Below, one piece after another: positions 1-64,000 of a stretch of 64,000 bases of DNA; positions within the stretch are counted from its first letter, which is position 1, and the number at the start of each line of letters is the position of its first letter. Location of the stretch: NCBI RefSeq assembly GCF_021491375.1, contig NZ_JAKEVY010000002.1, positions 62,001 to 126,000 of the forward strand, written 5' to 3'. The DNA is from Flavihumibacter fluminis (GTDB lineage: Bacteria; Bacteroidota; Bacteroidia; Chitinophagales; Chitinophagaceae). Both the position numbers and the translations under genes were made by a program. The notes below the pieces were generated by a model, which had not been told where the DNA came from, ran no database searches, and saw only the letters and a program-made list of their open reading frames with translations.

Positions 1-80
1 TGGAAGATGGAGGAAAGGAAGAAAGGAGGAATGGAGGAGGGGACAAGGAAGGCAGGAAGCAAAGGGGAGGGAGGAGGCCT
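1..80. repeat. Purine-rich low-complexity tract
   Basis: Almost uninterrupted A/G sequence built of GGA, GGAA and GAGG units. A 19-base piece at 17-35 (GGAAGAAAGGAGGAATGGA) recurs in inverted orientation at 1078-1096, and a 13-base piece at 2-14 recurs inverted at 1054-1066. It looks like degenerate simple-sequence DNA rather than coding sequence. Confidence 0.7.
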
Positions 81-145
81 TCGAATAGGAAATCTGGCGG
101 AAGGAGTATAAATTGTACAGTACATGTAAAATGTAAAATTTTTTA

Positions 146-592
146 ATGCATCCCGCAATCAGCTTATCTATTAGTACCAAAACTGCCATAAATAGATCCC
201 AGGAAATAGTTGCCTTGTTAAATGCCAGGTTTTCTTATATCGTTTTTTATCCCGAATTGGCCGACTCAACCGATCTGCAGGCAAAACAATATTGTTCACA
301 TATTCAGTCAATCAAGAAATATGCTTCGAACCTGAATTTTTATAAAGACTTAAATGAGCTGATTAATAGTTATTATACAGATATACCTGATTTTCAGGAA
401 TCAGATTTTGAATTCGAGCTGTATCAAGTGCCCTCATTTATTTATTATCTGATTTTGCCAATAGGAATCCTCTGTTGGATTATTCGATATAATAAACTTT
501 GCAGGGTTCGTGATAAATTAGGTTTAGCCCTTTCTAAAATGAATACCGCAGACTTTTATCTAAAAGGAGTGGAAGAAGATGGAGGAAGATAG
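146..592 (+). CDS. Hypothetical small membrane protein
   Basis: A 148-residue open frame that I do not recognise. One hydrophobic segment of about 18 residues lies near residues 96-113 (SFIYYLILPIGILCWII), preceded by an acidic stretch and followed by a basic one, so a single-pass inner-membrane protein is plausible. The composition is AT-rich compared with the downstream thiolase. The last residues (GVEEDGGR) are encoded by a purine-rich GGAAGAAGATGGAGGAAG stretch like the low-complexity DNA at 1-80, so the C-terminus may have been overwritten by repeat sequence. There is no convincing ribosome binding site, which is normal in this phylum. It could be a recently decayed or orphan gene. Confidence 0.45.
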   Translation: MHPAISLSISTKTAINRSQEIVALLNARFSYIVFYPELADSTDLQAKQYCSHIQSIKKYASNLNFYKDLNELINSYYTDIPDFQESDFEFELYQVPSFIYYLILPIGILCWIIRYNKLCRVRDKLGLALSKMNTADFYLKGVEEDGGR

Positions 593-660
593 TAATGCAT
601 CAGGGAAGAATGGAAGAAATATGGGTACCGATTTCTGATGATTTTTATGGTAAGCTATAA

Positions 661-707
661 GTGACATTATCCGGGGATAATGTTAGCTAAATGTTACAAT
701 AAAAATC
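661..707 (+). repeat. Palindromic intergenic element, copy 1
   Basis: TGACATTATCC at 662-672 pairs with GGATAATGTTA at 675-685 (11 pairs including one G-T), followed by GCTAAATGTTACAATAAAAA. A second copy at 23733-23779 keeps TGACATT, AATGTTAG-TAAATGT and ATAAAAA, about 35 of 47 positions by hand alignment. Confidence 0.5.
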
Positions 708-870
708 CAGCACCAACCCTATATGGATTGGGAAGCGAAAATCAAGTATAAACATTCCAGGCCATAGCACAGTCCGGGGACAGGATTGAGCCAGCAGCGG
801 AAGCCTCTTTTCCACTTCAATATATAGGTGAGGTGAGCTGATTTGATGCGATAGACGGGTTGGATTCCTT

Positions 871-900
871 CTCACGTCTGACATCTGACGTTTCACTTTT
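871..900 (+). repeat. Four-heptamer element, copy 1
   Basis: CTCACGT, CTGACAT, CTGACGT and TTCACTT in tandem, then TT. It is the first of seven such elements of identical length in the window. Confidence 0.75.
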
Positions 901-1045
901 CTTTCCATTCGACCACTTTTCTCTATCCAGTCAGTCAATCACAACCACTCCCGCACTACTGTTTCACTATTATTGAAGCACTAATGAACCGCCAGTGAAC
1001 TATTCTGCAACCGCTCAGGGATACTCCCCAGGAAGCTGAGTGAGT

Positions 1046-1140
1046 CCTTCCCTTCCTCCATCTTCCTATGTTCCTCTTCCATTCCTCCTTTCTTCCCTTC
1101 CTCCCTCTTCCGTGCCTCCCGTCTCCCTTCTCCTTTGTCT
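1046..1140. repeat. Pyrimidine-rich low-complexity tract
   Basis: Nearly all C/T, with TCCATTCCTCCTTTCTTCC at 1078-1096 as an exact inverted match of 17-35. It ends 25 bases before the thiolase start codon. Confidence 0.65.
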
Positions 1141-1164
1141 CCGGTCCATGCTTATCTTCGCCCC

Positions 1165-2355
1165 ATGAATAACGTGTATGTAATTGACGCAGTGCGCACC
1201 CCGATTGGTAAATATGGGGGAGCGCTGAGCACCGTGCGTCCCGACGATTTGCTGGCCCATACGATTAAAGCCCTTTTGGAAAGAAACCCTTCCATTGACC
1301 CCAACGCCATTGAAGAAGTAATTGCCGGTGCCGCCAACCAGGCCGGTGAAGATAACCGCAATGTTGCCCGGATGGCTGCCCTGCTGGCAGGATTACCGGT
1401 GACTGTTGCAGGCTCCACTGTGAACCGCCTCTGCGCTTCGGGCCTGCAGGCTATCATGGATGCAGCCAGAGCCCTTCAGTGCGGGGATGGCGAACTGATG
1501 ATCGCCTGTGGTGTGGAAAGCATGACCCGCGCGCCTTTTGTGATGGCCAAACAGGGACAACCCTGGTCGCGCCAGGCAGAAGTCTATGATACTACCATCG
1601 GCTGGCGCTTTACCAACCCAGCCTTATCTGCTTTATATCATCCCTATTCCATGGGAGAAACTGCCGAAAATGTGGCTGCCCAATGGAAGATTTCAAGAGC
1701 AGAGCAGGATCAGTTTGCCTATGAAAGTCAGCTTAAATACCAAGAAGCAGCTGCGGCCGGAAAATTTAAAGATGAAATCATTCCGGTTACAATTCCTGGT
1801 AAAAAAGAAGCCATCACTTTTGATACGGATGAACACCCGCGACTCACACCTGTTGAGAAACTCGCTACGCTTTCTCCTGCATTTGTAAAAGAGGGAACTG
1901 TTACTGCCGCCAATGCGAGTGGCATCAATGATGGTGCTGCAGCCATGTTACTCGCAACAGAAGCAGCGGTGCAGAAATACAACCTGAAACCATTGGCACG
2001 CATTCGGGCAATGGCTGTTGCTGGAGTAGATCCCTCCATCATGGGAATTGGTCCGGTGCCCGCTGTTAAGAAACTGTTGCAACGGGCAGGTATAACCGAA
2101 AAGCAAATTGACCTGGTAGAATTGAATGAAGCATTTGCTTCACAGTCGCTGGCCTGTATCCGCGAGTTGAAGCTGGATCCTGCAAAGGTCAATGTCAATG
2201 GTGGTGCTATCGCACTTGGTCATCCCTTAGGATGCAGTGGCGTTCGCATTTCTACCACGTTGCTGCATGAGATGAAAAAACGGGGTGCCAAAACCGGAAT
2301 CGCCACCATGTGTGTTGGCGTTGGACAGGGGGCTGCCATTTTATTTGAAGCATAA
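1165..2355 (+). CDS. pcaF: Thiolase, 3-oxoadipyl-CoA thiolase type
   Basis: Acetyl-CoA C-acyltransferase that cleaves a 3-oxoacyl-CoA with CoA in the cytoplasm, 396 residues, normal family length. The nucleophile is Cys90 in NRLCASG, the catalytic pair is His353 in GHPLG and Cys383 in CVGVGQG, and NEAF (321-324) is present. Internal stretches such as [22 protein letters not shown] and TTIGWRF are characteristic of the PcaF/PaaJ branch (beta-ketoadipate and phenylacetate pathways). The ATG at 1165 is chosen because [15 protein letters not shown] is the usual thiolase N-terminus; a frame opening at 1135 would add ten residues from the low-complexity tract. No other aromatic-degradation genes are nearby, so the physiological substrate is open; a general beta-oxidation or ketogenesis role is possible. 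Confidence 0.93.
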
Positions 2356-2442
2356 ATTATCAAGTGTAACGCATTCATCCCATTTTCACTTTCTTCTGCT
2401 GTTTACGCATAGTAATTTACTGGTTCACCAACACCTTGTACT

Positions 2443-2910
2443 ATGTTTAAGCAAACCATTTTTCGCAGCCTGTTGCTTTTTGCAACAATTGCTGCCGGTT
2501 CCTCCTGCAGAACCGCTATGCAGACAGACAAAGTTGAATATGCTTTTGCGGAAGGTTATGATAATCGCAAGCTCGTATTGACTATTCCAAAAGGCTATGA
2601 ATCCGAAACGCATTTCAGAGATGATGCAGGTGTTCTTGTTCGCACCTTCCATTATAAAAATGGAGCAGAGTTTTTCATCGCCTGTAAAGACAAAGAGCTG
2701 AGTCCGGTGATTTCGGTTGAACGTACGGAAGCCACTACCCAGGAGCTCAAAAAATCAGTAGGAGAAGAGGGTACAGGTAAAAATGCGAATGGCACCAGCT
2801 GGCGCAGGTCTCTGCGCGACTGCTTCATTGTCGGTTACGACTTTGTTGATCCCCGCGAAGCCAAAGCGTTCGATGAGGCCATCCAGAGCCTGAAAGTACG
2901 CAGATCCTGA
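2443..2910 (+). CDS. Hypothetical lipoprotein
   Basis: 155 residues with a type II signal peptide: a hydrophobic stretch, then AAGSSC with the candidate lipidated Cys22. The lipobox is not canonical but relaxed lipoboxes are common in Bacteroidota. The mature part is about 130 residues, mixed charge, without motifs I recognise. It follows the thiolase by 87 bases on the same strand and converges on hisS with only 9 bases between the two stops. Probably an envelope-anchored protein of unknown function. Confidence 0.7.
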   Translation: MFKQTIFRSLLLFATIAAGSSCRTAMQTDKVEYAFAEGYDNRKLVLTIPKGYESETHFRDDAGVLVRTFHYKNGAEFFIACKDKELSPVISVERTEATTQELKKSVGEEGTGKNANGTSWRRSLRDCFIVGYDFVDPREAKAFDEAIQSLKVRRS

Positions 2911-2919
2911 TTCGGAGAA

Positions 2920-4287
2920 CTATACTTCTCTGATGTCATCTACCTCGCGCTGCTCACCGGTGAGCAGGTTCTTGATGGTCAAAGTTCCCGATGCGAGTTC
3001 ATTGCTGCCAATGAAAATAGCATTGGGAATTTTTTTCTGATCCGCGTATTTGAATTGCTTGGGCAACTTCACTGCTTCCGGATACAATTCGCAACGCTTG
3101 CCCAATGCGCGCAGCTCCTGCATTAATTGGAAAGCCCTCCGGCTCTCAGCTTCACCGAGGTTGAAAAAGATATATTCTGTTCCTACCGCAATGGTTTCGG
3201 GGAAGAGTCCCAGTTCTTCCAGCACATCATAAATCCGATCAACACCAAAGCTAATACCCACGCCCGGCAGATCCGGAACACCAAACAAACCGGTCAGGTC
3301 ATCATAGCGACCACCACCTCCAATACTTCCCATCTTCACACCAATTGCCCGCACTTCAAAAATGATTCCGGTATAATAATTCAGTCCGCGTGCCAGGGTA
3401 AAATCACAAACCAGTTGCGCCTTACCGTTAGGACTAACCGAAGTTGCTCCCGCCAGCTCCAGCACAAAGCGAAGTTCCTGCAATCCCTGTTGCGCAGATT
3501 CTATATGTCCGAGCAACTGCTCCACAGCTGCCAGTTTTTCTTCATTCGAACCTTCAATCTTCAGATAAGCTTCAATGCTGTTCACCTGGTCTGCAGACAA
3601 ACCACGTTCCAGCAATTCTTCCTTCACTTTCTCCATGCCGATTTTATCCAGCTTGTCAATGGCAATCGTGATGTCCATCATCTTCTCCGCACCACCACAA
3701 TGTTCTGCCAAAGCGGCCAGGATCTTACGATTGTTCAACCGGATTTCCACAGGTATGCCTAAACGCTGAAAAACTTCCGCATAGATGGCGGTCAGTTCAA
3801 CTTCATTGTAGAGGCTTTTACTGCCTACCACATCTGCATCACATTGATAAAATTCGCGATAGCGTCCCTTCTGCGGACGATCAGCCCTCCAAACCGGCTG
3901 CACCTGGTAACGCCGGAAAGGCAATGCCAGTTGTCCGTGGTTCATGGCCACATAACGTGCAAAAGGAATTGTGAGATCATAACGCAGAGCGCGTTCGGTC
4001 AGGTTTTTATCATTTTTACCTGCCATCACCTGCTCAAAAGCCGCACGAGCCTTGTCGATGTTTTTAGGATCATTCAATCCATTGTTCAGGATCTTGAAAA
4101 TAAGTTTATCACCTTCATCACCATATTTACCCATCAGGGTATCCAGGTTTTCCATGGCAGGAGTTTCCAGTGGTTGAAAACCATAAACTTCAAACACCGC
4201 TTTGATGGTGTTCAGAATATAACTGCGTTTACGCACGGTATCCGGACCAAAATCACGTGTGCCGGAGGGCAGGGAGGGTTTTGACAT
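2920..4287 (-). CDS. hisS: Histidine-tRNA ligase
   Basis: Class II aminoacyl-tRNA synthetase that charges tRNA-His in the cytoplasm; 455 residues. Visible signatures are PSGTRDFGPDTVRKR at the N-terminus, RYDLTIPFARYVA and the motif 2 region FRRYQVQPVWRADRPQKGRYREFYQCDAD, the histidine-specific ARGLNYYTGIIFEV, the motif 3 region GGRYDDLTGLFG...GVGISFGVDRI, and a C-terminal anticodon-binding domain. It lies 7 bases after the phosphatase gene on the same strand, so the two are probably cotranscribed. Confidence 0.97.
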   Translation of the reverse strand: MSKPSLPSGTRDFGPDTVRKRSYILNTIKAVFEVYGFQPLETPAMENLDTLMGKYGDEGDKLIFKILNNGLNDPKNIDKARAAFEQVMAGKNDKNLTERALRYDLTIPFARYVAMNHGQLALPFRRYQVQPVWRADRPQKGRYREFYQCDADVVGSKSLYNEVELTAIYAEVFQRLGIPVEIRLNNRKILAALAEHCGGAEKMMDITIAIDKLDKIGMEKVKEELLERGLSADQVNSIEAYLKIEGSNEEKLAAVEQLLGHIESAQQGLQELRFVLELAGATSVSPNGKAQLVCDFTLARGLNYYTGIIFEVRAIGVKMGSIGGGGRYDDLTGLFGVPDLPGVGISFGVDRIYDVLEELGLFPETIAVGTEYIFFNLGEAESRRAFQLMQELRALGKRCELYPEAVKLPKQFKYADQKKIPNAIFIGSNELASGTLTIKNLLTGEQREVDDIREV

Positions 4288-4294
4288 CTAAATG

Positions 4295-4750
4295 TTATTG
4301 GTGGTTTTCAATCAGTTTATCACAAGCCTGGCTGATCATGGCAAATACATCATGGTAACCGGGTTCGGTTCCATACCAGGGATCAGGTACATCCAGGTTT
4401 TTTCCCGGCTGTAGTACATTCATTAAAAGATCAACTTTGGCCGAATCAAATCGATGACGGGCAATGGACTTCATTTCATCAATTACATCCTCCGCCATTG
4501 CGAAGATCAGATCAAACTCCTCAAAGTCGGCAGCCCGGAACCGCCTGGCCCGCTGCATGCTGATATCAATTCCATTGATCTTTGCAACTTTCTGCGATAG
4601 GGGATGAGGCGATTCACCTACATGATACCCATTGGTACCGGCACTGTCGATCTGCCAATTCAAGCCGGCTGCTGCTGCTTTCGCCTGTAAAATTCCTTCT
4701 GCCAAAGGGCTTCTGCAAATATTCCCCAGGCAGACCATCAAAATCTTCAT
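4295..4750 (-). CDS. Low-molecular-weight protein-tyrosine phosphatase
   Basis: 151 residues, the family's usual size. The P-loop CX5R signature VCLGNICRS is at residues 6-14 (nucleophile Cys7, Arg13) and the general-acid loop DPWYG carries Asp123. Such enzymes dephosphorylate phosphotyrosine on proteins, often tyrosine kinases of polysaccharide export, but no such kinase is in the window. A TATTTTTG box lies five bases upstream of its ATG, which suggests a nearly leaderless message covering this gene and hisS. Confidence 0.93.
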   Translation of the reverse strand: MKILMVCLGNICRSPLAEGILQAKAAAAGLNWQIDSAGTNGYHVGESPHPLSQKVAKINGIDISMQRARRFRAADFEEFDLIFAMAEDVIDEMKSIARHRFDSAKVDLLMNVLQPGKNLDVPDPWYGTEPGYHDVFAMISQACDKLIENHQ

Positions 4751-4755
4751 GGCGG

Positions 4756-4763
4756 CAAAAATA
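4756..4763 (-). promoter_or_regulatory. Candidate -7 box of the phosphatase-hisS unit
   Basis: TATTTTTG on the minus strand fits the Bacteroidota -7 consensus TAnnTTTG exactly. It lies 5 bases before the ATG at 4750. No clear TTTG -33 box was seen at the expected distance. Confidence 0.4.
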
Positions 4764-4853
4764 GGACAGTTTACCGTATGGAATCGGGTAGCCCCTGCAT
4801 CTTAGTTTCAACACAGCGCTGCGTTCCTATTTATCCACACAAAACTTATCAGT

Positions 4854-5672
4854 ATGGAACCTTCTACCATTCTTCGCAGCGATGCGCTTGACATCCTTTT
4901 CGAAAATCGCAACAAACAATACGGTGCCTACACGCTTCGGAGGGATTATCCCAGGCGGTTGTTAACAGCAATGGCTGCTATGACCGGGCTTGTATTGCTG
5001 GCATTTGGATTCATTTTTCCAAGGGGGAATAAGCCAACAAAAATGGTGAATCCTTTTTTGGGGCCTGATAGTGTTACACTGGTTATTCTTCCTCCACCCC
5101 CTCCTCCGGCCCCCATTCCTCCTCTTCCCCCTGCTCCAACTCCTCCTGCTGCAACGGAGCAATATGTAAAACCGGAAATTGTTCCTGATAACCAGCATAC
5201 AGATCCACTACCCGAAATGAAAGACCTGGAAGACAAAATCATTTCCACCGAAACCATTGAGGGTCCAGTTTCAGATGGCCTTACCCGCCCGCCTCAACCT
5301 GAAAACACCGGGACCGGTACAGCCCCCATCCAGCCTGCTAAAGAAGAAGCCCCGCCTATCCTCGAGAAAGCTGCAGTGATGCCCAGCTTCCCGGGCGGAT
5401 TGGGAGCTTTGCAACGCTGGCTGTCCAAAAACCTGCGCCCCCAGGATGGCATCGAACCCGGCCAGCGGGTGAAAGTAATCGCCCGTTTTGTGGTAGACGT
5501 CAATGGAAATATTACCGGTATCCGGCTTACCCAGTCGGGGGGTGATCCCTACGACCAGGAAGTGCTTCGCGTCATGAATAAAATGCCGAAATGGAATCCA
5601 GGCCAGCAAAATGGGGAAACCGTGGCCGTTTGGTACAATATCCCCATAATTTTCACCAGCCCGGAAGAGTAG
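4854..5672 (+). CDS. TonB family energy transducer
   Basis: 272 residues. The N-terminus carries the Bacteroidota TonB signature ALDILFENRNKQYGAYTLRRDY just before a single membrane span (about residues 38-55). A proline-rich periplasmic spacer follows (PPPPPPAPIPPLPPAPTPP, about 80-98), then a TonB C-terminal domain (about 175-270) with FPGGLGALQRWLSKNL and the RFVVDVNGNITGIRL strand. It would carry proton-motive energy from ExbB/ExbD to outer-membrane receptors. No exbB or exbD is adjacent; those genes, with a second TonB sharing the same N-terminal signature, are at 26972-30068. Confidence 0.9.
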   Translation: MEPSTILRSDALDILFENRNKQYGAYTLRRDYPRRLLTAMAAMTGLVLLAFGFIFPRGNKPTKMVNPFLGPDSVTLVILPPPPPPAPIPPLPPAPTPPAATEQYVKPEIVPDNQHTDPLPEMKDLEDKIISTETIEGPVSDGLTRPPQPENTGTGTAPIQPAKEEAPPILEKAAVMPSFPGGLGALQRWLSKNLRPQDGIEPGQRVKVIARFVVDVNGNITGIRLTQSGGDPYDQEVLRVMNKMPKWNPGQQNGETVAVWYNIPIIFTSPEE

Positions 5673-5729
5673 TAAAAGCGATACACCATATTTTTCCTAA
5701 ATTGCCCAACGCTAAGCAAGCAGATTACC

Positions 5730-5966
5730 ATGGCATACGACTCACAAAATAAAAGAAGAAAGCAGTACAGCCAGATGAGATCCATCCTGGATTATGGAAT
5801 GGGCGGACTCATCCTGTTGTTTGGTTTCTTCTTTTTGTTTTCCGAAAAACTGGGCTTTGAATTTGAAATGGAACCCTTTTTCAAGTACTTCTTTTCCGGA
5901 CTCTGTATTGTATATGGTGCCTGGCGTATTTACCGGGGCTATCAGAAAAATTATTATTCCGAATAA
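5730..5966 (+). CDS. Small two-span membrane protein
   Basis: 78 residues: a charged N-terminus rich in Lys, Arg and Gln, a hydrophobic span at about 22-40 (MGGLILLFGFFFLFS), a short acidic loop (FEFEMEPF), and a second span at about 50-66 before a basic tail. I do not recognise a named family. It sits between tonB and the PstS-like gene with short gaps (57 and 17 bases), and an operon with them is likely. Confidence 0.7.
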   Translation: MAYDSQNKRRKQYSQMRSILDYGMGGLILLFGFFFLFSEKLGFEFEMEPFFKYFFSGLCIVYGAWRIYRGYQKNYYSE

Positions 5967-5983
5967 GAATCAAGCGAACGTGT

Positions 5984-6904
5984 ATGTATAGGTATTGGAA
6001 AATAGGTTTCCTGGTTATAACCACAATGGTTGCATTCATTCGTTGTAACAACCAGCCCGTAGTATACAGGGGAGATACTGCCAGTTCAGGAACTATCCAT
6101 ATAAGTGTGGATGAGTCTTTCAAACCGGTGATTGATTCCCAGATCAAAGTATTTGAATCTTCTTTTCCCCAGGCGAAAATCATTGCGCATTACAAACCGG
6201 AAGCGGAATGCCTGAAAGACCTGCTGGTGGACAGTATCCGGATGGTAATTGTTACCCGCCCCCTTTTAAAAGTGGAAGAACAGCGCCTGAAAGATACCCT
6301 TCGCTTTATTCCCGTGCAGGGCAAAATGGCATTTGATGCGGTTACTGTTATTGTTAACCCGGCTAATAAAGATTCTCTCCTGGATCGCAGTGATCTCCGA
6401 TCTATTCTGAATGGCACCAGTGGCTACAAGTTCCGCCCGGTGATGGATGGCCGAACTGCCACCAGTACCGTACGCTTTGCCATCGACTCTATTTTAGCAG
6501 GTGATAAACTCAGTAATGAAGTAACCGCCGCCGACAGCAGCACGGGTGTAATTGACTATGTATCCAAAAACAAGGATGCCATCGGTTTCATCGGGGTTAG
6601 CTGGATTGGTAATAATGATGATCCTGTGCAGCTGAGTTTCCAGAACAAGGTGACCATCGCCTCCATCAAATGTGAAATTTGTCCAAATGAGGCCTATGTA
6701 AAACCCTACCAGGCCAATATTGCTACGCGCCGTTACCCATTGGTACGGGGATTGCATTATATTTTAAAAGAAAATTATGAAGGATTGGGCAGTGGGTTCG
6801 CGAATTTTCTCATCTACGAAAGAGGACAACTGATTTTCCGCAGGGCTTATCTCTGGCCGGCCAAAATGGCCTTTGAGGTAAGAAATGCAGGAATCGACGA
6901 GTAA
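5984..6904 (+). CDS. PstS-like substrate-binding lipoprotein
   Basis: 306 residues. A hydrophobic signal ends at a candidate lipidated cysteine (RCNN, Cys21). The mature part has features of the PstS-like type II periplasmic binding fold: GTIHISVDESFKPVIDSQIKVFE at the start, an IVTRPL segment, FDAVTVIVNPAN, LRSILNG, and a late YPLVRGLHYILKEN...GFANFLIYERGQ. No PstABC genes are near. In Bacteroidota such proteins commonly accompany tonB and a TPR protein as here, so a role in envelope energisation rather than classical phosphate import is possible (inference). Confidence 0.8.
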   Translation: MYRYWKIGFLVITTMVAFIRCNNQPVVYRGDTASSGTIHISVDESFKPVIDSQIKVFESSFPQAKIIAHYKPEAECLKDLLVDSIRMVIVTRPLLKVEEQRLKDTLRFIPVQGKMAFDAVTVIVNPANKDSLLDRSDLRSILNGTSGYKFRPVMDGRTATSTVRFAIDSILAGDKLSNEVTAADSSTGVIDYVSKNKDAIGFIGVSWIGNNDDPVQLSFQNKVTIASIKCEICPNEAYVKPYQANIATRRYPLVRGLHYILKENYEGLGSGFANFLIYERGQLIFRRAYLWPAKMAFEVRNAGIDE

Positions 6905-6950
6905 TTCCATTATTTTAATATTTTTATCATCCGACTAAAAACAGCAACGA

Positions 6951-8606
6951 ATGAAGAAATACCTCTACAGTCTGGTATTGTCCGCAGTAACTTGTGGTAA
7001 TGCCCTGTTCGCGCAGAGTGTGGATCAGGGTAAGAAGTTTTTTTATTATGAGCGCTATAACAGCGCGAAAGAGGAATTAGGCAAAGTGCTCGCTGCCAAT
7101 CCCAACAATATTGAGGCTACTTACTGGTTAGGCCAGACCTTACTGGAAATGAAAGATTCCGTAGCAGCCCGCGATCTCTATCAGAAAGCACTGGCTACTA
7201 ATGGAAATGCACCCCTTCTGCTGGCTGGTATGGGTCAGATCGAACTGATGGATGGTAAAAAAGAGGAAGCGCGTCAGCGTTTTGAAACTGCTATCAGCCT
7301 TACCAAAGGAAGGGATGTTGAAATTTTTAATGCCATCGGAAGAGCCAATGTGCAGGCTAAAGATGGTGATGCAGATTATGCCATCGAAAAGCTGAACCAG
7401 GCTACCCAGGTAAAGAAATTCAACGATGCCAATACCTACCTCCTGATGGGAGATGCTTATCGCAAAAAGGTAGATGGTGGTAGCGCTGTACAAAACTACC
7501 AGCGTGCACTGGAGATGAATCCCACCCTGGCAGCTGCCAAGCACCGCATCGGCCGGATTTACCTGACTCAAAAGAACACCGATATCTTCCTGCCTGCTTT
7601 TGAAGATGCAGTTAGAATTGATCCGAATTACGCTCCTGCTATCTACGACCTCTATTATTATTATTTCAGTCGCGATATCAACAAGGCCAAGGATTACTAC
7701 GACAAATACCTGGCTGTTTCTGATCCCAATCCTGAAAACGATTACGAGAAGACTGCCATTCTTTACGCTTCCCGCAGGTATGATGAAGCCATCAGCACAG
7801 CCAATGGATTTATCGCCAAGTTGGGTGACCAGGCAGATCCCAAATACTACAAACTCATCGCATATTCGTATGATGAGAAAAAAGATAGTTTGAATGCCCG
7901 CAAATTCCTGGAGCAGTATTTCGTCAAGCAGAAGCCGGAAGGATTCCTGCCCAAGGACTATGAATTCCTCGCCAATACCCTGGCTAAATTCCCGGGTAAT
8001 GAGGCGCAGGCCATGGAGAACTACGACAAGGCAATTGCTATGGATACAGCTATGGAGTCCAAACTGGAACTCATGACCAATGCAGCTGCACTGGCTAAAA
8101 AGACCGGTAATCGGGCTGGAGAGGCGAAATACCTGGGGCAATTATATGCCACCAAAAAAGATCCCAATAACGTTGATCTTTATAACTGGGGCTTCGCTAA
8201 TTACCAGGCAGCCCAATACCCTGCAGCAGATTCCATCTTTGCCATGTACAGTGAGAAGTATCCCAATGAAATCTTCGGATACCTCTGGAGAGCGCGTGCT
8301 AACCAGGCTATGGATACTACCATGGAGCAGGGTTTAGCAGTTCCTCATTATGAGAAACTGGGTGAAATGGCACTGAGCATTGATGCGGCAAAATTCAAAG
8401 GCCAGGCAATTTCTTCTTATTTCTACCTGGTACAGTATTATAATGATATCAAGAAGGATCCGGCTAAGGCGCTGGAGTACATAAATAAAGTACTGGAAAT
8501 TGATCCGGCAAATGAAACTGCTGTTAAGATCAAGGACATCCTGAGTAAGGCGGTGAATAAAAAAGCTGTGATCCGAAAAAAGCGGGAAGCATTCCTGCTA
8601 AGTTGA
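6951..8606 (+). CDS. Secreted tetratricopeptide-repeat protein
   Basis: 551 residues with a signal peptide (about 1-21, ending ALFAQ) and a body of TPR helices through most of its length, for example YNSAKEELGKVLAANPNNIEATYWLGQTL and the C-terminal PAKALEYINKVLEIDPANETA. TPRs mediate protein contacts, here presumably in the periplasm. It closes the tonB-membrane protein-PstS-like run and is followed by a strong terminator. The partner is unknown. Confidence 0.85.
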   Translation: MKKYLYSLVLSAVTCGNALFAQSVDQGKKFFYYERYNSAKEELGKVLAANPNNIEATYWLGQTLLEMKDSVAARDLYQKALATNGNAPLLLAGMGQIELMDGKKEEARQRFETAISLTKGRDVEIFNAIGRANVQAKDGDADYAIEKLNQATQVKKFNDANTYLLMGDAYRKKVDGGSAVQNYQRALEMNPTLAAAKHRIGRIYLTQKNTDIFLPAFEDAVRIDPNYAPAIYDLYYYYFSRDINKAKDYYDKYLAVSDPNPENDYEKTAILYASRRYDEAISTANGFIAKLGDQADPKYYKLIAYSYDEKKDSLNARKFLEQYFVKQKPEGFLPKDYEFLANTLAKFPGNEAQAMENYDKAIAMDTAMESKLELMTNAAALAKKTGNRAGEAKYLGQLYATKKDPNNVDLYNWGFANYQAAQYPAADSIFAMYSEKYPNEIFGYLWRARANQAMDTTMEQGLAVPHYEKLGEMALSIDAAKFKGQAISSYFYLVQYYNDIKKDPAKALEYINKVLEIDPANETAVKIKDILSKAVNKKAVIRKKREAFLLS

Positions 8607-8633
8607 CGATCAAATTAATTTAATTCTAATAAG

Positions 8634-8666
8634 AAGGCCTCCGGATGCGCTCCGGAGGCCTTTTTT
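8634..8666 (+). terminator. Intrinsic terminator after the TPR gene
   Basis: GGCCTCCGGA (8636-8645), loop TGCGC, TCCGGAGGCC (8651-8660), then six T. A perfect 10-bp GC-rich stem separates the tonB-type operon from nuo. Confidence 0.92.
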
Positions 8667-8740
8667 CATCGATAAACGGACATAAATCAGGCACAATGAA
8701 CTTATTTTCAATGTTCCGCGTTTTATTTGGCAGGCTATCT

Positions 8741-8748
8741 TATTTTTG
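8741..8748 (+). promoter_or_regulatory. Candidate -7 box of the nuo operon
   Basis: TATTTTTG matches TAnnTTTG and lies 18 bases before the nuoA ATG, downstream of the terminator, which is where the operon promoter is expected. No good -33 TTTG was found 19-23 bases upstream. Confidence 0.45.
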
Positions 8749-8766
8749 CCCCACAACAGCAAAAGC

Positions 8767-9165
8767 ATGAATCTTTTTTTCTTACAAACTGCGGTTGCAT
8801 CCAATACCACAATCAACTATTTGCCCATCGCAATCCAATTGTTATTTGCGCTGGGATTTGTTGCCCTGACCCTTGGCGGCACCCATTTACTGGGCCCTTC
8901 GCGCAAAACAAGTGACAAGCTGGAGAATTTTGAAAGTGGTATCGAAGCAGTAGGAAATGCCCGTCAACCTGTAGCAATCAAGTATTTCCTGGTTGCCATC
9001 CTCTTCGTACTGTTTGACGTGGAAGTGATCTTTTTCTATCCCTATGCAGTGAATTTCAAAGAATTAGGTTGGAGTGGATTCCTCGCTGTACTGATGTTTG
9101 TGGGATTCTTTTTATGTGGATTCTATTACATCATCAAAAAAGGAGCCCTCCGTTGGGAGGATTAA
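8767..9165 (+). CDS. nuoA: NADH-quinone oxidoreductase subunit A
   Basis: 132 residues, three membrane spans, small hydrophobic subunit of respiratory complex I. Diagnostic segments are KLENFESGIEAVGNARQPVAIKYFLVAILFVLFDVEVIFFYPYAV, the usual NuoA core. The ATG at 8767 is preferred to an in-frame ATG at 8746, which would add seven polar residues and crowd the promoter box. First gene of a 14-gene operon. Confidence 0.95.
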   Translation: MNLFFLQTAVASNTTINYLPIAIQLLFALGFVALTLGGTHLLGPSRKTSDKLENFESGIEAVGNARQPVAIKYFLVAILFVLFDVEVIFFYPYAVNFKELGWSGFLAVLMFVGFFLCGFYYIIKKGALRWED

Positions 9166-9182
9166 TCTAAAAACAAAAGATT

Positions 9183-9764
9183 ATGGCACGTCCGGTACAA
9201 TACAATGTAAAAAATGAAGGCGGCAAGATTGTAACCATGGGAGAACTTCCTGATGGTCACATGGGTGAAGGTTTTTTTGCATCCAAGCTCAGCGATATCG
9301 TTGGGTTGGCCAGGAAGAATTCCATCTGGCCCCTGCCATTCGCAACTTCCTGCTGCGGTATCGAGTTCATGGCTACCATGGCATCTCATTATGACCTGGC
9401 AAGATTTGGTTCTGAACGCGTAGGTTTCTCTCCGCGTCAGTGCGACCTGCTGATGGTCATGGGAACCATCGCAAAGAAAATGGCCCCGGTTGTAAAGCAG
9501 GTGTACCTGCAGATGGCTGAGCCCCGTTGGGTAATTGCAGTTGGCGCCTGTGCTTCTTCAGGTGGTATTTTCGACAGCTACTCTGTATTGCAGGGAATCG
9601 ACCAGGTGGTACCGGTAGATGTATATGTGCCCGGTTGTCCGCCCCGCCCTGAAGCTATTATCGACGGTGTGATGAAGATCCAGGAACTGGTGGGCAATGA
9701 AAGCCTCCGTCGCAGAAACAGTGATCGATACAAAGCATTGCTTGAATCCTACGGCATACAATAA
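9183..9764 (+). CDS. nuoB: NADH-quinone oxidoreductase subunit B
   Basis: 193 residues. Peripheral-arm subunit that holds the terminal 4Fe-4S cluster N2. The adjacent cysteines of FATSCCGIEFM, the Cys of GACASSGG and the Cys of VPGCPPRPEAI are the four ligands. It begins 17 bases after nuoA and is followed by nuoC after 20 bases. Confidence 0.97.
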   Translation: MARPVQYNVKNEGGKIVTMGELPDGHMGEGFFASKLSDIVGLARKNSIWPLPFATSCCGIEFMATMASHYDLARFGSERVGFSPRQCDLLMVMGTIAKKMAPVVKQVYLQMAEPRWVIAVGACASSGGIFDSYSVLQGIDQVVPVDVYVPGCPPRPEAIIDGVMKIQELVGNESLRRRNSDRYKALLESYGIQ

Positions 9765-9784
9765 TATAAATCAGCAACACCATC

Positions 9785-10300
9785 ATGGTATTGACGAATG
9801 AATTTATTACGCAGAAACTGACTGAGAAATTTGGTGAAGCCATCACCAATATCGAAGAACCTTATGGCCTGCTGACCTTTGAAGTACCAAAGGAGATGAA
9901 CCTGAAAGTAATGCAGTTCCTGCATGATGATCCGGACCTTCAATTCCGTTTCCTGACAGATCTTTGCGGTGTTCATTATCCTGATCAGACCGGTCGTGAG
10001 CTGGGGGTGGTTTATCACCTGCACAACATGCCGGAAAATGTTCGGGTACGTTTGAAAGTGTTTACAAACATTCAGCAGCCGGATGTTTTCACTGCTACCA
10101 AACTGTATGAATCAGCCAACTGGCAGGAGCGTGAAACCTATGATTTCTATGGTATCAATTTCGTGGGACATCCTAACCTGAAGCGCATTCTGAATGTGGA
10201 TGAAATGGATTATTTCCCACTGAGAAAAGAGTACCCGCTGGAAGACCAGACCCGGATTGACAAGGATGATGAGATGTTCGGAAGAGGAGGAAGCATCTGA
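9785..10300 (+). CDS. nuoC: NADH-quinone oxidoreductase subunit C
   Basis: 171 residues. Contains the conserved 30-kDa-subunit region WQERETYDFYGINFVGHPNLKRIL and the following PLRKEYPL. Unlike E. coli it is separate from NuoD. It belongs to the quinone-reducing module of the peripheral arm. Confidence 0.96.
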   Translation: MVLTNEFITQKLTEKFGEAITNIEEPYGLLTFEVPKEMNLKVMQFLHDDPDLQFRFLTDLCGVHYPDQTGRELGVVYHLHNMPENVRVRLKVFTNIQQPDVFTATKLYESANWQERETYDFYGINFVGHPNLKRILNVDEMDYFPLRKEYPLEDQTRIDKDDEMFGRGGSI

Positions 10301-10347
10301 TCAAAAGAGGAAAACCTAGAAGCAACACCTTAAACAATTAGACAGCA

Positions 10348-11589
10348 ATGTCAGAACTCATACAACAAGAACAGCACCATGTTAAGCTTCCGGAAGGCTC
10401 GATCGGAAAGCAAACTACCACGCTGAACCTTGGTCCCACACACCCCGCCACGCACGGTGTATTCCAGAATATCCTGGAAGTAGACGGAGAAAGAATTGTG
10501 TCTGCGGAACAAACGGTTGGGTATATCCACCGGGCTTTTGAAAAGATTGCTGAACGCAGACCTTTATACCAGATTACGCCACTCACCGACCGACTGAACT
10601 ATTGTTCGGCTCCTATCAACAACATGGGCTGGCACCTGACCTGCGAAAAATTGCTGGGCGTGAAAACTCCCAAGCGCGTGGATTACCTGCGCGTGATCAT
10701 CATGGAGCTCTCCCGGATTTCGGATCACCTGATCTGTAACTCCATCGTTGGGGTGGATACCGGTGCCTTCACCGGCTTCCTGTATGTGATGCAGTACCGC
10801 GAACTCATTTATGAAATTTATGAAGAGATCTGCGGTAGCCGTCTCACTACGAATATTGGTCGCATTGGTGGTTTCGAGCGCGATTTCTCCAATACAGCTT
10901 TTGAAAAAATTGAACGTTTCCTCAAAGAATACCCGGTTGTACTGAAAGAGTTTGAAAATCTCTTCCAGCGGAACCGCATCTTCATGGAGCGCACCATGGG
11001 AACCGGTGGTATCAGTGCAGAAAGAGCATTGAACTATGGATTTACTGGTCCGAATTTGCGTGCTGCAGGTGTTGATTACGATGTTCGTGTCACAGCACCT
11101 TATTCTTCTTACGAAGATTTTGAATTTGAAATACCTGTAGGAACCACTGGTGATAACTACGATCGCTGGTTGGTACGTAACCAGGAAATGTGGCAGAGCC
11201 TGCGCATCATTGAACAGGCTTATCGCAAGATCCAGGAGTTCAAAGGTGAAGAAGCAACCGTGTACCATGCTGATGTTCCTGAATACTATCTCCCTAAAAA
11301 AGAGGATGTATATACGAAGATGGAAGCCCTGATCTGGCATTTCAAAATCATCATGGGTGAAATTGATATGCCGAAAGGAGAAGTGTACCACGCAGTAGAA
11401 GGAGGTAATGGAGAACTGGGCTTCTATCTGATCAGTGATGGTGGTCGTGCGCCGTTCCGCCTGCATTTCAGAAGACCCTGTTTCATTTATTACCAGGCTT
11501 ATTCTGAACTGACCAAAGGCGCCATGCTGAGTGACGCCATCATTACGCTGAGTAGTCTGAATTTGATTGCGGGAGAGATGGACGCGTAA
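10348..11589 (+). CDS. nuoD: NADH-quinone oxidoreductase subunit D
   Basis: 413 residues, the 49-kDa-type subunit that forms the quinone site with NuoB. Signatures are LGPTHPATHGVFQNILEVDGE at the N-terminus, GYIHRAFEKIAE, RLNYCSAPINNMGWHLTCEKLLG and the C-terminal GGRAPFRLHFRRPCF. A full-length separate NuoD. Confidence 0.97.
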   Translation: MSELIQQEQHHVKLPEGSIGKQTTTLNLGPTHPATHGVFQNILEVDGERIVSAEQTVGYIHRAFEKIAERRPLYQITPLTDRLNYCSAPINNMGWHLTCEKLLGVKTPKRVDYLRVIIMELSRISDHLICNSIVGVDTGAFTGFLYVMQYRELIYEIYEEICGSRLTTNIGRIGGFERDFSNTAFEKIERFLKEYPVVLKEFENLFQRNRIFMERTMGTGGISAERALNYGFTGPNLRAAGVDYDVRVTAPYSSYEDFEFEIPVGTTGDNYDRWLVRNQEMWQSLRIIEQAYRKIQEFKGEEATVYHADVPEYYLPKKEDVYTKMEALIWHFKIIMGEIDMPKGEVYHAVEGGNGELGFYLISDGGRAPFRLHFRRPCFIYYQAYSELTKGAMLSDAIITLSSLNLIAGEMDA

Positions 11590-11591
11590 GG

Positions 11592-11627
11592 AGAATTATG
11601 AAGTAGGAATTGTGAATTATGAATTGG
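11592..11627 (+). repeat. GAATTATGAA-type simple repeat
   Basis: AGAATTATGAAG, GAATTGTGAATTATGAATTGG: repeated GAATTRTGAA words in the 162-base gap between nuoD and nuoE. It resembles simple intergenic repeats often met in this phylum and has no visible function. Confidence 0.5.
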
Positions 11628-11720
11628 AGCCTGAAATTGCAGGCAAGTTGAGGAAGGGCGGGCACCCGATGGAAGAATAGTAAAATTAATAAAATAAAAG
11701 GCGTTGAGGGATGAGGTCGT

Positions 11721-11751
11721 CTCACATCTCACGTCTCACATCTCACTTTTT
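11721..11751 (+). repeat. Four-heptamer element, copy 2
   Basis: CTCACAT, CTCACGT, CTCACAT, CTCACTT, then TTT; the next base begins the nuoE ATG. It lies exactly where a leader would be. Confidence 0.8.
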
Positions 11752-12249
11752 ATGGTACCATTTTCAGAGGAAAAACTGGCCAAAGTACAGGAAATCATTG
11801 CAAGGTATCCGGAAGGAAAGCAGAAGTCTGCCTTGCTGCCTGTATTACACCTTGCGCAGGAAGTGCATGGCTGGCTGAGTGCGGAAACCATGGATTACGT
11901 GGCTTCCCTGTTGCAGATTGAACCGATTGAAGTGTATGAAGTGGCTACATTCTACTCCATGTACAACCTCAAGCCGGTTGGTAAATACATGTTTGAAGTA
12001 TGCCAGACAGGGCCCTGTATGATCAATGGCAGCGATGATATCGTGGACTATATCAAACAGCGGTTAGGCATTGGTGTTGGTGAAACTACACCAGACGGAC
12101 TCTTTACCCTGAAAACAGTGGAGTGCCTGGGCGCTTGTGGGTATGCACCCATGATGCAGCTGGGCAAACATTATAAAGAACACCTGACCCGCGAGAAAGT
12201 GGATCAGATTATCGAGGAGTGTCGGAAGCAGGCAGGACAATTAAACTAG
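11752..12249 (+). CDS. nuoE: NADH-quinone oxidoreductase subunit E
   Basis: 165 residues, thioredoxin-fold subunit binding the 2Fe-2S cluster N1a. Cluster ligands are in EVCQTGPCMINGS (C-x4-C) and VECLGACGYAPMMQL (C-x3-C). An in-frame ATG at 11704 would place 16 residues encoded by the repeat element at the N-terminus, so the ATG at 11752 (MVPFSEEKL) is preferred. Confidence 0.95.
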   Translation: MVPFSEEKLAKVQEIIARYPEGKQKSALLPVLHLAQEVHGWLSAETMDYVASLLQIEPIEVYEVATFYSMYNLKPVGKYMFEVCQTGPCMINGSDDIVDYIKQRLGIGVGETTPDGLFTLKTVECLGACGYAPMMQLGKHYKEHLTREKVDQIIEECRKQAGQLN

Positions 12250-12266
12250 TGAATGCGTTACGTGTT

Positions 12267-12297
12267 CTCACGTCTCACATCTCACGTCTCACTTTTT
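12267..12297 (+). repeat. Four-heptamer element, copy 3
   Basis: CTCACGT, CTCACAT, CTCACGT, CTCACTT, then TTT, between the nuoE stop and the nuoF start. Confidence 0.8.
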
Positions 12298-12315
12298 AAA
12301 TGACGAATTTTCCAT

Positions 12316-13668
12316 ATGGGCGTTAAACTACTTTTAGAGAAAGCACATGTTGAAGGCATCCGCTCTTACGAGGTATATCGCAGAGAGGGTGGCTATCGTG
12401 CCGTGGAGAAAGCATTGAAGACAATGAGTCCGGATGCGGTTACCGAGGAAGTAAAGAAAAGCGGACTGCGGGGTAGAGGTGGTGCCGGATTCCCTTCCGG
12501 TATGAAGTGGAGTTTCCTTGCCAAACCGGAAGGCGTTCCCCGTCACCTGGTTTGTAATGCAGATGAATCGGAGCCCGGTACCTTCAAAGACCGCTACCTG
12601 ATGGAGTTCCTGCCGCACCTGTTGATTGAAGGCCTGATCGTATCCTCTTTCGCCCTGGGTTCTAATGCAACCTATATTTATATCCGTGGCGAATATGCAT
12701 GGATTCCCGATATCCTGGAGCAGGCAATTGCTGAAGCAAAAGCCAATGGATGGTTGGGAAAAAATATTTTGGGTTCCGGCTTTGATTGTGAGATCTATGT
12801 ACAGCGCGGAGCAGGTGCTTATATCTGTGGAGAAGAAACCGCCCTCATTGAATCTCTTGAAGGCAAGAGAGGTAACCCACGTATCAAACCTCCCTTCCCG
12901 GCAGTGAAAGGTGTATGGGATCGCCCAACTGTGGTGAACAATGTGGAAACCCTGGCAGCAGTTGTACCCATCATCAATATGGGTGGTGAAGAATATGCGA
13001 AGATTGGTGTGGGACGTTCAACCGGTACCAAACTGATTTCTGCCTGCGGTAATATCAACAAACCGGGAGTATACGAAATTGATATGACCATCTCCGTGGA
13101 AGAATTCATCTACAGTGATGAATACTGCGGTGGTATTAAAAATGGCAAACGCCTGAAAGCCTGTATCCCGGGCGGATCTTCAGTTCCCATTCTGCCGGCT
13201 AACCTGCTGCTGAAAACAGCCAAAGGTGAAACCCGCTACATGAATTACGAGAGCCTGAGTGATGGTGGTTTTGCCACAGGTTCCATGATGGGCTCCGGTG
13301 GTTTCATTGTGCTGGATGAAGATCAGTGTGTGGTGAAGAATACCTATACCCTGGCCCGCTTCTATCGCCATGAAAGCTGCGGACAATGTTCTCCCTGCAG
13401 GGAAGGAACCGGCTGGATGGAAAAGATCCTCAAGAATATTGATATGGGTAAAGGCAAGATGAGTGATATCGATCTGCTTTGGGATATCCAGCGCAAGATT
13501 GAGGGTAACACAATTTGTCCTTTGGGTGATGCGGCTGCCTGGCCGGTTGCTGCTGCCATCCGCCATTTCCGCGATGAGTTTGAATGGCATGTGAAGAACC
13601 CGCAGGAGTGTTTGACGAGGAATTATGGATTAGCGCATTATGCTGATCCGCTGGTGATTCCGGCGTAG
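12316..13668 (+). CDS. nuoF: NADH-quinone oxidoreductase subunit F
   Basis: 450 residues, the NADH- and FMN-binding subunit. The NADH site GLRGRGGAGFPSGMKW, the FMN region NADESEPGTFKDR, GAGAYICGEETALIESLEGKRG and the 4Fe-4S (N3) motif ESCGQCSPCREGT plus a later Cys in TICPLGD are all present. With NuoE it forms the electron-input module, so this complex is expected to oxidise NADH rather than ferredoxin alone. Confidence 0.97.
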   Translation: MGVKLLLEKAHVEGIRSYEVYRREGGYRAVEKALKTMSPDAVTEEVKKSGLRGRGGAGFPSGMKWSFLAKPEGVPRHLVCNADESEPGTFKDRYLMEFLPHLLIEGLIVSSFALGSNATYIYIRGEYAWIPDILEQAIAEAKANGWLGKNILGSGFDCEIYVQRGAGAYICGEETALIESLEGKRGNPRIKPPFPAVKGVWDRPTVVNNVETLAAVVPIINMGGEEYAKIGVGRSTGTKLISACGNINKPGVYEIDMTISVEEFIYSDEYCGGIKNGKRLKACIPGGSSVPILPANLLLKTAKGETRYMNYESLSDGGFATGSMMGSGGFIVLDEDQCVVKNTYTLARFYRHESCGQCSPCREGTGWMEKILKNIDMGKGKMSDIDLLWDIQRKIEGNTICPLGDAAAWPVAAAIRHFRDEFEWHVKNPQECLTRNYGLAHYADPLVIPA

Positions 13669-13670
13669 CA

Positions 13671-13698
13671 AAGTGAGACGTCAGACGTCAGACGTGAG
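13671..13698 (-). repeat. Four-heptamer element, copy 4
   Basis: Inverse orientation: AAGTGAG, ACGTCAG, ACGTCAG, ACGTGAG on the plus strand, starting two bases after the nuoF stop. Confidence 0.8.
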
Positions 13699-13733
13699 AA
13701 GAAGAATACTATAATGAAGTTGACTATATAACT

Positions 13734-14855
13734 ATGTCAGAAGAGAAAAAACTATTCAAAGTAACCATCGATAATATCACGGTGGACGTAGAACCAGGAA
13801 CTACCATCCTGAATGCTGCCCGGATGATTGGTGGTGAAGTGACACCACCCGCGATGTGTTACTACAGCAAGCTGAAAAACAGCGGTGGTAAATGTCGTAC
13901 CTGCCTGGTGGAAGTGGCTGCAGGTTCTACTGCGGATCCCCGCCCCATGCCCAAGCTCGTGGCCAGCTGTCGTACTACCGTAATGGATGGTATGATCGTT
14001 AAGAACATTACCAGTGAACGTGTGCTGGATGCCCGCGCAGGTGTGGTGGAATTTCTTCTCTTAAACCATCCGCTGGATTGCCCTATCTGCGACCAGGCCG
14101 GTGAATGTCACCTGCAGGATCTCAGCTATGAGCATGGCAAGGAAGGTACCCGGTATGAGTTCAAGCGTCGTACCTTCAAGAAACACGACCTGGGTGAATA
14201 TATCCAGTTGCACATGACCCGCTGTATCCTATGCTATCGTTGTGTGTTCACAGCAGATCAGCTGACCAATAAACGCGTACATGGTGTTCTGGACAGAGGA
14301 GATCATGCTGAGATCGCTACCTATATTGAAAAATCTCTCGATAATGATTTCATCGGCAACGTGATTGATGTTTGTCCGGTTGGCGCATTGACTGATAAAA
14401 CCTTCCGATTCAAAAACCGCGTATGGTTTACCAAGCCGGTAGATGCACATCGCGATTGCAGCAAGTGTTGTGGTGAAGTACAATTGTGGATGCGCGGTGA
14501 TGAAGTATTTCGTGTTACTGCCCGCAAAGATGAATGGGGTGAAGTTAAAGATTCCACCAAGGGTGGTCCCGGCTGGATTTGTAATGAATGTCGCTTTGAG
14601 AAAAAAGATGCGAAAGACTGGACAATTGATGGTCCGACTCAGGTAAACCGTCACTCGGTGATTTCACAAGGTCACTATGTTAACGTAGTGAAACCCAAGG
14701 AAACACTGCCGGATGTGATGGGTGGCCGCGGACCCAAATTGCTGATGAATATTCATACGGTCAGTGAAGTGAACCGCCCGGAGATTGAACTGAGTAAGAT
14801 TCAGGGCCCGGCTCACAGCGATGATTTCAAGAACAGCCTCGATAACGGTAAATAG
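13734..14855 (+). CDS. nuoG: NADH-quinone oxidoreductase subunit G, short form
   Basis: 373 residues against roughly 680-900 for classical NuoG. An N-terminal 2Fe-2S domain (MCYYSKLKNSGGKCRTCLVEV), the His-Cys3 cluster region HPLDCPICDQAGECHLQD, the 4Fe-4S region TRCILCYRCVF...VCPVGAL and a partial molybdopterin-family Fe-S domain (CSKCCGEVQLW...WICNECRF) are present; the large molybdopterin-like domain is absent. The end of the frame is clean, with nuoH starting 9 bases later, so it is a short subunit rather than a frameshifted one. Similar short NuoG proteins occur in Bacteroidota (from memory). Confidence 0.9.
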   Translation: MSEEKKLFKVTIDNITVDVEPGTTILNAARMIGGEVTPPAMCYYSKLKNSGGKCRTCLVEVAAGSTADPRPMPKLVASCRTTVMDGMIVKNITSERVLDARAGVVEFLLLNHPLDCPICDQAGECHLQDLSYEHGKEGTRYEFKRRTFKKHDLGEYIQLHMTRCILCYRCVFTADQLTNKRVHGVLDRGDHAEIATYIEKSLDNDFIGNVIDVCPVGALTDKTFRFKNRVWFTKPVDAHRDCSKCCGEVQLWMRGDEVFRVTARKDEWGEVKDSTKGGPGWICNECRFEKKDAKDWTIDGPTQVNRHSVISQGHYVNVVKPKETLPDVMGGRGPKLLMNIHTVSEVNRPEIELSKIQGPAHSDDFKNSLDNGK

Positions 14856-14864
14856 ATTAGGACA

Positions 14865-15938
14865 ATGATACAACTTGCAATAGACCTGGCCTTTGTACTG
14901 GAGAAAGCTATCCTCATTGGTGGCATTATCTCCGTATCGCTGCTGGTGGCCATGTATTCTACCTGGGCAGAACGTAAGGTAGCCGGTTTCATGCAGGACC
15001 GCCTGGGTCCGAACCGCGCGGGTCCCTTTGGTTTGTTCCAGCCCCTGGCAGATGGTTTGAAACTCTTCATGAAGGAAGAGATCATCCCCAATGCTTCCAA
15101 CAAATTCCTGTTCATCCTGGGACCTGGGCTGGCTATGATGACCGCCATGATGACCAGTGCAGTGATTCCCTGGGGAAAGCAGATTGAAATTTTCGGTCGC
15201 ACTGTAGACCTGCAAATAGCTGATATCAATATTGGTATCCTTTACATCTTTGCTGTATTAAGTATGGGTGTATATGGTATCATGATTGGTGGATGGGCTT
15301 CCAATAATAAATTCTCCCTGCTGGCTGCGCTTCGTGGTGCATCGCAGATGATATCTTATGAACTGGCCATGGGCTTGTCTATTATCGCCCTTTTAATGTT
15401 AACCGGTTCGCTGAGTTTAAAAACCATTGTGGAATTACAAAGTGCCTCCGGTGGTTGGTGGAATATTGCGTATCAACCTTTAGGTTTTCTGATCTTCATT
15501 GTTTGTGCGTTTGCTGAGTGTAACCGTACACCCTTTGATTTACCGGAAGCAGAGAACGAATTAAACTTTGGTTATCATCAGGAATATTCTTCCATGAAAC
15601 TTGGGTTCTATCTCTTCGCAGAGTATATCAATATGTTCATGAGCAGTGTGCTGATGGCAACGCTGTACTTCGGTGGATACGATATACCATTTGTAAATGA
15701 CGCCAGTCTGATTGAAAGCATGGGGATGAATCTGGTAGCTGTGCTGCAGGGCTTGTCGCTCTTCCTGAAAGCTGCCTTCTTCATATTTGTGTTCATGTGG
15801 GTGCGCTGGACCATCCCGCGCTTCCGTTATGATCAGTTGATGCACCTTGGATGGAAAGTGATGATTCCGCTGGCGCTGTTCAACATGCTGATAACAGCCA
15901 TCGTAGTATTGATCCGCGAAAATGGATGGCCCTTTTAA
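14865..15938 (+). CDS. nuoH: NADH-quinone oxidoreductase subunit H
   Basis: 357 residues, about eight membrane spans, the subunit joining the peripheral and membrane arms and lining the quinone channel. Signatures are AERKVAGFMQDRLGPNRAGPFGLFQPLADGLKLFMKE and the acidic loop FAECNRTPFDLPEAENELNFGYHQEYSSMKLG. Confidence 0.97.
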   Translation: MIQLAIDLAFVLEKAILIGGIISVSLLVAMYSTWAERKVAGFMQDRLGPNRAGPFGLFQPLADGLKLFMKEEIIPNASNKFLFILGPGLAMMTAMMTSAVIPWGKQIEIFGRTVDLQIADINIGILYIFAVLSMGVYGIMIGGWASNNKFSLLAALRGASQMISYELAMGLSIIALLMLTGSLSLKTIVELQSASGGWWNIAYQPLGFLIFIVCAFAECNRTPFDLPEAENELNFGYHQEYSSMKLGFYLFAEYINMFMSSVLMATLYFGGYDIPFVNDASLIESMGMNLVAVLQGLSLFLKAAFFIFVFMWVRWTIPRFRYDQLMHLGWKVMIPLALFNMLITAIVVLIRENGWPF

Positions 15939-15991
15939 CTTGAATCAAACTTGGCCTGTAACCAGTTTAAAAATATTTTTACGCCCGAATT

Positions 15992-16537
15992 ATGCAAATG
16001 CTCACCAATAGATCCAAAGCAGTAGATCGTCATCCAATGACGGTGTGGGAGAAAATGTACCTGCCTGCGATTGCCAAAGGAATGAGTATCACTCTGTCGC
16101 ATTTCTTTAAGAAGAAACCAACCATCAATTTTCCGGAGGAGACAAGACCCTTCAGCCCAGTTTTCCGTGGCTTGCATATTCTCAACCGCGATGAGGAAGG
16201 CAGAGAGAATTGTACCGCCTGTGGTTTGTGTGCAGTTGCCTGTCCGGCTGAAGCCATCACCATGGAAGCAGCTGAACGCAAGGAGGGTGAAGAGCATCTG
16301 TATCGCGAAGAAAAGTATGCAGCCAAATACGAGATCAATATGTTGCGTTGCATCTTCTGCGGATTGTGTGAGGAAGCCTGTCCGAAAGATGCGATTTACC
16401 TGAGTGAAACCTTTGCTCCATCCAATTATAAGAGAGAAGGATTTATTTATGGTAAGAATGACCTCCTGATTCCGGATCCGAAAAAAGAACCGGAACTCTA
16501 CCAGAAAGCGGTAGGGGAGAGAGCCAGAAAAAAGTAA
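15992..16537 (+). CDS. nuoI: NADH-quinone oxidoreductase subunit I
   Basis: 181 residues with two 4Fe-4S motifs, CTACGLCAVACP and CIFCGLCEEACP, carrying clusters N6a and N6b toward NuoB. An amphipathic N-terminal region precedes them. The reading begins 53 bases after nuoH; ATGCAAATG offers a second start six bases on. Confidence 0.96.
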   Translation: MQMLTNRSKAVDRHPMTVWEKMYLPAIAKGMSITLSHFFKKKPTINFPEETRPFSPVFRGLHILNRDEEGRENCTACGLCAVACPAEAITMEAAERKEGEEHLYREEKYAAKYEINMLRCIFCGLCEEACPKDAIYLSETFAPSNYKREGFIYGKNDLLIPDPKKEPELYQKAVGERARKK

Positions 16538-16571
16538 CAGACATCTTTACAAGTAACTGCGAACAACAAAC

Positions 16572-17069
16572 ATGAACATCACAGAAATATTATTTTGGTT
16601 GCTGACTGCGGTCGCCCTGGGAGGTGCCCTGTTGGTGGTTACCAGTAAGAATCCGGTTTACAGTGTGCTGGCACTCATCGCCACTTTCTTTGCATTATCC
16701 GGACATTATATCCTGCTCAACGCACAATTCCTGGCAGTAGTGAACCTGATCGTATATGCAGGTGCCATCATGGTACTGTTTCTGTTCGTGATCATGCTCA
16801 TGAACCTGAACACGGAAACAGAACCACAGAAAAACAAATGGCTGAAACTGGCGGGAACCATCGCCGGTGGCTGTTTCCTGCTGGTATTGGTGGCGGCCCT
16901 CAGAGAAGCTGACAGCAAATCCACTATGGCATTGGTAGGAGAGGGTGATACGGGATTGATTCAAAACCTGGGTAAGGCACTGTTCAATGAGTATGTGATC
17001 CCGTTTGAGATCAGTAGTGTGCTGTTTTTGAGTGCGATGGTGGGGGCAGTGGTACTCGGGAAGAAGTGA
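16572..17069 (+). CDS. nuoJ: NADH-quinone oxidoreductase subunit J
   Basis: 165 residues, five membrane spans, with NPVYSVLALIATFFALSGHYILLNAQFLAVVNLIVYAGAIMVLFLFVIMLMNL, the core of the NuoJ family. The C-terminal ...GAVVLGKK and the stop TGA fall inside a heptamer element (17064-17091), so the element supplies the end of the gene. Confidence 0.96.
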   Translation: MNITEILFWLLTAVALGGALLVVTSKNPVYSVLALIATFFALSGHYILLNAQFLAVVNLIVYAGAIMVLFLFVIMLMNLNTETEPQKNKWLKLAGTIAGGCFLLVLVAALREADSKSTMALVGEGDTGLIQNLGKALFNEYVIPFEISSVLFLSAMVGAVVLGKK

Positions 17070-17091
17070 GACGTCAGACGTGAGACGTGAG
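17064..17091 (-). repeat. Four-heptamer element, copy 5
   Basis: AAGTGAG, ACGTCAG, ACGTGAG, ACGTGAG on the plus strand. The TGA of the first unit (17067-17069) is the nuoJ stop codon. Confidence 0.8.
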
Positions 17092-17125
17092 AAGATAAAT
17101 CGAAGAACCTAAAAGACAACATAAG

Positions 17126-17467
17126 ATGCCTATAAATCTCTACATATTCCTGGCGCTGGCCCTGTTTTCGATCGGGGTGATTGGCGTGCTTACGAGGCGA
17201 AATGCCATCATCATTTTCATGTGTATTGAATTGATGTTAAATGCCGTTAACCTGTTGCTGGTTGCCTTTTCCAAAATGCACCTGGCTGATAGCATGGCTG
17301 CTGGCGCGGCGCCCACCCTTACCAATGGGATCGACGCACAGTTATTTGTATTCTTTATCATGGTTGTGGCAGCAGCAGAAGTGACAGTGGGATTAGCCAT
17401 TATTGTTATGATGTACCGTAATATCCATTCGGTGGATGTGAATTTCCTGAACAGACTGAAAAACTGA
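17126..17467 (+). CDS. nuoK: NADH-quinone oxidoreductase subunit K
   Basis: 113 residues, three spans, MrpC-related membrane subunit of the proton path. Conserved [35 protein letters not shown] includes the membrane Glu, and [17 protein letters not shown] closes the core. nuoL begins after one intervening base. Confidence 0.96.
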
Positions 17468-17468
17468 T

Positions 17469-19370
17469 ATGAACAATATTATCGATTACGTTTGGCTGGT
17501 TCCCCTCTTTCCGTTGGTAGGTTTCCTGCTGAACGGTTTGCTGAGAAATTATTTGTCTAAGTCGTTGAGTGGAATCATCGGCTCCGGTGTTATCCTGGCT
17601 TCCTTTGTGGTAAGTATCCTGCTCTTCATGCAAGTGAAGGGTGGCTCAACCGGAGTGGTAACCCTGTTCAACTTTATTGAGTTTGGAAAAACCTCTATTC
17701 CTTTTGCTTTCCAGGTAGATCAGTTAAGCAGTCTGTTCCTGCTGATCATTACCGGAATCGGTTTCCTGATTCACCTGTATTCTACGGCTTACATGCATGA
17801 AGAATCAGCTCCTCATTTTGCCCGCTACTTCGCCTACCTGAACCTCTTTGTGTTCTCGATGTTGCTGCTGGTGCTGGGTTCCAACTATGTGATCATGTTC
17901 ATCGGTTGGGAAGGTGTAGGACTCTGTTCCTACTTACTGATCGGTTACTGGTTTAAAAATATTGAGTTCACCGGCGCGGCGAAAAAAGCCTTCGTGATGA
18001 ACCGTATAGGTGATGCAGGCTTCCTGTTGGCGGTGTTTTATCTGCTCAGCAAACTGGGTACGGTTGGTTATGCCGATGTATTCAGCAAAGTGGATCAGTT
18101 ATCCGGACAAGACCTCACGATTATTACGTTGTTGTTATTTGTTGGTGCAACCGGTAAGAGTGCACAGATTCCTTTGTACACCTGGTTGCCGGATGCGATG
18201 GCGGGTCCGACTCCCGTATCTGCCCTGATCCACGCGGCTACCATGGTTACAGCAGGTATCTACATGATCGCGAGAAGTAATATTTTGTATACGCTGGCAC
18301 CTGTTACACAAACAGCGGTAGCCGTAATTGGTATTGCTACTGCATTGCTGGCGGCAAGTATCGCGCTCAAACAAAACGATATCAAAAAAGTGCTGGCCTA
18401 TTCTACGGTTAGCCAGTTGGGTTATATGTTCCTGGCCCTCGGTGTGGGTGCTTATACCGGAGCAGTATTCCATGTGATGACACATGCTTTCTTCAAGGCC
18501 TTGTTGTTCCTTGGTGCCGGTTCTGTTATTCATGCCATGCATCATGAGCAGGACATCCGCAACATGGGTGGCTTGAAAAAATACATGCCTACTACGCATA
18601 TCACTTTCCTGATTGCCTGTTTCGCGATTGCCGGTATTATTCCTTTCTCCGGTTTCTTCTCCAAAGATGAGATCCTGGCGGCTGCCTTTGCCAACAACCC
18701 CGTGTATTATGTACTGGGCGCGATTGGTGCACTGATGACCGCTTTCTATATGTTCCGTTTGTACAGCATGACCTTCCAGGGAAGCTTCAGAGGAACCCAT
18801 GAACAGGAACATCACCTGCATGAATCTCCTGCAGCGATGACCATTCCATTAGTGATCCTGGCGATCTTCAGTTTTGCAGGTGGATTGGTAGGTATTCCGG
18901 AAGTGCTGATGCAGGGCGGTCACCAGTTGAATGAATTCCTGGCTCCGGTGTTTGCAGAATCTACCCGCAGAATGACTCCTCATCCGATTGATCATACAAA
19001 GGAGTTGATTCTGATGTTTGGATTGATGGCGGTTATCCTGGTGATTATCATTTTCGCCTGGAAAAAATTCAGTGGCTATCAGAAAACCGATGCAGAAGAA
19101 ACGGGATTGGGTAAAGTATTGCAGAACAAATGGTATGTGGATGAACTCTACGAAGCGGTTATAACCAAACCGGTGAATGCATTTGGAAAAGGACTGGAAA
19201 AGCTGGATCGCTTTGGCATCGACTGGGTAGTGAATGGTGTAGGCAGGAGTGTGCAGTATGCGAGTCGCCAGTTCCGCTTATTGCAAAGTGGACAGGTTGG
19301 CAGTTATATCCTGCTGATGGTGCTGGGTATGATCCTGTTGTTTGTGTTGCAGGTGTTCCTGAAGAAATAA
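17469..19370 (+). CDS. nuoL: NADH-quinone oxidoreductase subunit L
   Basis: 633 residues, large antiporter-like proton channel with a C-terminal lateral-helix extension. Signatures include MFIGWEGVGLCSYLLIGYW, LLLFVGATGKSAQIPLYTWLPDAMAGPTPVSALIHAATMVTAGIY and a Lys/His-bearing THAFFKALLFLGAGSVIHAMHHEQDIRNMGGL. Full length. Confidence 0.97.
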   Translation: MNNIIDYVWLVPLFPLVGFLLNGLLRNYLSKSLSGIIGSGVILASFVVSILLFMQVKGGSTGVVTLFNFIEFGKTSIPFAFQVDQLSSLFLLIITGIGFLIHLYSTAYMHEESAPHFARYFAYLNLFVFSMLLLVLGSNYVIMFIGWEGVGLCSYLLIGYWFKNIEFTGAAKKAFVMNRIGDAGFLLAVFYLLSKLGTVGYADVFSKVDQLSGQDLTIITLLLFVGATGKSAQIPLYTWLPDAMAGPTPVSALIHAATMVTAGIYMIARSNILYTLAPVTQTAVAVIGIATALLAASIALKQNDIKKVLAYSTVSQLGYMFLALGVGAYTGAVFHVMTHAFFKALLFLGAGSVIHAMHHEQDIRNMGGLKKYMPTTHITFLIACFAIAGIIPFSGFFSKDEILAAAFANNPVYYVLGAIGALMTAFYMFRLYSMTFQGSFRGTHEQEHHLHESPAAMTIPLVILAIFSFAGGLVGIPEVLMQGGHQLNEFLAPVFAESTRRMTPHPIDHTKELILMFGLMAVILVIIIFAWKKFSGYQKTDAEETGLGKVLQNKWYVDELYEAVITKPVNAFGKGLEKLDRFGIDWVVNGVGRSVQYASRQFRLLQSGQVGSYILLMVLGMILLFVLQVFLKK

Positions 19371-19401
19371 TTGATCAATTGAAAGAAACGAGATTCAAAT
19401 A

Positions 19402-20859
19402 ATGGTACCAGTTTTACTGATTTTGATTCCCCTGCTGACCGGTGTCGCACTCTTTGCGATCCGTCAGGAAGCAACCGCTAAATCGATCGCCCTATTCTCC
19501 ACACTTGTTTCGCTGGCCGTGATGCTGGCAGGCATGAGTGTATGGAATGATGCGGCCCATCTCAGCTTCAATCAACCCTGGATCGGCGCACTGAACAGTC
19601 GCTTCCATTTTGAACTGGATGGTATGAGCCAGCTGCTTTGCCTATTGACAACATTTGCCTTTCCGCTGATCATCTACAGCACCTGGAATAACAGTTATGT
19701 TGATGGCAATCGTTTCTTTGGATTGATGCTTTTATCGCAGGCCGGTTTATTAGGTGTGTTCATGGCGATGGATGCTATGCTTTTCTACTTCTTCTGGGAA
19801 CTGGCATTGATACCTTTATATTTTCTCTGCTCCCGCTGGGGTGGTGAAAAAAGAGTCCAGGTTACGATCAAGTTTTTCATATATACGTTTGTAGGATCAC
19901 TCTTCATGTTAATCGGACTGATCCTCCTGTATTTCAAATCAGGCGGTTCTTTTGCCTGGGCGGATTATGTAAAGTTGACCTTATCAGCCCGCGAGGAAAT
20001 GACCATCTTCATATTACTGGTGGTTGCATTCGCGGTGAAAATGCCGTTGTTCCCTTTCCATACCTGGCAGCCCGATACGTATGAACAATCACCTACGGCG
20101 GTGACTATGATCCTGAGTGCGATCATGGCGAAAATGGGGGTATTTGGTTTGCTGCGCTGGCTGGCTCCGGTGGTACCGGCTGCTACTTACCAGTGGGGTG
20201 ATAATTTCGCAACCCTGGCTGTGGTAGGTATGCTGTATGCCTCTTTTGTTGCCATCAAACAGGATGACTTAAAGCGACTGGTAGCCTGGTCTTCCATTGC
20301 GCACATCGGTTTAATGATACTGGCTTTGTTTGCACCCAGCTACAGTGGTATCCAGGGCATCATGATCCAGATGTTCAACCACGGGATCAATATCCTGGGT
20401 ATGTGGATCGTGGTGAATGTAATAGAGCAACAATTTGGCACCAGGAAGATTTCTGAATTGGGCGGCCTTGCACAAAAGGCACCTGTGCTGACTATATTGA
20501 TGTTGATCGTGGCACTGGCTAATATCGCGATGCCATTGACCAATGCCTTCATTGGTGAGTTTATGATGTTCAATGGTATCTGGGGATCCACTGCTACCAA
20601 GTTCGGAATGATCTATGCATTGGCGGGTATCATCACGATTATCTTAAGTGCGGTATATACCCTGCGCATGGTGCAGAATGTATTTTACGGACCAACCAAT
20701 GAGCGTACTGCCAATGCAACCGATATCCGTTTGAATGTGCAGATCGCACTCGCCATATTGGTAGTTGGTATTGTGCTGATCGGTATCTATCCTAAACCCA
20801 TTTTGTCGATGACCACCGAAATCTCTCAGCAGATTCTGGACAGGATGAATTTAAAATAA
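19402..20859 (+). CDS. nuoM: NADH-quinone oxidoreductase subunit M
   Basis: 485 residues, second antiporter-like channel of the membrane arm. FYFFWELALIPLYFLCSRWGG carries the conserved membrane Glu, and PLFPFHTWQPDTYEQSPTAVTMILSAIMAKMGVFGLLRW and KQDDLKRLVAWSSIAHIG are typical. 31 bases after nuoL. Confidence 0.96.
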   Translation: MVPVLLILIPLLTGVALFAIRQEATAKSIALFSTLVSLAVMLAGMSVWNDAAHLSFNQPWIGALNSRFHFELDGMSQLLCLLTTFAFPLIIYSTWNNSYVDGNRFFGLMLLSQAGLLGVFMAMDAMLFYFFWELALIPLYFLCSRWGGEKRVQVTIKFFIYTFVGSLFMLIGLILLYFKSGGSFAWADYVKLTLSAREEMTIFILLVVAFAVKMPLFPFHTWQPDTYEQSPTAVTMILSAIMAKMGVFGLLRWLAPVVPAATYQWGDNFATLAVVGMLYASFVAIKQDDLKRLVAWSSIAHIGLMILALFAPSYSGIQGIMIQMFNHGINILGMWIVVNVIEQQFGTRKISELGGLAQKAPVLTILMLIVALANIAMPLTNAFIGEFMMFNGIWGSTATKFGMIYALAGIITIILSAVYTLRMVQNVFYGPTNERTANATDIRLNVQIALAILVVGIVLIGIYPKPILSMTTEISQQILDRMNLK

Positions 20860-20881
20860 ACAGCAAACGACCTGAAATAGT

Positions 20882-22258
20882 ATGAACGCAATTATTCTTT
20901 CCGCCATATTGGGTGTAGTGCTGATGTTCACCGGCATTTTTACCACCAATAAATCCACTATCCGTGCCGTTGCTGTTGGTGGTATGCTGCTGCTCCTGCT
21001 GGCTAATATCGCTGAATTGAGAGGGATGCAGTTCTTTGATATCAATACCCGCGGCATGCTGGTATTTTCCAAACTCGGACTGCTTTTCAATTCCATCGCA
21101 TTTGGTGCAACGCTCTTGTATTTTCTCTTATCTGCCCGCGATGTGCTGGAAGTAGGAGAGAATGGCGCTGATTATTTTGCACTGATCTTCTTTATTCTCT
21201 GTGGTGTTTCCATCGTTTCTTCTTTCAATAGCTTGTTGTTGCTCTTCCTCGGAATTGAGATTATTTCTATTCCCTTGTACATACTAACAGGTAGCGATAA
21301 ACGCAACCTGAAAAGCAATGAAGCGTCTCTGAAGTATTTCCTGATGGGAGCATTCTCTACCGGTATCATGCTGATGGGTATTGTACTGATGTATGGTGCG
21401 AGAGCAACTTTCAGCATTGATCCAACTTTGCAGATTGCCAATGCAGGCAGAGATGTTTGGTACACTTCAGGCTTGATGCTGTTGTTCATCAGCATGGCCT
21501 TTAAAGTATCTGCTGCTCCTTTCCATTTCTGGACGCCGGATGTATATGATGGTGCGCCCACCGTATTCACTTCCTTCATGGCAACCATTGTGAAAGCGGC
21601 TGTGTTCATCGCTTTTGTGCGCCTGTTTGAATTCAGCTACAGCAATTCCGGATACGATTGGAGACTGATTGTATCGGTGGTGATTGCTGCTACCTTGCTG
21701 ATCGGTAATATTACTGCCATCTTCCAGCAAAGTGTAAAACGCATGCTGGCTTATTCCTCCATTGCGCAGGCAGGTTTTATGCTGTTCGCGTTGTTCAGCT
21801 ATAATGCCCTATCCAAAGAAGGTATCATCCTCTATTCGTTGGGATATAGCCTGGCTACTATCGGAGTGTTTGCAGTGCTGATCAAGATGAAGGATTATAC
21901 CTTTGAAGGCTTTAATGGCCTGGCTCGTACCCAACCGGTCCTGGCTGCCACAACTACTATTTTCCTGTTGTCGCTGGCTGGTATCCCCATGACCATCGGC
22001 TTCTTTGCCAAATATTTCATGCTGGCTTCTGCAGTGAAGACCGGGACTTATTTGTGGCTGGTGATCCTGGCTATTATTTGTGCCGCGATCAGCGTCTACT
22101 ACTATTTCCGCGTGATCCAGGCCATGTATTTCAAGGAGGGAGCTGGTGAAACTGTAGCCATCAGTAGTGTTTTCCGCTGGTTGCTGATCCTGGTAGCCGG
22201 ACTTATCATCCTCTTCGGCATCTTCCCGAACATGATTCTGAACTATTTGTACTTCTAA
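20882..22258 (+). CDS. nuoN: NADH-quinone oxidoreductase subunit N
   Basis: 458 residues, third antiporter-like subunit and the last gene of the operon. FLGIEIISIPLYILTG, KVSAAPFHFWTPDVYDGAPTVFTSFMATIVKAA and QQSVKRMLAYSSIAQAGFML are conserved. All fourteen subunits nuoA-N are therefore present in canonical order. Confidence 0.96.
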   Translation: MNAIILSAILGVVLMFTGIFTTNKSTIRAVAVGGMLLLLLANIAELRGMQFFDINTRGMLVFSKLGLLFNSIAFGATLLYFLLSARDVLEVGENGADYFALIFFILCGVSIVSSFNSLLLLFLGIEIISIPLYILTGSDKRNLKSNEASLKYFLMGAFSTGIMLMGIVLMYGARATFSIDPTLQIANAGRDVWYTSGLMLLFISMAFKVSAAPFHFWTPDVYDGAPTVFTSFMATIVKAAVFIAFVRLFEFSYSNSGYDWRLIVSVVIAATLLIGNITAIFQQSVKRMLAYSSIAQAGFMLFALFSYNALSKEGIILYSLGYSLATIGVFAVLIKMKDYTFEGFNGLARTQPVLAATTTIFLLSLAGIPMTIGFFAKYFMLASAVKTGTYLWLVILAIICAAISVYYYFRVIQAMYFKEGAGETVAISSVFRWLLILVAGLIILFGIFPNMILNYLYF

Positions 22259-22266
22259 TAAATTTT

Positions 22267-22305
22267 ACCGGTCGGGTGCCACCGGTCGGGTGCCACCCGA
22301 CCGGT
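22267..22305. repeat. GC-rich duplicated hairpin after nuoN
   Basis: ACCGGTCGGGTGCC occurs twice in tandem (22267-22280, 22281-22294), followed by ACCCGACCGGT (22295-22305). The second copy and the last segment form a perfect 11-bp stem with a GCC loop. There is no T run, so it resembles a REP-type palindrome more than an intrinsic terminator, though it could slow polymerase or protect the 3' end of nuo mRNA. Confidence 0.75.
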
Positions 22306-22328
22306 GAAATGATTTTAGCTCCGTACAT

Positions 22329-22359
22329 CTCACATCTGACGTCTGACGTCTCACTTTTT
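22329..22359 (+). repeat. Four-heptamer element, copy 6
   Basis: CTCACAT, CTGACGT, CTGACGT, CTCACTT, then TTT, 15 bases before the ABC permease start. Confidence 0.8.
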
Positions 22360-22373
22360 CTTACTTTCATGGC

Positions 22374-23648
22374 ATGAACATTGCCGACACGCTAAGCCTA
22401 TCCATACGCACCATCCGGTCGAATAAACTTCGCACAGGAATTACAGTATCGATTATTGCCCTGGGAATTGCAGCCCTTATTGGGATTAACACTGCGATCC
22501 AGGCCATCTCGCAAAAGTTCATGGAAAGCTTCTCCAGCATGGGTGCCAATGGCTTTACGATCCGCTACCGGTCGGCGTTTCGGTTCGACAGGGGAGAAAT
22601 GAAAAAAGAAGAGAAAGGCGGAAAGAAACTAAAGAAATCCAACACGAATAAGCCCATCACACGTGACCAGGCAGAGGCTTTTAAAGAGCGCTATAAATTC
22701 CCTTCCAAAGTATCCTTGTCTCTTAGTGGTGGTAATACTAATGCGGCTTCCTTTGGCAATAAAAAAACCAACCCTACGGTATGGGTAAATGGAGGGGATG
22801 AGAACTACCTCGACATGAATGGCTTTGAAATAGCCGCGGGCCGCAATATCAATGAACTGGATGTCAGTACCGGCCGAAATGTCTGCCTGATCGGAAAGGA
22901 TGTGGCGGACAAACTCTTTGGAACCAGCAACCCCGAAGCGCCGGTAGAAAAGATCATTCACGTCAATAATATTCCTTTCCGGGTGATTGGCACCCTGGAA
23001 CCCAAAGGCTCCACTTTTGGCCGAAGCCTGGATAATAATATCATCACCACCTATAATTCGGTGCGTCGTTTTTTCACTAGCAGTGCTTCCTCCACCTTTA
23101 CCATTGGAGTGAAAACCGATGATATCAGCCTGATTGAAACAGCTATTGGCGAGGCAGAAGGCATTTTCCGGGTGATACGCAAAAACGAGATTAAGGAAGA
23201 GAGTAATTTTCTGGTTGATAAAAGTGATGCCTTTGTTGAACTCGCGATGCGCCAGATCGGCTGGCTCACAGGTTCTGCAGTGGTGATTGGTTTCATCACC
23301 CTGATGGGGGCCGCGATTGGCCTCATGAATATCATGCTGGTGGCAGTAACTGAAAGAACCAAGGAAGTGGGATTGATAAAAGCCATTGGGGGCAAGCAGC
23401 GCAATGTGCGCTGGCAGTTCCTGCTGGAAGCCATCCTGATCAGTTTGCTGGGTGCCGTCATTGGCATCTTCATTGGTGTTTTACTCGGCAATATTGTGAG
23501 CATGCTGATGAGCACGGGTTTTGTAGTCCCCTGGCTCTGGGTATTCCTTGGCGTGCTTATTTGTTCTATTGTGGGCCTTGCTGCCGGAGCTTATCCCGCC
23601 TATAAAGCCAGCCGGTTAAATCCTATTGAGGCACTGCGGTACGAGTAG
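22374..23648 (+). CDS. ABC transporter permease, MacB/FtsX type
   Basis: 424 residues. An N-terminal span follows the typical SIRTIRSNKLRTGITVSIIALGIAALIGI, then a periplasmic MacB-like core domain of about 220 residues, then three C-terminal spans with GLMNIMLVAVTERTKEVGLIKAIGGKQRNVRWQFLLEAILISLLGAVIGI and a terminal AGAYPAYKASRLNPIEALRYE. The FtsX fold works with an ABC ATPase, often for mechanotransmission or export of macrolides or lipoproteins. No ATPase or membrane-fusion gene is adjacent, so its partner must be elsewhere. Confidence 0.9.
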   Translation: MNIADTLSLSIRTIRSNKLRTGITVSIIALGIAALIGINTAIQAISQKFMESFSSMGANGFTIRYRSAFRFDRGEMKKEEKGGKKLKKSNTNKPITRDQAEAFKERYKFPSKVSLSLSGGNTNAASFGNKKTNPTVWVNGGDENYLDMNGFEIAAGRNINELDVSTGRNVCLIGKDVADKLFGTSNPEAPVEKIIHVNNIPFRVIGTLEPKGSTFGRSLDNNIITTYNSVRRFFTSSASSTFTIGVKTDDISLIETAIGEAEGIFRVIRKNEIKEESNFLVDKSDAFVELAMRQIGWLTGSAVVIGFITLMGAAIGLMNIMLVAVTERTKEVGLIKAIGGKQRNVRWQFLLEAILISLLGAVIGIFIGVLLGNIVSMLMSTGFVVPWLWVFLGVLICSIVGLAAGAYPAYKASRLNPIEALRYE

Positions 23649-23732
23649 GTGGTAATTACCTTTCGGAAGTTAGCCTGGCTTAGCAAACAAGGTGGTATAC
23701 TGTTTTAGCTGGATTTATAATGTAACATATAG

Positions 23733-23779
23733 ATGACATTTTGTGGGTCTAATGTTAGTTAAATGTGACCATAAAAAAC
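23733..23779 (+). repeat. Palindromic intergenic element, copy 2
   Basis: Diverged copy of 661-707: TGACATT, a 10-base middle, AATGTTAG, TTAAATGT, GACCATAAAAAA. The TGACATT/AATGTTA arms are kept while the inner stem has changed. Confidence 0.5.
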
Positions 23780-23822
23780 ATCACCTTTTGAGTATACTAA
23801 TCCCATAGGTGCTAATCAGCAA

Positions 23823-24077
23823 TTATTCCATCACGTAGTTGTATTGCTTAATCCCATTGATTTCCTGTGTGGTGATAACACAACCTAAAGAAACGGTTTT
23901 AACACCAGGGTAGTCTTCTAATTTATGGATGGCACTATCTGTTGTTGGCAGTAATGGCTCCCCGTATTCAATGAGTTGAATTTTTCCAGCATGCACATCT
24001 CTAATTGCTGTAAAATAATTGTACGGAGTAAATAACCCAAACTGAAAAGCTGTGAGTAATGTGAGGGCTACTAATAA
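23823..24077 (-). pseudogene. Remnant of an unidentified gene
   Basis: On the minus strand an open frame of about 85 codons ends in TAA at 23823-23825. It begins with a hydrophobic run (LLVALTLLTAFQFGLFTPYNY) and continues as protein-like sequence (IRDVHAGKIQLIEYGEPLLP ... GVKTVSLGCVITTQEINGIK). No ATG starts it: reading back, the frame runs straight into the terminator stem of the neighbouring region. It is either a 5'-truncated gene or a small membrane-anchored protein with a non-standard start. I do not recognise the family. Confidence 0.5.
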
Positions 24078-24080
24078 AAA

Positions 24081-24108
24081 AGCCGGCTCAATCGAGCCGG
24101 CTTTTTTT
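24081..24108. terminator. Bidirectional intrinsic terminator
   Basis: AGCCGGCTC (24081-24089), loop AATC, GAGCCGGCT (24094-24102), with six A before and a run of seven T after (24102-24108). It can end transcription from both sides and most probably serves the metalloprotease gene on the minus strand. Confidence 0.88.
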
Positions 24109-24127
24109 ATGTTAGGTGACGCTTATC

Positions 24128-26677
24128 TTACTTCGCAGTCAGCCCATCATTAATCCTGTCCAGTAAGTCCTGGAGGTGATAACGGGTAGCTGTATCAGTG
24201 TAAGAAGGCAGTGCGGTGCGAATCTCGGTTTGCAGGCTGCGCAGGGTGCCGCGTGCATAGGAGAGGGCATCGCTGTTGCGGGAGATCGTCGGACCAAAGC
24301 TGATCGTGATACCACCACCCAGTGATGCGGGCGCAGTAGCAGGTTTCAGGAAGGTCAGCAAACGCTCTACCATATTCTTCTGCAGATTGCGACGATAGAT
24401 ATCAATCGGTTTGCGGGTTGGCAACTCGGTGAAGATAGAACGACGCAAATCTGTCATCATATCATTCAGCGTATAGGTCTTGGTACCCATTGTGGCTTCT
24501 GCATTCAGCAACTTGTTGATGGTTCCTGCACTCAGTAAACGTCCAAGGGCTGCATCCTGCAAACGATTCACTACTGCTGTTCCGGTATTACCTGTTTTCG
24601 CGAAGATCTGCTGATCCAGCAACCAGGTTGGTGTGGTGAATACCTGCTTGTTCAGGAAGTCCATCGCTTCTTTCTGCTGCTCGCGGGAAACGATTTCATA
24701 GACAGCACCAGCCTGCTCTACAGTTTTCGGAGTTTCCATCACGCCACCAATATTCTTACTCACATGGCCTACATACCGGTTAAACTGGGTTACTACTTCA
24801 TTGTACAAGGTGCTCAGCGTTTCGTAATTCTCATTCGGCTCCTTGGTCCAGGCCTGCAGATTCGGAATGATGCGCTGCAGGTTCTTGATACCATAGGTAC
24901 TTGCCTTCATGCTGTTATCACCCAGATCTTCATTCTGAGAACGAGGATCATCGGGGTTGGTTTCGCGACCAAACCACAGGCGTTTATCTTTCAAACGCTC
25001 AATGGTCAATGCATTCAGGATGGGTTTTTCCTCCTCAGCAGATTTTGCCTGCGGATACCATTTGTAACCCCACTCAATTGCCCACTTGTCGTAATCACCA
25101 ATGCGGGGGAACAATCCTTTTTCACCAACATTGTCTTCCGGCTGTGCTACATAGTTGAAACGCGCATAGTCCATGATGGAAGGAGTGTGACCATTCTCTT
25201 CCAGCCATTTTTTATCACGCAGTTTTTCAACCGGTGTAGAAGAAGAAGAACCAAAGTTGTGACGCAGCCCAAGCGTATGTCCTACTTCGTGAGAAGATAC
25301 AAAGCGGATCAGTTCACCCATCAGTTTATCATCAAACTGCGGAGCACGTGCACGCGGATCATTCGGTGATGCCTGAACGAAATACCAGTTGCGCAGGAGT
25401 TGCATCACATTGTGATACCAGTTGATATGGCTTTCGAGGATCTCACCACTGCGAGGGTCATGCTCATGCGGACCACTTGCATTCGGAACATCAGAAGGTT
25501 TGTACACGATCGCAGAGTAACGGGCATCTTCCAGGCTCCATTCAGGATCATTTACGGGAGCTTCTTTCGCAAAGATGGCATTCTTGAAACCAGCTTTTTC
25601 GAAAGCAGCCTGCCAGTCGTTCACACCCTGGATCAGGTAAGGAACCCATTTTTTCGGAGTAGCCGGATCAATGTAAAAAATGATGGGCTTCTTAGGCTCA
25701 ACCAGCTCACCACGTTTGTATTTTTCAACATCTTCCTCTTTAGGTTCCAGTCTCCAGCGGGTTACCATGCTAACGGATTCTACGCCCTGGGGATTTTTTT
25801 CAAAATCAACATAACGACGGGTGAAGAAACCAACACGCTCATCGTAATAACGTGGCTGCATAGGCTTCTCAGGAAGCAGCATCATAGAACTGTTGATCTC
25901 TACAGTATAGGAACCACTCGGAGGAGCCATAGCTGGAGGTGCTCCGGGTGTTGCACCGGCAGAGCGACCATAGGTCTTGACAGTTTTAATCTCCGTATTG
26001 ATCGGGAAAGACTTTACGGAGCTGATATAAGACTTATCCGCCTGGTAGTTACCAATCCGGAACGTGCGCTTGGCACTGCCTTCAAAATTCAGGATTTCGT
26101 TATCGCTATTCAGGAAGCTGGTCACATCCAGCACTACACCCGTAGAGTCGGCACCAAAGGCTGCGATATCAAAAGACTGTGCGATGGGCTGGATATTGGA
26201 ATTGGCAACTGCCTTGTACATGGAAGCAGTTGAGTCGCCTGCCATTTCATCAAAAGAGATCAGGCGCAGGAAAACTTTGTTATTGGGGCCTTTTTCAAAG
26301 CGGATGACATTGTCGCCGATTTTGTCACCTGCATAACCAAAGAAAAAGTTCCGCATACCGGCAGCTGCTTTGGAGAGGCGATTCACTACCAGGATATCGC
26401 GACCCAATACTTTGTCCGGAATTTCAAAGTAGTATTTGTCCTCTACTTTGTGAACGGTAAGTAACCCTTCGTCGCTTACTGCCTTGGAAGTGATAACATC
26501 CTTGTAAGGCTTGGGACCACTGGGTTTGGGAGGAGTGGGGGTGGCAGCTGTAGCCGGAGCCGTACCAGGTTTGGCATTAGCTGGATTGGGACGTTGCTGG
26601 GCATCCGCACCCAGGCTACCCATCAGGGCCAAAACCACTACCGGGATCCATTTTCCCGGTCTGATCTGTTGAACCAT
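24128..26677 (-). CDS. Secreted zinc metalloprotease (DUF5117 type)
   Basis: 849 residues with a signal peptide ending near ADAQ (about 1-27) and a proline/alanine-rich linker (about 28-55). The centre carries the extended zinc site HEVGHTLGLRHNF (HExxHxxGLRHNF), with ESHINWYHNVMQLLRNW upstream and a SIMDYARFNYVAQPED Met-turn-like segment downstream. The order fits the large Bacteroidota zinc-dependent metalloproteases with DUF5117/DUF5118 and DUF4953 regions (named from memory). It acts in the periplasm or outside the cell; the substrate is unknown. Monocistronic, divergent from exbB. Confidence 0.9.
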   Translation of the reverse strand: MVQQIRPGKWIPVVVLALMGSLGADAQQRPNPANAKPGTAPATAATPTPPKPSGPKPYKDVITSKAVSDEGLLTVHKVEDKYYFEIPDKVLGRDILVVNRLSKAAAGMRNFFFGYAGDKIGDNVIRFEKGPNNKVFLRLISFDEMAGDSTASMYKAVANSNIQPIAQSFDIAAFGADSTGVVLDVTSFLNSDNEILNFEGSAKRTFRIGNYQADKSYISSVKSFPINTEIKTVKTYGRSAGATPGAPPAMAPPSGSYTVEINSSMMLLPEKPMQPRYYDERVGFFTRRYVDFEKNPQGVESVSMVTRWRLEPKEEDVEKYKRGELVEPKKPIIFYIDPATPKKWVPYLIQGVNDWQAAFEKAGFKNAIFAKEAPVNDPEWSLEDARYSAIVYKPSDVPNASGPHEHDPRSGEILESHINWYHNVMQLLRNWYFVQASPNDPRARAPQFDDKLMGELIRFVSSHEVGHTLGLRHNFGSSSSTPVEKLRDKKWLEENGHTPSIMDYARFNYVAQPEDNVGEKGLFPRIGDYDKWAIEWGYKWYPQAKSAEEEKPILNALTIERLKDKRLWFGRETNPDDPRSQNEDLGDNSMKASTYGIKNLQRIIPNLQAWTKEPNENYETLSTLYNEVVTQFNRYVGHVSKNIGGVMETPKTVEQAGAVYEIVSREQQKEAMDFLNKQVFTTPTWLLDQQIFAKTGNTGTAVVNRLQDAALGRLLSAGTINKLLNAEATMGTKTYTLNDMMTDLRRSIFTELPTRKPIDIYRRNLQKNMVERLLTFLKPATAPASLGGGITISFGPTISRNSDALSYARGTLRSLQTEIRTALPSYTDTATRYHLQDLLDRINDGLTAK

Positions 26678-26971
26678 GTGTTGTGTGTTTTAATTGCTGG
26701 AAATAGGTGATTAACAATAAAATAATGGCCCATTATAACACAAATCTTCAAGAAAGGATGAGCCGCTCGTAAAAAAGACAGAAAAATCAATAAAATGGGC
26801 TAAAAACCGCACGGGAAGCATTTTTTTTTAATTTGTACCGTATTCGGATATTTATTGTGTTAATTTGACTTTTTTAAATTTTTTTTATTTAGACTTGTGT
26901 CCCCAATAACGCGTTGGGTCCATTCAAGAACATTTTTACCTGTTTACAAAAAAAACTAAAAACAAACGATT
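26678..26971. other. Divergent AT-rich promoter region
   Basis: 294 bases between the metalloprotease start and the exbB start, strongly AT-rich with several T and A runs. No open frame of interest. It should hold promoters for both directions. Confidence 0.6.
26864..26897 (+). promoter_or_regulatory. Candidate exbB promoter
   Basis: TTTG (26864-26867), a 22-base spacer, then TAGACTTG (26890-26897), one base away from TAnnTTTG. The spacing is within the range described for Bacteroidota sigma factor. It would leave a leader of roughly 70 bases. Confidence 0.35.
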
Positions 26972-27829
26972 ATGGCAGAGACTAAACCAACTGCAACAGC
27001 GAAAGCGACCACATCTGTTCAAGCGAAAAAAAGAAGCAACGCGATTTCATGGATTGCTCCAGTAATGTGTATCCTGGGTGGATATATGATCTGGAGATTT
27101 GGCATGGGCGCAGCAAGCGGTTTTACAAACCCCGATCCGGCAGGTGGATTCTGGCCTAAGCACGTAGGACCCATTAACGCATTCCACAGCATCTTTGAAG
27201 GTGGTATCGTTGTACCTGTATTGATTGCAAACTTCCTGATTGTAATTGTATTTGCGCTGGAGCGTCTGTTGACTATCACCAAAGCAACTGGTGCTGGAAA
27301 CATTGATGAGTTTGTACGTAAAGTGCAGTATCACCTGGCTAACAAAAATGTTGATGCTGCTCTGACTGAGTGCGACAAGCAAAAAGGTTCTGTAGGAAAC
27401 GTAATGAAAGCTGGTCTGCGCAAGTACAAAGAAATGATCACTGAAACTGAACTGGACACTGAGCAGAAAGTACTGTCTATCCAGAAAGAAGTAGAAGAAG
27501 CTACTGCACTGGAACTGCCAATGCTGGAAAAGAACCTCGTATTCCTGTCAACTATCGCTTCAGTAGCTACCCTGTTGGGTCTGTTTGGAACGGTATTGGG
27601 TATGATTCGTTCCTTCTCTAAACTGGGTGATGAAGGTGGTGGTGATGCTGCCCGTGAACTTTCCCGCGGTATCTCAGAAGCTCTTTATAACACTGCCCTG
27701 GGTATCGGTACTTCCGCCCTGGCGATCATCATGTATAACATTTTCACTACCAAGATCGATGGTATCACTTACGGTATCGACGAGTCTGGTTTCACATTGA
27801 CTCAGAGCTTTGCTTCCCTGTACAAGTAA
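26972..27829 (+). CDS. exbB: ExbB/TolQ-type proton channel protein
   Basis: 285 residues, MotA/TolQ/ExbB family. A lysine-rich cytoplasmic N-terminus (about 1-22), then three spans; the family core is ELPMLEKNLVFLSTIASVATLLGLFGTVLGMIRSF and the last span ISEALYNTALGIGTSALAIIMYNIFTTKID. With ExbD it converts proton flow into TonB movement. First gene of the exbB-exbD-exbD-tonB operon. Confidence 0.94.
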   Translation: MAETKPTATAKATTSVQAKKRSNAISWIAPVMCILGGYMIWRFGMGAASGFTNPDPAGGFWPKHVGPINAFHSIFEGGIVVPVLIANFLIVIVFALERLLTITKATGAGNIDEFVRKVQYHLANKNVDAALTECDKQKGSVGNVMKAGLRKYKEMITETELDTEQKVLSIQKEVEEATALELPMLEKNLVFLSTIASVATLLGLFGTVLGMIRSFSKLGDEGGGDAARELSRGISEALYNTALGIGTSALAIIMYNIFTTKIDGITYGIDESGFTLTQSFASLYK

Positions 27830-27926
27830 GAAGCAGCCAGCCCAGGCGATTTCCCAGATTTTTCGTAACTTTTATGGAAAATGGGGAATCCGGAATCTAA
27901 ATGTGGAATACAATAACTAATTAAAC

Positions 27927-28598
27927 ATGCCAAAAGCAAAATTACCAAGGAAGAGTACGCATATTGACATGACGGCGATGTGTGATGTGGCATTCCTGCT
28001 TTTGTCCTTCTTCATCCTGACCACCAAGTTCAAGCCTTCTGAGGCATTGGCGGTACAAACTCCGAGTTCGGTGGCATCCAAGGTAGCACCTCAGAAAGAT
28101 GTTACCCAGATCACCATCGACAAGGACGGAAAGGTGTTTCTTTCTTTCTCGGAAGATGCTCCCCGGAAGGAAATTGTAGAAGCGCTGAATGCCTCCCGTA
28201 ATCTCGGTTTGTCTGAAGCGGAAGTTACTGCCCTGGCAACTGGTCCTTTTATCGGAGTACCTATTGCACAGCTTAAATCCCTGGCAGCCCAGCCGAAGGA
28301 AAACTGGCCTAAAATGCAGGTTCCCGGTATTCCTGTACTGGACACCATTAATAACGAACTCGTTGACTGGATGCGTGCTGTAAAAACAGGATTCACCGGA
28401 ACTAAAATGAACCTGCTCGTGAAAGGTGACAACGCTTCAAAATATCCTTCCTTCAAAGGCGTAATCGATGCCTTTAAGAAAGTGGATGAAATGAAGTTCC
28501 AGATGGTTACCAATCCGGAAGGTGTGGAAGAAGGCACTGAACTGTACCGTGAGAATATGAGTCGTGGTAAGGGTGGTGCAGAAGCCGCTGAAGAATAA
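27927..28598 (+). CDS. exbD: ExbD-type biopolymer transport protein, first copy
   Basis: 223 residues, longer than classical ExbD (about 140). One membrane span with the functional Asp in MTAMCDVAFLLLSFFILTTKF (about residues 15-35), then a periplasmic domain ending in YPSFKGVIDAFKKVDEMKFQMVTNPEGV. The insert of about 80 residues in the periplasmic part is the usual difference of the longer partner in Bacteroidota exbD pairs. Confidence 0.93.
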   Translation: MPKAKLPRKSTHIDMTAMCDVAFLLLSFFILTTKFKPSEALAVQTPSSVASKVAPQKDVTQITIDKDGKVFLSFSEDAPRKEIVEALNASRNLGLSEAEVTALATGPFIGVPIAQLKSLAAQPKENWPKMQVPGIPVLDTINNELVDWMRAVKTGFTGTKMNLLVKGDNASKYPSFKGVIDAFKKVDEMKFQMVTNPEGVEEGTELYRENMSRGKGGAEAAEE

Positions 28599-28625
28599 AT
28601 TATCTAACAAAAAAATTTTTGCATC

Positions 28626-29186
28626 ATGGCAGAAATGGATACCTCGTCCCAGGGCGGGGGACATAAAAAAGGCCCAGGCGTAAAAAAGAGTAAAAAGCTC
28701 TCTACCCGTGTAGATCTTACCCCGATGGTGGATCTTGGGTTCCTGCTGATTACCTTCTTTATCTTTACGACCACGATGAGCCAGCCCACGGCGATGCGGT
28801 TGTTCCTTCCAAAGGATACCGAGAAGCCGGAAGAACAGAACAAAGCCAAGGAATCCGGCGCTCTTACCATCATGATGTCCAAGGACGATAACGTATACTA
28901 TTACGAAGGAATCCTGTCTCCCGATGGAGCTAATTTCAAGAGCACCAATTTCAAGGAGATCCGGGATGTAATTCTGAACAAGAAGAAAAACACGGATCCC
29001 AAGGACTTTGTGGTAGTAATCAAACCCGGAAAGGAAGCCACCTATAAGAATGTGGTGAACATGCTGGACGAGATGCAGATCAATGTGGTGAAGCGTTATG
29101 CACTGGTTGACATTGCAGAAGCAGAAGCCATGCTGATTGCAGCAACTGAAGGCGGTCCGGCTCCGGCACCCGCTCCACAACAATAA
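28626..29186 (+). CDS. exbD: ExbD-type biopolymer transport protein, second copy
   Basis: 186 residues. A basic N-terminus (KKSKKLSTRVDLTP), the span PMVDLGFLLITFFIFTTTM with the functional Asp, a periplasmic domain with VVVIKPGKEATYKNVVNMLDEMQ, and a C-terminal proline/alanine tail. It follows the first exbD by 27 bases; the two proteins probably form a heterodimer in the channel. Confidence 0.94.
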   Translation: MAEMDTSSQGGGHKKGPGVKKSKKLSTRVDLTPMVDLGFLLITFFIFTTTMSQPTAMRLFLPKDTEKPEEQNKAKESGALTIMMSKDDNVYYYEGILSPDGANFKSTNFKEIRDVILNKKKNTDPKDFVVVIKPGKEATYKNVVNMLDEMQINVVKRYALVDIAEAEAMLIAATEGGPAPAPAPQQ

Positions 29187-29231
29187 GTTTGTGGAAATTG
29201 AATAAACACGCATCTATTAAAAAAGCGAATC

Positions 29232-30068
29232 ATGGACGTTAATAAAATTTTGAGTGCGGATGTGCTGGACATCATTTTTGATGGCCGGAACAAAGCATAC
29301 GGCGCTTACGATCTTCGTAGGACCTATGCCAAACGCATGACTATCGCATTGATAGCTACCGCAGCGCTCCTGGTATTGTTTTTTGTTGGAACTGTTTTGG
29401 CGAACAAGCTGAAAGGTGACAAAGACAAAACCGAGATGGTAGTGCAGGACGTGGAGCTGGAAGCGATCAAGCAGGAAGAACCCAAAAATGAACCCCCACC
29501 ACCACCGCCGCCACCACCACCTGTAGAACCACCGAAAGTGGAAATGGCTAAGTTTACGCCTCCCAAAATCGTGAAAGACGAAGAGGTGAAGGAAGACGAA
29601 AAGCCACCAGAAGTGGAGAAACTGGAAGAAACCAAGATCGGTACCATCAACCAGGAAGGTATCAAGGATGAGGGTATTGTTGCACCACCTGTATCTGATG
29701 AAGGTAAGGGTGTAGTGGAAGCTCCTAAGAAGGTAGAAGAAGACTGGGACAAAACCTTTACCAAGGTGGAAATCGAGTCTGAGTATCCCGGTGGAGCAAG
29801 TGCCTGGCAGCGTTACCTAAACAAGAGCCTTCGTTACCCTCAGGATGCGATCGACAATGAGATCCAGGGTACAGTTGTGGTTCAGTTCATCGTGGACAAA
29901 GAAGGTAATGTGAGTGAAGTGCAGGCAATCAGCGGTCCGAATGAACTGCGTGATGAAGCTGCCCGCGTAATCAAGAAGTCTGGTAAATGGACACCTGCCG
30001 TTCAGAACGGTCGCCAGGTAAAATCTTACAAGAAGCAGCCTATTACCTTCCGTTTGGAAATTGAATAA
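29232..30068 (+). CDS. tonB: TonB energy transducer of the exb operon
   Basis: 278 residues. N-terminal VLDIIFDGRNKAYGAYDLRRTY matches the TonB paralogue at 4854, then one membrane span (about 40-58), a spacer with a run of prolines (PPPPPPPPPPVEPPKVE) and Glu/Lys-rich repeats, then the TonB C-terminal domain with YPGGASAWQRYLNKSLRYPQDAIDNEIQGTVVVQFIVDKEGNV. Last gene before a terminator. It is the partner of the ExbB/ExbD pair just upstream. Confidence 0.95.
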   Translation: MDVNKILSADVLDIIFDGRNKAYGAYDLRRTYAKRMTIALIATAALLVLFFVGTVLANKLKGDKDKTEMVVQDVELEAIKQEEPKNEPPPPPPPPPPVEPPKVEMAKFTPPKIVKDEEVKEDEKPPEVEKLEETKIGTINQEGIKDEGIVAPPVSDEGKGVVEAPKKVEEDWDKTFTKVEIESEYPGGASAWQRYLNKSLRYPQDAIDNEIQGTVVVQFIVDKEGNVSEVQAISGPNELRDEAARVIKKSGKWTPAVQNGRQVKSYKKQPITFRLEIE

Positions 30069-30091
30069 GCTTCCTTAAGGAATAATTTTTC

Positions 30092-30123
30092 AAATCCCTC
30101 TGCAGCTCGCAGGGGGATTTTTT
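30092..30123 (+). terminator. Intrinsic terminator after tonB
   Basis: AAATCCCTCTG (30092-30102), loop CAGCTCG, CAGGGGGATTT (30110-30120), one T-G wobble, then more T. It separates the exb-tonB operon from mnmE. Confidence 0.85.
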
Positions 30124-30129
30124 GTTACC

Positions 30130-30137
30130 TACCTTTG
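30130..30137 (+). promoter_or_regulatory. Candidate -7 box of mnmE
   Basis: TACCTTTG, an exact TAnnTTTG, four bases before the mnmE ATG. No -33 TTTG is seen at normal spacing because the terminator hairpin occupies that place. Confidence 0.4.
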
Positions 30138-30141
30138 CCGC

Positions 30142-31548
30142 ATGAAATACAGCAATCCTCAGTGGGATGATACTATTGTTGCATTGGCTACGCCTCCGGG
30201 CGTGGGTGCCATAGGCGTGATACGACTAAGCGGACCTTCGGCATTTGGAATCGTGAACCAGTTGTTTCCCTCCAAGGACCTGGAGCAACAGGCCACCCAT
30301 ACCGCGCATGTAGGATTGCTGAAAGAAAAAGGAGAAGCCCTGGATGAAGTGGTGGTGACTCTGTTTAAAGGCCCGCGGTCGTATACAGGGGAGGATGTGG
30401 TTGAGATCTCCGGGCATGGTTCGCCTTATGTATTGCAGCGCATATTGGATGCCTGTATGCGTGGGGGAGCCCGACTGGCGAGGCCAGGAGAGTTCACCCA
30501 GCGGGCCTTTCTGCATGGCAAGCTGGATCTTGCCCAGGCAGAGGCAGTTGCTGACCTGATAGCAGCCAATACGGCGGCTACCCAACGCAATGCCTTACAC
30601 AATATCAGGGGTGGCTTTTCAGCCGAATTAAAGCAGCTCAGAGAGCAACTGATCAGTTTCTCGGCTTTGATAGAACTGGAGCTGGATTTTTCCCAGGAAG
30701 ATGTGGAGTTTGCGGATCGTTCGCAGTTGTATGCATTGGTAACAGGAGCACATGAACGCGTGAGCAAACTGGCGGCCTCTTTCCAGTTGGGCAACGTGAT
30801 GAAGAATGGGGTGAGTGTGGCGATCATAGGCAAGCCCAATGCTGGCAAATCAACCTTGTTGAACACCCTGTTGAATGAAAACCGTGCGATTGTAAGTGAG
30901 ATAGCCGGCACCACCAGGGATACCATAGAAGAAGTGCTGAATATTGACGGGATATTATTCCGCTTCATAGATACTGCCGGCATCCGCGAGCATACAGCCG
31001 ACCAGATCGAGCAGATCGGGGTGGAGAAGAGTCGCGAGAAAATGCAGCAGGCGGATATCGTGATCTATCTCTTTGATGTAAACACCATGGCACCTGTCGA
31101 CCTGGAGCAGGTGCAAAGGGAATTTGATGCCGCGGGGTATAAGTATCTTCTTGTGGGAAATCAAATTGACAAAGGGGAAGAAACTGCACTGCGCACCAAA
31201 TTTGACCGCTCGGCGGGACAGGGAGTAGACAGCAGTCGCCTCTTGTTGATCTCCGCCAAACAGGGCCTTCATGTGGAACTATTAAAAGAGCGCCTGGTGG
31301 ACCTGGTCCTTGGGGGCCAGGTAAGTGGCGATACCACCATCGTCACCAATGCGCGACATTATCATGCCCTCCAGGAAATCCTGCGTTCGTTGATGGATAT
31401 CCGTAATGGCCTGGATAATCACCTGCCCGGTGATTTGCTGGCACTGGATATCCGGCGTTGTCTGCAATATGTGGGAGAGATAACAGGAGAGGTGAGCAAT
31501 GAGGATTTACTGGATTATATTTTTAGCAAGTTTTGTATTGGGAAGTAG
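30142..31548 (+). CDS. mnmE: tRNA modification GTPase MnmE
   Basis: 468 residues. With MnmG it modifies the wobble uridine (cmnm5U) of several tRNAs. Start MKYSNPQWDDTIVALATPPGVGAIGVIRLSGPSA is the formyl-THF-binding domain; GKPNAGKSTLLNTLL is the P-loop, EIAGTTRDTIEE the switch, and the protein ends in the invariant FCIGK motif whose Cys is needed for activity. Full length, single gene. Confidence 0.97.
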   Translation: MKYSNPQWDDTIVALATPPGVGAIGVIRLSGPSAFGIVNQLFPSKDLEQQATHTAHVGLLKEKGEALDEVVVTLFKGPRSYTGEDVVEISGHGSPYVLQRILDACMRGGARLARPGEFTQRAFLHGKLDLAQAEAVADLIAANTAATQRNALHNIRGGFSAELKQLREQLISFSALIELELDFSQEDVEFADRSQLYALVTGAHERVSKLAASFQLGNVMKNGVSVAIIGKPNAGKSTLLNTLLNENRAIVSEIAGTTRDTIEEVLNIDGILFRFIDTAGIREHTADQIEQIGVEKSREKMQQADIVIYLFDVNTMAPVDLEQVQREFDAAGYKYLLVGNQIDKGEETALRTKFDRSAGQGVDSSRLLLISAKQGLHVELLKERLVDLVLGGQVSGDTTIVTNARHYHALQEILRSLMDIRNGLDNHLPGDLLALDIRRCLQYVGEITGEVSNEDLLDYIFSKFCIGK

Positions 31549-31583
31549 GTGTGGATCTTTTTTTACCGTGAAAACACCCGTAT

Positions 31584-31643
31584 GAATCTGTTTTAGAATA
31601 TTATAACTTACAGAATCTGTTATCTAAAATAGATTTACTTTTG
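31584..31643 (+). promoter_or_regulatory. Candidate higBA promoter and operator
   Basis: TACTTTTG at 31636-31643 is an exact -7 box only two bases before the GTG start. GAATCTGTT is directly repeated at 31584-31592 and 31613-31621, and ATCTA/TAGAT arms at 31622-31634 abut the box. Autoregulation by the downstream helix-turn-helix protein is the obvious reading (inference). Confidence 0.4.
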
Positions 31644-31645
31644 CG

Positions 31646-31987
31646 GTGAAAATTACTTTTGCAGATAAGAAGCTAGAGAAACTTGTTAATGATGACCGGA
31701 GAATGCTTAAAGAGTTAGGCAAGCAACGGGCTACCATTCTCAGGCGGAGGCTTACCCAATTAGAGGATGCTACTAACCTGGAGGAAGTCAGGAACTTGCC
31801 CGGAAACTACCATGAGCTTAAGAACGATAGGAAGGGGCAATGGGGTTGCGACTTAGACCAACCGTATAGGCTGGTTTTCAAACCTCATGAAAAACCTATA
31901 CCAACAAACGTTGATGGTCAGTATATCTGGCTAGAAATTTCCGGTGTAGAAGTAATTGAGATTATAAACTATCACAAGGAAAAATAA
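31646..31987 (+). CDS. higB: HigB-type toxin (RelE superfamily)
   Basis: 113 residues beginning with GTG. RelE/HigB-fold features: ADKKLEKLVNDDRRMLKELG at the start, NLPGNYHELKNDRKGQWGCDLDQPYRLVFKP in the middle and WLEISGVEVIEIINYH at the end. Such toxins cut mRNA on the ribosome. It is followed after two bases by its antitoxin, toxin first as in HigBA systems. The start two bases after a -7 box suggests a leaderless message. GC content is lower than in mnmE, consistent with an acquired module. Confidence 0.88.
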   Translation: MKITFADKKLEKLVNDDRRMLKELGKQRATILRRRLTQLEDATNLEEVRNLPGNYHELKNDRKGQWGCDLDQPYRLVFKPHEKPIPTNVDGQYIWLEISGVEVIEIINYHKEK

Positions 31988-31989
31988 AC

Positions 31990-33081
31990 ATGTCCAGCCA
32001 AAGTCAATACTTTCCGCAATCAAGACCACATCCGGGTGAAACCTTAACCGAGAAGCTGGAGGAAATGGAAATGGGTCCAAAAGAGTTTGCCCTTCGTACA
32101 GGTAAGCCGGAGAAAACAATCATTGCTGTAATGAAAGGTGAAAGTTCCATTACTCCAGATATGGCAGTGCAGTTTGAGAATGTAACAAGGATTCCTGCAA
32201 ACTTCTGGATGAACCACCAGAGATCCTACGATGAATACATCGCCAGAGAAAAACGTAAAGCTACAATTGATGAAGCAGTAGCATGGGCAAAAAAATTTCC
32301 TTTAGCCGACATGATAAAAAGTGGGTGGTTGCCACCAGCTGCCACCATTCAGGAAAAAACAATGGAAATGCTTGCTTTCTTTGGTTTCTCCAATCACGCA
32401 GCATGGGAAGATTATTATTTCAAACAGCAGCTGAAAGTAGCTTTTCGTATTTCGTTAGCTCAAACAAAAGAACCCTATTCCATATCTGCATGGCTGCGAA
32501 AAGGAGAATTACAGGCTGCTGAATTGGATGCAAACGACTATTCAGAAAAGAAGTTCAGAGATGCGCTTTCGAAGATTAAGTCGATAATGGCCAGGCATCC
32601 GAAAGATTTCTTCAGTAAGTTACAAACCAGCTGTCTCCAAGCTGGTGTAAAATTGGTACATACTCCCTGCATTAATAAAGCTCCTATTAATGGTGCTACT
32701 CGTTGGTTGAATGATACTCCCTTAATTCAACTATCGGGGCGCTATAAACGAAATGACAGTTTCTGGTTCACGTTTTTTCATGAAGCAGGACATATTCTCC
32801 TGCATGGTAAAAAAGATATCTTTCTTGAGAATCTTGAGTACTCGGATAAGGATACGGAGAAAGAACAGGAAGCAGATGAATTTGCTATTAAATGGACATT
32901 GACTAAAGACGAAGAAAAAGAGATAATAGAAGCCTGTCCATTGACCGATGCAGGGATAAGAAAATTTGCAAAAAAGTTTACTACTCACCCTGCGATCATT
33001 ATTGGCAGGTTGCAGCATAAGAAATTAATTCCTTACTCATTTGGAAGGGAATACATTGAGCCAATTATTTTTGTAGAATAG
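31990..33081 (+). CDS. higA: HigA-like antitoxin fused to an M78 metallopeptidase
   Basis: 363 residues, against about 100 for plain HigA. The N-terminus is a HigA helix-turn-helix (PHPGETLTEKLEEMEMGPKEFALRTGKPEKTI, about 13-85). The C-terminal half is an ImmA/IrrE (M78) domain with FFHEAGHILLHGK, HEAGH at 264-268, and an EQEADEFAIKWTL segment that gives the third ligand. The fusion could couple DNA binding to self- or target proteolysis. No frameshift seen. Confidence 0.88.
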   Translation: MSSQSQYFPQSRPHPGETLTEKLEEMEMGPKEFALRTGKPEKTIIAVMKGESSITPDMAVQFENVTRIPANFWMNHQRSYDEYIAREKRKATIDEAVAWAKKFPLADMIKSGWLPPAATIQEKTMEMLAFFGFSNHAAWEDYYFKQQLKVAFRISLAQTKEPYSISAWLRKGELQAAELDANDYSEKKFRDALSKIKSIMARHPKDFFSKLQTSCLQAGVKLVHTPCINKAPINGATRWLNDTPLIQLSGRYKRNDSFWFTFFHEAGHILLHGKKDIFLENLEYSDKDTEKEQEADEFAIKWTLTKDEEKEIIEACPLTDAGIRKFAKKFTTHPAIIIGRLQHKKLIPYSFGREYIEPIIFVE

Positions 33082-33128
33082 ATCACTTTCAACTACAAAC
33101 TCATTGTTTTAAATTTTCTTCATTTTCC

Positions 33129-33815
33129 CTATCCCCTAAACTGCTCCTTATATTGTGCTCCAATTGGAATAACCGCAGCGCCGATTTCAATTTCAGCTGC
33201 AGTATAGGAGCTTATCTTGTTTTTATTTACGAGGAATGATTTGTGCACGCGTATAAAGCTGTCGGACAGTTCCTGGTCCAACTGACTAATTTTATATTTC
33301 AGGAGCAGGTTGCTGCCATCCACTTTGTGTAGTTTAACATAGTCGCGGATGCTTTCAACATATAAGATTTCACTTTCTGCCAGTTGATAGGTCTTAGCGC
33401 CGGATTTTATGGATACCGTTTTCTCTTTGGTTGGATCCTGTAGTATACTTTCTCTTTTTCTCTGCAATCTGAAATACTTATCTATTGCCTGGGAAAAGCG
33501 AATAAATGTAATTGGCTTTAATAAATAATCGATCACGTCTAAATCGTAACCTTCCATTGCATATTCACGATAGGCAGTGGTTATTATTACCGCAGGTGGA
33601 TTTTTCATTGCCTTTAGCATTTCGAGTCCCGTTAGTTTAGGCATTTGTATATCCAGGAAGAGCAAATCAACCGAATATTGTTGCAGGAAGGCCATCGCTT
33701 CTACCGCATTGGTACAGCTGCCTGCCAATTGAAGGGTATCAAATTCCTGCACATGTTTTTGCAGCAACTGGATAGCCAGTGGCTCATCGTCTACCAGTAA
33801 ACAGCTTGCTTTCAT
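33129..33815 (-). CDS. LytTR-family response regulator
   Basis: 228 residues. An N-terminal receiver domain with acidic residues near 9-11 and phospho-acceptor Asp55 in LLFLDIQMPKLTG, then a LytTR DNA-binding domain (about 125-228) with ILYVESIRDYVKLH and FIRVHKSFLVNKNKI. It overlaps the kinase stop by four bases (ATGA) and is its partner. Targets are unknown; the divergent gene at 35056 is a candidate. Confidence 0.93.
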   Translation of the reverse strand: MKASCLLVDDEPLAIQLLQKHVQEFDTLQLAGSCTNAVEAMAFLQQYSVDLLFLDIQMPKLTGLEMLKAMKNPPAVIITTAYREYAMEGYDLDVIDYLLKPITFIRFSQAIDKYFRLQRKRESILQDPTKEKTVSIKSGAKTYQLAESEILYVESIRDYVKLHKVDGSNLLLKYKISQLDQELSDSFIRVHKSFLVNKNKISSYTAAEIEIGAAVIPIGAQYKEQFRG

Positions 33816-34867
33816 GTTAAATCAATCGATAGATTTGTACTAAAGATACCATTGTCTGCCTTCATGTCAAATGTATATCGACCAGGATACAGCAAGTCCA
33901 GTTGCTTTTGTAAATTTGTTAACCCAATTCCCTGGCCTTCCGGTGAGCTTTTATCAAAAGAATTTTCTGCTACTAGTTCCAGGCGATTGTTTGCTGCTTT
34001 AATGTCTACCAAAAAATGGATCTGTCCGTTTACGCCGCCTGCACTGTGTTTCAGCATATTTTCCACAATGGTCAATAATAGGAGGGGTGCTATCGTATAG
34101 GAATTGTCTGTACTATGGGTAAAGTAAGGTTTCAATCGGTTGCCATATCGTATTTCACCCAGCTCCATATAGTTTCCTATTAATTCAATTTCTTTTTGCA
34201 GTGATACATATTTGTCCGTGCACCTGTATAACACATAATCCAAAATAAAGGATAGCTTTTCAATGCATACTGCTGCCAGTGGAGATTGCTGTAAGGACAG
34301 CGAGTAAATATTATTCAGCGTGTTGAACAGGAAGTGTGGATTCAACTGAGATTTTAATGCAATCAGTTCTGCCTCTTTTTTCTGTTGTTCGGTTTCAACC
34401 TGTTTACGCAATACCATTTGTCGATCCAGTATCAGGTAGAATATGATAAAGGGTAAGGCATCTGCTATATTCCCAATGATATAATGCTGGATCAATACCG
34501 GGATGTCGGTAGCAATTTCAAATAGTGATTCCTTTTCTTTGTGAATACCCAGCAAAGGTTCCAGCAGGTAGATGACCGCTATTCGGTTGATCACCCCAAT
34601 CAGGTATACCGATACCAGCAAATAAAGAGATCCGGTCAGCCAGTTCTTTTTTTCCAGTAATAAGGGCAGGACTTTTAAACAGATTACATAACTGGTTAGG
34701 CCAACAGCCAGTAAGTGAACGAATAGTTTCAGCAGTAGATCAGGTGAAATGGACTGAGCTATTCCGTCTTCCTCCACCATAAAGATGCGCTGCGCTATAT
34801 AGATGAAATAGATCGTGATCCAGAACAGGACATGTAATATCCATTTATGGCTGTTTCCCGATACCAT
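33812..34867 (-). CDS. LytS/YehU-type sensor histidine kinase
   Basis: 351 residues. Four hydrophobic segments in the first 150 residues, then a coiled linker (LRKQVETEQQKKEAELIALKSQ), the His_kinase region with phospho-acceptor His178 in LNPHFLFNTLNNIYSL, and an HATPase domain (VENMLKHSAGG, GIGLTNLQKQLDLLYPG). Cotranscribed with the LytTR regulator. Divergent from the serine hydrolase gene at 35056 with 188 bases between. Confidence 0.92.
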   Translation of the reverse strand: MVSGNSHKWILHVLFWITIYFIYIAQRIFMVEEDGIAQSISPDLLLKLFVHLLAVGLTSYVICLKVLPLLLEKKNWLTGSLYLLVSVYLIGVINRIAVIYLLEPLLGIHKEKESLFEIATDIPVLIQHYIIGNIADALPFIIFYLILDRQMVLRKQVETEQQKKEAELIALKSQLNPHFLFNTLNNIYSLSLQQSPLAAVCIEKLSFILDYVLYRCTDKYVSLQKEIELIGNYMELGEIRYGNRLKPYFTHSTDNSYTIAPLLLLTIVENMLKHSAGGVNGQIHFLVDIKAANNRLELVAENSFDKSSPEGQGIGLTNLQKQLDLLYPGRYTFDMKADNGIFSTNLSIDLT

Positions 34868-35055
34868 TGCGTTTTATTTAAAAATATACAAAATGCAGTA
34901 GCGGATGGCCACCAACATACAAACAAGTTCATTCCTGGTTCAAACAAGCCTTTTCCGGATACAAACTATAAAATCGTCTGTTTGTCTGTGCTATTCATTG
35001 GTACGCCGAATAGTCCGTATTGCGGATTCCTGACAAAATATATTGCACGAAAAAA

Positions 35056-36567
35056 ATGAAACGTACAATTATTTTGAGCTTTGCATTTCTGCTGCTTCTT
35101 TCTAATAAAGCGGATGCACAGTCCGACAAGCAACAAATTCAGGAGCTGCTGCAGACCTTTATGAAGGCCCTTAAGGATAAAGACAGCCTTACCATGTATT
35201 CCTTGTTTATTAATAGTCCGGTTACCTGGGTTCGGGTCTGGAAGCCCACTACCTTAGAAGCGAGGAGGAAACAAAATCCAAATGAAAAGGAACTGGCTGA
35301 ATCTGATCATAAATCCTGGTTTAGACGGGTAATGCAGGGTGGTATAAAGGAAGAACATTTTCTAAACCCGGTTATAGCCGAAGACGGAAGTATTGGTTCG
35401 GTAACCTTTGATTACAGTTTTTGGAGTAATGGAGTTAAAGGGAATTGGGGTAAAGAAAGCTGGGCGCTTGTTAAAGAAAATGGTGTATGGAAGATCGCCA
35501 GTGTGATTTTTTCGGTTGAGCTGGAGGCAATAGTACCTCAAAAAGAGGGAGTGCATTACGATAAGCCAATACTTCATCCCAAAATGGAAGCCTATTTGAA
35601 AACCCAGGCGGATACTGGTCGTTTTCAGGGTGTGGTGCTGGTAGCAAAAGGAGACAGCCTCTTACATCACCAGGCCTATGGAAAATTTGATTGGTCTACC
35701 GGCTCATCTAACAAGTTGGGAACACAATTTTTGATAGGCTCTCTTACCAAATCGGTGGTGGCGGTTGCCATCATGCAATTAGTGGAGCAGGGAAAGATTG
35801 ATTTATCCGCACCCATAAAGAAATACATTCCTGAACTTTCGAGCAGTATAGCTGATGGCGTTACCGTGCATCACCTGTTAAAGCAGCAATCCGGACTCAA
35901 TCAATTCATTGAAGATTGCACTGAAATTGAGGTGATGGATATTAGCTCACCAGAGCTGATTGACATCATCAATAAGGCGCGCAGGGCATTTGAACCCGGT
36001 AAAAAATTCGCCTATTCCAACCTGAATTATAATTTGTTGGGCATCCTTATTGAAAGAGTAACCGGATTGTCCTATTCCGATTACATGCAGCAAAAAGTCT
36101 TTGCACCATTGGGCTTGCAGGCTACAGGAATTGAACGACTTTCCAATATCCCCACGAATAAGGCAGTCGGTTATCGTACCATGAATGGAATTTTCAGACC
36201 CATTCAGAATGTTACTTCCTATGCGCTGGGTACCGGAGATATTTATTCAACAGCAGCTGATCTCTTCAAATGGGGACAAGCATTGCATAAAGGATCACTG
36301 GTTAGCAAAGAAAGCAGGAGGTTACTCTTTGATGGCGGAAAGGAAGACTGGGGTTACTATGGATATGGTTTCAGAATCCAGCCTTATAAGCGTTCATCCG
36401 GGTATATTAATACCGGTACCTTAATTCGGCATGGTGGAACCATGAATGGCTATATTTCAAACTATCATTACTATAAGGAAGATGATCTGACAGTGATCCT
36501 CTTATGCAACAACAGGGATATTCCTATTCGCAGAATTACGGATATCCTTAAAGACCTAGCTCTTTGA
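35056..36567 (+). CDS. NTF2-like domain fused to a beta-lactamase-fold serine hydrolase
   Basis: 503 residues, exported: signal peptide MKRTIILSFAFLLLLSNKADA-Q. Residues about 24-160 look like a SnoaL/DUF4440 (NTF2-like) domain (IQELLQTFMKALKDKDSLTMYSLF ... GVWKIASVIFSVE). The rest is a class C beta-lactamase-like serine hydrolase with S229-x-x-K232 in GSLTKSVV, a YSN motif (FAYSNLNYNLLG) and HGG in RHGGTMNGYIS. Likely a periplasmic esterase or peptidase rather than a true beta-lactamase. The ATG at 35056 is chosen over 35020 because the signal peptide starts there. Confidence 0.88.
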   Translation: MKRTIILSFAFLLLLSNKADAQSDKQQIQELLQTFMKALKDKDSLTMYSLFINSPVTWVRVWKPTTLEARRKQNPNEKELAESDHKSWFRRVMQGGIKEEHFLNPVIAEDGSIGSVTFDYSFWSNGVKGNWGKESWALVKENGVWKIASVIFSVELEAIVPQKEGVHYDKPILHPKMEAYLKTQADTGRFQGVVLVAKGDSLLHHQAYGKFDWSTGSSNKLGTQFLIGSLTKSVVAVAIMQLVEQGKIDLSAPIKKYIPELSSSIADGVTVHHLLKQQSGLNQFIEDCTEIEVMDISSPELIDIINKARRAFEPGKKFAYSNLNYNLLGILIERVTGLSYSDYMQQKVFAPLGLQATGIERLSNIPTNKAVGYRTMNGIFRPIQNVTSYALGTGDIYSTAADLFKWGQALHKGSLVSKESRRLLFDGGKEDWGYYGYGFRIQPYKRSSGYINTGTLIRHGGTMNGYISNYHYYKEDDLTVILLCNNRDIPIRRITDILKDLAL

Positions 36568-36583
36568 CCCAGTAAATAGTCAT

Positions 36584-37684
36584 TCAGATTTCCACCATTG
36601 GGAGATAGTAGCGTGTATGTCTAAGTTTTCCGGTTTTTTTCAGGGCTCCAAGAGCCACCATTTCCGAAAGATCTCTGGTTGCTGTAGCGGGGGAAGTTTT
36701 GCTAATGCGTATATAGTTCTCTGCACTTAGTCCACCTTTAAAACCCTCCGGACCTTCCCGAAACAACCGCAGTGCCACTTTGGTCTGCCGCTCATTTAAT
36801 TTGTTCCTGAAGTCCTCCAAGTAACGCGCCTTATCCACAATAAACTGAATCATTTTCCGGACATTAATTTGGGCCTTCAATACTTCTCCGGAAAAATAAA
36901 CCAACCAATCTGTCACCTCCAAAGAATCATTTGCGCGCTCTAAAGCCTGGTAATATGCCTTTTTATTTTGCTCTAAAGTACTGGACAGTGAAGTGATTAA
37001 AGGATGCCTTGCTCCCATGGCCAACGCTTTTTCTGCAATAGCGCGTCCGATTCTCCCATTTCCGTCTTCAAAAGGGTGAATTAATTCAAAAAACAAATGT
37101 GCCAAGCCAGCATGAATCAACGTAGGCATTCCTTCGCTGAATGCACGGTTGAACCAAAGAAGATAATTTTCCATCTCTGCTGGCACCTTATGAGAGGGTG
37201 GAGCCTCATAGAAAACCTGAGACGAATCCAACCTTCCCGATACTATCTGCATTGGTTCTTCGTGAACCCGGTATCCTCCTATAATTTCCAAATCTATCCT
37301 TCCATTCATCAACATTTGATGCCAGGAGAACAGGCGCTCCTGGTTCAGGGGCTCACTATAACTTCTGTAGAGATCCACCATCATTCTGGAAACACCTGTT
37401 TCTTTGGGACCAGACCTTCTTCCATCTGTCGGCATGCCTAGCTGTCCGCGGATAGATGATTGAACAGAATCTCTGTCCAAAATCTCCCCTTCAATTTTTG
37501 ATGTATCCATGGCTTCATTGCTCAAAAGGGTCACCTGTAATTCATCAGCATCCTGGGATGACACAGAATTAAGTGAACCTACAATCAAACCCGTATTCCG
37601 ATGAAATTCGCGTTCTGATTGTATGAATGTAGCCGCGTCAAAGCTGAAATTTGGCCATTCCGGTCTCTCCCAGATCCACTTCAT
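36584..37684 (-). CDS. Fic family AMP transferase with winged-helix tail
   Basis: 366 residues. N-terminal DUF4172-like region (WIWERPEWPNFSFD), an inhibitory helix with TSKIEG (61-66, T-x3-E-G form) and the catalytic HPFEDGNGRIGR (203-214). Such proteins transfer AMP to Tyr/Thr/Ser hydroxyls of a target, and the inhibitory motif keeps them off. The C-terminus (about 310-366) is a winged helix (AENYIRISKTSPATATRDLSEMVALGALKKTGKL) similar to the tail of the protein at 38872. It may bind its own operator just upstream (inference). Confidence 0.92.
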   Translation of the reverse strand: MKWIWERPEWPNFSFDAATFIQSEREFHRNTGLIVGSLNSVSSQDADELQVTLLSNEAMDTSKIEGEILDRDSVQSSIRGQLGMPTDGRRSGPKETGVSRMMVDLYRSYSEPLNQERLFSWHQMLMNGRIDLEIIGGYRVHEEPMQIVSGRLDSSQVFYEAPPSHKVPAEMENYLLWFNRAFSEGMPTLIHAGLAHLFFELIHPFEDGNGRIGRAIAEKALAMGARHPLITSLSSTLEQNKKAYYQALERANDSLEVTDWLVYFSGEVLKAQINVRKMIQFIVDKARYLEDFRNKLNERQTKVALRLFREGPEGFKGGLSAENYIRISKTSPATATRDLSEMVALGALKKTGKLRHTRYYLPMVEI

Positions 37685-37749
37685 GAGCTATAAAAATTAT
37701 TCTATAGCTCAAAAATAAGAAAATCATGAGTTATAGAATGATTTTCTAT
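37685..37749 (-). promoter_or_regulatory. Fic promoter with palindromic operator candidates
   Basis: On the minus strand TATTTTTG (plus positions 37710-37717) is an exact -7 box. Between it and the ATG lies the inverted repeat GAGCTATA (37685-37692) / TATAGCTC (37703-37710). Upstream, AAAATCAT (37720-37727) pairs with ATGATTTT (37738-37745), and ATAGAA pairs with TTCTAT (37733-37749). The second pair could also terminate the upstream DUF6933-like gene. Confidence 0.45.
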
Positions 37750-38258
37750 CCTGGCTCTTTCATCCAATATTCCAGTGGTGTTTGATAACCTTTATGCCCC
37801 TTGCTCGTATGTAGCCAACCCATAAATATATCTTCATACTTCGTAGTGTCAATATCATCATAACTAAAATACCGATAATTATAGCTGGTTACCTGATAGA
37901 CCATCTGGTTGATATGGGCCAGCATTGATTTATTGCTAGTTTTACTGATGACATAATCTGAGCCATGGCTCATTTCGGTTTCTATAAAATTCGATGGAAA
38001 ATTATGGCGGTGTAATAGCTGCTCTAATTGGTGACGAAAAGCAGCTATTGTTGTAGCAATCGTTTTTCCCTTTACGACCACCGTTAACAAGGAGGGTTCA
38101 TGAACATATAACAAGAGCATTTTACCCGAGAAGCCACTTCCGCACATAACAACATACCAATTATGCATACGTTGATCCGGAGCTGCCTGGCTGATATGCA
38201 GCACGGGTTTTATGCGGCTGGTGTTTAATAGCTTTTGTGTTGCGTGAAAATGGAACAT
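37746..38258 (-). CDS. DUF6933-like protein
   Basis: 170 residues. The opening MFHFHATQKLLNTSRIKPVL and the middle LLLYVHEPSLLTVVVKGKTIATTIAAFRHQLEQLL resemble DUF6933 proteins (small cytoplasmic proteins of unknown function), recognised from memory. No signal peptide. It precedes the Fic gene on the same strand and its start is 26 bases from the truncated acetyltransferase. I see no catalytic motif. Confidence 0.65.
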   Translation of the reverse strand: MFHFHATQKLLNTSRIKPVLHISQAAPDQRMHNWYVVMCGSGFSGKMLLLYVHEPSLLTVVVKGKTIATTIAAFRHQLEQLLHRHNFPSNFIETEMSHGSDYVISKTSNKSMLAHINQMVYQVTSYNYRYFSYDDIDTTKYEDIFMGWLHTSKGHKGYQTPLEYWMKEPG

Positions 38259-38284
38259 AGGTAGTAGTCAAAAATCCAGCGTAA

Positions 38285-38704
38285 TTTACTGGAAAACTCC
38301 TTAGTCAGATTACAGGGTTGGAACTGGATCCTTCAGTTGCAGTGTTTACTCCCTTGTACATCAATTATGGCCGCAATACCCAAATTGGTAAAAATGTATT
38401 TATCAATTTTGATTGCGTTTTCCTGGACCTGGGTGGAATTACCATTGAAGACAACGTGATGCTCGCTCCAAGAGTTAGTCTGCTTTCGGAAGGGCACCCG
38501 GTTTCTCCTGCAGAGCGGCATTCCCTGGTACCCGGGAAAATACATATCCGCAAAAACGTCTGGATCGGAGCCAATGCCACCATTTTACCAGGAGTAACAA
38601 TTGGTGAAAACTCCATCGTAGCCGCTGGTGCGGTGGTCAAAAAAGATGTTCCTGATAATGTCGTGGTGGCAGGAATTCCGGCTAAGGTGATTAAATCTAT
38701 CTAG
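38285..38704 (+). pseudogene. 5'-truncated sugar O-acetyltransferase (left-handed beta-helix)
   Basis: The open frame after a TAA at 38282-38284 reads like the last about 139 residues of a NodL/LacA-type hexapeptide acetyltransferase: [84 protein letters not shown]. The family's N-terminal 50-60 residues are missing and there is no ATG; TTG at 38318 is the only usual alternative start and would cut into conserved sequence. The hexapeptide core and the catalytic His are intact, so a short active protein cannot be excluded. Confidence 0.7.
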
Positions 38705-38871
38705 TAATCCTTCGATTAAGTCTGGTCCTGGTATAGTGTAGGATGGTCCCCGAACGCTCCTGGGACGGTCTTGGGCTATAGCTGGGCTGGTTCAAAGACG
38801 TAGGATAACGAAGGATGGCGGAGGATTAGGGAGGATCAAATATTTTTCTTATATTAGAAAAAACTCATACA

Positions 38872-39450
38872 ATGGCACATCTTCCTAAAAACCACCTCCT
38901 GAACGGAAGCCAGGGAGCTATCGGTAAAGATGTAGTGTTGAAAACCATCGGTGGCAAGACCTTCGCCTGTAAGTACCCCGATATGTCCCGGGTTCAATTC
39001 AACGAAAACCAAAAAAAATGTCAGTCCGTTTTTGGGCAGGCTGTTAAATATGCCCAGGCTGTTTTGATGGATGCTGACAAACTAAGGGAGTATCAGCAAA
39101 AGCAAAGAGATCGTAAAGAGCTACGCCCCAAAAGCATTTACCACCTTGCATTACAGGATTTCATTGATAAGAACAGCTCGAAAAAATCAAAGAGGAAAAC
39201 GAAAGAACTGCTTCGTCGGTATCAGCAGACCTACAACCTGACGGAACGGCAATACATTGCGTTGCAACAGCTGATTGAAACGGGCTCCCTGACCAACTCC
39301 ATCTATCAGCAAATCAACCAGGTTTCGAAAGCTACCGCTACCCGTGATTTGCAAGACCTGGTGCAACAGGGAATACTTACAATTCACTCCAAAGGCGCCG
39401 GTTCTACCTATGCATTAATTGGCTCATCAGCTGCAATAATTGGCTCATAA
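38872..39450 (+). CDS. Unknown protein with Fic-like winged-helix C-terminus
   Basis: 192 residues. The N-terminus (MAHLPKNHLLNGSQGAIGKDVVLKTIGGKTFACKYPDMSRVQFN) looks like a conserved Bacteroidota domain I cannot name. A basic middle follows (KKSKRKTKELLRR), then a winged helix (LTERQYIALQQLIETGSLTNSIYQQINQVSKATATRDLQDLVQQGIL) whose TATRDL helix matches that of the Fic protein at 36584. The last residues (IGSSAAIIGS) are encoded by the first units of a 21-bp tandem repeat that continues past the stop. DNA binding is likely; the role is unknown. Confidence 0.7.
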   Translation: MAHLPKNHLLNGSQGAIGKDVVLKTIGGKTFACKYPDMSRVQFNENQKKCQSVFGQAVKYAQAVLMDADKLREYQQKQRDRKELRPKSIYHLALQDFIDKNSSKKSKRKTKELLRRYQQTYNLTERQYIALQQLIETGSLTNSIYQQINQVSKATATRDLQDLVQQGILTIHSKGAGSTYALIGSSAAIIGS

Positions 39451-39521
39451 ATCCCCGGAATTGGCTCATAGAACCCAATAATTGGCTCATAAACTCCTGA
39501 ATTTGGCTCATGGCAATCTGA
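39417..39521 (+). repeat. 21-bp tandem repeat, five units
   Basis: Units start at 39417, 39438, 39459, 39480 and 39501, each with AATTGGCTCAT (ATTTGGCTCAT in the last) followed by 10 variable bases. The first unit and a half encode the C-terminus of the upstream protein. Read in that frame, units two to four each have a stop (TAA, TAG, TAA) at the same place after GGC-TCA. Confidence 0.85.
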
Positions 39522-39597
39522 ACGAATTGTCTCCCTGCTCAATGAATCGCATCTGGAATGATAGCATCCCTAATCCTGTAAGTGTTCGCTATGGATT

Positions 39598-40275
39598 TCA
39601 CAGTTGGGCAGAAGCCAGTCTCTTTAATACCGTAGGATTATCTGCTTCTTCTTTTCGTACAGACAACTGGAGCTTCCAATAAAAGGATTTCGCGGGCAGC
39701 TGTGTCGGAAACCAATTCCGGCCTTCCTGCGAGAGAATCAGCAGGCCCGTCTCATCTCCAATGGCTGCGAAATTCTCCAGCACCGGTTGCTTGACAAAGG
39801 GTAGCATTCCATGTTCGGTTTCTAGTTTTTCCACCAGGGTTGGCACATGCGCTGTTACGATGCCCAATTCACTTACGCGCAACAATTGTTGTGCATCAAA
39901 TGGATCACTTGCTTCTTCATTCCTGTCGTGCCGCACAATACATTCCAGCAAATTCCCGGTGGTATCAAAAAAATAAAAAGACTCCGCATTCCAGTTGGCA
40001 AAATTCATGATCCTTCCACCATCCGGCAAGGGCAATACTTCCAGGCGAGCAGCAAACCAGTCCAATGCTTCCTGCAATTTGTTTTTTGGAATATCAAAGG
40101 CCATATGATATACCGGCTCAATGGTTGAATCCTCCAAAAATTCCAGCCGGGTTTCACCCAACTGAAAGGCTGCTTTACCAGGGCCCGCTTCCAGCATTTC
40201 CAATCCTAAGAGATCGGCATAAAATCCAATGGTTTGCTTCAAATCCGGACTCACTAATTCTATTAATGTTATCAT
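39598..40275 (-). CDS. VOC (glyoxalase-fold) family protein
   Basis: 225 residues, two vicinal-oxygen-chelate modules: the first starts MITLIELVSPDLKQTIGFYADLLGLEML and ends in FYFFDTTGNLLECIVR, the second starts with LGIVTAHVPTLVEKLETEHGM. Metal ligands such as the Glu of LECIVR are present in the first module; the second is weaker. The ATG at 40275 is preferred over an earlier one at 40317 because it gives the usual VOC start. Divergent from the Crp-like gene 46 bases away, which may regulate it. Confidence 0.85.
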   Translation of the reverse strand: MITLIELVSPDLKQTIGFYADLLGLEMLEAGPGKAAFQLGETRLEFLEDSTIEPVYHMAFDIPKNKLQEALDWFAARLEVLPLPDGGRIMNFANWNAESFYFFDTTGNLLECIVRHDRNEEASDPFDAQQLLRVSELGIVTAHVPTLVEKLETEHGMLPFVKQPVLENFAAIGDETGLLILSQEGRNWFPTQLPAKSFYWKLQLSVRKEEADNPTVLKRLASAQL

Positions 40276-40321
40276 TGTTTCTGTTTTAATAAAGTTAACT
40301 GCATTGTGTAATTTCATAGTT

Positions 40322-40933
40322 ATGTCAGCGCTCCTGCTTCAATCCATTCGATCCCTGGTTCCGGTTTCCGACGACCAGTGGCTGCGCATTGAAGCTGCCA
40401 CACAGCATCGCTCCTTTAAAAAGGATGAGTTTATTAGTCGCGATGGCGAAATCAACCGTTTTACCAATTTCATAGAGTCCGGCAGCCTGCGCGTGTTTCA
40501 TATCGACCGCGATGGCCAGGAGAGCGTGATCCAGCTTGGTGTCAGGGGCTGGTGGGCCAGTGATTTTGCCAGCTTCACCAACCAGCAACCCGGCTTGCTG
40601 CATGTGCAGGCACTGGAGTCTACGGAACTCCGGTCTTTCTCCTATGAGGCAGTGCATCGGTTGTTTGAGGAACTGCCTGTTTTTGAACGCTTCTATCGCC
40701 TGCTGGTTCAACGTGCGTATGCAGCTTTCCAAAACCGCATGCTGCAAAACCTGAGCATGGATGCTGAACAGCGTTACCTTCAATTCCGGCAACTCTATCC
40801 TGAGTTGAATGAGCAGATTTTTCAGAAACATGTTGCATCCTACCTGGGAATGTCGGCCGAATTACTCAGCAAGATCAAAAAACGGGTGTATGAATCCGAT
40901 AAGCAACAAAAACGCGCTACCAAACCCTCCTGA
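40322..40933 (+). CDS. Crp/Fnr-family transcription regulator
   Basis: 203 residues. A cyclic-nucleotide-binding-fold domain (KKDEFISRDGEINRFTNFIESGSLRVFHIDRDGQE, about residues 24-60) and a C-terminal region with FQKHVASYLGMSAELLSKIKKR, the degenerate helix-turn-helix of Bacteroidota Crp-like regulators. The ligand is unknown; the phosphate-binding loop of true CRP is not conserved. Its 3' end overlaps the convergent next gene by 17 bases. Confidence 0.87.
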   Translation: MSALLLQSIRSLVPVSDDQWLRIEAATQHRSFKKDEFISRDGEINRFTNFIESGSLRVFHIDRDGQESVIQLGVRGWWASDFASFTNQQPGLLHVQALESTELRSFSYEAVHRLFEELPVFERFYRLLVQRAYAAFQNRMLQNLSMDAEQRYLQFRQLYPELNEQIFQKHVASYLGMSAELLSKIKKRVYESDKQQKRATKPS

Positions 40934-41546
40934 AGTACAAGCCGAAATTGCTGTAAACGCGCTTGTCTTTTCCGAATTCATCCAGTGTAATACCTGCACC
41001 CAGCTGGTTTTTTTTCACCTGCATGCCTATGCGAAATGCCTGGTAACTGCGATTGTGTCCTTTTAGTCCCACGCTGCTCATGCCCTGGTATCGCACTACA
41101 ACCGGCATTTTTTTATCAGCCCCAATTTTATATTCCACCAGGCTGAACAGTTCATAGGCCTGTACCCGGGAAAGATTGGCTCTCGGTGATAAAAGCAGTA
41201 TCCCCTTTTTCAGTTTCCATTTGAATTGCAAAGCTACCGATGGATGATACCCGCCTACATTGGTATAAAACAAACCGGATTTCAGAGCAACTTTCTCTGA
41301 TAAATTATATACTAGATAACTTTGGTTCATCAGTTCATCTTTTGGCAGGTTCTTTCCGGATCCCTTATCATAGTATTTTATAATGGTTCCCAGTTGCTGC
41401 CAACTGAATTTGCGGGATGCATTCAAGGGAAATTCTACTGAATGCATTTGATGGAAGTATCGGTTGCCCGGCATCAGTTCTACATTGCCGGTTTGCGCGT
41501 AAGCAGCTACTGAAAGCAATAACAGCGCAAGTGAAATTTTTATCAT
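40917..41546 (-). CDS. Exported beta-barrel-like protein
   Basis: 209 residues with a signal peptide (MIKISLALLLLSVAAYAQ). The mature part alternates polar and hydrophobic residues (SYLVYNLSEKVALKSGLFYTNVGG, VALQFKWKLKKGILLLSPRANLSRVQ) and ends in FGLYFRRVW, an aromatic C-terminus as in outer-membrane barrels. The exact family is not recognised (DUF2490-like is possible). Upstream ATGs at 41552 and 41567 would only lengthen the signal. Confidence 0.7.
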   Translation of the reverse strand: MIKISLALLLLSVAAYAQTGNVELMPGNRYFHQMHSVEFPLNASRKFSWQQLGTIIKYYDKGSGKNLPKDELMNQSYLVYNLSEKVALKSGLFYTNVGGYHPSVALQFKWKLKKGILLLSPRANLSRVQAYELFSLVEYKIGADKKMPVVVRYQGMSSVGLKGHNRSYQAFRIGMQVKKNQLGAGITLDEFGKDKRVYSNFGLYFRRVW

Positions 41547-41594
41547 GGTCATGATTTGAGGATCCAAAAATGATGCACCTGTGCGCGCTGAAAA

Positions 41595-41646
41595 ATGAAC
41601 TGGTTCAAGTTCTTCCCGGCAACAACTTGAACCAGTTCATGTTTTT
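41595..41646 (+). promoter_or_regulatory. 17-bp perfect inverted repeat before doxX
   Basis: ATGAACTGGTTCAAGTT (41595-41611), a 12-base spacer, and AACTTGAACCAGTTCAT (41624-41640), then GTTTTTG. Each arm contains the smaller pseudo-palindrome TGAACTGGTTCA. It lies between divergent genes, so a tandem operator is likelier than a terminator, although the hairpin plus T run could also attenuate. Confidence 0.6.
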
Positions 41647-41689
41647 GCCTTTTGAATCCATTCAGTTTTGTGTTTCAAAAATTAAAAAC

Positions 41690-42127
41690 ATGAAACAGTT
41701 ATCTCTTTTATTACTTAGAATCACGTTTGCCGTGGTTGTTTTGCCGCACGGTTGTCAGATGGTATTCGGCTGGTTTGGCGGTTATGGTTTTTCCGGTACC
41801 ATGCAGTACTTCACGCAAACGGAAGGACTTCCTCGGCTGGTTGGCTTTGCTGTGATTTTGCTTCAGTTTGCCGGCAGTCTGGCTATTCTGGCAGGTGCTG
41901 CTACCCGCTTTATTTCTCTCGGTATGATTGGTCTCTTTATTGGCATGATTGTTACCAGTCACTGGAACCACGGCTTCTTCATGAACTGGTATGGTACCCA
42001 GGCAGGAGAGGGATTTGAATATCATATTTTGGTAATCGGAATTTCTGTTGCTTTGCTGCTCGAAGGTGCAGGCCAGTGGTCGGTGGATGCCATCCTTCCA
42101 AAAAAACAACAACATGCATTCCAATAA
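41690..42127 (+). CDS. DoxX family membrane protein
   Basis: 145 residues with four hydrophobic segments. LLRITFAVVVLPHGCQMVFGWFGGYGFSGTMQYF and LPRLVGFAVILLQFAGSLAILAGAATRFISLGMIG are typical DoxX, and HWNHGFFMNWYG...GEGFEYHILVIGISVALLLEGAG closes the core. The ATG at 41690 is used; an earlier in-frame one at 41570 lies inside the inverted repeat region. Function is unclear; the family is linked to redox stress and small-molecule membrane metabolism. Its stop overlaps the next gene by 14 bases. Confidence 0.9.
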   Translation: MKQLSLLLLRITFAVVVLPHGCQMVFGWFGGYGFSGTMQYFTQTEGLPRLVGFAVILLQFAGSLAILAGAATRFISLGMIGLFIGMIVTSHWNHGFFMNWYGTQAGEGFEYHILVIGISVALLLEGAGQWSVDAILPKKQQHAFQ

Positions 42128-42509
42128 GGAAATTATTCAGCGTTTATACCAGTTCTTTAAGCAAAAAGAGTTTGATCAGCTTCGCCTGCTGCTTAAAGAA
42201 GATATCCGGTGGGAACAAATGAAGGGCTTCCCCAATGGGGGTATCCATACCGGAAGAGAACAAGTCATCTCCCTTGTGCTGGCAGGTTTTGATACCAATT
42301 GGGAGGGCTGGAAGGCGGTGGTGGAGGAATTTATAGAAGCAGGTGATTCAGTATTGGTGACCGGCTACTATGAAGGCACCTATCGCAAAACAGGTAAGTA
42401 TATGAAGGCTGATTTCCTTCATCATTACCAATTGGCAGATGCACAGGTTGCAGCTTTTAAACAGTATACGGATACCTTTGAAATCTATGCTGCCACACAG
42501 CCGGGCTGA
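42114..42509 (+). CDS. SnoaL-like (NTF2-fold) protein
   Basis: 131 residues, ketosteroid-isomerase-like SnoaL family: MHSNKEIIQRLYQFFKQKEFDQLRLLLKEDIRWEQMKGFPNGGIHTGREQVI ... WKAVVEEFIEAGDSVLVTGYYEGTYRKTGKYMKADFLHHYQLADAQVAAFKQYTDT. No activity can be assigned. The start overlaps the doxX stop, so translational coupling is likely. Confidence 0.87.
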   Translation: MHSNKEIIQRLYQFFKQKEFDQLRLLLKEDIRWEQMKGFPNGGIHTGREQVISLVLAGFDTNWEGWKAVVEEFIEAGDSVLVTGYYEGTYRKTGKYMKADFLHHYQLADAQVAAFKQYTDTFEIYAATQPG

Positions 42510-42515
42510 GCAGCT

Positions 42516-42523
42516 TATATTTG
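42516..42523 (+). promoter_or_regulatory. Candidate -7 box before the aldehyde dehydrogenase
   Basis: TATATTTG fits TAnnTTTG exactly and lies 20 bases before the ATG at 42544. No -33 box was confirmed. Confidence 0.3.
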
Positions 42524-42543
42524 AAAGACTAAACTTTGTCGCC

Positions 42544-43911
42544 ATGCCGATTACTTCCATCAATCCTGCAACGGGTCAGCCGATTCAATCCTACACAGAG
42601 CATAGTCCGCAGCAGGTGCAGGAGAAAATAGCACAAACGCAGGAAGCCTGGAAAGCATGGCGACTAACATCTATGTCTACCCGCACTGCAAAGCTTCGGC
42701 AACTGGCAACGGTACTGCGCAACCGAAAACAGCAGTTGGCAGCATTGATGGCGTTGGAAATGGGAAAGCCTGTCAAACAGGGATTGGCAGAAGTAGAAAA
42801 ATGCGCGCGTTGTAGTGAGTACTATGCGGAACATGCAGGCGCGCATTTACAAGATCAGTTGATCCCTACGGAAGCCAGCAAATCCTATGTGAGTTTTCAG
42901 CCCCTTGGTATTGTATTTGCCATCATGCCCTGGAACTTCCCGCTCTGGCAGGTGATCCGTTTTTTGGCACCAGCCCTGGCTGCAGGCAATGCGGCCCTGC
43001 TCAAACATGCCTCCAATGTGCCGGGCTGTGCTATTGCGATTGAAGAAATGGTATTGGAAGCCGGTTTTCCACAGTTTATCTTTCAAACCCTGCTCATCAG
43101 CAGCAAACAGGTAAATGCCGTGCTGGAACATCCCTACGTGATGGCTGCTACCCTAACCGGCAGTTCGCCGGCAGGTAAGGAGGTGGCGCAAAAAGCGGGC
43201 TCTTTGCTCAAGAAAGTAGTACTTGAATTGGGAGGCAGTGATCCCTATACCATTCTTGCAGATGCCGACCTCGAAGCAGCTGCTGAAGCCTGTGTAAACA
43301 GTCGCCTTATTAACAGCGGGCAGTCCTGCATTGCCGCCAAACGATTTATTGTGGAGGCGCCCATCGTGGAAGCATTCACCGGGTTGATGCTTCAAAAAAT
43401 GAAAGCCAAAAATATGGGTGACCCCTTGGACGAAACAACTGATATTGGTCCGCAGGCCCGTGCGGATCTCAGAGAGGAGCTGCATGAGCAGGTGCAGCAA
43501 TCCATTGCAAAGGGCGCTGTTTGTTTATTGGGTGGTGAAATCCCTCCTGGCAAGCATGCTTTCTATCCGCCAACCCTGCTTACCAATGTGCGGCCCGGTA
43601 TGCCGGCGTATGAGGAGGAATTGTTTGGTCCGGTTGCTGCCATCATCAGGGCAAGTGATGAAGCCGAGGCCATTGCAATCGCCAATGATACCGAGTTTGG
43701 TTTAGGTTCCGCCATTTTCACCAGGGATCTTGAAAAAGGAGAGCGCATCGCCCGAAATGAATTGCAATCCGGCTCCAGTTTTGTGAACCAGCTGGTGCAG
43801 TCTGATTCCCGGCTTCCTTTTGGCGGGATTAAAACTTCAGGTTTTGGAAGAGAACTCGGTATGTTTGGCATTCATGAATTCGTGAATATCAAAACGATCT
43901 CTATTAAGTAA
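42544..43911 (+). CDS. NAD(P)-dependent aldehyde dehydrogenase, succinate-semialdehyde type
   Basis: 455 residues. Catalytic Cys262 in NSGQSCIAAKR and general base Glu228 in LELGGSDP; cofactor region MPWNFPLWQ and TGSSPAGKEV. The short N-terminus (MPITSINPATGQPIQSY) and the GGIKTSGFGRELG end fit the GabD/SSADH branch. A frame opening at 42439 runs inside the previous gene and is not used. The LacI-like regulator is 17 bases downstream and may be in the same transcript. Confidence 0.92.
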   Translation: MPITSINPATGQPIQSYTEHSPQQVQEKIAQTQEAWKAWRLTSMSTRTAKLRQLATVLRNRKQQLAALMALEMGKPVKQGLAEVEKCARCSEYYAEHAGAHLQDQLIPTEASKSYVSFQPLGIVFAIMPWNFPLWQVIRFLAPALAAGNAALLKHASNVPGCAIAIEEMVLEAGFPQFIFQTLLISSKQVNAVLEHPYVMAATLTGSSPAGKEVAQKAGSLLKKVVLELGGSDPYTILADADLEAAAEACVNSRLINSGQSCIAAKRFIVEAPIVEAFTGLMLQKMKAKNMGDPLDETTDIGPQARADLREELHEQVQQSIAKGAVCLLGGEIPPGKHAFYPPTLLTNVRPGMPAYEEELFGPVAAIIRASDEAEAIAIANDTEFGLGSAIFTRDLEKGERIARNELQSGSSFVNQLVQSDSRLPFGGIKTSGFGRELGMFGIHEFVNIKTISIK

Positions 43912-43928
43912 TTTTAGCACTAATTACC

Positions 43929-44984
43929 ATGGCAGAAGATAAAGAAGTCACGATTTACGATATTGCCAAACACCTGAATCTCTCCGCGGCTACAGTTAGT
44001 CGGGGTTTGAAAGGCAGTTCGCTGATTAATAAGAATACCCGGAAAAAAATCCAGGATGCTGCCAAGGCGCTGGGTTATCGCTCCAATACTTTTGCCAGTA
44101 ACCTGCGCAGTAAACAGAGTCTGACATTGGGGGTGCTTACTCCCCGGTTGAACAGTCATTTTGTATCTGCTGCGCTTGCCGGCATGGAGGATGTAGCCAG
44201 TAAGGAAGGCTATCGCCTGATCATTTCCCAATCGCTTGAAGAGGTGGAGAAGGAGAAGCTGAATGCGCAGAACATGTTCAATAACCGGGTAGACGGACTC
44301 CTGGTTTCACTGGCTGCCAACACCGAGAGCCTGGAACATTTCGAACCTTTTTTCAACAGACGGATTCCGGTTGTATTTTTTGACCGGGTGGCCAATCACC
44401 CGGATAGTATTTCTGTTGTAATTGATAATTATACTGCGGCCTATAATGTTACCAAACACCTGATAGAGCAGGGCTGCACCCGGATTATGCACCTCGGCGG
44501 CAACCTGTTGCGCAATGTGTACAGTGATCGCCTGAGAGGGTTTAAAGATGCGCTGAAGGAGCACGATCTGCCCCTGCCGGCGAAATTCCACCAGGTGAGT
44601 AATCTCTCCAGTGAAGCGGGCACCCAGGCTGCTGAATGGATTCTTTCTTTGCCTCCGGATAAACGTCCCGATGCGGTATTCTCAGCCAATGATACTGCCG
44701 CGGTTTTCTGCATGCTGCGGTTAAAAGCAGCCGGCATAAAAATTCCGGAACAGATCGCATTTGCGGGCTTTAATAATGATCCGATCAGCCTGGTGATTGA
44801 ACCAAATCTGACGACGGTGGATTATTCCGGTTATAATATCGGGCAAACAGCTGCCAAGAACCTGATCAATCACCTGAAGGGGGTGATTGATATTTTTATG
44901 ACGGATGCGATTTCTTTGCGGGCAGAACTTATTGTTCGGGCGTCGTCGATGAGGAAAACGTCAGACGTCAGACGTGAGAAGTGA
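43929..44984 (+). CDS. LacI-family transcription regulator
   Basis: 351 residues. N-terminal LacI helix-turn-helix (VTIYDIAKHLNLSAATVSRGLKGSSLINKNTRKKIQDAAKALGYRSN, about 7-53) followed by a periplasmic-binding-protein-like sensor domain (LTLGVLTPRLNSHFVSAALAGMEDVA ... DAVFSANDTAAVFCMLRLKAAG). Effector unknown, probably a sugar. The last nine or so residues (KTSDVRREK) and the stop are encoded by a four-heptamer element at 44958-44985, so the natural C-terminus has been replaced or extended by repeat DNA. Confidence 0.9.
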   Translation: MAEDKEVTIYDIAKHLNLSAATVSRGLKGSSLINKNTRKKIQDAAKALGYRSNTFASNLRSKQSLTLGVLTPRLNSHFVSAALAGMEDVASKEGYRLIISQSLEEVEKEKLNAQNMFNNRVDGLLVSLAANTESLEHFEPFFNRRIPVVFFDRVANHPDSISVVIDNYTAAYNVTKHLIEQGCTRIMHLGGNLLRNVYSDRLRGFKDALKEHDLPLPAKFHQVSNLSSEAGTQAAEWILSLPPDKRPDAVFSANDTAAVFCMLRLKAAGIKIPEQIAFAGFNNDPISLVIEPNLTTVDYSGYNIGQTAAKNLINHLKGVIDIFMTDAISLRAELIVRASSMRKTSDVRREK

Positions 44985-44985
44985 G
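44958..44985 (-). repeat. Four-heptamer element, copy 7
   Basis: ACGTCAG, ACGTCAG, ACGTGAG, AAGTGAG on the plus strand. Its last unit supplies the TGA of the LacI-family gene (44982-44984). Unit order differs: AAGTGAG is at the other end compared with copies 4 and 5. Confidence 0.78.
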
Positions 44986-45030
44986 AAAGGAGAATGGAGG
45001 CGGGAGACGGGAGACGGGAGGAGGGAAGCC
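44986..45030. repeat. Purine-rich tract with GGGAGAC repeats
   Basis: Directly after heptamer copy 7: AAAGGAGAATGGAGG, then CGGGAGA twice and GGGAGGAGGG. It resembles the tract at 1-80. Confidence 0.6.
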
Positions 45031-45114
45031 AGAAAAAAACATTTTCAGTAGAAAGTACCGGGAAAAATATAAATTCGACAAACTCGTTAAAGAGTTGGCT
45101 CCGGATTAGTTTAT

Positions 45115-47637
45115 ATGAAACCTGGTTTTGTTTTCCATAAAGGGTACCTGCTGTTAGTAGGCTCCATCATCCTGATCGCTTTGGGAGCCAATATCTATTT
45201 CAAGAACCGGCAAAACCAACCGGCTATTAGCCGGCAGTTGGTTGCCAATGAACAAAAGTCCAGGGCGCTGCTGGAACTGGATATGCTCCAGTTAAAAGCG
45301 TTAAGAGATAAGCGCGGTTTCCAGATCAATCAGGCAGATTACATGCTGTCTTCTTACCAGGAGATAAAAAAAGAATCTTTTACTTTAATCGGCCAAATTG
45401 AAGATCAATTTCAGGAAGACACGCTGCTTGGCAGGGTGAATGAGCTCCTGCAGGTAACCAAAAAGCGATTTGAAGATTGGGATCAGCAATTGAATGCAAT
45501 TGCCAACTTGTCTCCGGAGGCAGCGCAAAAAAAACTTGCTGAAAATTACCAGGCCAACAAACATCTGGCTGAGCAATGGGAGGCACAATTTGGCACCATT
45601 CAAACTATGTTAACGGATAGAAATAAGGAACTATCCAAACGTTTCGAGGAGTTGATCAGTGAGAATAACAGGAGCTTTATCCTCCTGTTATTGTTGGCTG
45701 TGGGTTTACTTAGCCTGTCTTTCTTTGCCATCCGAAAACAGGATAGCCTCCAACAAGAGCATGAAGCCACACTAAAGATCAATAAAGCAGTGCGTGCCAG
45801 CCAGCAGGAGTTCAGTTCCGCCTTTGAATATGCTTCTATTGGTATGGCACTGGTAAGCCTGGATGGAAAATTTACAAGAGTCAACAGTAGCTTGTGTAAA
45901 CTATTGGGGTATACTGCGGAGGAACTTAAAGGAATGACCTTCCAGGAAATCACCCATCCGGATGATTTGGATACGGATCTGGAATATGTGAAGCAGATGT
46001 TATCCGGGGAAATTGATTCCTATTCTATGGAAAAGCGTTATTTCCATAAAGACGGCAGCATTATCTGGATCAATTTGAGTGGATCAAAAGTAAAGGATGC
46101 AGAAGGCAAGCCTTTGTATTTTATTGCCCAGATTGAAAACATCACCGAGTGGAAAAAAGTACAAACAGAACTGGTTCAGCAAAAGGATCGCATTTCCAAT
46201 ATTCTCGAAGGAACACATGCGGGTACCTGGGAGTGGAATGTTAAAACTGGCGAGACTCGCTTTAATGAAGTGTGGGCAGAGCTCATTGGTTATACACTGG
46301 AAGAATTACAGCCCATCAATATTGATACCTGGTCAAAATATGTGCACCCGGATGACCTGGCTGAATCAGATAGAAGATTAAAGGCCTGCTTCAATCGGGA
46401 GGTGGATTTTTATGAGTGCGAGGGCAGAATGAAACATAAAGACGGACACTATGTATGGGTGTTGGATAGAGGAAAAGTGATGAGCTGGACAGCAGATGGA
46501 AAACCGCTCTGGATGTCTGGTACTCACCTGGATATCTCCCAATCCAAGCAACTGGAACTTCAACTCGCCGAAAATGAAGCCAAGATCCGCGGTATTTTCA
46601 ATTCCACCTTTCAATTTATTGGATTCCTGAAACTGGATGGCGAACTCATGGAAGCCAATCAGACCGCACTTGATTTTGCCGGAATCACTGTTAATGATGT
46701 AAAGGGAAAGAAGTTCTGGGATTGCTACTGGTGGCAGAAGGATGAGCAGACAAAAATTGACCTGCAGCATGCCATCACCAGGGCTGCAGCAGGAGAAACG
46801 GTGGTATACGAAGTGGAAGTGCTTGGCCTTAATAAGCAAATCAGTACGATCCTGTTTAGCCTGAAACCACTTTTTGATGCAAGCGGTAAAGTGGTGGCTA
46901 TTATTCCCGAGGGGCGCCCTATTGATGAAATTGTGCAGGCCCGCCATCTACTGGAACAGAAGAATGAAGAGTTGGAACAGTTTGCATCCATCGCAGCACA
47001 TGATTTGAAAGAGCCCTTACGCATGGTGGGTAATTTTATGAGTTTGCTAAAGGCAAAGCATTCTTCGCAATTGGATAGCACGGCACTCAAATATGTTGAT
47101 TTTGCCATTAATGGTTCGCAGCGAATGAGCCAACTGATTAATGATTTGCTGGATTACGCAAAAGTGGGAAGTGAACAGGTACCCTTTGACTCCATTGATC
47201 CGGAACCCATGCTGCTGGATATTCTCTCCTTAAATGACTCTTTAATTACGGAGAAAGGAGTTAAAATCAGCTGGTCTAATCTGCCCAATTTCAGGGGACA
47301 ACAAACAGCCATCAAATTATTGTTCCAGAATCTGATCATGAATGGCATCAAATACCAGGAACCGGATAATGCGCCTGTTATTCATATCACAGGAAAAGAA
47401 TTGGCAGATTGCTGGTTGTTCAGCGTCGAAGACAATGGCATCGGTATTCCGGCACAATACCATGAAAAGATTTTCCAGGTATTCAGTCGATTGCATTCAA
47501 AGGACAAATACGGCGGAACCGGAATGGGGCTTGCTACCTGTAAAAAAATTGTTACCATTCATGGTGGCAGAATATGGGTAGAATCAAAAGAAGGAGAGGG
47601 CAGTTGTTTTCATTTTACGATAAGTAAATCGGTATAA
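45115..47637 (+). CDS. Multi-PAS sensor histidine kinase
   Basis: 840 residues. Two membrane spans (about 9-27 and 187-205) enclose a helical CHASE3-like periplasmic domain; then three PAS domains (about 235-350, 365-480, 490-610), with PAC-type ends such as RYFHKDGSIIWINLSGSKVKDAEGKPLYFIAQIENITE. The HisKA box has His629 in IAAHDLKEPLRM, and the ATPase domain has NLIMNGIKY, EDNGIGIP and YGGTGMGLATCKKIV. No response regulator is adjacent, so it is an orphan kinase. The signal is unknown. Confidence 0.93.
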   Translation: MKPGFVFHKGYLLLVGSIILIALGANIYFKNRQNQPAISRQLVANEQKSRALLELDMLQLKALRDKRGFQINQADYMLSSYQEIKKESFTLIGQIEDQFQEDTLLGRVNELLQVTKKRFEDWDQQLNAIANLSPEAAQKKLAENYQANKHLAEQWEAQFGTIQTMLTDRNKELSKRFEELISENNRSFILLLLLAVGLLSLSFFAIRKQDSLQQEHEATLKINKAVRASQQEFSSAFEYASIGMALVSLDGKFTRVNSSLCKLLGYTAEELKGMTFQEITHPDDLDTDLEYVKQMLSGEIDSYSMEKRYFHKDGSIIWINLSGSKVKDAEGKPLYFIAQIENITEWKKVQTELVQQKDRISNILEGTHAGTWEWNVKTGETRFNEVWAELIGYTLEELQPINIDTWSKYVHPDDLAESDRRLKACFNREVDFYECEGRMKHKDGHYVWVLDRGKVMSWTADGKPLWMSGTHLDISQSKQLELQLAENEAKIRGIFNSTFQFIGFLKLDGELMEANQTALDFAGITVNDVKGKKFWDCYWWQKDEQTKIDLQHAITRAAAGETVVYEVEVLGLNKQISTILFSLKPLFDASGKVVAIIPEGRPIDEIVQARHLLEQKNEELEQFASIAAHDLKEPLRMVGNFMSLLKAKHSSQLDSTALKYVDFAINGSQRMSQLINDLLDYAKVGSEQVPFDSIDPEPMLLDILSLNDSLITEKGVKISWSNLPNFRGQQTAIKLLFQNLIMNGIKYQEPDNAPVIHITGKELADCWLFSVEDNGIGIPAQYHEKIFQVFSRLHSKDKYGGTGMGLATCKKIVTIHGGRIWVESKEGEGSCFHFTISKSV

Positions 47638-47675
47638 ACAAAAGCTGTATTTTCATCCCGGAAAATTCAACGGAT

Positions 47676-48062
47676 ATGAAAACCACAGATCTCCAAACTT
47701 ATCTGGAAGACCTGGAGCATCCGCTCAAACAGGAAATACTGGAATTGCGTGAAATTATTCTGGAAGCGAATAAAAATCTCACGGAGCATATCAAATGGAA
47801 TGCGCCCAGTTATTGCATCAACGGTGAAGACCGGGTAACCTTCAATCTCCGCGCTAAGGATAAGGTCCGGCTGGTATTTCATTGTGGTGTAAAAATCAAA
47901 GCCCGCAAATTAAAAGGCAAAATCAGTTCAGATACCCAGCAGTGGCTGGAATGGGCTGCTGAGGATCGGGCATTGCTTTCCTTTAGCGATATGATTGAAA
48001 TTATGCAGAAAAAAAAGACCATTCAGCAGATCATCAACGAGTGGATCAAACTAACTTCCTGA
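47676..48062 (+). CDS. DUF1801 domain protein
   Basis: 128 residues matching the YdhG-like DUF1801 family: LEDLEHPLKQEILELREIILEANKNLTEHIKWNAPSYCINGEDRVTFNLRAKDKVRLVFHCGVKIK. Small cytoplasmic protein of unknown function. Ten bases before the DUF819 gene on the same strand. Confidence 0.87.
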   Translation: MKTTDLQTYLEDLEHPLKQEILELREIILEANKNLTEHIKWNAPSYCINGEDRVTFNLRAKDKVRLVFHCGVKIKARKLKGKISSDTQQWLEWAAEDRALLSFSDMIEIMQKKKTIQQIINEWIKLTS

Positions 48063-48071
48063 TACCAGCCT

Positions 48072-49328
48072 ATGAAACAGACTCCTCTGATCAGCAATGA
48101 TGCGGTTGTTTTTGGCATTTTGATGGGCCTGCTGGCACTGGTTTTTTATACTTCCAAATTGGAGCATAAAGGCTTTAAGAAGTTTTACAGTGTGGTTCCG
48201 GCTTTACTGCTCTGTTATTTTATTCCGGCTTTGCTGAATACGTTTGGAGTTATTTCCGGAGAACAATCAGCCTTGTATCCAATGGCTTCAAGGTACCTGC
48301 TGCCGGCCAGCCTGGTGCTGCTTACCATTGGTATTGATATTAAAAGTTTGCGTCGGCTCGGAGGCAAATCTATCCTGATCTTTTTTGCCGGCACAATAGG
48401 TGTAATCCTGGGCGGACCGATTGCCATGGCTATTACAGGAGTTCTCTTTCCGGATTCACTCTATTTTGAAGGGGAGGAAACCTGGCGCGGATTGGCCACT
48501 ATTGCAGGCAGCTGGATCGGCGGAGGAGCCAACCAGGCGGCGATGCTGGAAGTATTTGGTTCCGGTAAATCCTTATTCGGACAAATGATTGCAGTAGATG
48601 TGCTGATCGGAAATATCTGGACCGGTGTGCTGCTTTTTGGAATCACGAGGAATAAAGCAATCAACAAATGGCTGAGTGCGGATGATAGTTCAATCGTAGA
48701 ATTGGAGCAGCGCGTGGAGCAAATAAAACTGGAACAGGGAGCCATGAAATCTGGTGTGAGTCCCTGGATCCAGGTGCTGGGAGTTGCTTTTGCCTTTACT
48801 GCGATTTCACACCTGGGAGGTGATTGGCTGGCCCCCTGGTTTGCTGCCAATTATCCTGCCTCTGCGAGTTACAGTCTCACCAGTACCTTTTTCTGGATTG
48901 TAATCATTGCCACTACGCTGGGTATGGTTGCTTCGTTTACCCCACTCCGTAAGCTGGAAAATTCAGGCGCTTCTGATATCGGAACTGTTTTTCTGTATGT
49001 GCTCGTTGCTACCATTGGTATGAATATGAACCTGAAGGCATTGGTAAACAGTCCGGTTTTCTTCCTAACCGGTATCATCTGGATGCTGGTTCATATCACG
49101 GTCCTGTTGTTGGTTGCCCGCTGGATTAAAGCACCCTATTTCTTTGTGGCCGTTGGAAGCCAGGCCAATATCGGGGGCGCTGCTTCTGCACCCGTGGTAG
49201 CCGGTTTTTTCAATAAGTTCCTGGCACCGGTAGGGGTGTTGCTGGCGGTTCTGGGATATGCGGTGGGTACCTATGGTGCTTATATCTGCGGCTTATTGAT
49301 GCAGGCAGTTTTTCATTTTCTGCGATAG
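48072..49328 (+). CDS. DUF819 family membrane protein
   Basis: 418 residues, about ten or eleven hydrophobic segments. Diagnostic stretches are SRYLLPASLVLLTIGIDIKSLRRLGGKSILIFFAGTIGVILGGPIA, GSWIGGGANQAAMLEVFG and the late VGSQANIGGAASAPVVAGFF. A transporter-like fold in which the two GGxAN/GGAAS loops resemble keto-acid or citrate carriers; the substrate is unknown. It overlaps the convergent P-type ATPase by 16 bases. Confidence 0.9.
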   Translation: MKQTPLISNDAVVFGILMGLLALVFYTSKLEHKGFKKFYSVVPALLLCYFIPALLNTFGVISGEQSALYPMASRYLLPASLVLLTIGIDIKSLRRLGGKSILIFFAGTIGVILGGPIAMAITGVLFPDSLYFEGEETWRGLATIAGSWIGGGANQAAMLEVFGSGKSLFGQMIAVDVLIGNIWTGVLLFGITRNKAINKWLSADDSSIVELEQRVEQIKLEQGAMKSGVSPWIQVLGVAFAFTAISHLGGDWLAPWFAANYPASASYSLTSTFFWIVIIATTLGMVASFTPLRKLENSGASDIGTVFLYVLVATIGMNMNLKALVNSPVFFLTGIIWMLVHITVLLLVARWIKAPYFFVAVGSQANIGGAASAPVVAGFFNKFLAPVGVLLAVLGYAVGTYGAYICGLLMQAVFHFLR

Positions 49329-51886
49329 TATCTGTTGCGGATCCATTTCTCCAATTCCACTGCATGAAAGATAATCGCGGCAAGACCGATACAGATCAGT
49401 AAATCCTGCAGGCTCAATGGCGCGGTTTTGAAAATCTTGTTCGCAAAAGGCAGATAGATCACTCCCAGCTGAATGATAAAGGTTCCTACTACTGCAATTG
49501 CCAGGGAAGGATTCGAGAACAATCCTTTTTTGTAAATGAAAGTATGATCACTTCGGATGGCGAGTACATGTCCCAATTGGGCAAGTGATAAAACAGTAAA
49601 CACCATCGTCTGCCAGTTTTCGTGATTGGTATTAATAGCCCAGGCCTGTGTGCCAAGGGTTACTACAGCCATTAAGAGTCCCACCCACACGATATGATAA
49701 CCTGTTCCTTCGGAGAATAATCCTTCATCTGTTCTCCGGGGTGGACGTTGCATGATATCATCCTCGGCTTTTTCGGCACTCAGTGCAAGTCCGGGTAATC
49801 CATCTGTTACAAGATTGATCCACAAAATATGAATGGGAAGCAGAGGGATTGGCATCCCTAATAAAGGCGCCATAAAGATGGTCCAGATTTCCGCCCCATT
49901 ACAGGTCATAATGTACTTAACGAATTTCCGGATATTGTCATAAATACGCCGGCCTTCTTTTACTGCTTTTACAATGGTGGTGAAATTATCATCCAGCAGG
50001 ATCATATGAGCAGCTTCCTTGCTTACATCTGTACCTGTGATGCCCATGGCCACTCCAATATTGGAGGATTTCAGAGAGGGCGCATCATTGACGCCATCAC
50101 CGGTCATCGCAACAAAATGATGTTTGCGCTGGAGTGATTGAACAATGTTTAATTTTTGTTCTGGTGAAACCCTTGCATACACTTTAATTCGTTCCACTTT
50201 CTGATCCAGTTCTGCTTCTGTTAATGCTGCCAGTTCTCTTCCATTCACCACCAATTCATCTTTTTCCAGCAAACCAATTTCACGGGCGATGGCTGCAGCT
50301 GTTTCGGGATGATCTCCCGTAATCATAACAGGCTGTATGCCGGCGGTTTTACAGGCTTTGATTGCATCTTTTACTTCTTCCCTTGGAGGATCAATCATGC
50401 CTGCCATGCCTGCTGGATGCAATTCGGTTTCCACCTGATCGTAATCGAATGGTTCCGGTAACTGATCAACTAACCGGTATGCATAGGCGATTACTCGTTT
50501 GCCTTCTTTGGCCATGCGACTGGCTTCCTGCAGCCAGGGGCCTGGATCATAGGATTTCTCCAGTCTTTGTGCAATGGATTCCGAAGCGCCTTTTGAAATC
50601 AGGAGGTATTGATTTTCCCACCTGTGTACCGTGGTCATACATTTGCGATCTGAATCAAAGGGCAATTCAGCAACCCTGGGCAGTATTTCCTGCAATTGAT
50701 GATAAAGCGCTTCTCCTTTGTTTTTATAAATGTATTCAACGAGTGCGATTTCTGTAGGATCCCCAATCCAGTTATTATCAGCTGCTTTTTTTACATCCTG
50801 ATTAACGGCCATACAGGTTTCGAGTAAGCCTGCTGGTAAGTTCGGTTCTTCCTTACCGTTATAGGGCACTGTTTCCACTACCGTCATCTTGTTCTGGGTA
50901 AGGGTTCCGGTTTTATCGGAACAGATGAACGTAACAGAGCCCAGGGTTTCTACAGCTGGCAGTTTGCGGATCAGCGCATTTTTGGCAACCAGTCGTTTGG
51001 CGCCTCTTGCCAGGGCAATAGTGATCAGGGCTGGCAATGCTTCCGGAATAGCAGCTACTGCCAGGGAGATGGCAACCAGCAACATGGATACAGGTTCTTC
51101 GCCGCGGAGTAAGCCAACAACAAACAGGGCAACACAGATGAGCAGAATCAGATAGGAGAGTTTTTTGCCGAATTCATTCATGCGTTTCTGCAGCGGTGTT
51201 AATGCATCTCCTGTTTGCAGCATCCCGGCAATTTTTCCGATTTCTGTCTGCATACCGGTAGCCACTGCTATACCTACACCACGCCCCGCACTCACCTGGG
51301 TTCCTTTATACGCCATATTGACCCGGTCGCCCAGGCTGCTATCGGCTTCCTCCAGGGGTTTATGGATCTTATCAATTGGAATCGATTCTCCGGTAAGAGA
51401 GGATTCCTCAATCCGGAGACTGTGTACTTCCAGCAGGCGCATATCCGCCGGCACCAGGTTACCTGCTTCGAGTACAACCAGGTCGCCGGGTACGATTTCT
51501 TTGGAAGAAAGCTGTTCCGGTTTTCGGTTGCGGATTACTGTTGCCTGCGGAGTGGCGAGCTGGCTTAATGCGTCCATGGCTTTTTCTGCCCGGTATTCCT
51601 GAACAAATCCCATGATCGCATTCAGCAGTACGATGATCAGGATGATGATGGTATCGGTGAGATCACCAGCAATTCCTGATATAATCGCAGCGGCTATCAG
51701 TACCAGGATCATGAAATCATTGAATTGATTCAGGAAAAGCAACCAGGCCGGCTTCTTCTTTTTCTCCTGCAGGAGATTCCATCCAAACTGCGCCCTTTTT
51801 TGCTCAACAGCTGAATTGTCCAGTCCAGCTTCCGAGCTGTTTAACTCAGCGAGAACTGTTTCAATTGATTTGGTATGCCAGTTCAT
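49313..51886 (-). CDS. P-type Ca2+-transporting ATPase (P2 type)
   Basis: 857 residues. The phosphorylation site is Asp324 in ICSDKTGTLTQNK, the actuator loop is SSLTGES (162-168), the hinge is MTGDGVNDAPSLK, and the fourth-span PEALPALIT (281-289) carries the Glu of the calcium site as in SERCA PEGLPA. N- and C-terminal cation ATPase domains are complete. It pumps Ca2+ (or a similar cation) out of the cytoplasm. The exchanger gene is six bases upstream on the same strand, so the pair works together. Confidence 0.93.
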   Translation of the reverse strand: MNWHTKSIETVLAELNSSEAGLDNSAVEQKRAQFGWNLLQEKKKKPAWLLFLNQFNDFMILVLIAAAIISGIAGDLTDTIIILIIVLLNAIMGFVQEYRAEKAMDALSQLATPQATVIRNRKPEQLSSKEIVPGDLVVLEAGNLVPADMRLLEVHSLRIEESSLTGESIPIDKIHKPLEEADSSLGDRVNMAYKGTQVSAGRGVGIAVATGMQTEIGKIAGMLQTGDALTPLQKRMNEFGKKLSYLILLICVALFVVGLLRGEEPVSMLLVAISLAVAAIPEALPALITIALARGAKRLVAKNALIRKLPAVETLGSVTFICSDKTGTLTQNKMTVVETVPYNGKEEPNLPAGLLETCMAVNQDVKKAADNNWIGDPTEIALVEYIYKNKGEALYHQLQEILPRVAELPFDSDRKCMTTVHRWENQYLLISKGASESIAQRLEKSYDPGPWLQEASRMAKEGKRVIAYAYRLVDQLPEPFDYDQVETELHPAGMAGMIDPPREEVKDAIKACKTAGIQPVMITGDHPETAAAIAREIGLLEKDELVVNGRELAALTEAELDQKVERIKVYARVSPEQKLNIVQSLQRKHHFVAMTGDGVNDAPSLKSSNIGVAMGITGTDVSKEAAHMILLDDNFTTIVKAVKEGRRIYDNIRKFVKYIMTCNGAEIWTIFMAPLLGMPIPLLPIHILWINLVTDGLPGLALSAEKAEDDIMQRPPRRTDEGLFSEGTGYHIVWVGLLMAVVTLGTQAWAINTNHENWQTMVFTVLSLAQLGHVLAIRSDHTFIYKKGLFSNPSLAIAVVGTFIIQLGVIYLPFANKIFKTAPLSLQDLLICIGLAAIIFHAVELEKWIRNRYYRRK

Positions 51887-51891
51887 TGTAA

Positions 51892-52893
51892 TTACTTATT
51901 CAGATGATACAATAGAATTAGATTCAGGATGTACACAAAGAAAATCAGCAAAGCATCCCAGCCCAGTTTATATCGTTTCCCGGCAGGTCGTACACTCAAT
52001 CCAATTACAACAATTGCGGACATGATAATTGTTGCCAGTACCGATAACAGATGACTATCCGACGCTTCCTTTAGTAATGGACCACCGGGATAAAAAATAT
52101 CATCCAGTGAAAGTATCAGGATATTAAAAATATTACTGCCAAGCAGTCCCCCTACAGCCATGTCCAATGCACCCATACGAACAGCAGCAATCGAAACTGC
52201 AATTTCAGGTAAGGAAGTGCTGGCAGCGAGGAATAAAGTTCCTACAAAGGATTTATTGAGTCCGGCTGTTTCTGCTAAATGATCTGCAAAGTAGGGAAGT
52301 GCGAGTGCTGCCAATATTATAATGAAAGCAAAAATGATATAATTACGAACAACTGTAGCAAATGGAATAGTGGGTTTGATATGAACTTCCTCTACCACAA
52401 CTACTGCGGCTTTTACTTTTTGTTCCTGTAAAAAAATGATACGAATGGAAACCAGGTAGACAACAATAAAAATAATACTGAATACACCAAGGATCGAACT
52501 TACCAATATGTCCTCCGGGAGAAATAAACCCGCGCCTGCAAGTGTCAGTAGTATAATTCCAAGAGCAGCACTTACAATATGACTTGGGGATGCCTCACTG
52601 AAAATTGGTCTTCGCCTGGGTACAAATGCATCCAATACAGCCAGTATGCCCAGGTTAAAAGCACAACTTCCCAATATATCACCAACTGCCAGATCTGGTG
52701 ATTTTACAATAACAACAGAGCTGATACCTACCATCAGTTCTGGCAGGGATGTGATGGATGCCATCAGAATCAGCCCTACCCAGGCTTTTCCCCAACCGGT
52801 ATGTTCAGCTAACAGGTCGCCATATTTTGATAATTGCCTGCCAGCAAAGAAAATGATGAGGGCGCATGAAAGAAATCCTGCGATATACAGCAT
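51892..52893 (-). CDS. Na+/Ca2+ exchanger family protein
   Basis: 333 residues, CaCA superfamily (YrbG type) with ten spans in two inverted halves. The alpha repeats are ITSLPELMVGISSVVI...GDILGSCAFNLGILA and AASTSLPEIAVSIAAVRMGALDMAVGGLLGSNIFNILIL. Exchanges Ca2+ against Na+ or H+ across the inner membrane. First gene of a two-gene unit with the Ca2+ ATPase. Confidence 0.92.
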   Translation of the reverse strand: MLYIAGFLSCALIIFFAGRQLSKYGDLLAEHTGWGKAWVGLILMASITSLPELMVGISSVVIVKSPDLAVGDILGSCAFNLGILAVLDAFVPRRRPIFSEASPSHIVSAALGIILLTLAGAGLFLPEDILVSSILGVFSIIFIVVYLVSIRIIFLQEQKVKAAVVVVEEVHIKPTIPFATVVRNYIIFAFIIILAALALPYFADHLAETAGLNKSFVGTLFLAASTSLPEIAVSIAAVRMGALDMAVGGLLGSNIFNILILSLDDIFYPGGPLLKEASDSHLLSVLATIIMSAIVVIGLSVRPAGKRYKLGWDALLIFFVYILNLILLYHLNK

Positions 52894-53068
52894 ACTAAAC
52901 TCATTTTGTGATTTTAATAGGCATCCTGCGAAAGTCTGTCAATTGCGAAGCGCAATACTTGATTCTTGTCAAGTTACACAATGATCCTGCTTAATTGACA
53001 ATAAATGCGGCGCTGAGTTTGCTTATTCACACATTTTGTTGTATTTTTTAAAAAAAATCCATCCTGGT

Positions 53069-54697
53069 ATGAAAAAACACATTTCCCGCTCAGGGGGAAT
53101 GAAGGATCGTTTTACTGGATTGCTGCAATCCGTACGCCAATGGTGGAATTCCCTCTTTAGTGAGGGTGTCAGAGAAAAAATCAACAATTCAAAATTAAGT
53201 TGGGAAGAGCGGCTCCTGCTGATGGGGTTGGTAATCGTTACCGGTATTTTATTGCTGGGCATTAAATTATATGAAAACAACCGGTCTAACCAGCAGGCCT
53301 ATGCGCAATTGGAGGAGTCAAGGACTGTGCTGATGGCAACCATCCAACTGAGAACGGAGATCAATGAACAGCTTCAGGGTAGCCAGGAAAGTCCGGGTTT
53401 ATCAAGGCTGAACGCACAGATTGCTACCATCCGTTCTATAAAAAAACATTCTGCTGTACAGGAGAACCGGCTCAGGACATTGCAAAGCATGTTACTGAGA
53501 TGGCAGGCTTCCGGAAATCAGATCGAAACAGATGAAAAAAATCTGCACAACCTGCTGGATGGAATCATGGCTGAAGAACAGCGGAATCTGGAGGTTCGAA
53601 AAGCTGATGTGGAGTTAGGCAATTCCATTGATCAGCGATTGTATGTGCTGTTGCTGGTAACCCTTGTAATCCTGGTACTTTTTGCCGGTTATGTATTATA
53701 CAAAAACCAGCTGGCTACCCTGCAGGCCAAACAACAACTGGAAAACAACAAACAGATTTTACAATCGATTATTGATAACAGTTCCACGATGGTATATGTG
53801 AAGGACATGCTGGGACGCTTCATCTTCAAGAATAAAAACTTTGAAGAAGTGTTTGGCAAATCCGGTGAACACCTTAATGAAAGCCTGGATGAAACTGTTC
53901 TCGAAACCAGGACCACTACGGAAATCCAGGAAAATCTCCTCATTGATGGTGTTACCTGTCATTTTTATTCCATTCGTTTTCCTTTGCTTAACAAACACAA
54001 CCAGGTGTATGCAACCGCCGGTATTCTGACAGATATCACGGATATGATTCAGAAGCAGGAAGCCAGTAAAGAAAAGGAACTCCTTAAAAATACGTTGGCT
54101 GTTCAGGAATCGGAACGTATGGAAATTGGCATGGAGCTGCATGATAATATTACACAGCTGCTTGCTTCCGCTAAACTGATGCTGGATACGGCGATTCGCC
54201 AAACCACGAGAAAGGATGAGCACCTGGAAAAAGCCCGGGACGATGTGTTCACAGCTATTCATGAAGCAAGGAAATTATCGCATAGCCTGGTGGTACCCGG
54301 ACTCGAAACCGAATCACTCACGGATGCGGTTATGCGCTTATTGGAAAGGCTCAAAACAGATAACCGGCTGATGGTTCAATTGAAACTGGTTTCCAGGAAA
54401 AAAATCAACAGCCTGGAGCCGGGAGTGCGACTGGCACTGTATCGGATTCTACAGGAGCAGGTGAACAATATCATCAAACATGCGGATGCCAGTTCCGTGC
54501 TGGTGGAACTGAGATATGTTTCAGATTCCATCCAGCTGATTGTAGAAGATGATGGTGTTGGATTTGATCCAGATCAATATCGGCCGGGCATTGGTTTGTC
54601 CAATATCAATCGCAGGGTCAGGCACCTGGGAGGCGATTGCCGGGTACACAGCATGCCCGGGGAAGGTTGCCAGTTAAAGATTCTCATTCCACTCTAG
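53069..54697 (+). CDS. NarX/UhpB-type (HisKA_3) sensor histidine kinase
   Basis: 542 residues. Two spans (about 49-67 and 192-210) flank a coiled periplasmic region; then a PAS-like domain (about 230-345) and the HisKA_3 box ERMEIGMELHDNITQLLASAKLML with His358 in ELHD. The ATPase domain has VNNIIKHADASSVLVEL, VEDDGVGFDP and IGLSNINRRVRHLGG. ATG 53069 is used in place of a TTG at 53036. No response regulator is next to it. It stops 53 bases before the permease of the amino-alcohol cluster and may sense its substrate (inference). Confidence 0.9.
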   Translation: MKKHISRSGGMKDRFTGLLQSVRQWWNSLFSEGVREKINNSKLSWEERLLLMGLVIVTGILLLGIKLYENNRSNQQAYAQLEESRTVLMATIQLRTEINEQLQGSQESPGLSRLNAQIATIRSIKKHSAVQENRLRTLQSMLLRWQASGNQIETDEKNLHNLLDGIMAEEQRNLEVRKADVELGNSIDQRLYVLLLVTLVILVLFAGYVLYKNQLATLQAKQQLENNKQILQSIIDNSSTMVYVKDMLGRFIFKNKNFEEVFGKSGEHLNESLDETVLETRTTTEIQENLLIDGVTCHFYSIRFPLLNKHNQVYATAGILTDITDMIQKQEASKEKELLKNTLAVQESERMEIGMELHDNITQLLASAKLMLDTAIRQTTRKDEHLEKARDDVFTAIHEARKLSHSLVVPGLETESLTDAVMRLLERLKTDNRLMVQLKLVSRKKINSLEPGVRLALYRILQEQVNNIIKHADASSVLVELRYVSDSIQLIVEDDGVGFDPDQYRPGIGLSNINRRVRHLGGDCRVHSMPGEGCQLKILIPL

Positions 54698-54750
54698 AAT
54701 TTCCAAAAAAGCGAATTCCGTTTTTTCTTAAATTCACCGAAAAGCAAGTA

Positions 54751-56151
54751 ATGGAGGCCCAAAACCCAACAACAGCCTCCGAGACTCACCTGGCAAGGTC
54801 ACTCGGATCCTTGATGCTATGGGGTCTTGGAGTTGGATATGTTATTTCTGGAATGTACTTCGGTTGGAATCTTGGATTAGCGGAAGGCGGCACACTGGGA
54901 ATGGCAATCGCAACCGGTCTGATTATTCTTCTTTATATCACGTTTACGTTTTCTTATACGGAGCTGGCCTGCTCCATCCCTAAAGCGGGAGGAGTATTTG
55001 ATTATGCCCACCGGGCATTAGGAAAAAAATGGGGCTTTATTGCAGGCATGGCCCAGGTGATTGAGTTTGTATTTGCTCCGCCTGCAATTGCTGCTGCTAT
55101 TGGGGCTTATTTTCATATTTTTCTGCCGGCTGTTCCCGTGGTGGTGATTGCCATCTTTGCCTATTTTATTTTCACCTCGCTGAATATCGTTGGAGTAAAA
55201 GCCGCTGCCAGTTTTGAATTGATCATAACCGTATTTGCGGTATTGGAGTTATTGATTTTTGCCGGCATCACACTGCCTCATTTTGAATGGAGTAATCTCG
55301 AGAAAAATGCATTGCCCCATGGTACCACGGGTATCTGGGCCTGTATTCCATTTGCTATCTGGTTTTTTCTTGGGCTCGAGGGCATTGCGAATGTGGCGGA
55401 GGAAACCATCAATCCGCAGAAGACCATCATTAAAGGATTTGGTTCTGCCTTGCTGACCCTTATCATTCTTTGTATATTGGTTTTTGTTTCGGGAGTTGGA
55501 GTTGCGGGCTGGGAAGCCATCGTGTATGCATCACCGGGAGCACCACCATCTGATTCACCGCTTCCACTGGCAATGGCTAAGGTAACCGGCGACAGTGGCT
55601 GGATTTACCATTTACTGATCACCATCGGTTTGCTGGGACTCATTGCTTCTTTTCATGGTATCATCCTCGCCGCGGGCAGAGCCAGTTTTGAATTCGGCAG
55701 GATGGGTTATTTTATAAAATCCATGGGGCGCATTCACCCCAAATTCAAAACGCCGGCAACAGCTTTGCTGGTGAACATGGGTATCGGGATTCTTGCCCTG
55801 TTAACCGGTGAAACAGGCTCTATTATTACCATTGCCTGTTTTGGTGCGGTAACACTTTATATTCTTTCAATGATTACCTTGTTACGGTTACGTAAACAGG
55901 AGCCGAACCTGGAACGTCCATTTAAAGTTCCGTTTTATCCTTATTTCCCTGTGATCGCTTTGATCATTGGCATTATTTGTATGATTGCCATGATCTCGCT
56001 GTATCCTGTATTAAGCCTGTTCTATTTTGGAATTCTGGCAATTGCCTATGCCTGGTTTTATTTCTTCGTAAAAAATAATGCTGATGAGCAACACCCAATC
56101 ACTTCAGGACCTGTTAACCTACCTGGAGAGTCAATCGATCACAAAGGTTAA
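54751..56151 (+). CDS. Ethanolamine permease, APC superfamily
   Basis: 466 residues, about 12 spans. The N-terminus (SLGSLMLWGLGVGYVISGMYFGWNLGLAEGGTLGMAIATGLI) matches the ethanolamine permease subfamily rather than general amino acid permeases; ELACSIPKAGGVFDYAHRALG and FALEFVFAPPA-like VIEFVFAPPAIAAAIGAYF follow. It would import ethanolamine, probably with protons. A longer frame from 54637 only repeats the kinase region. Its 3' end overlaps the ligase start by about 74 bases, tying the two genes in translation. Confidence 0.9.
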   Translation: MEAQNPTTASETHLARSLGSLMLWGLGVGYVISGMYFGWNLGLAEGGTLGMAIATGLIILLYITFTFSYTELACSIPKAGGVFDYAHRALGKKWGFIAGMAQVIEFVFAPPAIAAAIGAYFHIFLPAVPVVVIAIFAYFIFTSLNIVGVKAAASFELIITVFAVLELLIFAGITLPHFEWSNLEKNALPHGTTGIWACIPFAIWFFLGLEGIANVAEETINPQKTIIKGFGSALLTLIILCILVFVSGVGVAGWEAIVYASPGAPPSDSPLPLAMAKVTGDSGWIYHLLITIGLLGLIASFHGIILAAGRASFEFGRMGYFIKSMGRIHPKFKTPATALLVNMGIGILALLTGETGSIITIACFGAVTLYILSMITLLRLRKQEPNLERPFKVPFYPYFPVIALIIGIICMIAMISLYPVLSLFYFGILAIAYAWFYFFVKNNADEQHPITSGPVNLPGESIDHKG

Positions 56152-57445
56152 GATCGCCGTTACGGATATGGATGGTATCCTGCGCGGTAAACTGATTAGC
56201 TGGGATAAATTCAAATCAGTTGTACAATCCGGTTTTGGATTTTGCAATGTGGTGTTTGGATGGGATTCCAGTGATGTAGCCTACGACAATGTGCAGTACA
56301 CAGGATGGCACAGCGGTTATCCGGATGCACAGGCCACTATTGATATTTCCACCTTCCGCCAAATTCCCTGGGAGCAGAATGGTGCCTTCTTCCTGGCTGA
56401 CTTCACCAATGAAAAGGGCTACAGCCTTGATATTTGTCCGCGTAGCCTGCTGAAAAAAATTGATGCTGAAGCGAAAGCCATGGGTTTTTATCCTTCTTTC
56501 AGCCAGGAGTTTGAATGGTTTAATTACAAGCGCCCATCTAAGATCCGGGATTTTCAATCCCTTGAACCAATCACTCAGGGCATGTTCGGTTATTCCATAC
56601 TGAGAGCTTCCCAGCAGTCCGATTTTTGCCAGGACCTCTTTGATCAACTGACCAAATTTGGTGTGCCTATTGAAGGCTTGCATACGGAAACGGGTCCGGG
56701 TGTTTATGAAGCAGCGGTATTGTATGGGCATATCCTGGAAGCTGCCGACCGGGCGGTTTTATTTAAATCAGGCGTGAAAGAAATCGCGCACCGGCATGGT
56801 TACCTGGCTACTTTTATGGCTAAAGTGAGTGAAACCTTGCCAGGTTGCAGTGGCCACGTGCACCAGAGTTTATGGACACTGGATAAATCAGAGAACCTGT
56901 TTTACAGCAGCAGTTCGGCTAACCATATCAGTGGGTTAATGGAAAGTTATATGGCCGGACAACTCTACTGTCTTCCCTATATATTGCCCATGTTGGCACC
57001 AACGATCAACAGTTACAAACGATTGGTAGAAGGGGCCTGGGCACCCACTACCTTAACCTGGGCAGTAGATAACCGGACCACCGCATTGCGCGCATTGCCG
57101 GGCAGTCCGTATTCAACGCGACTCGAAACCAGGGTAGTAGGTTCTGACAGCAATCCCTACCTGGCGATGGCTGCCTGCCTGGCTGCCGGTTTATATGGAA
57201 TAAAACACAAAATGAAACTGGAGATTCCGGAGACTGTCGGTAACGGATATGCGAATAAGGTACATGGTATATTGCCATCCAACCTGCATGAAGCTACCCA
57301 AGCCATGAAAAACTCACCGGTTGCCAGGGAATTATTTGGAGATGCCTTCACCGATCATTTCACCGCATCACGTGAGTGGGAGTGGAGAGCATTTGCCAAA
57401 GTAGTAACCAATTGGGAAACACAACGATATTTAGAAATCATTTAA
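56078..57445 (+). CDS. Glutamine-synthetase-like gamma-glutamylamine ligase
   Basis: 455 residues, GlnA-like fold. ATP and glutamate residues are kept: EFEWF (144-148), HTETGPGVYE (202-211), KEIAHRHGYLATFMAK (234-249), GHVHQSL (259-265), NSYKRLVEGAWAPTTLTWAVDNRT and RLETRVVGSDSNPYLAMAA. The ammonium loop DGSSIxGF of true GlnA is replaced by GWDSSDVAYD (61-70), as expected if an amine rather than ammonia is the acceptor. In this cluster the product would be gamma-glutamylethanolamide, as for Streptomyces GlnA4. A second ATG six bases later (56084) is equally possible. No PII-type adenylylation motif was sought. Confidence 0.88.
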   Translation: MLMSNTQSLQDLLTYLESQSITKVKIAVTDMDGILRGKLISWDKFKSVVQSGFGFCNVVFGWDSSDVAYDNVQYTGWHSGYPDAQATIDISTFRQIPWEQNGAFFLADFTNEKGYSLDICPRSLLKKIDAEAKAMGFYPSFSQEFEWFNYKRPSKIRDFQSLEPITQGMFGYSILRASQQSDFCQDLFDQLTKFGVPIEGLHTETGPGVYEAAVLYGHILEAADRAVLFKSGVKEIAHRHGYLATFMAKVSETLPGCSGHVHQSLWTLDKSENLFYSSSSANHISGLMESYMAGQLYCLPYILPMLAPTINSYKRLVEGAWAPTTLTWAVDNRTTALRALPGSPYSTRLETRVVGSDSNPYLAMAACLAAGLYGIKHKMKLEIPETVGNGYANKVHGILPSNLHEATQAMKNSPVARELFGDAFTDHFTASREWEWRAFAKVVTNWETQRYLEII

Positions 57446-57454
57446 TAGCAGTTT

Positions 57455-58606
57455 ATGACAAGTTTTGATGTAGTACGTCAGTATAATTTTCCAACTACCA
57501 TTCGTTTTGGTGCAGGGGCATCCGAAGAATTGGGGCCTCATTTGAAAGGAGCCGGATTTAGTCGCCCTTTAGTAGTTACAGACCCTACCGTGCGGGATTT
57601 ACCTTTCTTTAAAAAGATCCTTGCTGATCTGGAGCGACTGGGATTAAAGCCGGATGTTTTTTCCAACATTCATAAAAACCCGGTGAAGTCGGATGTGCTG
57701 GCCGGCAAGCAGGCATTCCAGGATGCCGGTGCAGATTGTATTGTAGGTATCGGTGGCGGTGCCGGTATGGATGTGGCAAGAGCTATTACATTAAGCATTC
57801 ATCACCACCGCGATTTGTTTGATTACGATGACCTGATTGGTGGTGATAAATATGTAACAGAAGAAGTGCCTTATTTCGTGACGCTGCCCACCACCAGTGG
57901 AACAGGAAGTGAAGTAGGTCGCAGTGCGATTATCTCTGAAGATGATACACACCGGAAGCGCATTCTCTTTTCTCCCAAGTTGCTGGCGAAGATGGTATTT
58001 GCTGATCCCGTACTGACCATGGATCTGCCACCCTTTGTGACAGCCGCTACAGGTATGGATGCACTGACGCACAATATGGAAGCCTACATTGCGAAAGGAT
58101 TTCATCCCATGTGTGAAGGCATCGCCTTGCAGGGTATGACCCTGATTAGTGAATCAATTGTGCAGGCAACCACTGCTCCGGACCTGGCCTCGCGCTCCAA
58201 AATGATGATCGCATCTTTGATGGGCGCTGTTGCTTTTCAGAAAGGATTGGGCATTGTGCACTCCCTGGCTCATCCGCTTTCCTCTTTGCTGGATACGCAC
58301 CACGGATTGGCGAATGCGGTGAATCTTCCCTATGGAATGGATTTTAATGCACCCGGACTGGAACCTGCTTTCCAGCGAATGGCACAGGCAATGAATGTTT
58401 CTGGCGGAGATGCAGCTTCTCTGGTATCTTATCTGTTTGATCTGAACGAACAGTTAGGCTTACCCGAAAACCTGGCTGCAATCGGGGTTAAAGAAGAACA
58501 TCTGGAAACCCTGGCCAGCCTGGCGGAAGCAGATTTTTGTCATCCCAACAACCCCAAACCGGTAAGCAGGGAAGATTTCCTGGCGATTTATAAAAAAGCA
58601 CTGTAG
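57455..58606 (+). CDS. Iron-containing alcohol dehydrogenase
   Basis: 383 residues, group III ADH. Dinucleotide region GIGGGAGMDVARAITL, TLPTTSGTGSEVGRSAII, and metal ligands in the MDALTHNMEAY and GIVHSLAHPLSSLLDTHHGLANAVNLP segments. In this context it would oxidise the hydroxyl of gamma-glutamylethanolamide to an aldehyde with NAD+ (inference). Nine bases after the ligase, three before the hydrolase. Confidence 0.92.
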   Translation: MTSFDVVRQYNFPTTIRFGAGASEELGPHLKGAGFSRPLVVTDPTVRDLPFFKKILADLERLGLKPDVFSNIHKNPVKSDVLAGKQAFQDAGADCIVGIGGGAGMDVARAITLSIHHHRDLFDYDDLIGGDKYVTEEVPYFVTLPTTSGTGSEVGRSAIISEDDTHRKRILFSPKLLAKMVFADPVLTMDLPPFVTAATGMDALTHNMEAYIAKGFHPMCEGIALQGMTLISESIVQATTAPDLASRSKMMIASLMGAVAFQKGLGIVHSLAHPLSSLLDTHHGLANAVNLPYGMDFNAPGLEPAFQRMAQAMNVSGGDAASLVSYLFDLNEQLGLPENLAAIGVKEEHLETLASLAEADFCHPNNPKPVSREDFLAIYKKAL

Positions 58607-58609
58607 GAG

Positions 58610-59317
58610 ATGAAAAAGAAAATCGGGATCAGTTTCTCTCGTACCAATTTCCAGAATTACTGGGATTGGTTTACGGAAGCAGATCTTGGCCAAGACCTGG
58701 AGCTGGTGTTGTTATCGTTTGAAACACCCGACCATAAGGCGGTTAAGCAATGCGATGCCTATGTATTGACAGGTGGTGTAGATATTGATCCTGTTTATTA
58801 CCAGGGTGCTGCGGTATATCCAAATCAACCTGATACCTATCAACCGGATCGTGATCAGTTTGAAGCTGCCATTTACCGGCACGCCAAAGAAAAACAGGCA
58901 CCAGTACTCGCAATTTGCAGGGGTATGCAATTGGTTCACACCCTGGAAGGAGGTAAGCTGATCCAGGACCTGGGGGAGCAGAATCGCCGGCATAAAAAAG
59001 ATACCGACGAGGATAAACAACACACGGTACAACTGCAACCCGGAAGCCGGCTGGCAGCATGGGCAGCGGAATCAGTTGGACAGGTGAACAGCGCGCATCA
59101 CCAGGCATTGGATAAGGAAACGCTTTCAGGTAATTGGCGAATCAGCGCACTTGATGATACAGGCCTGATTGAAGCAATTGAGTGGAAAGATGAAAAGGAT
59201 CAGCCATTTCTGATTGGAGTGCAATGGCATCCGGAAAGAATGCTGAACAAAGAAAAGAATCCATTATCACAAGCCATTAAAGAACATTTTATACAAACTA
59301 TCCGAGAACAATCATGA
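58610..59317 (+). CDS. Peptidase C26 gamma-glutamyl hydrolase (PuuD type)
   Basis: 235 residues, class I glutamine-amidotransferase-like fold. Nucleophile Cys103 in LAICRGMQLVH; His207 and Glu209 in GVQWHPER complete the triad; YVLTGGVDIDPVYY is the family's oxyanion-side motif and VNSAHHQAL is typical. It would release the glutamyl group at the end of the route and return glutamate to the ligase. Its stop overlaps the aldehyde dehydrogenase start by four bases (ATGA). Confidence 0.92.
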   Translation: MKKKIGISFSRTNFQNYWDWFTEADLGQDLELVLLSFETPDHKAVKQCDAYVLTGGVDIDPVYYQGAAVYPNQPDTYQPDRDQFEAAIYRHAKEKQAPVLAICRGMQLVHTLEGGKLIQDLGEQNRRHKKDTDEDKQHTVQLQPGSRLAAWAAESVGQVNSAHHQALDKETLSGNWRISALDDTGLIEAIEWKDEKDQPFLIGVQWHPERMLNKEKNPLSQAIKEHFIQTIREQS

Positions 59318-60687
59318 GCACATTTAACGTTATAAATCCGGCTACTGAAGAAGTACTGGCAACGCTGGATGAAGACAACCAGCAAACCATTCAGGAAAAA
59401 TATAACCTGGTAAAAAAGGGACAGTCAGCCTGGGCGGAAGTTCCATTGACAGAACGAATCAATTGCATCCGCCGATTTGACCAGGCTTTAGGAGAGCAAA
59501 TCGAAAAGCTGGCAGGAACCCTGAGTGATGAAGTTGGTAAGCCCATTCAGCAGGCCAGAAATGAAATCAATGGTGCAAGAGGGCGAATCGCTTTCTTCCT
59601 CAATAATTCGGAGAAATGGTTGCAGGATGAGTGGATGGTACTGGATGGAGCTACCAAAGAGAGAATCAGTTATGAACCCCTGGGTATAATCGCCAATATT
59701 TCTGCGTGGAATTATCCATATCTGGTAGGTGTGAATGTGTTTATTCCTGCTTTGATTGGAGGGAACGCAGTGCTGTATAAGCCATCTGAGTTTTCCAGCT
59801 TAACCGGACTCGCCATTCGTGATTTGCTCTATCAGTCGGGTATACCCGAAAATGTATTCCAGGTAGTATTGGGCGGCGGACTGGTGGGAAGTTATCTGCT
59901 GGATCTTCCTCTGAATGGATATTATTTCACGGGAAGCAATCGCACCGGGAAAATCATTGCATCCAAAGTTGCGGAGAAAATGGTTCCCTGTCAGTTGGAA
60001 CTGGGTGGCAAGGATCCTTTGTATGTTACGGATGAAGTGGCAGATATCAACCAGGTGGCTGGTGCTGCATTGGAAGGAGTGGTATACAACAATGGTCAGA
60101 GTTGTTGTGCGGTGGAAAGAATCTACGTGCACGAAAAAGTGTACGATGATTTCCTGAAGTCATTTACTGAGCAGGCGAAGGCCTTAAAAATCGGAAATCC
60201 AAAAGAGGAAGGAATTGATATCGGTCCGCTTACCCGAAAAGAGCAACTGGCATTTATCCTTGATCAGATCCAGGACGCGCAAAACAAAGGAGCGGAATTA
60301 ATAGCAGGTGGTTATCGCCTTCAGCAACCGGGCTATTATATGGTGCCGGCTGTTCTTTCCAACGTGAATCATAACATGAGTGTGATGAAGGAAGAAAGTT
60401 TCGGTCCGGTTATTGGCATTCAGAAAGTAAGTAATGATTCGGAGGCTATTGATTTAATGAAAGATACCAGTTATGGATTAACAGCGGCTGTATATACTTC
60501 CAATGAAGAAAGAGCAGAAAAAATCCTAAGGCAAATGAATACCGGAACGGTATACTGGAATTGCTGCGACCGTGTGAGTGCAAATCTTCCCTGGTCAGGA
60601 AGAAAGGACTCGGGTCTGGGTTCTACTTTATCTTACAGTGGGATACGTGCCTTTGTTCAACCCAAAGCCTGGCATCTCAGAAAATAA
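59314..60687 (+). CDS. Aldehyde dehydrogenase of the amino-alcohol cluster
   Basis: 457 residues. Catalytic Cys264 in NNGQSCCAVERI, with a second Cys next to it; Glu229 in LELGGKDP; cofactor contacts in NISAWNYPYLVGVN and TGSNRTGKIIA. It belongs to the same superfamily as the enzyme at 42544 but differs clearly. In context it would oxidise gamma-glutamyl aminoacetaldehyde to gamma-glutamylglycine. Last gene of the cluster, converging on the RRM gene 13 bases away. Confidence 0.92.
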   Translation: MSTFNVINPATEEVLATLDEDNQQTIQEKYNLVKKGQSAWAEVPLTERINCIRRFDQALGEQIEKLAGTLSDEVGKPIQQARNEINGARGRIAFFLNNSEKWLQDEWMVLDGATKERISYEPLGIIANISAWNYPYLVGVNVFIPALIGGNAVLYKPSEFSSLTGLAIRDLLYQSGIPENVFQVVLGGGLVGSYLLDLPLNGYYFTGSNRTGKIIASKVAEKMVPCQLELGGKDPLYVTDEVADINQVAGAALEGVVYNNGQSCCAVERIYVHEKVYDDFLKSFTEQAKALKIGNPKEEGIDIGPLTRKEQLAFILDQIQDAQNKGAELIAGGYRLQQPGYYMVPAVLSNVNHNMSVMKEESFGPVIGIQKVSNDSEAIDLMKDTSYGLTAAVYTSNEERAEKILRQMNTGTVYWNCCDRVSANLPWSGRKDSGLGSTLSYSGIRAFVQPKAWHLRK

Positions 60688-60700
60688 ATTGCATAAAGAA

Positions 60701-60979
60701 TCAATAGAAGTTGCGGCCGCTTGACTTGCTACGGTCTTCGCGTGGCTTGGCTTCATTTACTTTGATGGTTCTTCCTTCCATGGAAACACCATTCAATTCT
60801 TTGATCGCGTTTTCAGCTGCAGTAGAATTTGGCATGTCTACAAATCCGAAACCGCGACTTCTATTGGTAACTTTGTCGATGATTACGTTTACAGAGGAAA
60901 CTTCTCCATAGGGAGTGAATAACTTCTCTAATTCTTCGTTCTGAACCCCAAATCCGAGGTTGGATACATAAATGTTCAT
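60701..60979 (-). CDS. RRM-domain RNA-binding protein
   Basis: 92 residues, one RNA recognition motif: RNP2 NIYVSNL (2-8), RNP1 RSRGFGFVDM (about 41-50), then a short Lys/Arg/Ser tail. Such small RRM proteins are frequent in Bacteroidota and cyanobacteria and are thought to bind single-stranded RNA, some in cold response. Monocistronic with a leader of over 100 bases. Confidence 0.93.
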   Translation of the reverse strand: MNIYVSNLGFGVQNEELEKLFTPYGEVSSVNVIIDKVTNRSRGFGFVDMPNSTAAENAIKELNGVSMEGRTIKVNEAKPREDRSKSSGRNFY

Positions 60980-61125
60980 TTCAGTAAATTTTTATAATGA
61001 AAATTTTCTGAGGAAAAAAGCAGGAGGTAATTGAAGGCAATTAAGAAGGGATTCTTTTACAAGATGCTGATTAACTCAAATCGTTAACCCGCTCAAGGTA
61101 GACTTATAAATCGGTATGAAGGGAT

Positions 61126-62238
61126 TTATTTTGATTCTGCCGGAAACATCGCCCTGAAACAGTTCCAGGGAGTATTGACCTGTGGCTGTTTCCGATCGTC
61201 TTTGTTTTTATCGTAATAGCCTGTGAAGAAAGACGTTACGGGCGACCATACAGTTTCCATCACACCCAGGAAACGTTCTTTCATGGGGCCGGTTGCAGAC
61301 TGCCGGAACTCCGCCATATCCTGCACCTGCTGCACACCCACAGAGGGTTTATTCCAGGAACAGGTAATTACAGAAAAACCTTTCATAGCAAAATATACCG
61401 CCGTTTTATCTGGCCGCTCATAGTGCCAGTCGCAGATGACTACATCTTTTGGAATCAGATCAATGGCACGATGTGTGGAATTAAAACTGCCTTCCCACAT
61501 GCCAATACCGGTTGTTTTTCCATCAATGAGACGATCACCCCAGATCCAGAGTTTGCGGTTGCTGGCTGCTAATCGGTTACGGATGAGTGTTAGTTCTTTC
61601 GCAAATAATTCTGCTTTATCCAATCCTCCGCAGCGCGGGCATTTTTCTTCTCCTATATAAAACACTTCATCCATTCCGGCATGAAAAGCTGTTGATTCAA
61701 AGGCATCACATAATTCATCCATTAAGGAAAAAACTACTTTGTGCACATCCGGGTGAGAAGGGCAGTAGCTTTTGCAATAGAGCCCGTCTTTATTGGGCCA
61801 TTCATATTTTTCAGGCATTTCTACCCAGGGCGTTTCATCAAACTGGGGGTACACCCGCAGGAGCTTACCTGTTTTACTGGCCCAGGATTGATGACCCAGC
61901 AGGTTAATCTGTGGAATAACTTCTATTCCATTGCTGCGCGCAGTAGTCACCAGTTTTTTTACATCTTCTTTCCGGAGAAAAGGAGTGTCAATGAGTTCGG
62001 GGTGAGATTGAAACTGGTAACCATAATCTACCCGTAATACCAGGCGATTAATTTTACGGGGTGCCAGTTCTTTTTGCATGAATACCAGGAAAGAATCCAG
62101 ATTTTGTTGTGTTGGAGCTGCAATGCTGAAGGCGCGCACCGGAAAGGAATCAATGATCGGTTTTTGTGCAGTTGCGTTCAAATTAGCAACAAGCATTAAT
62201 AACAAACAAAACTGCCGGATATTATTTACTGGAATCAT
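61126..62238 (-). CDS. Exported GH20-like glycoside hydrolase
   Basis: 370 residues with a signal peptide (about 1-24, ending NATAQ). The TIM-barrel catalytic part has INLLGHQSW and FHAGMDEVFY (His186, Asp190, Glu191), the H-x-G-x-D-E motif of GH20 beta-N-acetylhexosaminidases. The N-terminal GH20b domain is absent and a CPRC pair (200-203) follows the active site. It may act on N-acetylhexosaminides in the periplasm; substrate uncertain. Two bases after the S10 peptidase gene in the same direction. Confidence 0.82.
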   Translation of the reverse strand: MIPVNNIRQFCLLLMLVANLNATAQKPIIDSFPVRAFSIAAPTQQNLDSFLVFMQKELAPRKINRLVLRVDYGYQFQSHPELIDTPFLRKEDVKKLVTTARSNGIEVIPQINLLGHQSWASKTGKLLRVYPQFDETPWVEMPEKYEWPNKDGLYCKSYCPSHPDVHKVVFSLMDELCDAFESTAFHAGMDEVFYIGEEKCPRCGGLDKAELFAKELTLIRNRLAASNRKLWIWGDRLIDGKTTGIGMWEGSFNSTHRAIDLIPKDVVICDWHYERPDKTAVYFAMKGFSVITCSWNKPSVGVQQVQDMAEFRQSATGPMKERFLGVMETVWSPVTSFFTGYYDKNKDDRKQPQVNTPWNCFRAMFPAESK

Positions 62239-62240
62239 GA

Positions 62241-63728
62241 TTAATATTTTGCCGGTTGATTGGATGCTGGCAGGCTCTGCTTAATGAATTGACGGATGTC
62301 TTCATTGCTGCTCGCCAGGTCTTCTTTTCTAAGATACATCATATGTCCGCTCCGATATCCTTTAAAACTCATTCGGTTCGTAAATCTTCCGGCGGCATCG
62401 AGTTGCCAAAGATTGTATTTCGCATTAAAATAATCACAGGCGCCATCATAATATCCCGATTGCACCATCACATGCAGATAAGGATTCATGGCCATTGCTT
62501 TGCGCAGGTCTTCACCGGTTTGATCATTGCTGCGATCCCAGGGTGAAACATTCCCAAATACATTGTATTTGAAATCCGTTTTGTATTTCAGTGTTTCTCT
62601 CAAGTACATATTGATGGGTGGAGTAAAAGAATGTAACCAGGAGTTTAATTCGGCATTGTAATCCGGGCGATCTCCTGCCTCTTTTCGGTCTATGCCCAGG
62701 TAGCGGGAATCCAGCCGGCCAATTGTAAATCCTTTGTCTCGCATCAACTCCTTCCAGAAATAAGTGACAGGCAGATCCAGGTTATGCTGCAACCAAACCT
62801 GTTCAGCAATGCCGGAGTAGTTCGCCATTCTCGCAGCTATCTTTTTTTTCTCCGCAGGGCTGAGTTGTCCGCCTCTGTGGATTGCGGGTAATACTTCACG
62901 CATGGTAAATTCTTCCACTTCGGGAAGTACCTGCAGCAGATCTTTTTGTTGAAGTTCTACCGGCAATTTTTTATGATACCAAGCTGTGGCTGCATAATAG
63001 GGCAGCCGCAGCGCAGCATCGGTGGCAGTTCCTCTTTCAATACCCAGTTCAGTGGGAGATACCAGGATCACACCATTCAGGTAAATCCATTGTGATTCCT
63101 GCAATTCACGTGCGAGTCCGGATACCCGGGTAGTGCCATAACTTTCTCCAATCAGGTATTTGGGGGATGCCCATCTTTGGTAACGGGATAGAAAACTGTT
63201 AATCCATCCCGCCAGGTATTTGATGTCTGCCTGCACACCAAAGAAGGTCGACTTGGGAACAGTGGAATCCACGATCCTGGAGAAGCCCGTATTTACCGGG
63301 TCAATGAACACGATATCTGCCACATCCAGGATGCTGTGGGGATTGTCCTTGAATCCATAAGGCTGAAGCGGATAGCCTTCGTCGTCGATATGCAGGATCT
63401 TGGGGCCTGTAAAGGCCAGGTGCATCCATACGGAAGCAGACCCCGGGCCTCCATTAAATGAAAATATCAGTGGCCGGTTGGCTCTGTCTTTTATATCAGT
63501 TCGCTCATAATAAGTGTAAAAGAGTCCGGCTATTGCTTTTTCCTGTTCATTCCATACCGGTAAAGTGCCTGCAATTGCCTTATATGTAATTTTCTGGCCT
63601 TTTACCTGAACTTCTTGTGGAGTTACAATACTCGTATCAGGATTAAAAATTAAATTATTCCTGGATTGTGCAACGGTAGCTATACTTAGTTGTGTCAACA
63701 AGCTAACCAGAACGAATGCTTTTATCAT
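62241..63728 (-). CDS. S10 family serine carboxypeptidase-like protein
   Basis: 495 residues with a signal peptide (MIKAFVLVSLLTQLSIATVAQ). Alpha/beta hydrolase: oxyanion segment FNGGPGSASVWMH (91-103), nucleophile Ser196 in GESYG, Asp in VMVQSGYYDGACDY and His in YRSGHMMYL near the C-terminus. It trims C-terminal residues of peptides in the periplasm. It heads an operon with the GH20-like gene and starts only 17 bases from the divergent gene at 63746. Confidence 0.92.
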   Translation of the reverse strand: MIKAFVLVSLLTQLSIATVAQSRNNLIFNPDTSIVTPQEVQVKGQKITYKAIAGTLPVWNEQEKAIAGLFYTYYERTDIKDRANRPLIFSFNGGPGSASVWMHLAFTGPKILHIDDEGYPLQPYGFKDNPHSILDVADIVFIDPVNTGFSRIVDSTVPKSTFFGVQADIKYLAGWINSFLSRYQRWASPKYLIGESYGTTRVSGLARELQESQWIYLNGVILVSPTELGIERGTATDAALRLPYYAATAWYHKKLPVELQQKDLLQVLPEVEEFTMREVLPAIHRGGQLSPAEKKKIAARMANYSGIAEQVWLQHNLDLPVTYFWKELMRDKGFTIGRLDSRYLGIDRKEAGDRPDYNAELNSWLHSFTPPINMYLRETLKYKTDFKYNVFGNVSPWDRSNDQTGEDLRKAMAMNPYLHVMVQSGYYDGACDYFNAKYNLWQLDAAGRFTNRMSFKGYRSGHMMYLRKEDLASSNEDIRQFIKQSLPASNQPAKY

Positions 63729-63745
63729 ATTCCCATGTTTGCAGT

Positions 63746-64000
63746 ATGAATGTAAAACTATTTAGGGTAATCTTTTTCACCCTGATGGTTCCTCTCTGCA
63801 TGCTATTTTGCCTGCAAAGCCATGCGCAAACGAAGAATCCATTTTGGCAACATAAATATGATAGTACCCTTGGAATGAACCGTCCGCTTTTCATTGGCTT
63901 TAGTTATATGCGGATTGGATACAAAACCAACGGGCATCCTTTTTTTCTTACAGACAGCCTGCTGGCTTGCACTCTCAGTTACAATAAAACCATCTATCGC
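63746..64000 (+). CDS. N-terminal part of an unknown secreted protein
   Basis: The first 85 codons of a gene cut by the window end. MNVKLFRVIFFTLMVPLCMLFCLQSHAQ is a signal peptide, and the mature part begins TKNPFWQHKYDSTLGMNRPLFIGFSYMRIGYKTNGHPFF. I do not recognise a family. A second ATG is at 63782 (MVPLC). Start codons of this gene and the S10 gene are only 17 bases apart, so their promoters must overlap the opposite gene. Confidence 0.7.
   Translation, partial: MNVKLFRVIFFTLMVPLCMLFCLQSHAQTKNPFWQHKYDSTLGMNRPLFIGFSYMRIGYKTNGHPFFLTDSLLACTLSYNKTIYR

Follow-up and report, generated by a model that had tools for sequence, protein, structure and literature searches.

A predicted cobalamin-independent operon for ethanolamine gamma-glutamylation in Flavihumibacter fluminis

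Membrane lipids supply ethanolamine, which many bacteria can draw on for nitrogen and carbon; its use is usually tied to the B12-dependent EutBC. Short eut operons join the B12-dependent ammonia lyase to a permease of the EAT family. In the ETAGA (eto) route, published for Chromohalobacter salexigens, Agrobacterium tumefaciens C58 and Phaeobacter sp. MED193, an iron-containing alcohol dehydrogenase (Fe-ADH) and an aldehyde dehydrogenase (ALDH) take part, and the C. salexigens families are tabulated as PF00120, PF00465, PF00171 and PF05013 (PMC10132767; PMC9397018). In Streptomyces, GlnA4 was identified as a gamma-glutamylethanolamide synthetase by assay and deletion; the figure legend places a glutamine amidotransferase in its cluster, and the discussion names SCO1615, of the formylglutamate amidohydrolase family (PMC6529630). 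The Puu system of E. coli follows the same gamma-glutamylation logic with a ligase, a hydrolase and an ALDH of the same superfamilies. A further glutamine synthetase (GS)-like ligase, annotated as IpuC in Paenarthrobacter aurescens TC1, has an amidotransferase and an ALDH nearby.

Five ORFs at 54751-60687 of the window (the whole 64-kb stretch of Flavihumibacter fluminis DNA analysed here) lie on the plus strand in the order permease, GS-like ligase, Fe-ADH, C26 hydrolase and ALDH (Table 1). The ORF list reproduced the positions given by the sequence-only reading, with overlaps of 74 bases (permease/ligase) and 4 bases (C26/ALDH) and gaps of 9 bases (ligase/Fe-ADH) and 3 bases (Fe-ADH/C26), and HMM matches agreed with the families it had named. 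The permease frame stays open from a TTG at 54637; with the second ATG (56084) as the ligase start, the permease/ligase overlap shrinks to 68 bases. The sensor histidine kinase upstream is a possible regulator of the cluster. Among the best 80 of 285 related loci, such a kinase also lies directly upstream in five (L033-L036, L038) and, at a distance of 3.4 kb upstream, in L037; the other 74 have none at the score shown.

Table 1. Features of the cluster and the gene upstream (window positions).
Feature	Position	Strand	Evidence
PAS/HisKA_3 sensor histidine kinase, not counted in pathway	53069..54697	+	HMM; 53 bases upstream of permease
EAT-type APC permease, predicted ethanolamine importer	54751..56151	+	TIGR00908 439 bits; relatives adjoin EutB in 7/395 genomes
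GS-like gamma-glutamyl-amine ligase, predicted gamma-glutamylethanolamide synthetase	56078..57445	+	PF00120 308 bits
Iron-containing alcohol dehydrogenase, predicted gamma-glutamylethanolamide dehydrogenase	57455..58606	+	PF00465 + PF25137
Class I amidotransferase-fold C26 hydrolase, predicted gamma-glutamylglycine hydrolase	58610..59317	+	PF07722 151 bits
Aldehyde dehydrogenase, predicted gamma-glutamyl-aminoacetaldehyde dehydrogenase	59314..60687	+	PF00171 424 bits

The cluster is probably a cobalamin-free ethanolamine catabolic operon, a reading to which we give a probability of about 0.8 on sequence grounds. Ethanolamine would enter via the EAT permease and be joined to glutamate by the ligase at the expense of ATP, giving gamma-glutamylethanolamide. 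The Fe-ADH would oxidize the hydroxyl group of this product to an aldehyde, which the ALDH would convert to gamma-glutamylglycine, and the C26 hydrolase would then release glycine and recycle glutamate. The glycine could be used by a glycine cleavage system, of which the P-protein was found in the genome. The gene families, their order, conservation and motifs, the absence of EutB or BMC matches, and the company kept by related permeases elsewhere are observed; we infer every substrate and reaction step.

Three of the four C. salexigens families are found in the cluster. The nearest ligases outside Bacteroidota (44%), those of Photobacterium and Legionella lytica, have ALDH and Fe-ADH genes behind them; compared with ETAGA-type counterparts in Bacteroidota, the two Legionella enzymes show 51-59% identity in most cases, the exception being the L206 ALDH (31%). 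As in ETAGA operons (for example that of Ruegeria), a PF00120 ligase, a PF00465 Fe-ADH, a PF00171 ALDH, a predicted hydrolase for gamma-glutamylglycine and a predicted ethanolamine transporter stand together. However, ETAGA operons use a TRAP transporter (Phaeobacter, Ruegeria) and PF05013 instead of EAT and C26, and their ligases belong to another clade, 34% identical to that of the window. The Streptomyces cluster shares the ligase, ALDH and glutamine amidotransferase, and Streptomyces other than S. coelicolor M145 also have a putative ethanolamine permease there, but a short-chain dehydrogenase takes the place of the Fe-ADH. Two Bacteroidota clusters that resemble it (L150 and L151) carry ETAGA-clade ligases. 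The sequence-only reading, which suggested that a full set in one Bacteroidota operon might be undescribed, claimed too much novelty: the route with Fe-ADH and ALDH is already published in other bacteria. No paper on an operon of this type in Bacteroidota was found among open-licence papers. The new part is a variant, with a separate ligase clade, C26 rather than formylglutamate amidohydrolase, and EAT rather than TRAP, in Bacteroidota.

The permease provides a pointer to the substrate. Its score exceeds the curated cut-off of the ethanolamine-permease model TIGR00908 (381.75 bits), and relatives occur in 20 of the 395 Bacteroidota genomes of a phylum sample, beside EutB in seven, beside an operon-type ligase in eight, in a cluster with an ETAGA-clade (C. 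salexigens-clade) ligase in two and with none of these in three. The seven permeases adjoining EutB are 42-46% identical to that of the window; EutC was assigned by position, as the ORF after EutB. In a quick tree, both permease-clustered ETAGA-clade ligases fall together with those of Ruegeria and S. meliloti, and the one tested, from G213, matches Csal_0679 (5dm3; E 9.8e-113). The permease tree is rooted only at its midpoint, and its group counts are set aside, one group having wrongly taken in L170, L173 and L175 (E. coli PuuP, Rhizobium, Thermomicrobium). Because the permease passes its cut-off and its relatives adjoin EutB or share a cluster with an ETAGA-clade ligase, ethanolamine is the best candidate substrate, and this context (EutB in 7 of the 395 genomes, ETAGA-clade ligase in 2) supports the route proposed from the sequence as the best reading.

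The sequence-only reading had seen no eutBC or microcompartment genes. In the whole genome (99.99% complete), neither EutB (PF06751) nor the BMC shell (PF00936) has a match; E. coli, as control, matches both. Mutual exclusion of EutB and the operon was considered and dropped: EutB occurs in only 12 of the 395 genomes, so that its absence from all eight operon genomes says little. If the B12-free operon in Bacteroidota is real, genomes lacking EutB could be counted among the likely users of ethanolamine.

The Fe-ADH shares 38-39% identity with its counterparts in ETAGA operons of Ruegeria and S. meliloti and carries GMDALTH and VHSLAH motifs; the third metal-ligand pattern, as written, has no match in it, and its THHG aligns with LQHG of a solved relative. 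The ALDH, with GQSC at residue 261, is 34-35% identical to those of ETAGA-type operons. In the C26 hydrolase, CRG at residue 103 and HPE at 207 align to solved relatives. This protein stands (PF07722) in the place of formylglutamate amidohydrolase, for which PF05013 has no match in the genome.

The ligase falls below the curated cut-offs of the GlnA, GSIII and PuuA models. A structure model (mean pLDDT 82.7) confirmed the GS fold and gave no indication of the substrate. In alignment, it keeps the metal ligands, R321, R339, R344, R359 and H271 of GSI, and N264 is replaced by proline. The flap glutamate of the ammonium site, E327, is tryptophan in the window, as in each of the 46 other aligned operon-type sequences, and Y179 aligns with phenylalanine. 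These two replacements bear out in part the claim that the ammonium loop is missing; D50 lies in a gappy column that cannot be safely aligned (Asp in the window, Glu or Gln in nine of 46 operon-type relatives) and falls in a low-confidence part of the structure model (56-71). Streptomyces GlnA4 and the E. coli Puu proteins had been named as precedents; the gamma-glutamylation logic is common to all, but neither GlnA4-type ligases nor PuuA are the closest relatives. Identity to a proteobacterial group is 44%, against 37-39% for annotated IpuC, the nearest named relative, 34% for ETAGA-type ligases and 27-29% for PuuA. A quick tree with SH-aLRT support only puts the ligase in a clade apart from both the ETAGA and the IpuC sequences; its deeper order is unsure, since GlnA and PuuA have very long branches and long-branch joins are a risk.

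Another substrate for the same chemistry is an unlikely alternative, in favour of which the ligase is nearer to IpuC than to the ETAGA ligases. The amine might be 2-amino-1-propanol (alaninol), 3-aminopropanol or a mixture, yielding alanine or beta-alanine instead of glycine. IpuC acts in isopropylamine breakdown, which runs via alaninol, and the enzymes may be broad. The permease score and its EutB-adjoining relatives favour ethanolamine, although the EutB link is no bar to alaninol, since EutBC can also take 2-aminopropanol. The IpuC-clade loci examined carry P450 and ferredoxin genes, neither of which is among the five, and the P. aurescens system includes P450, ferredoxin, a reductase and an SDR; the window's Fe-ADH and EAT have no match in L117 or L118, although L118 has genes annotated as encoding an amino acid permease and an alcohol dehydrogenase.

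A Puu-like polyamine route from putrescine to GABA is very improbable in spite of the shared superfamilies (PuuA, PuuD, PuuC). It was rejected on curated cut-offs (PuuA, 201 of 650 bits; PuuD, 73.2 of 266 bits) and partner genes, as the five include neither a PuuB-like oxidase nor a PuuE-like transaminase, the route has no step for an Fe-ADH, and the permease is only 22% identical to PuuP. Least credible is the reading of the ligase as a normal or reserve glutamine synthetase with incidental neighbours, which the mostly conserved catalytic residues would allow and which was rejected on the GlnA cut-offs (TIGR00653, 209.5 of 429.15 bits; TIGR03105, 210.2 of 469.6 bits) and the invariant flap tryptophan; moreover, the neighbours recur, and another frame in the genome, of 733 aa (the length of GSIII), also matches PF00120.

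For the predicted ethanolamine operon, recurrence in Bacteroidota, which the sequence-only reading had proposed to look for, was found. All four ligase partners are kept in 36 of the best 80 of 285 related loci, at least one being absent in 22 of 50 loci with full flanks (an ORF-based count), and permease, ligase and Fe-ADH adjoin in eight of the 395 genomes. The gene order recurs with ligases 61-65% identical, so the cluster is not a chance assembly. Twenty genomes of the sample have a ligase of 32-37% identity, and 11 of these were examined. Of 41 homologues at least 52% identical, 33 sit in another locus, together with genes for a HAD phosphatase and a kinase-like protein; the permease, Fe-ADH and ALDH have no match in the stretch fetched around them, and four of these genomes (G154, G269, G304, G415) have EAT beside EutB elsewhere, which indicates that the family has another role too. 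Tryptophan at E327 and phenylalanine at Y179 also occur in 15 of 15 such ligases aligned, so neither residue is specific to ethanolamine, and presence of the ligase by itself is no marker of ethanolamine use. The contrast warns against annotating ligases from homology alone. A kinship of the kinase-like protein to APH kinases is suggested by weak matches to Pfam in 3 of 13 members (best E 0.0081) and a motif seen by eye; no PDB entry matched it, even at an E-value of 1, and a single-sequence fold of the L111 protein was unusable (mean pLDDT 36.4).

At about even odds, Bacteroidota gained ethanolamine gamma-glutamylation through their own ligase clade, and one permease lineage pairs with an operon-type ligase, an ETAGA-clade ligase or, for its more distant permeases, EutB, the first step having been swapped and the transporter kept; the kinase/HAD sister branch would then represent a second, undescribed gamma-glutamylation pathway. 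A ligase swap beside one permease lineage would offer a natural test for the residues that set amine specificity in GS-like ligases.

All five plus-strand reading frames described in the sequence-only reading are present exactly where it placed them; at two junctions neighbouring genes overlap, by 74 and 4 bases, and at the other two they are separated by 9 and 3 bases. The permease scores 439 bits against the ethanolamine permease (EAT) model TIGR00908, whose curated cut-off is 381.75. The ligase matches PF00120, but its scores against the GlnA, GSIII-type and PuuA models all lie far below cut-off. The model closest to the iron alcohol dehydrogenase (Fe-ADH) is 4-hydroxybutyrate dehydrogenase (331 of 500 bits); the hydrolase belongs to C26 (PF07722) and the aldehyde dehydrogenase (ALDH) to PF00171. 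The upstream histidine kinase gene (see table) also immediately precedes the operon in the related loci L033-L036 and L038; on its far side in the window, reading by eye found a minus-strand transporter-like frame and no response regulator.

Genes flanking the operon, and loci with the sister branch of ligases
Feature	Position	Orientation	Remarks
PAS/HisKA_3 histidine kinase	53069-54697	same strand as permease	53 bases upstream of permease
Small RRM RNA-binding protein	60701-60979	convergent with operon	above NF058537 cut-off
Kinase/HAD locus	L111:10004-13458; L155, L157-L169, L190-L200		ligase, 347-residue protein, HAD-IIA phosphatase

The arrangement recurs in Bacteroidota. Among the best 80 of 285 ligase relatives in GTDB contigs, four partners lie near the ligase in 36, three in 10, two in 12, one in 16 and none in 6; all four are present in 28 of the 50 loci with sufficient flank on both sides. 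Taken singly, EAT occurs in 57/80, Fe-ADH in 63/80, C26 in 45/80 and ALDH in 49/80; all partner counts are lower bounds, because the ORF caller misses partners that tblastn detects (e.g., C26 in L059, L060, L073 and L085). Within this set the closest named locus is that of Flavihumibacter cheonanensis (ligase 98% identical), and Cytophagaceae-titled MAGs (L096, L101, L104) share the order EAT-ligase-FeADH-C26-ALDH. Other MAG ligases (L074, L079-L081, L083, L084) form a clade in which the Fe-ADH gene is convergent and EAT, C26 and ALDH gave no match in the vicinity; the flank of L083 is short.

The strongest caution is that the ligase family by itself is no marker of ethanolamine use, because it occurs in two contexts. 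Ligase matches (E up to 1e-50) were found in 61 of 395 sampled Bacteroidota genomes, and the 41 ligases of at least 52% identity all lie in one context or the other. Eight (genomes G000, G008, G018, G146, G181, G205, G217, G443) have EAT upstream and Fe-ADH downstream. The other 33, from 33/395 genomes, many of a single family (f43), have downstream a 347-residue kinase-like protein and then a HAD-IIA phosphatase, the latter three ORFs further on in G304; some of these kinase/HAD loci have a short GS (337 residues) upstream. The kinase-like protein has no Pfam family above cut-off, with weak APH-kinase hits in 3/13. In the ligase tree, where rows with fewer partners were left unlabelled, the operon-type (n = 47) and kinase/HAD (n = 15) rows each need one label change (support 94). 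An alignment of 117 sequences, including GlnA and PuuA, shows that the window ligase keeps the six GSI metal ligands, G265, R321, R339, R344, R359 and H271, and has P at glutamate-binding N264 (PuuA has A there). At E327, the residue closing the ammonium site, W is found in the window ligase and 46/46 other operon-type rows, and likewise in 15/15 kinase/HAD rows, 6/9 rows of the clade of the known gamma-glutamylethanolamide (ETAGA) pathway and PauA7 (PMC6529630). Y179 aligns with F in operon-type and kinase/HAD rows, with E in 9/9 rows of the ETAGA clade and with H or Y in the four of the IpuC clade. The proposed absence of the ammonium loop is thus borne out in part, at E327 and Y179, but kinase/HAD ligases share both changes. 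As aligned, these residues speak against ammonia as substrate and do not separate the two ligase types.

The window permease has matches (E up to 1e-50) in 20/395 genomes. It adjoins a window-type ligase in eight and EutB in seven (G154, G269, G304, G308, G415, G439, G446). In two (G119, G213) it stands last in a cluster that also encodes a ligase (33-35% identical), an SDR, an ALDH and a class I amidotransferase, and in three (G245, G270, G423) none of these stands beside it. The G213 permease is 68% identical to that of the window, and the permeases of SDR-type clusters (n = 3) fall among window-type permeases in a midpoint-rooted tree. The G213 ligase matches 11zs, a Brucella entry named glutamine synthetase (E 1.6e-135), and 5dm3 (E 9.8e-113). 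The latter is Csal_0679 of C. salexigens, presumably the ligase of its ethanolamine operon. The ethanolamine gamma-glutamylation route was described in that organism (PMC10132767). A single permease lineage is therefore partnered with two ligase clades, while more distant kin adjoin EutB, so that ethanolamine fits best as substrate across all three settings, although EutBC can also accept 2-aminopropanol.

More distant ligases (32-37%) occur in 20 sampled genomes, 11 of which were inspected. SDR, ALDH and amidotransferase accompany them in six (G119, G174, G195, G213, G226, G388), ALDH and Fe-ADH in three (G234, G365, G404), ALDH only in G270, and neither set in G245. The ligase and Fe-ADH of G365 and G404 (loci L201 and L208, one genus) are 78% and 81% identical to those of Ruegeria, and this Roseobacter-like ethanolamine pair therefore looks horizontally acquired. 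Outside Bacteroidota, the nearest ligases are 44% identical to the window's. ALDH and Fe-ADH lie downstream in Photobacterium and Legionella lytica, and an EAT-like permease (35%) upstream in Photobacterium. The Legionella enzymes are 51-59% identical to those of Bacteroidota ETAGA-type loci L201-L204 and L208 and 36-39% to the window's own; against the L206 ALDH, identity is only 31%. By gene neighbourhood, these gammaproteobacterial loci would be a second link of window-type ligases to ethanolamine. The wider group is mixed, since 42-44% relatives in Burkholderia, Pseudorhizobium, Rhizobium and a Rhodobacteraceae have different neighbours, two with annotated spermidine/putrescine ABC transporters.

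The C. salexigens pathway families are tabulated as PF00120, PF00465, PF00171 and PF05013 (PMC9397018). One account treats the genes of C. salexigens and Agrobacterium as demonstrated, the Phaeobacter pathway being proposed from proteins rising on phosphatidylethanolamine and from ethanolamine binding by EtoX (PMC10132767). Another regards the pathway of C. salexigens as predicted in silico and reports assay and deletion for the S. coelicolor ligase GlnA4, with later steps predicted (PMC6529630). Relative to the known pathway, the window operon has a ligase from a different clade, C26 in place of PF05013 and EAT in place of TRAP. The suggestion that such an operon is undescribed in Bacteroidota agrees with searches of open-licence papers, which turned up none, but the chemistry is published for other bacteria. 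The operon would therefore be new only as a variant, in its ligase clade, C26 and EAT; the ethanolamine gamma-glutamylation route itself is already known.

The F. fluminis genome (4.71 Mb, 41 contigs, completeness 99.99%) has no match to EutB or BMC, which extends genome-wide the earlier observation that eutB and microcompartment genes are missing, and none to formylglutamate amidohydrolase (PF05013); control matches were obtained in 1/14, 2/14 and 1/14 genomes, respectively. PF00120 has two matches, the window ligase and a 733-aa frame of GSIII length, so that glutamine synthesis is probably covered elsewhere in the genome. The glycine cleavage P-protein was found, and the predicted glycine product therefore likely has an outlet through glycine cleavage.
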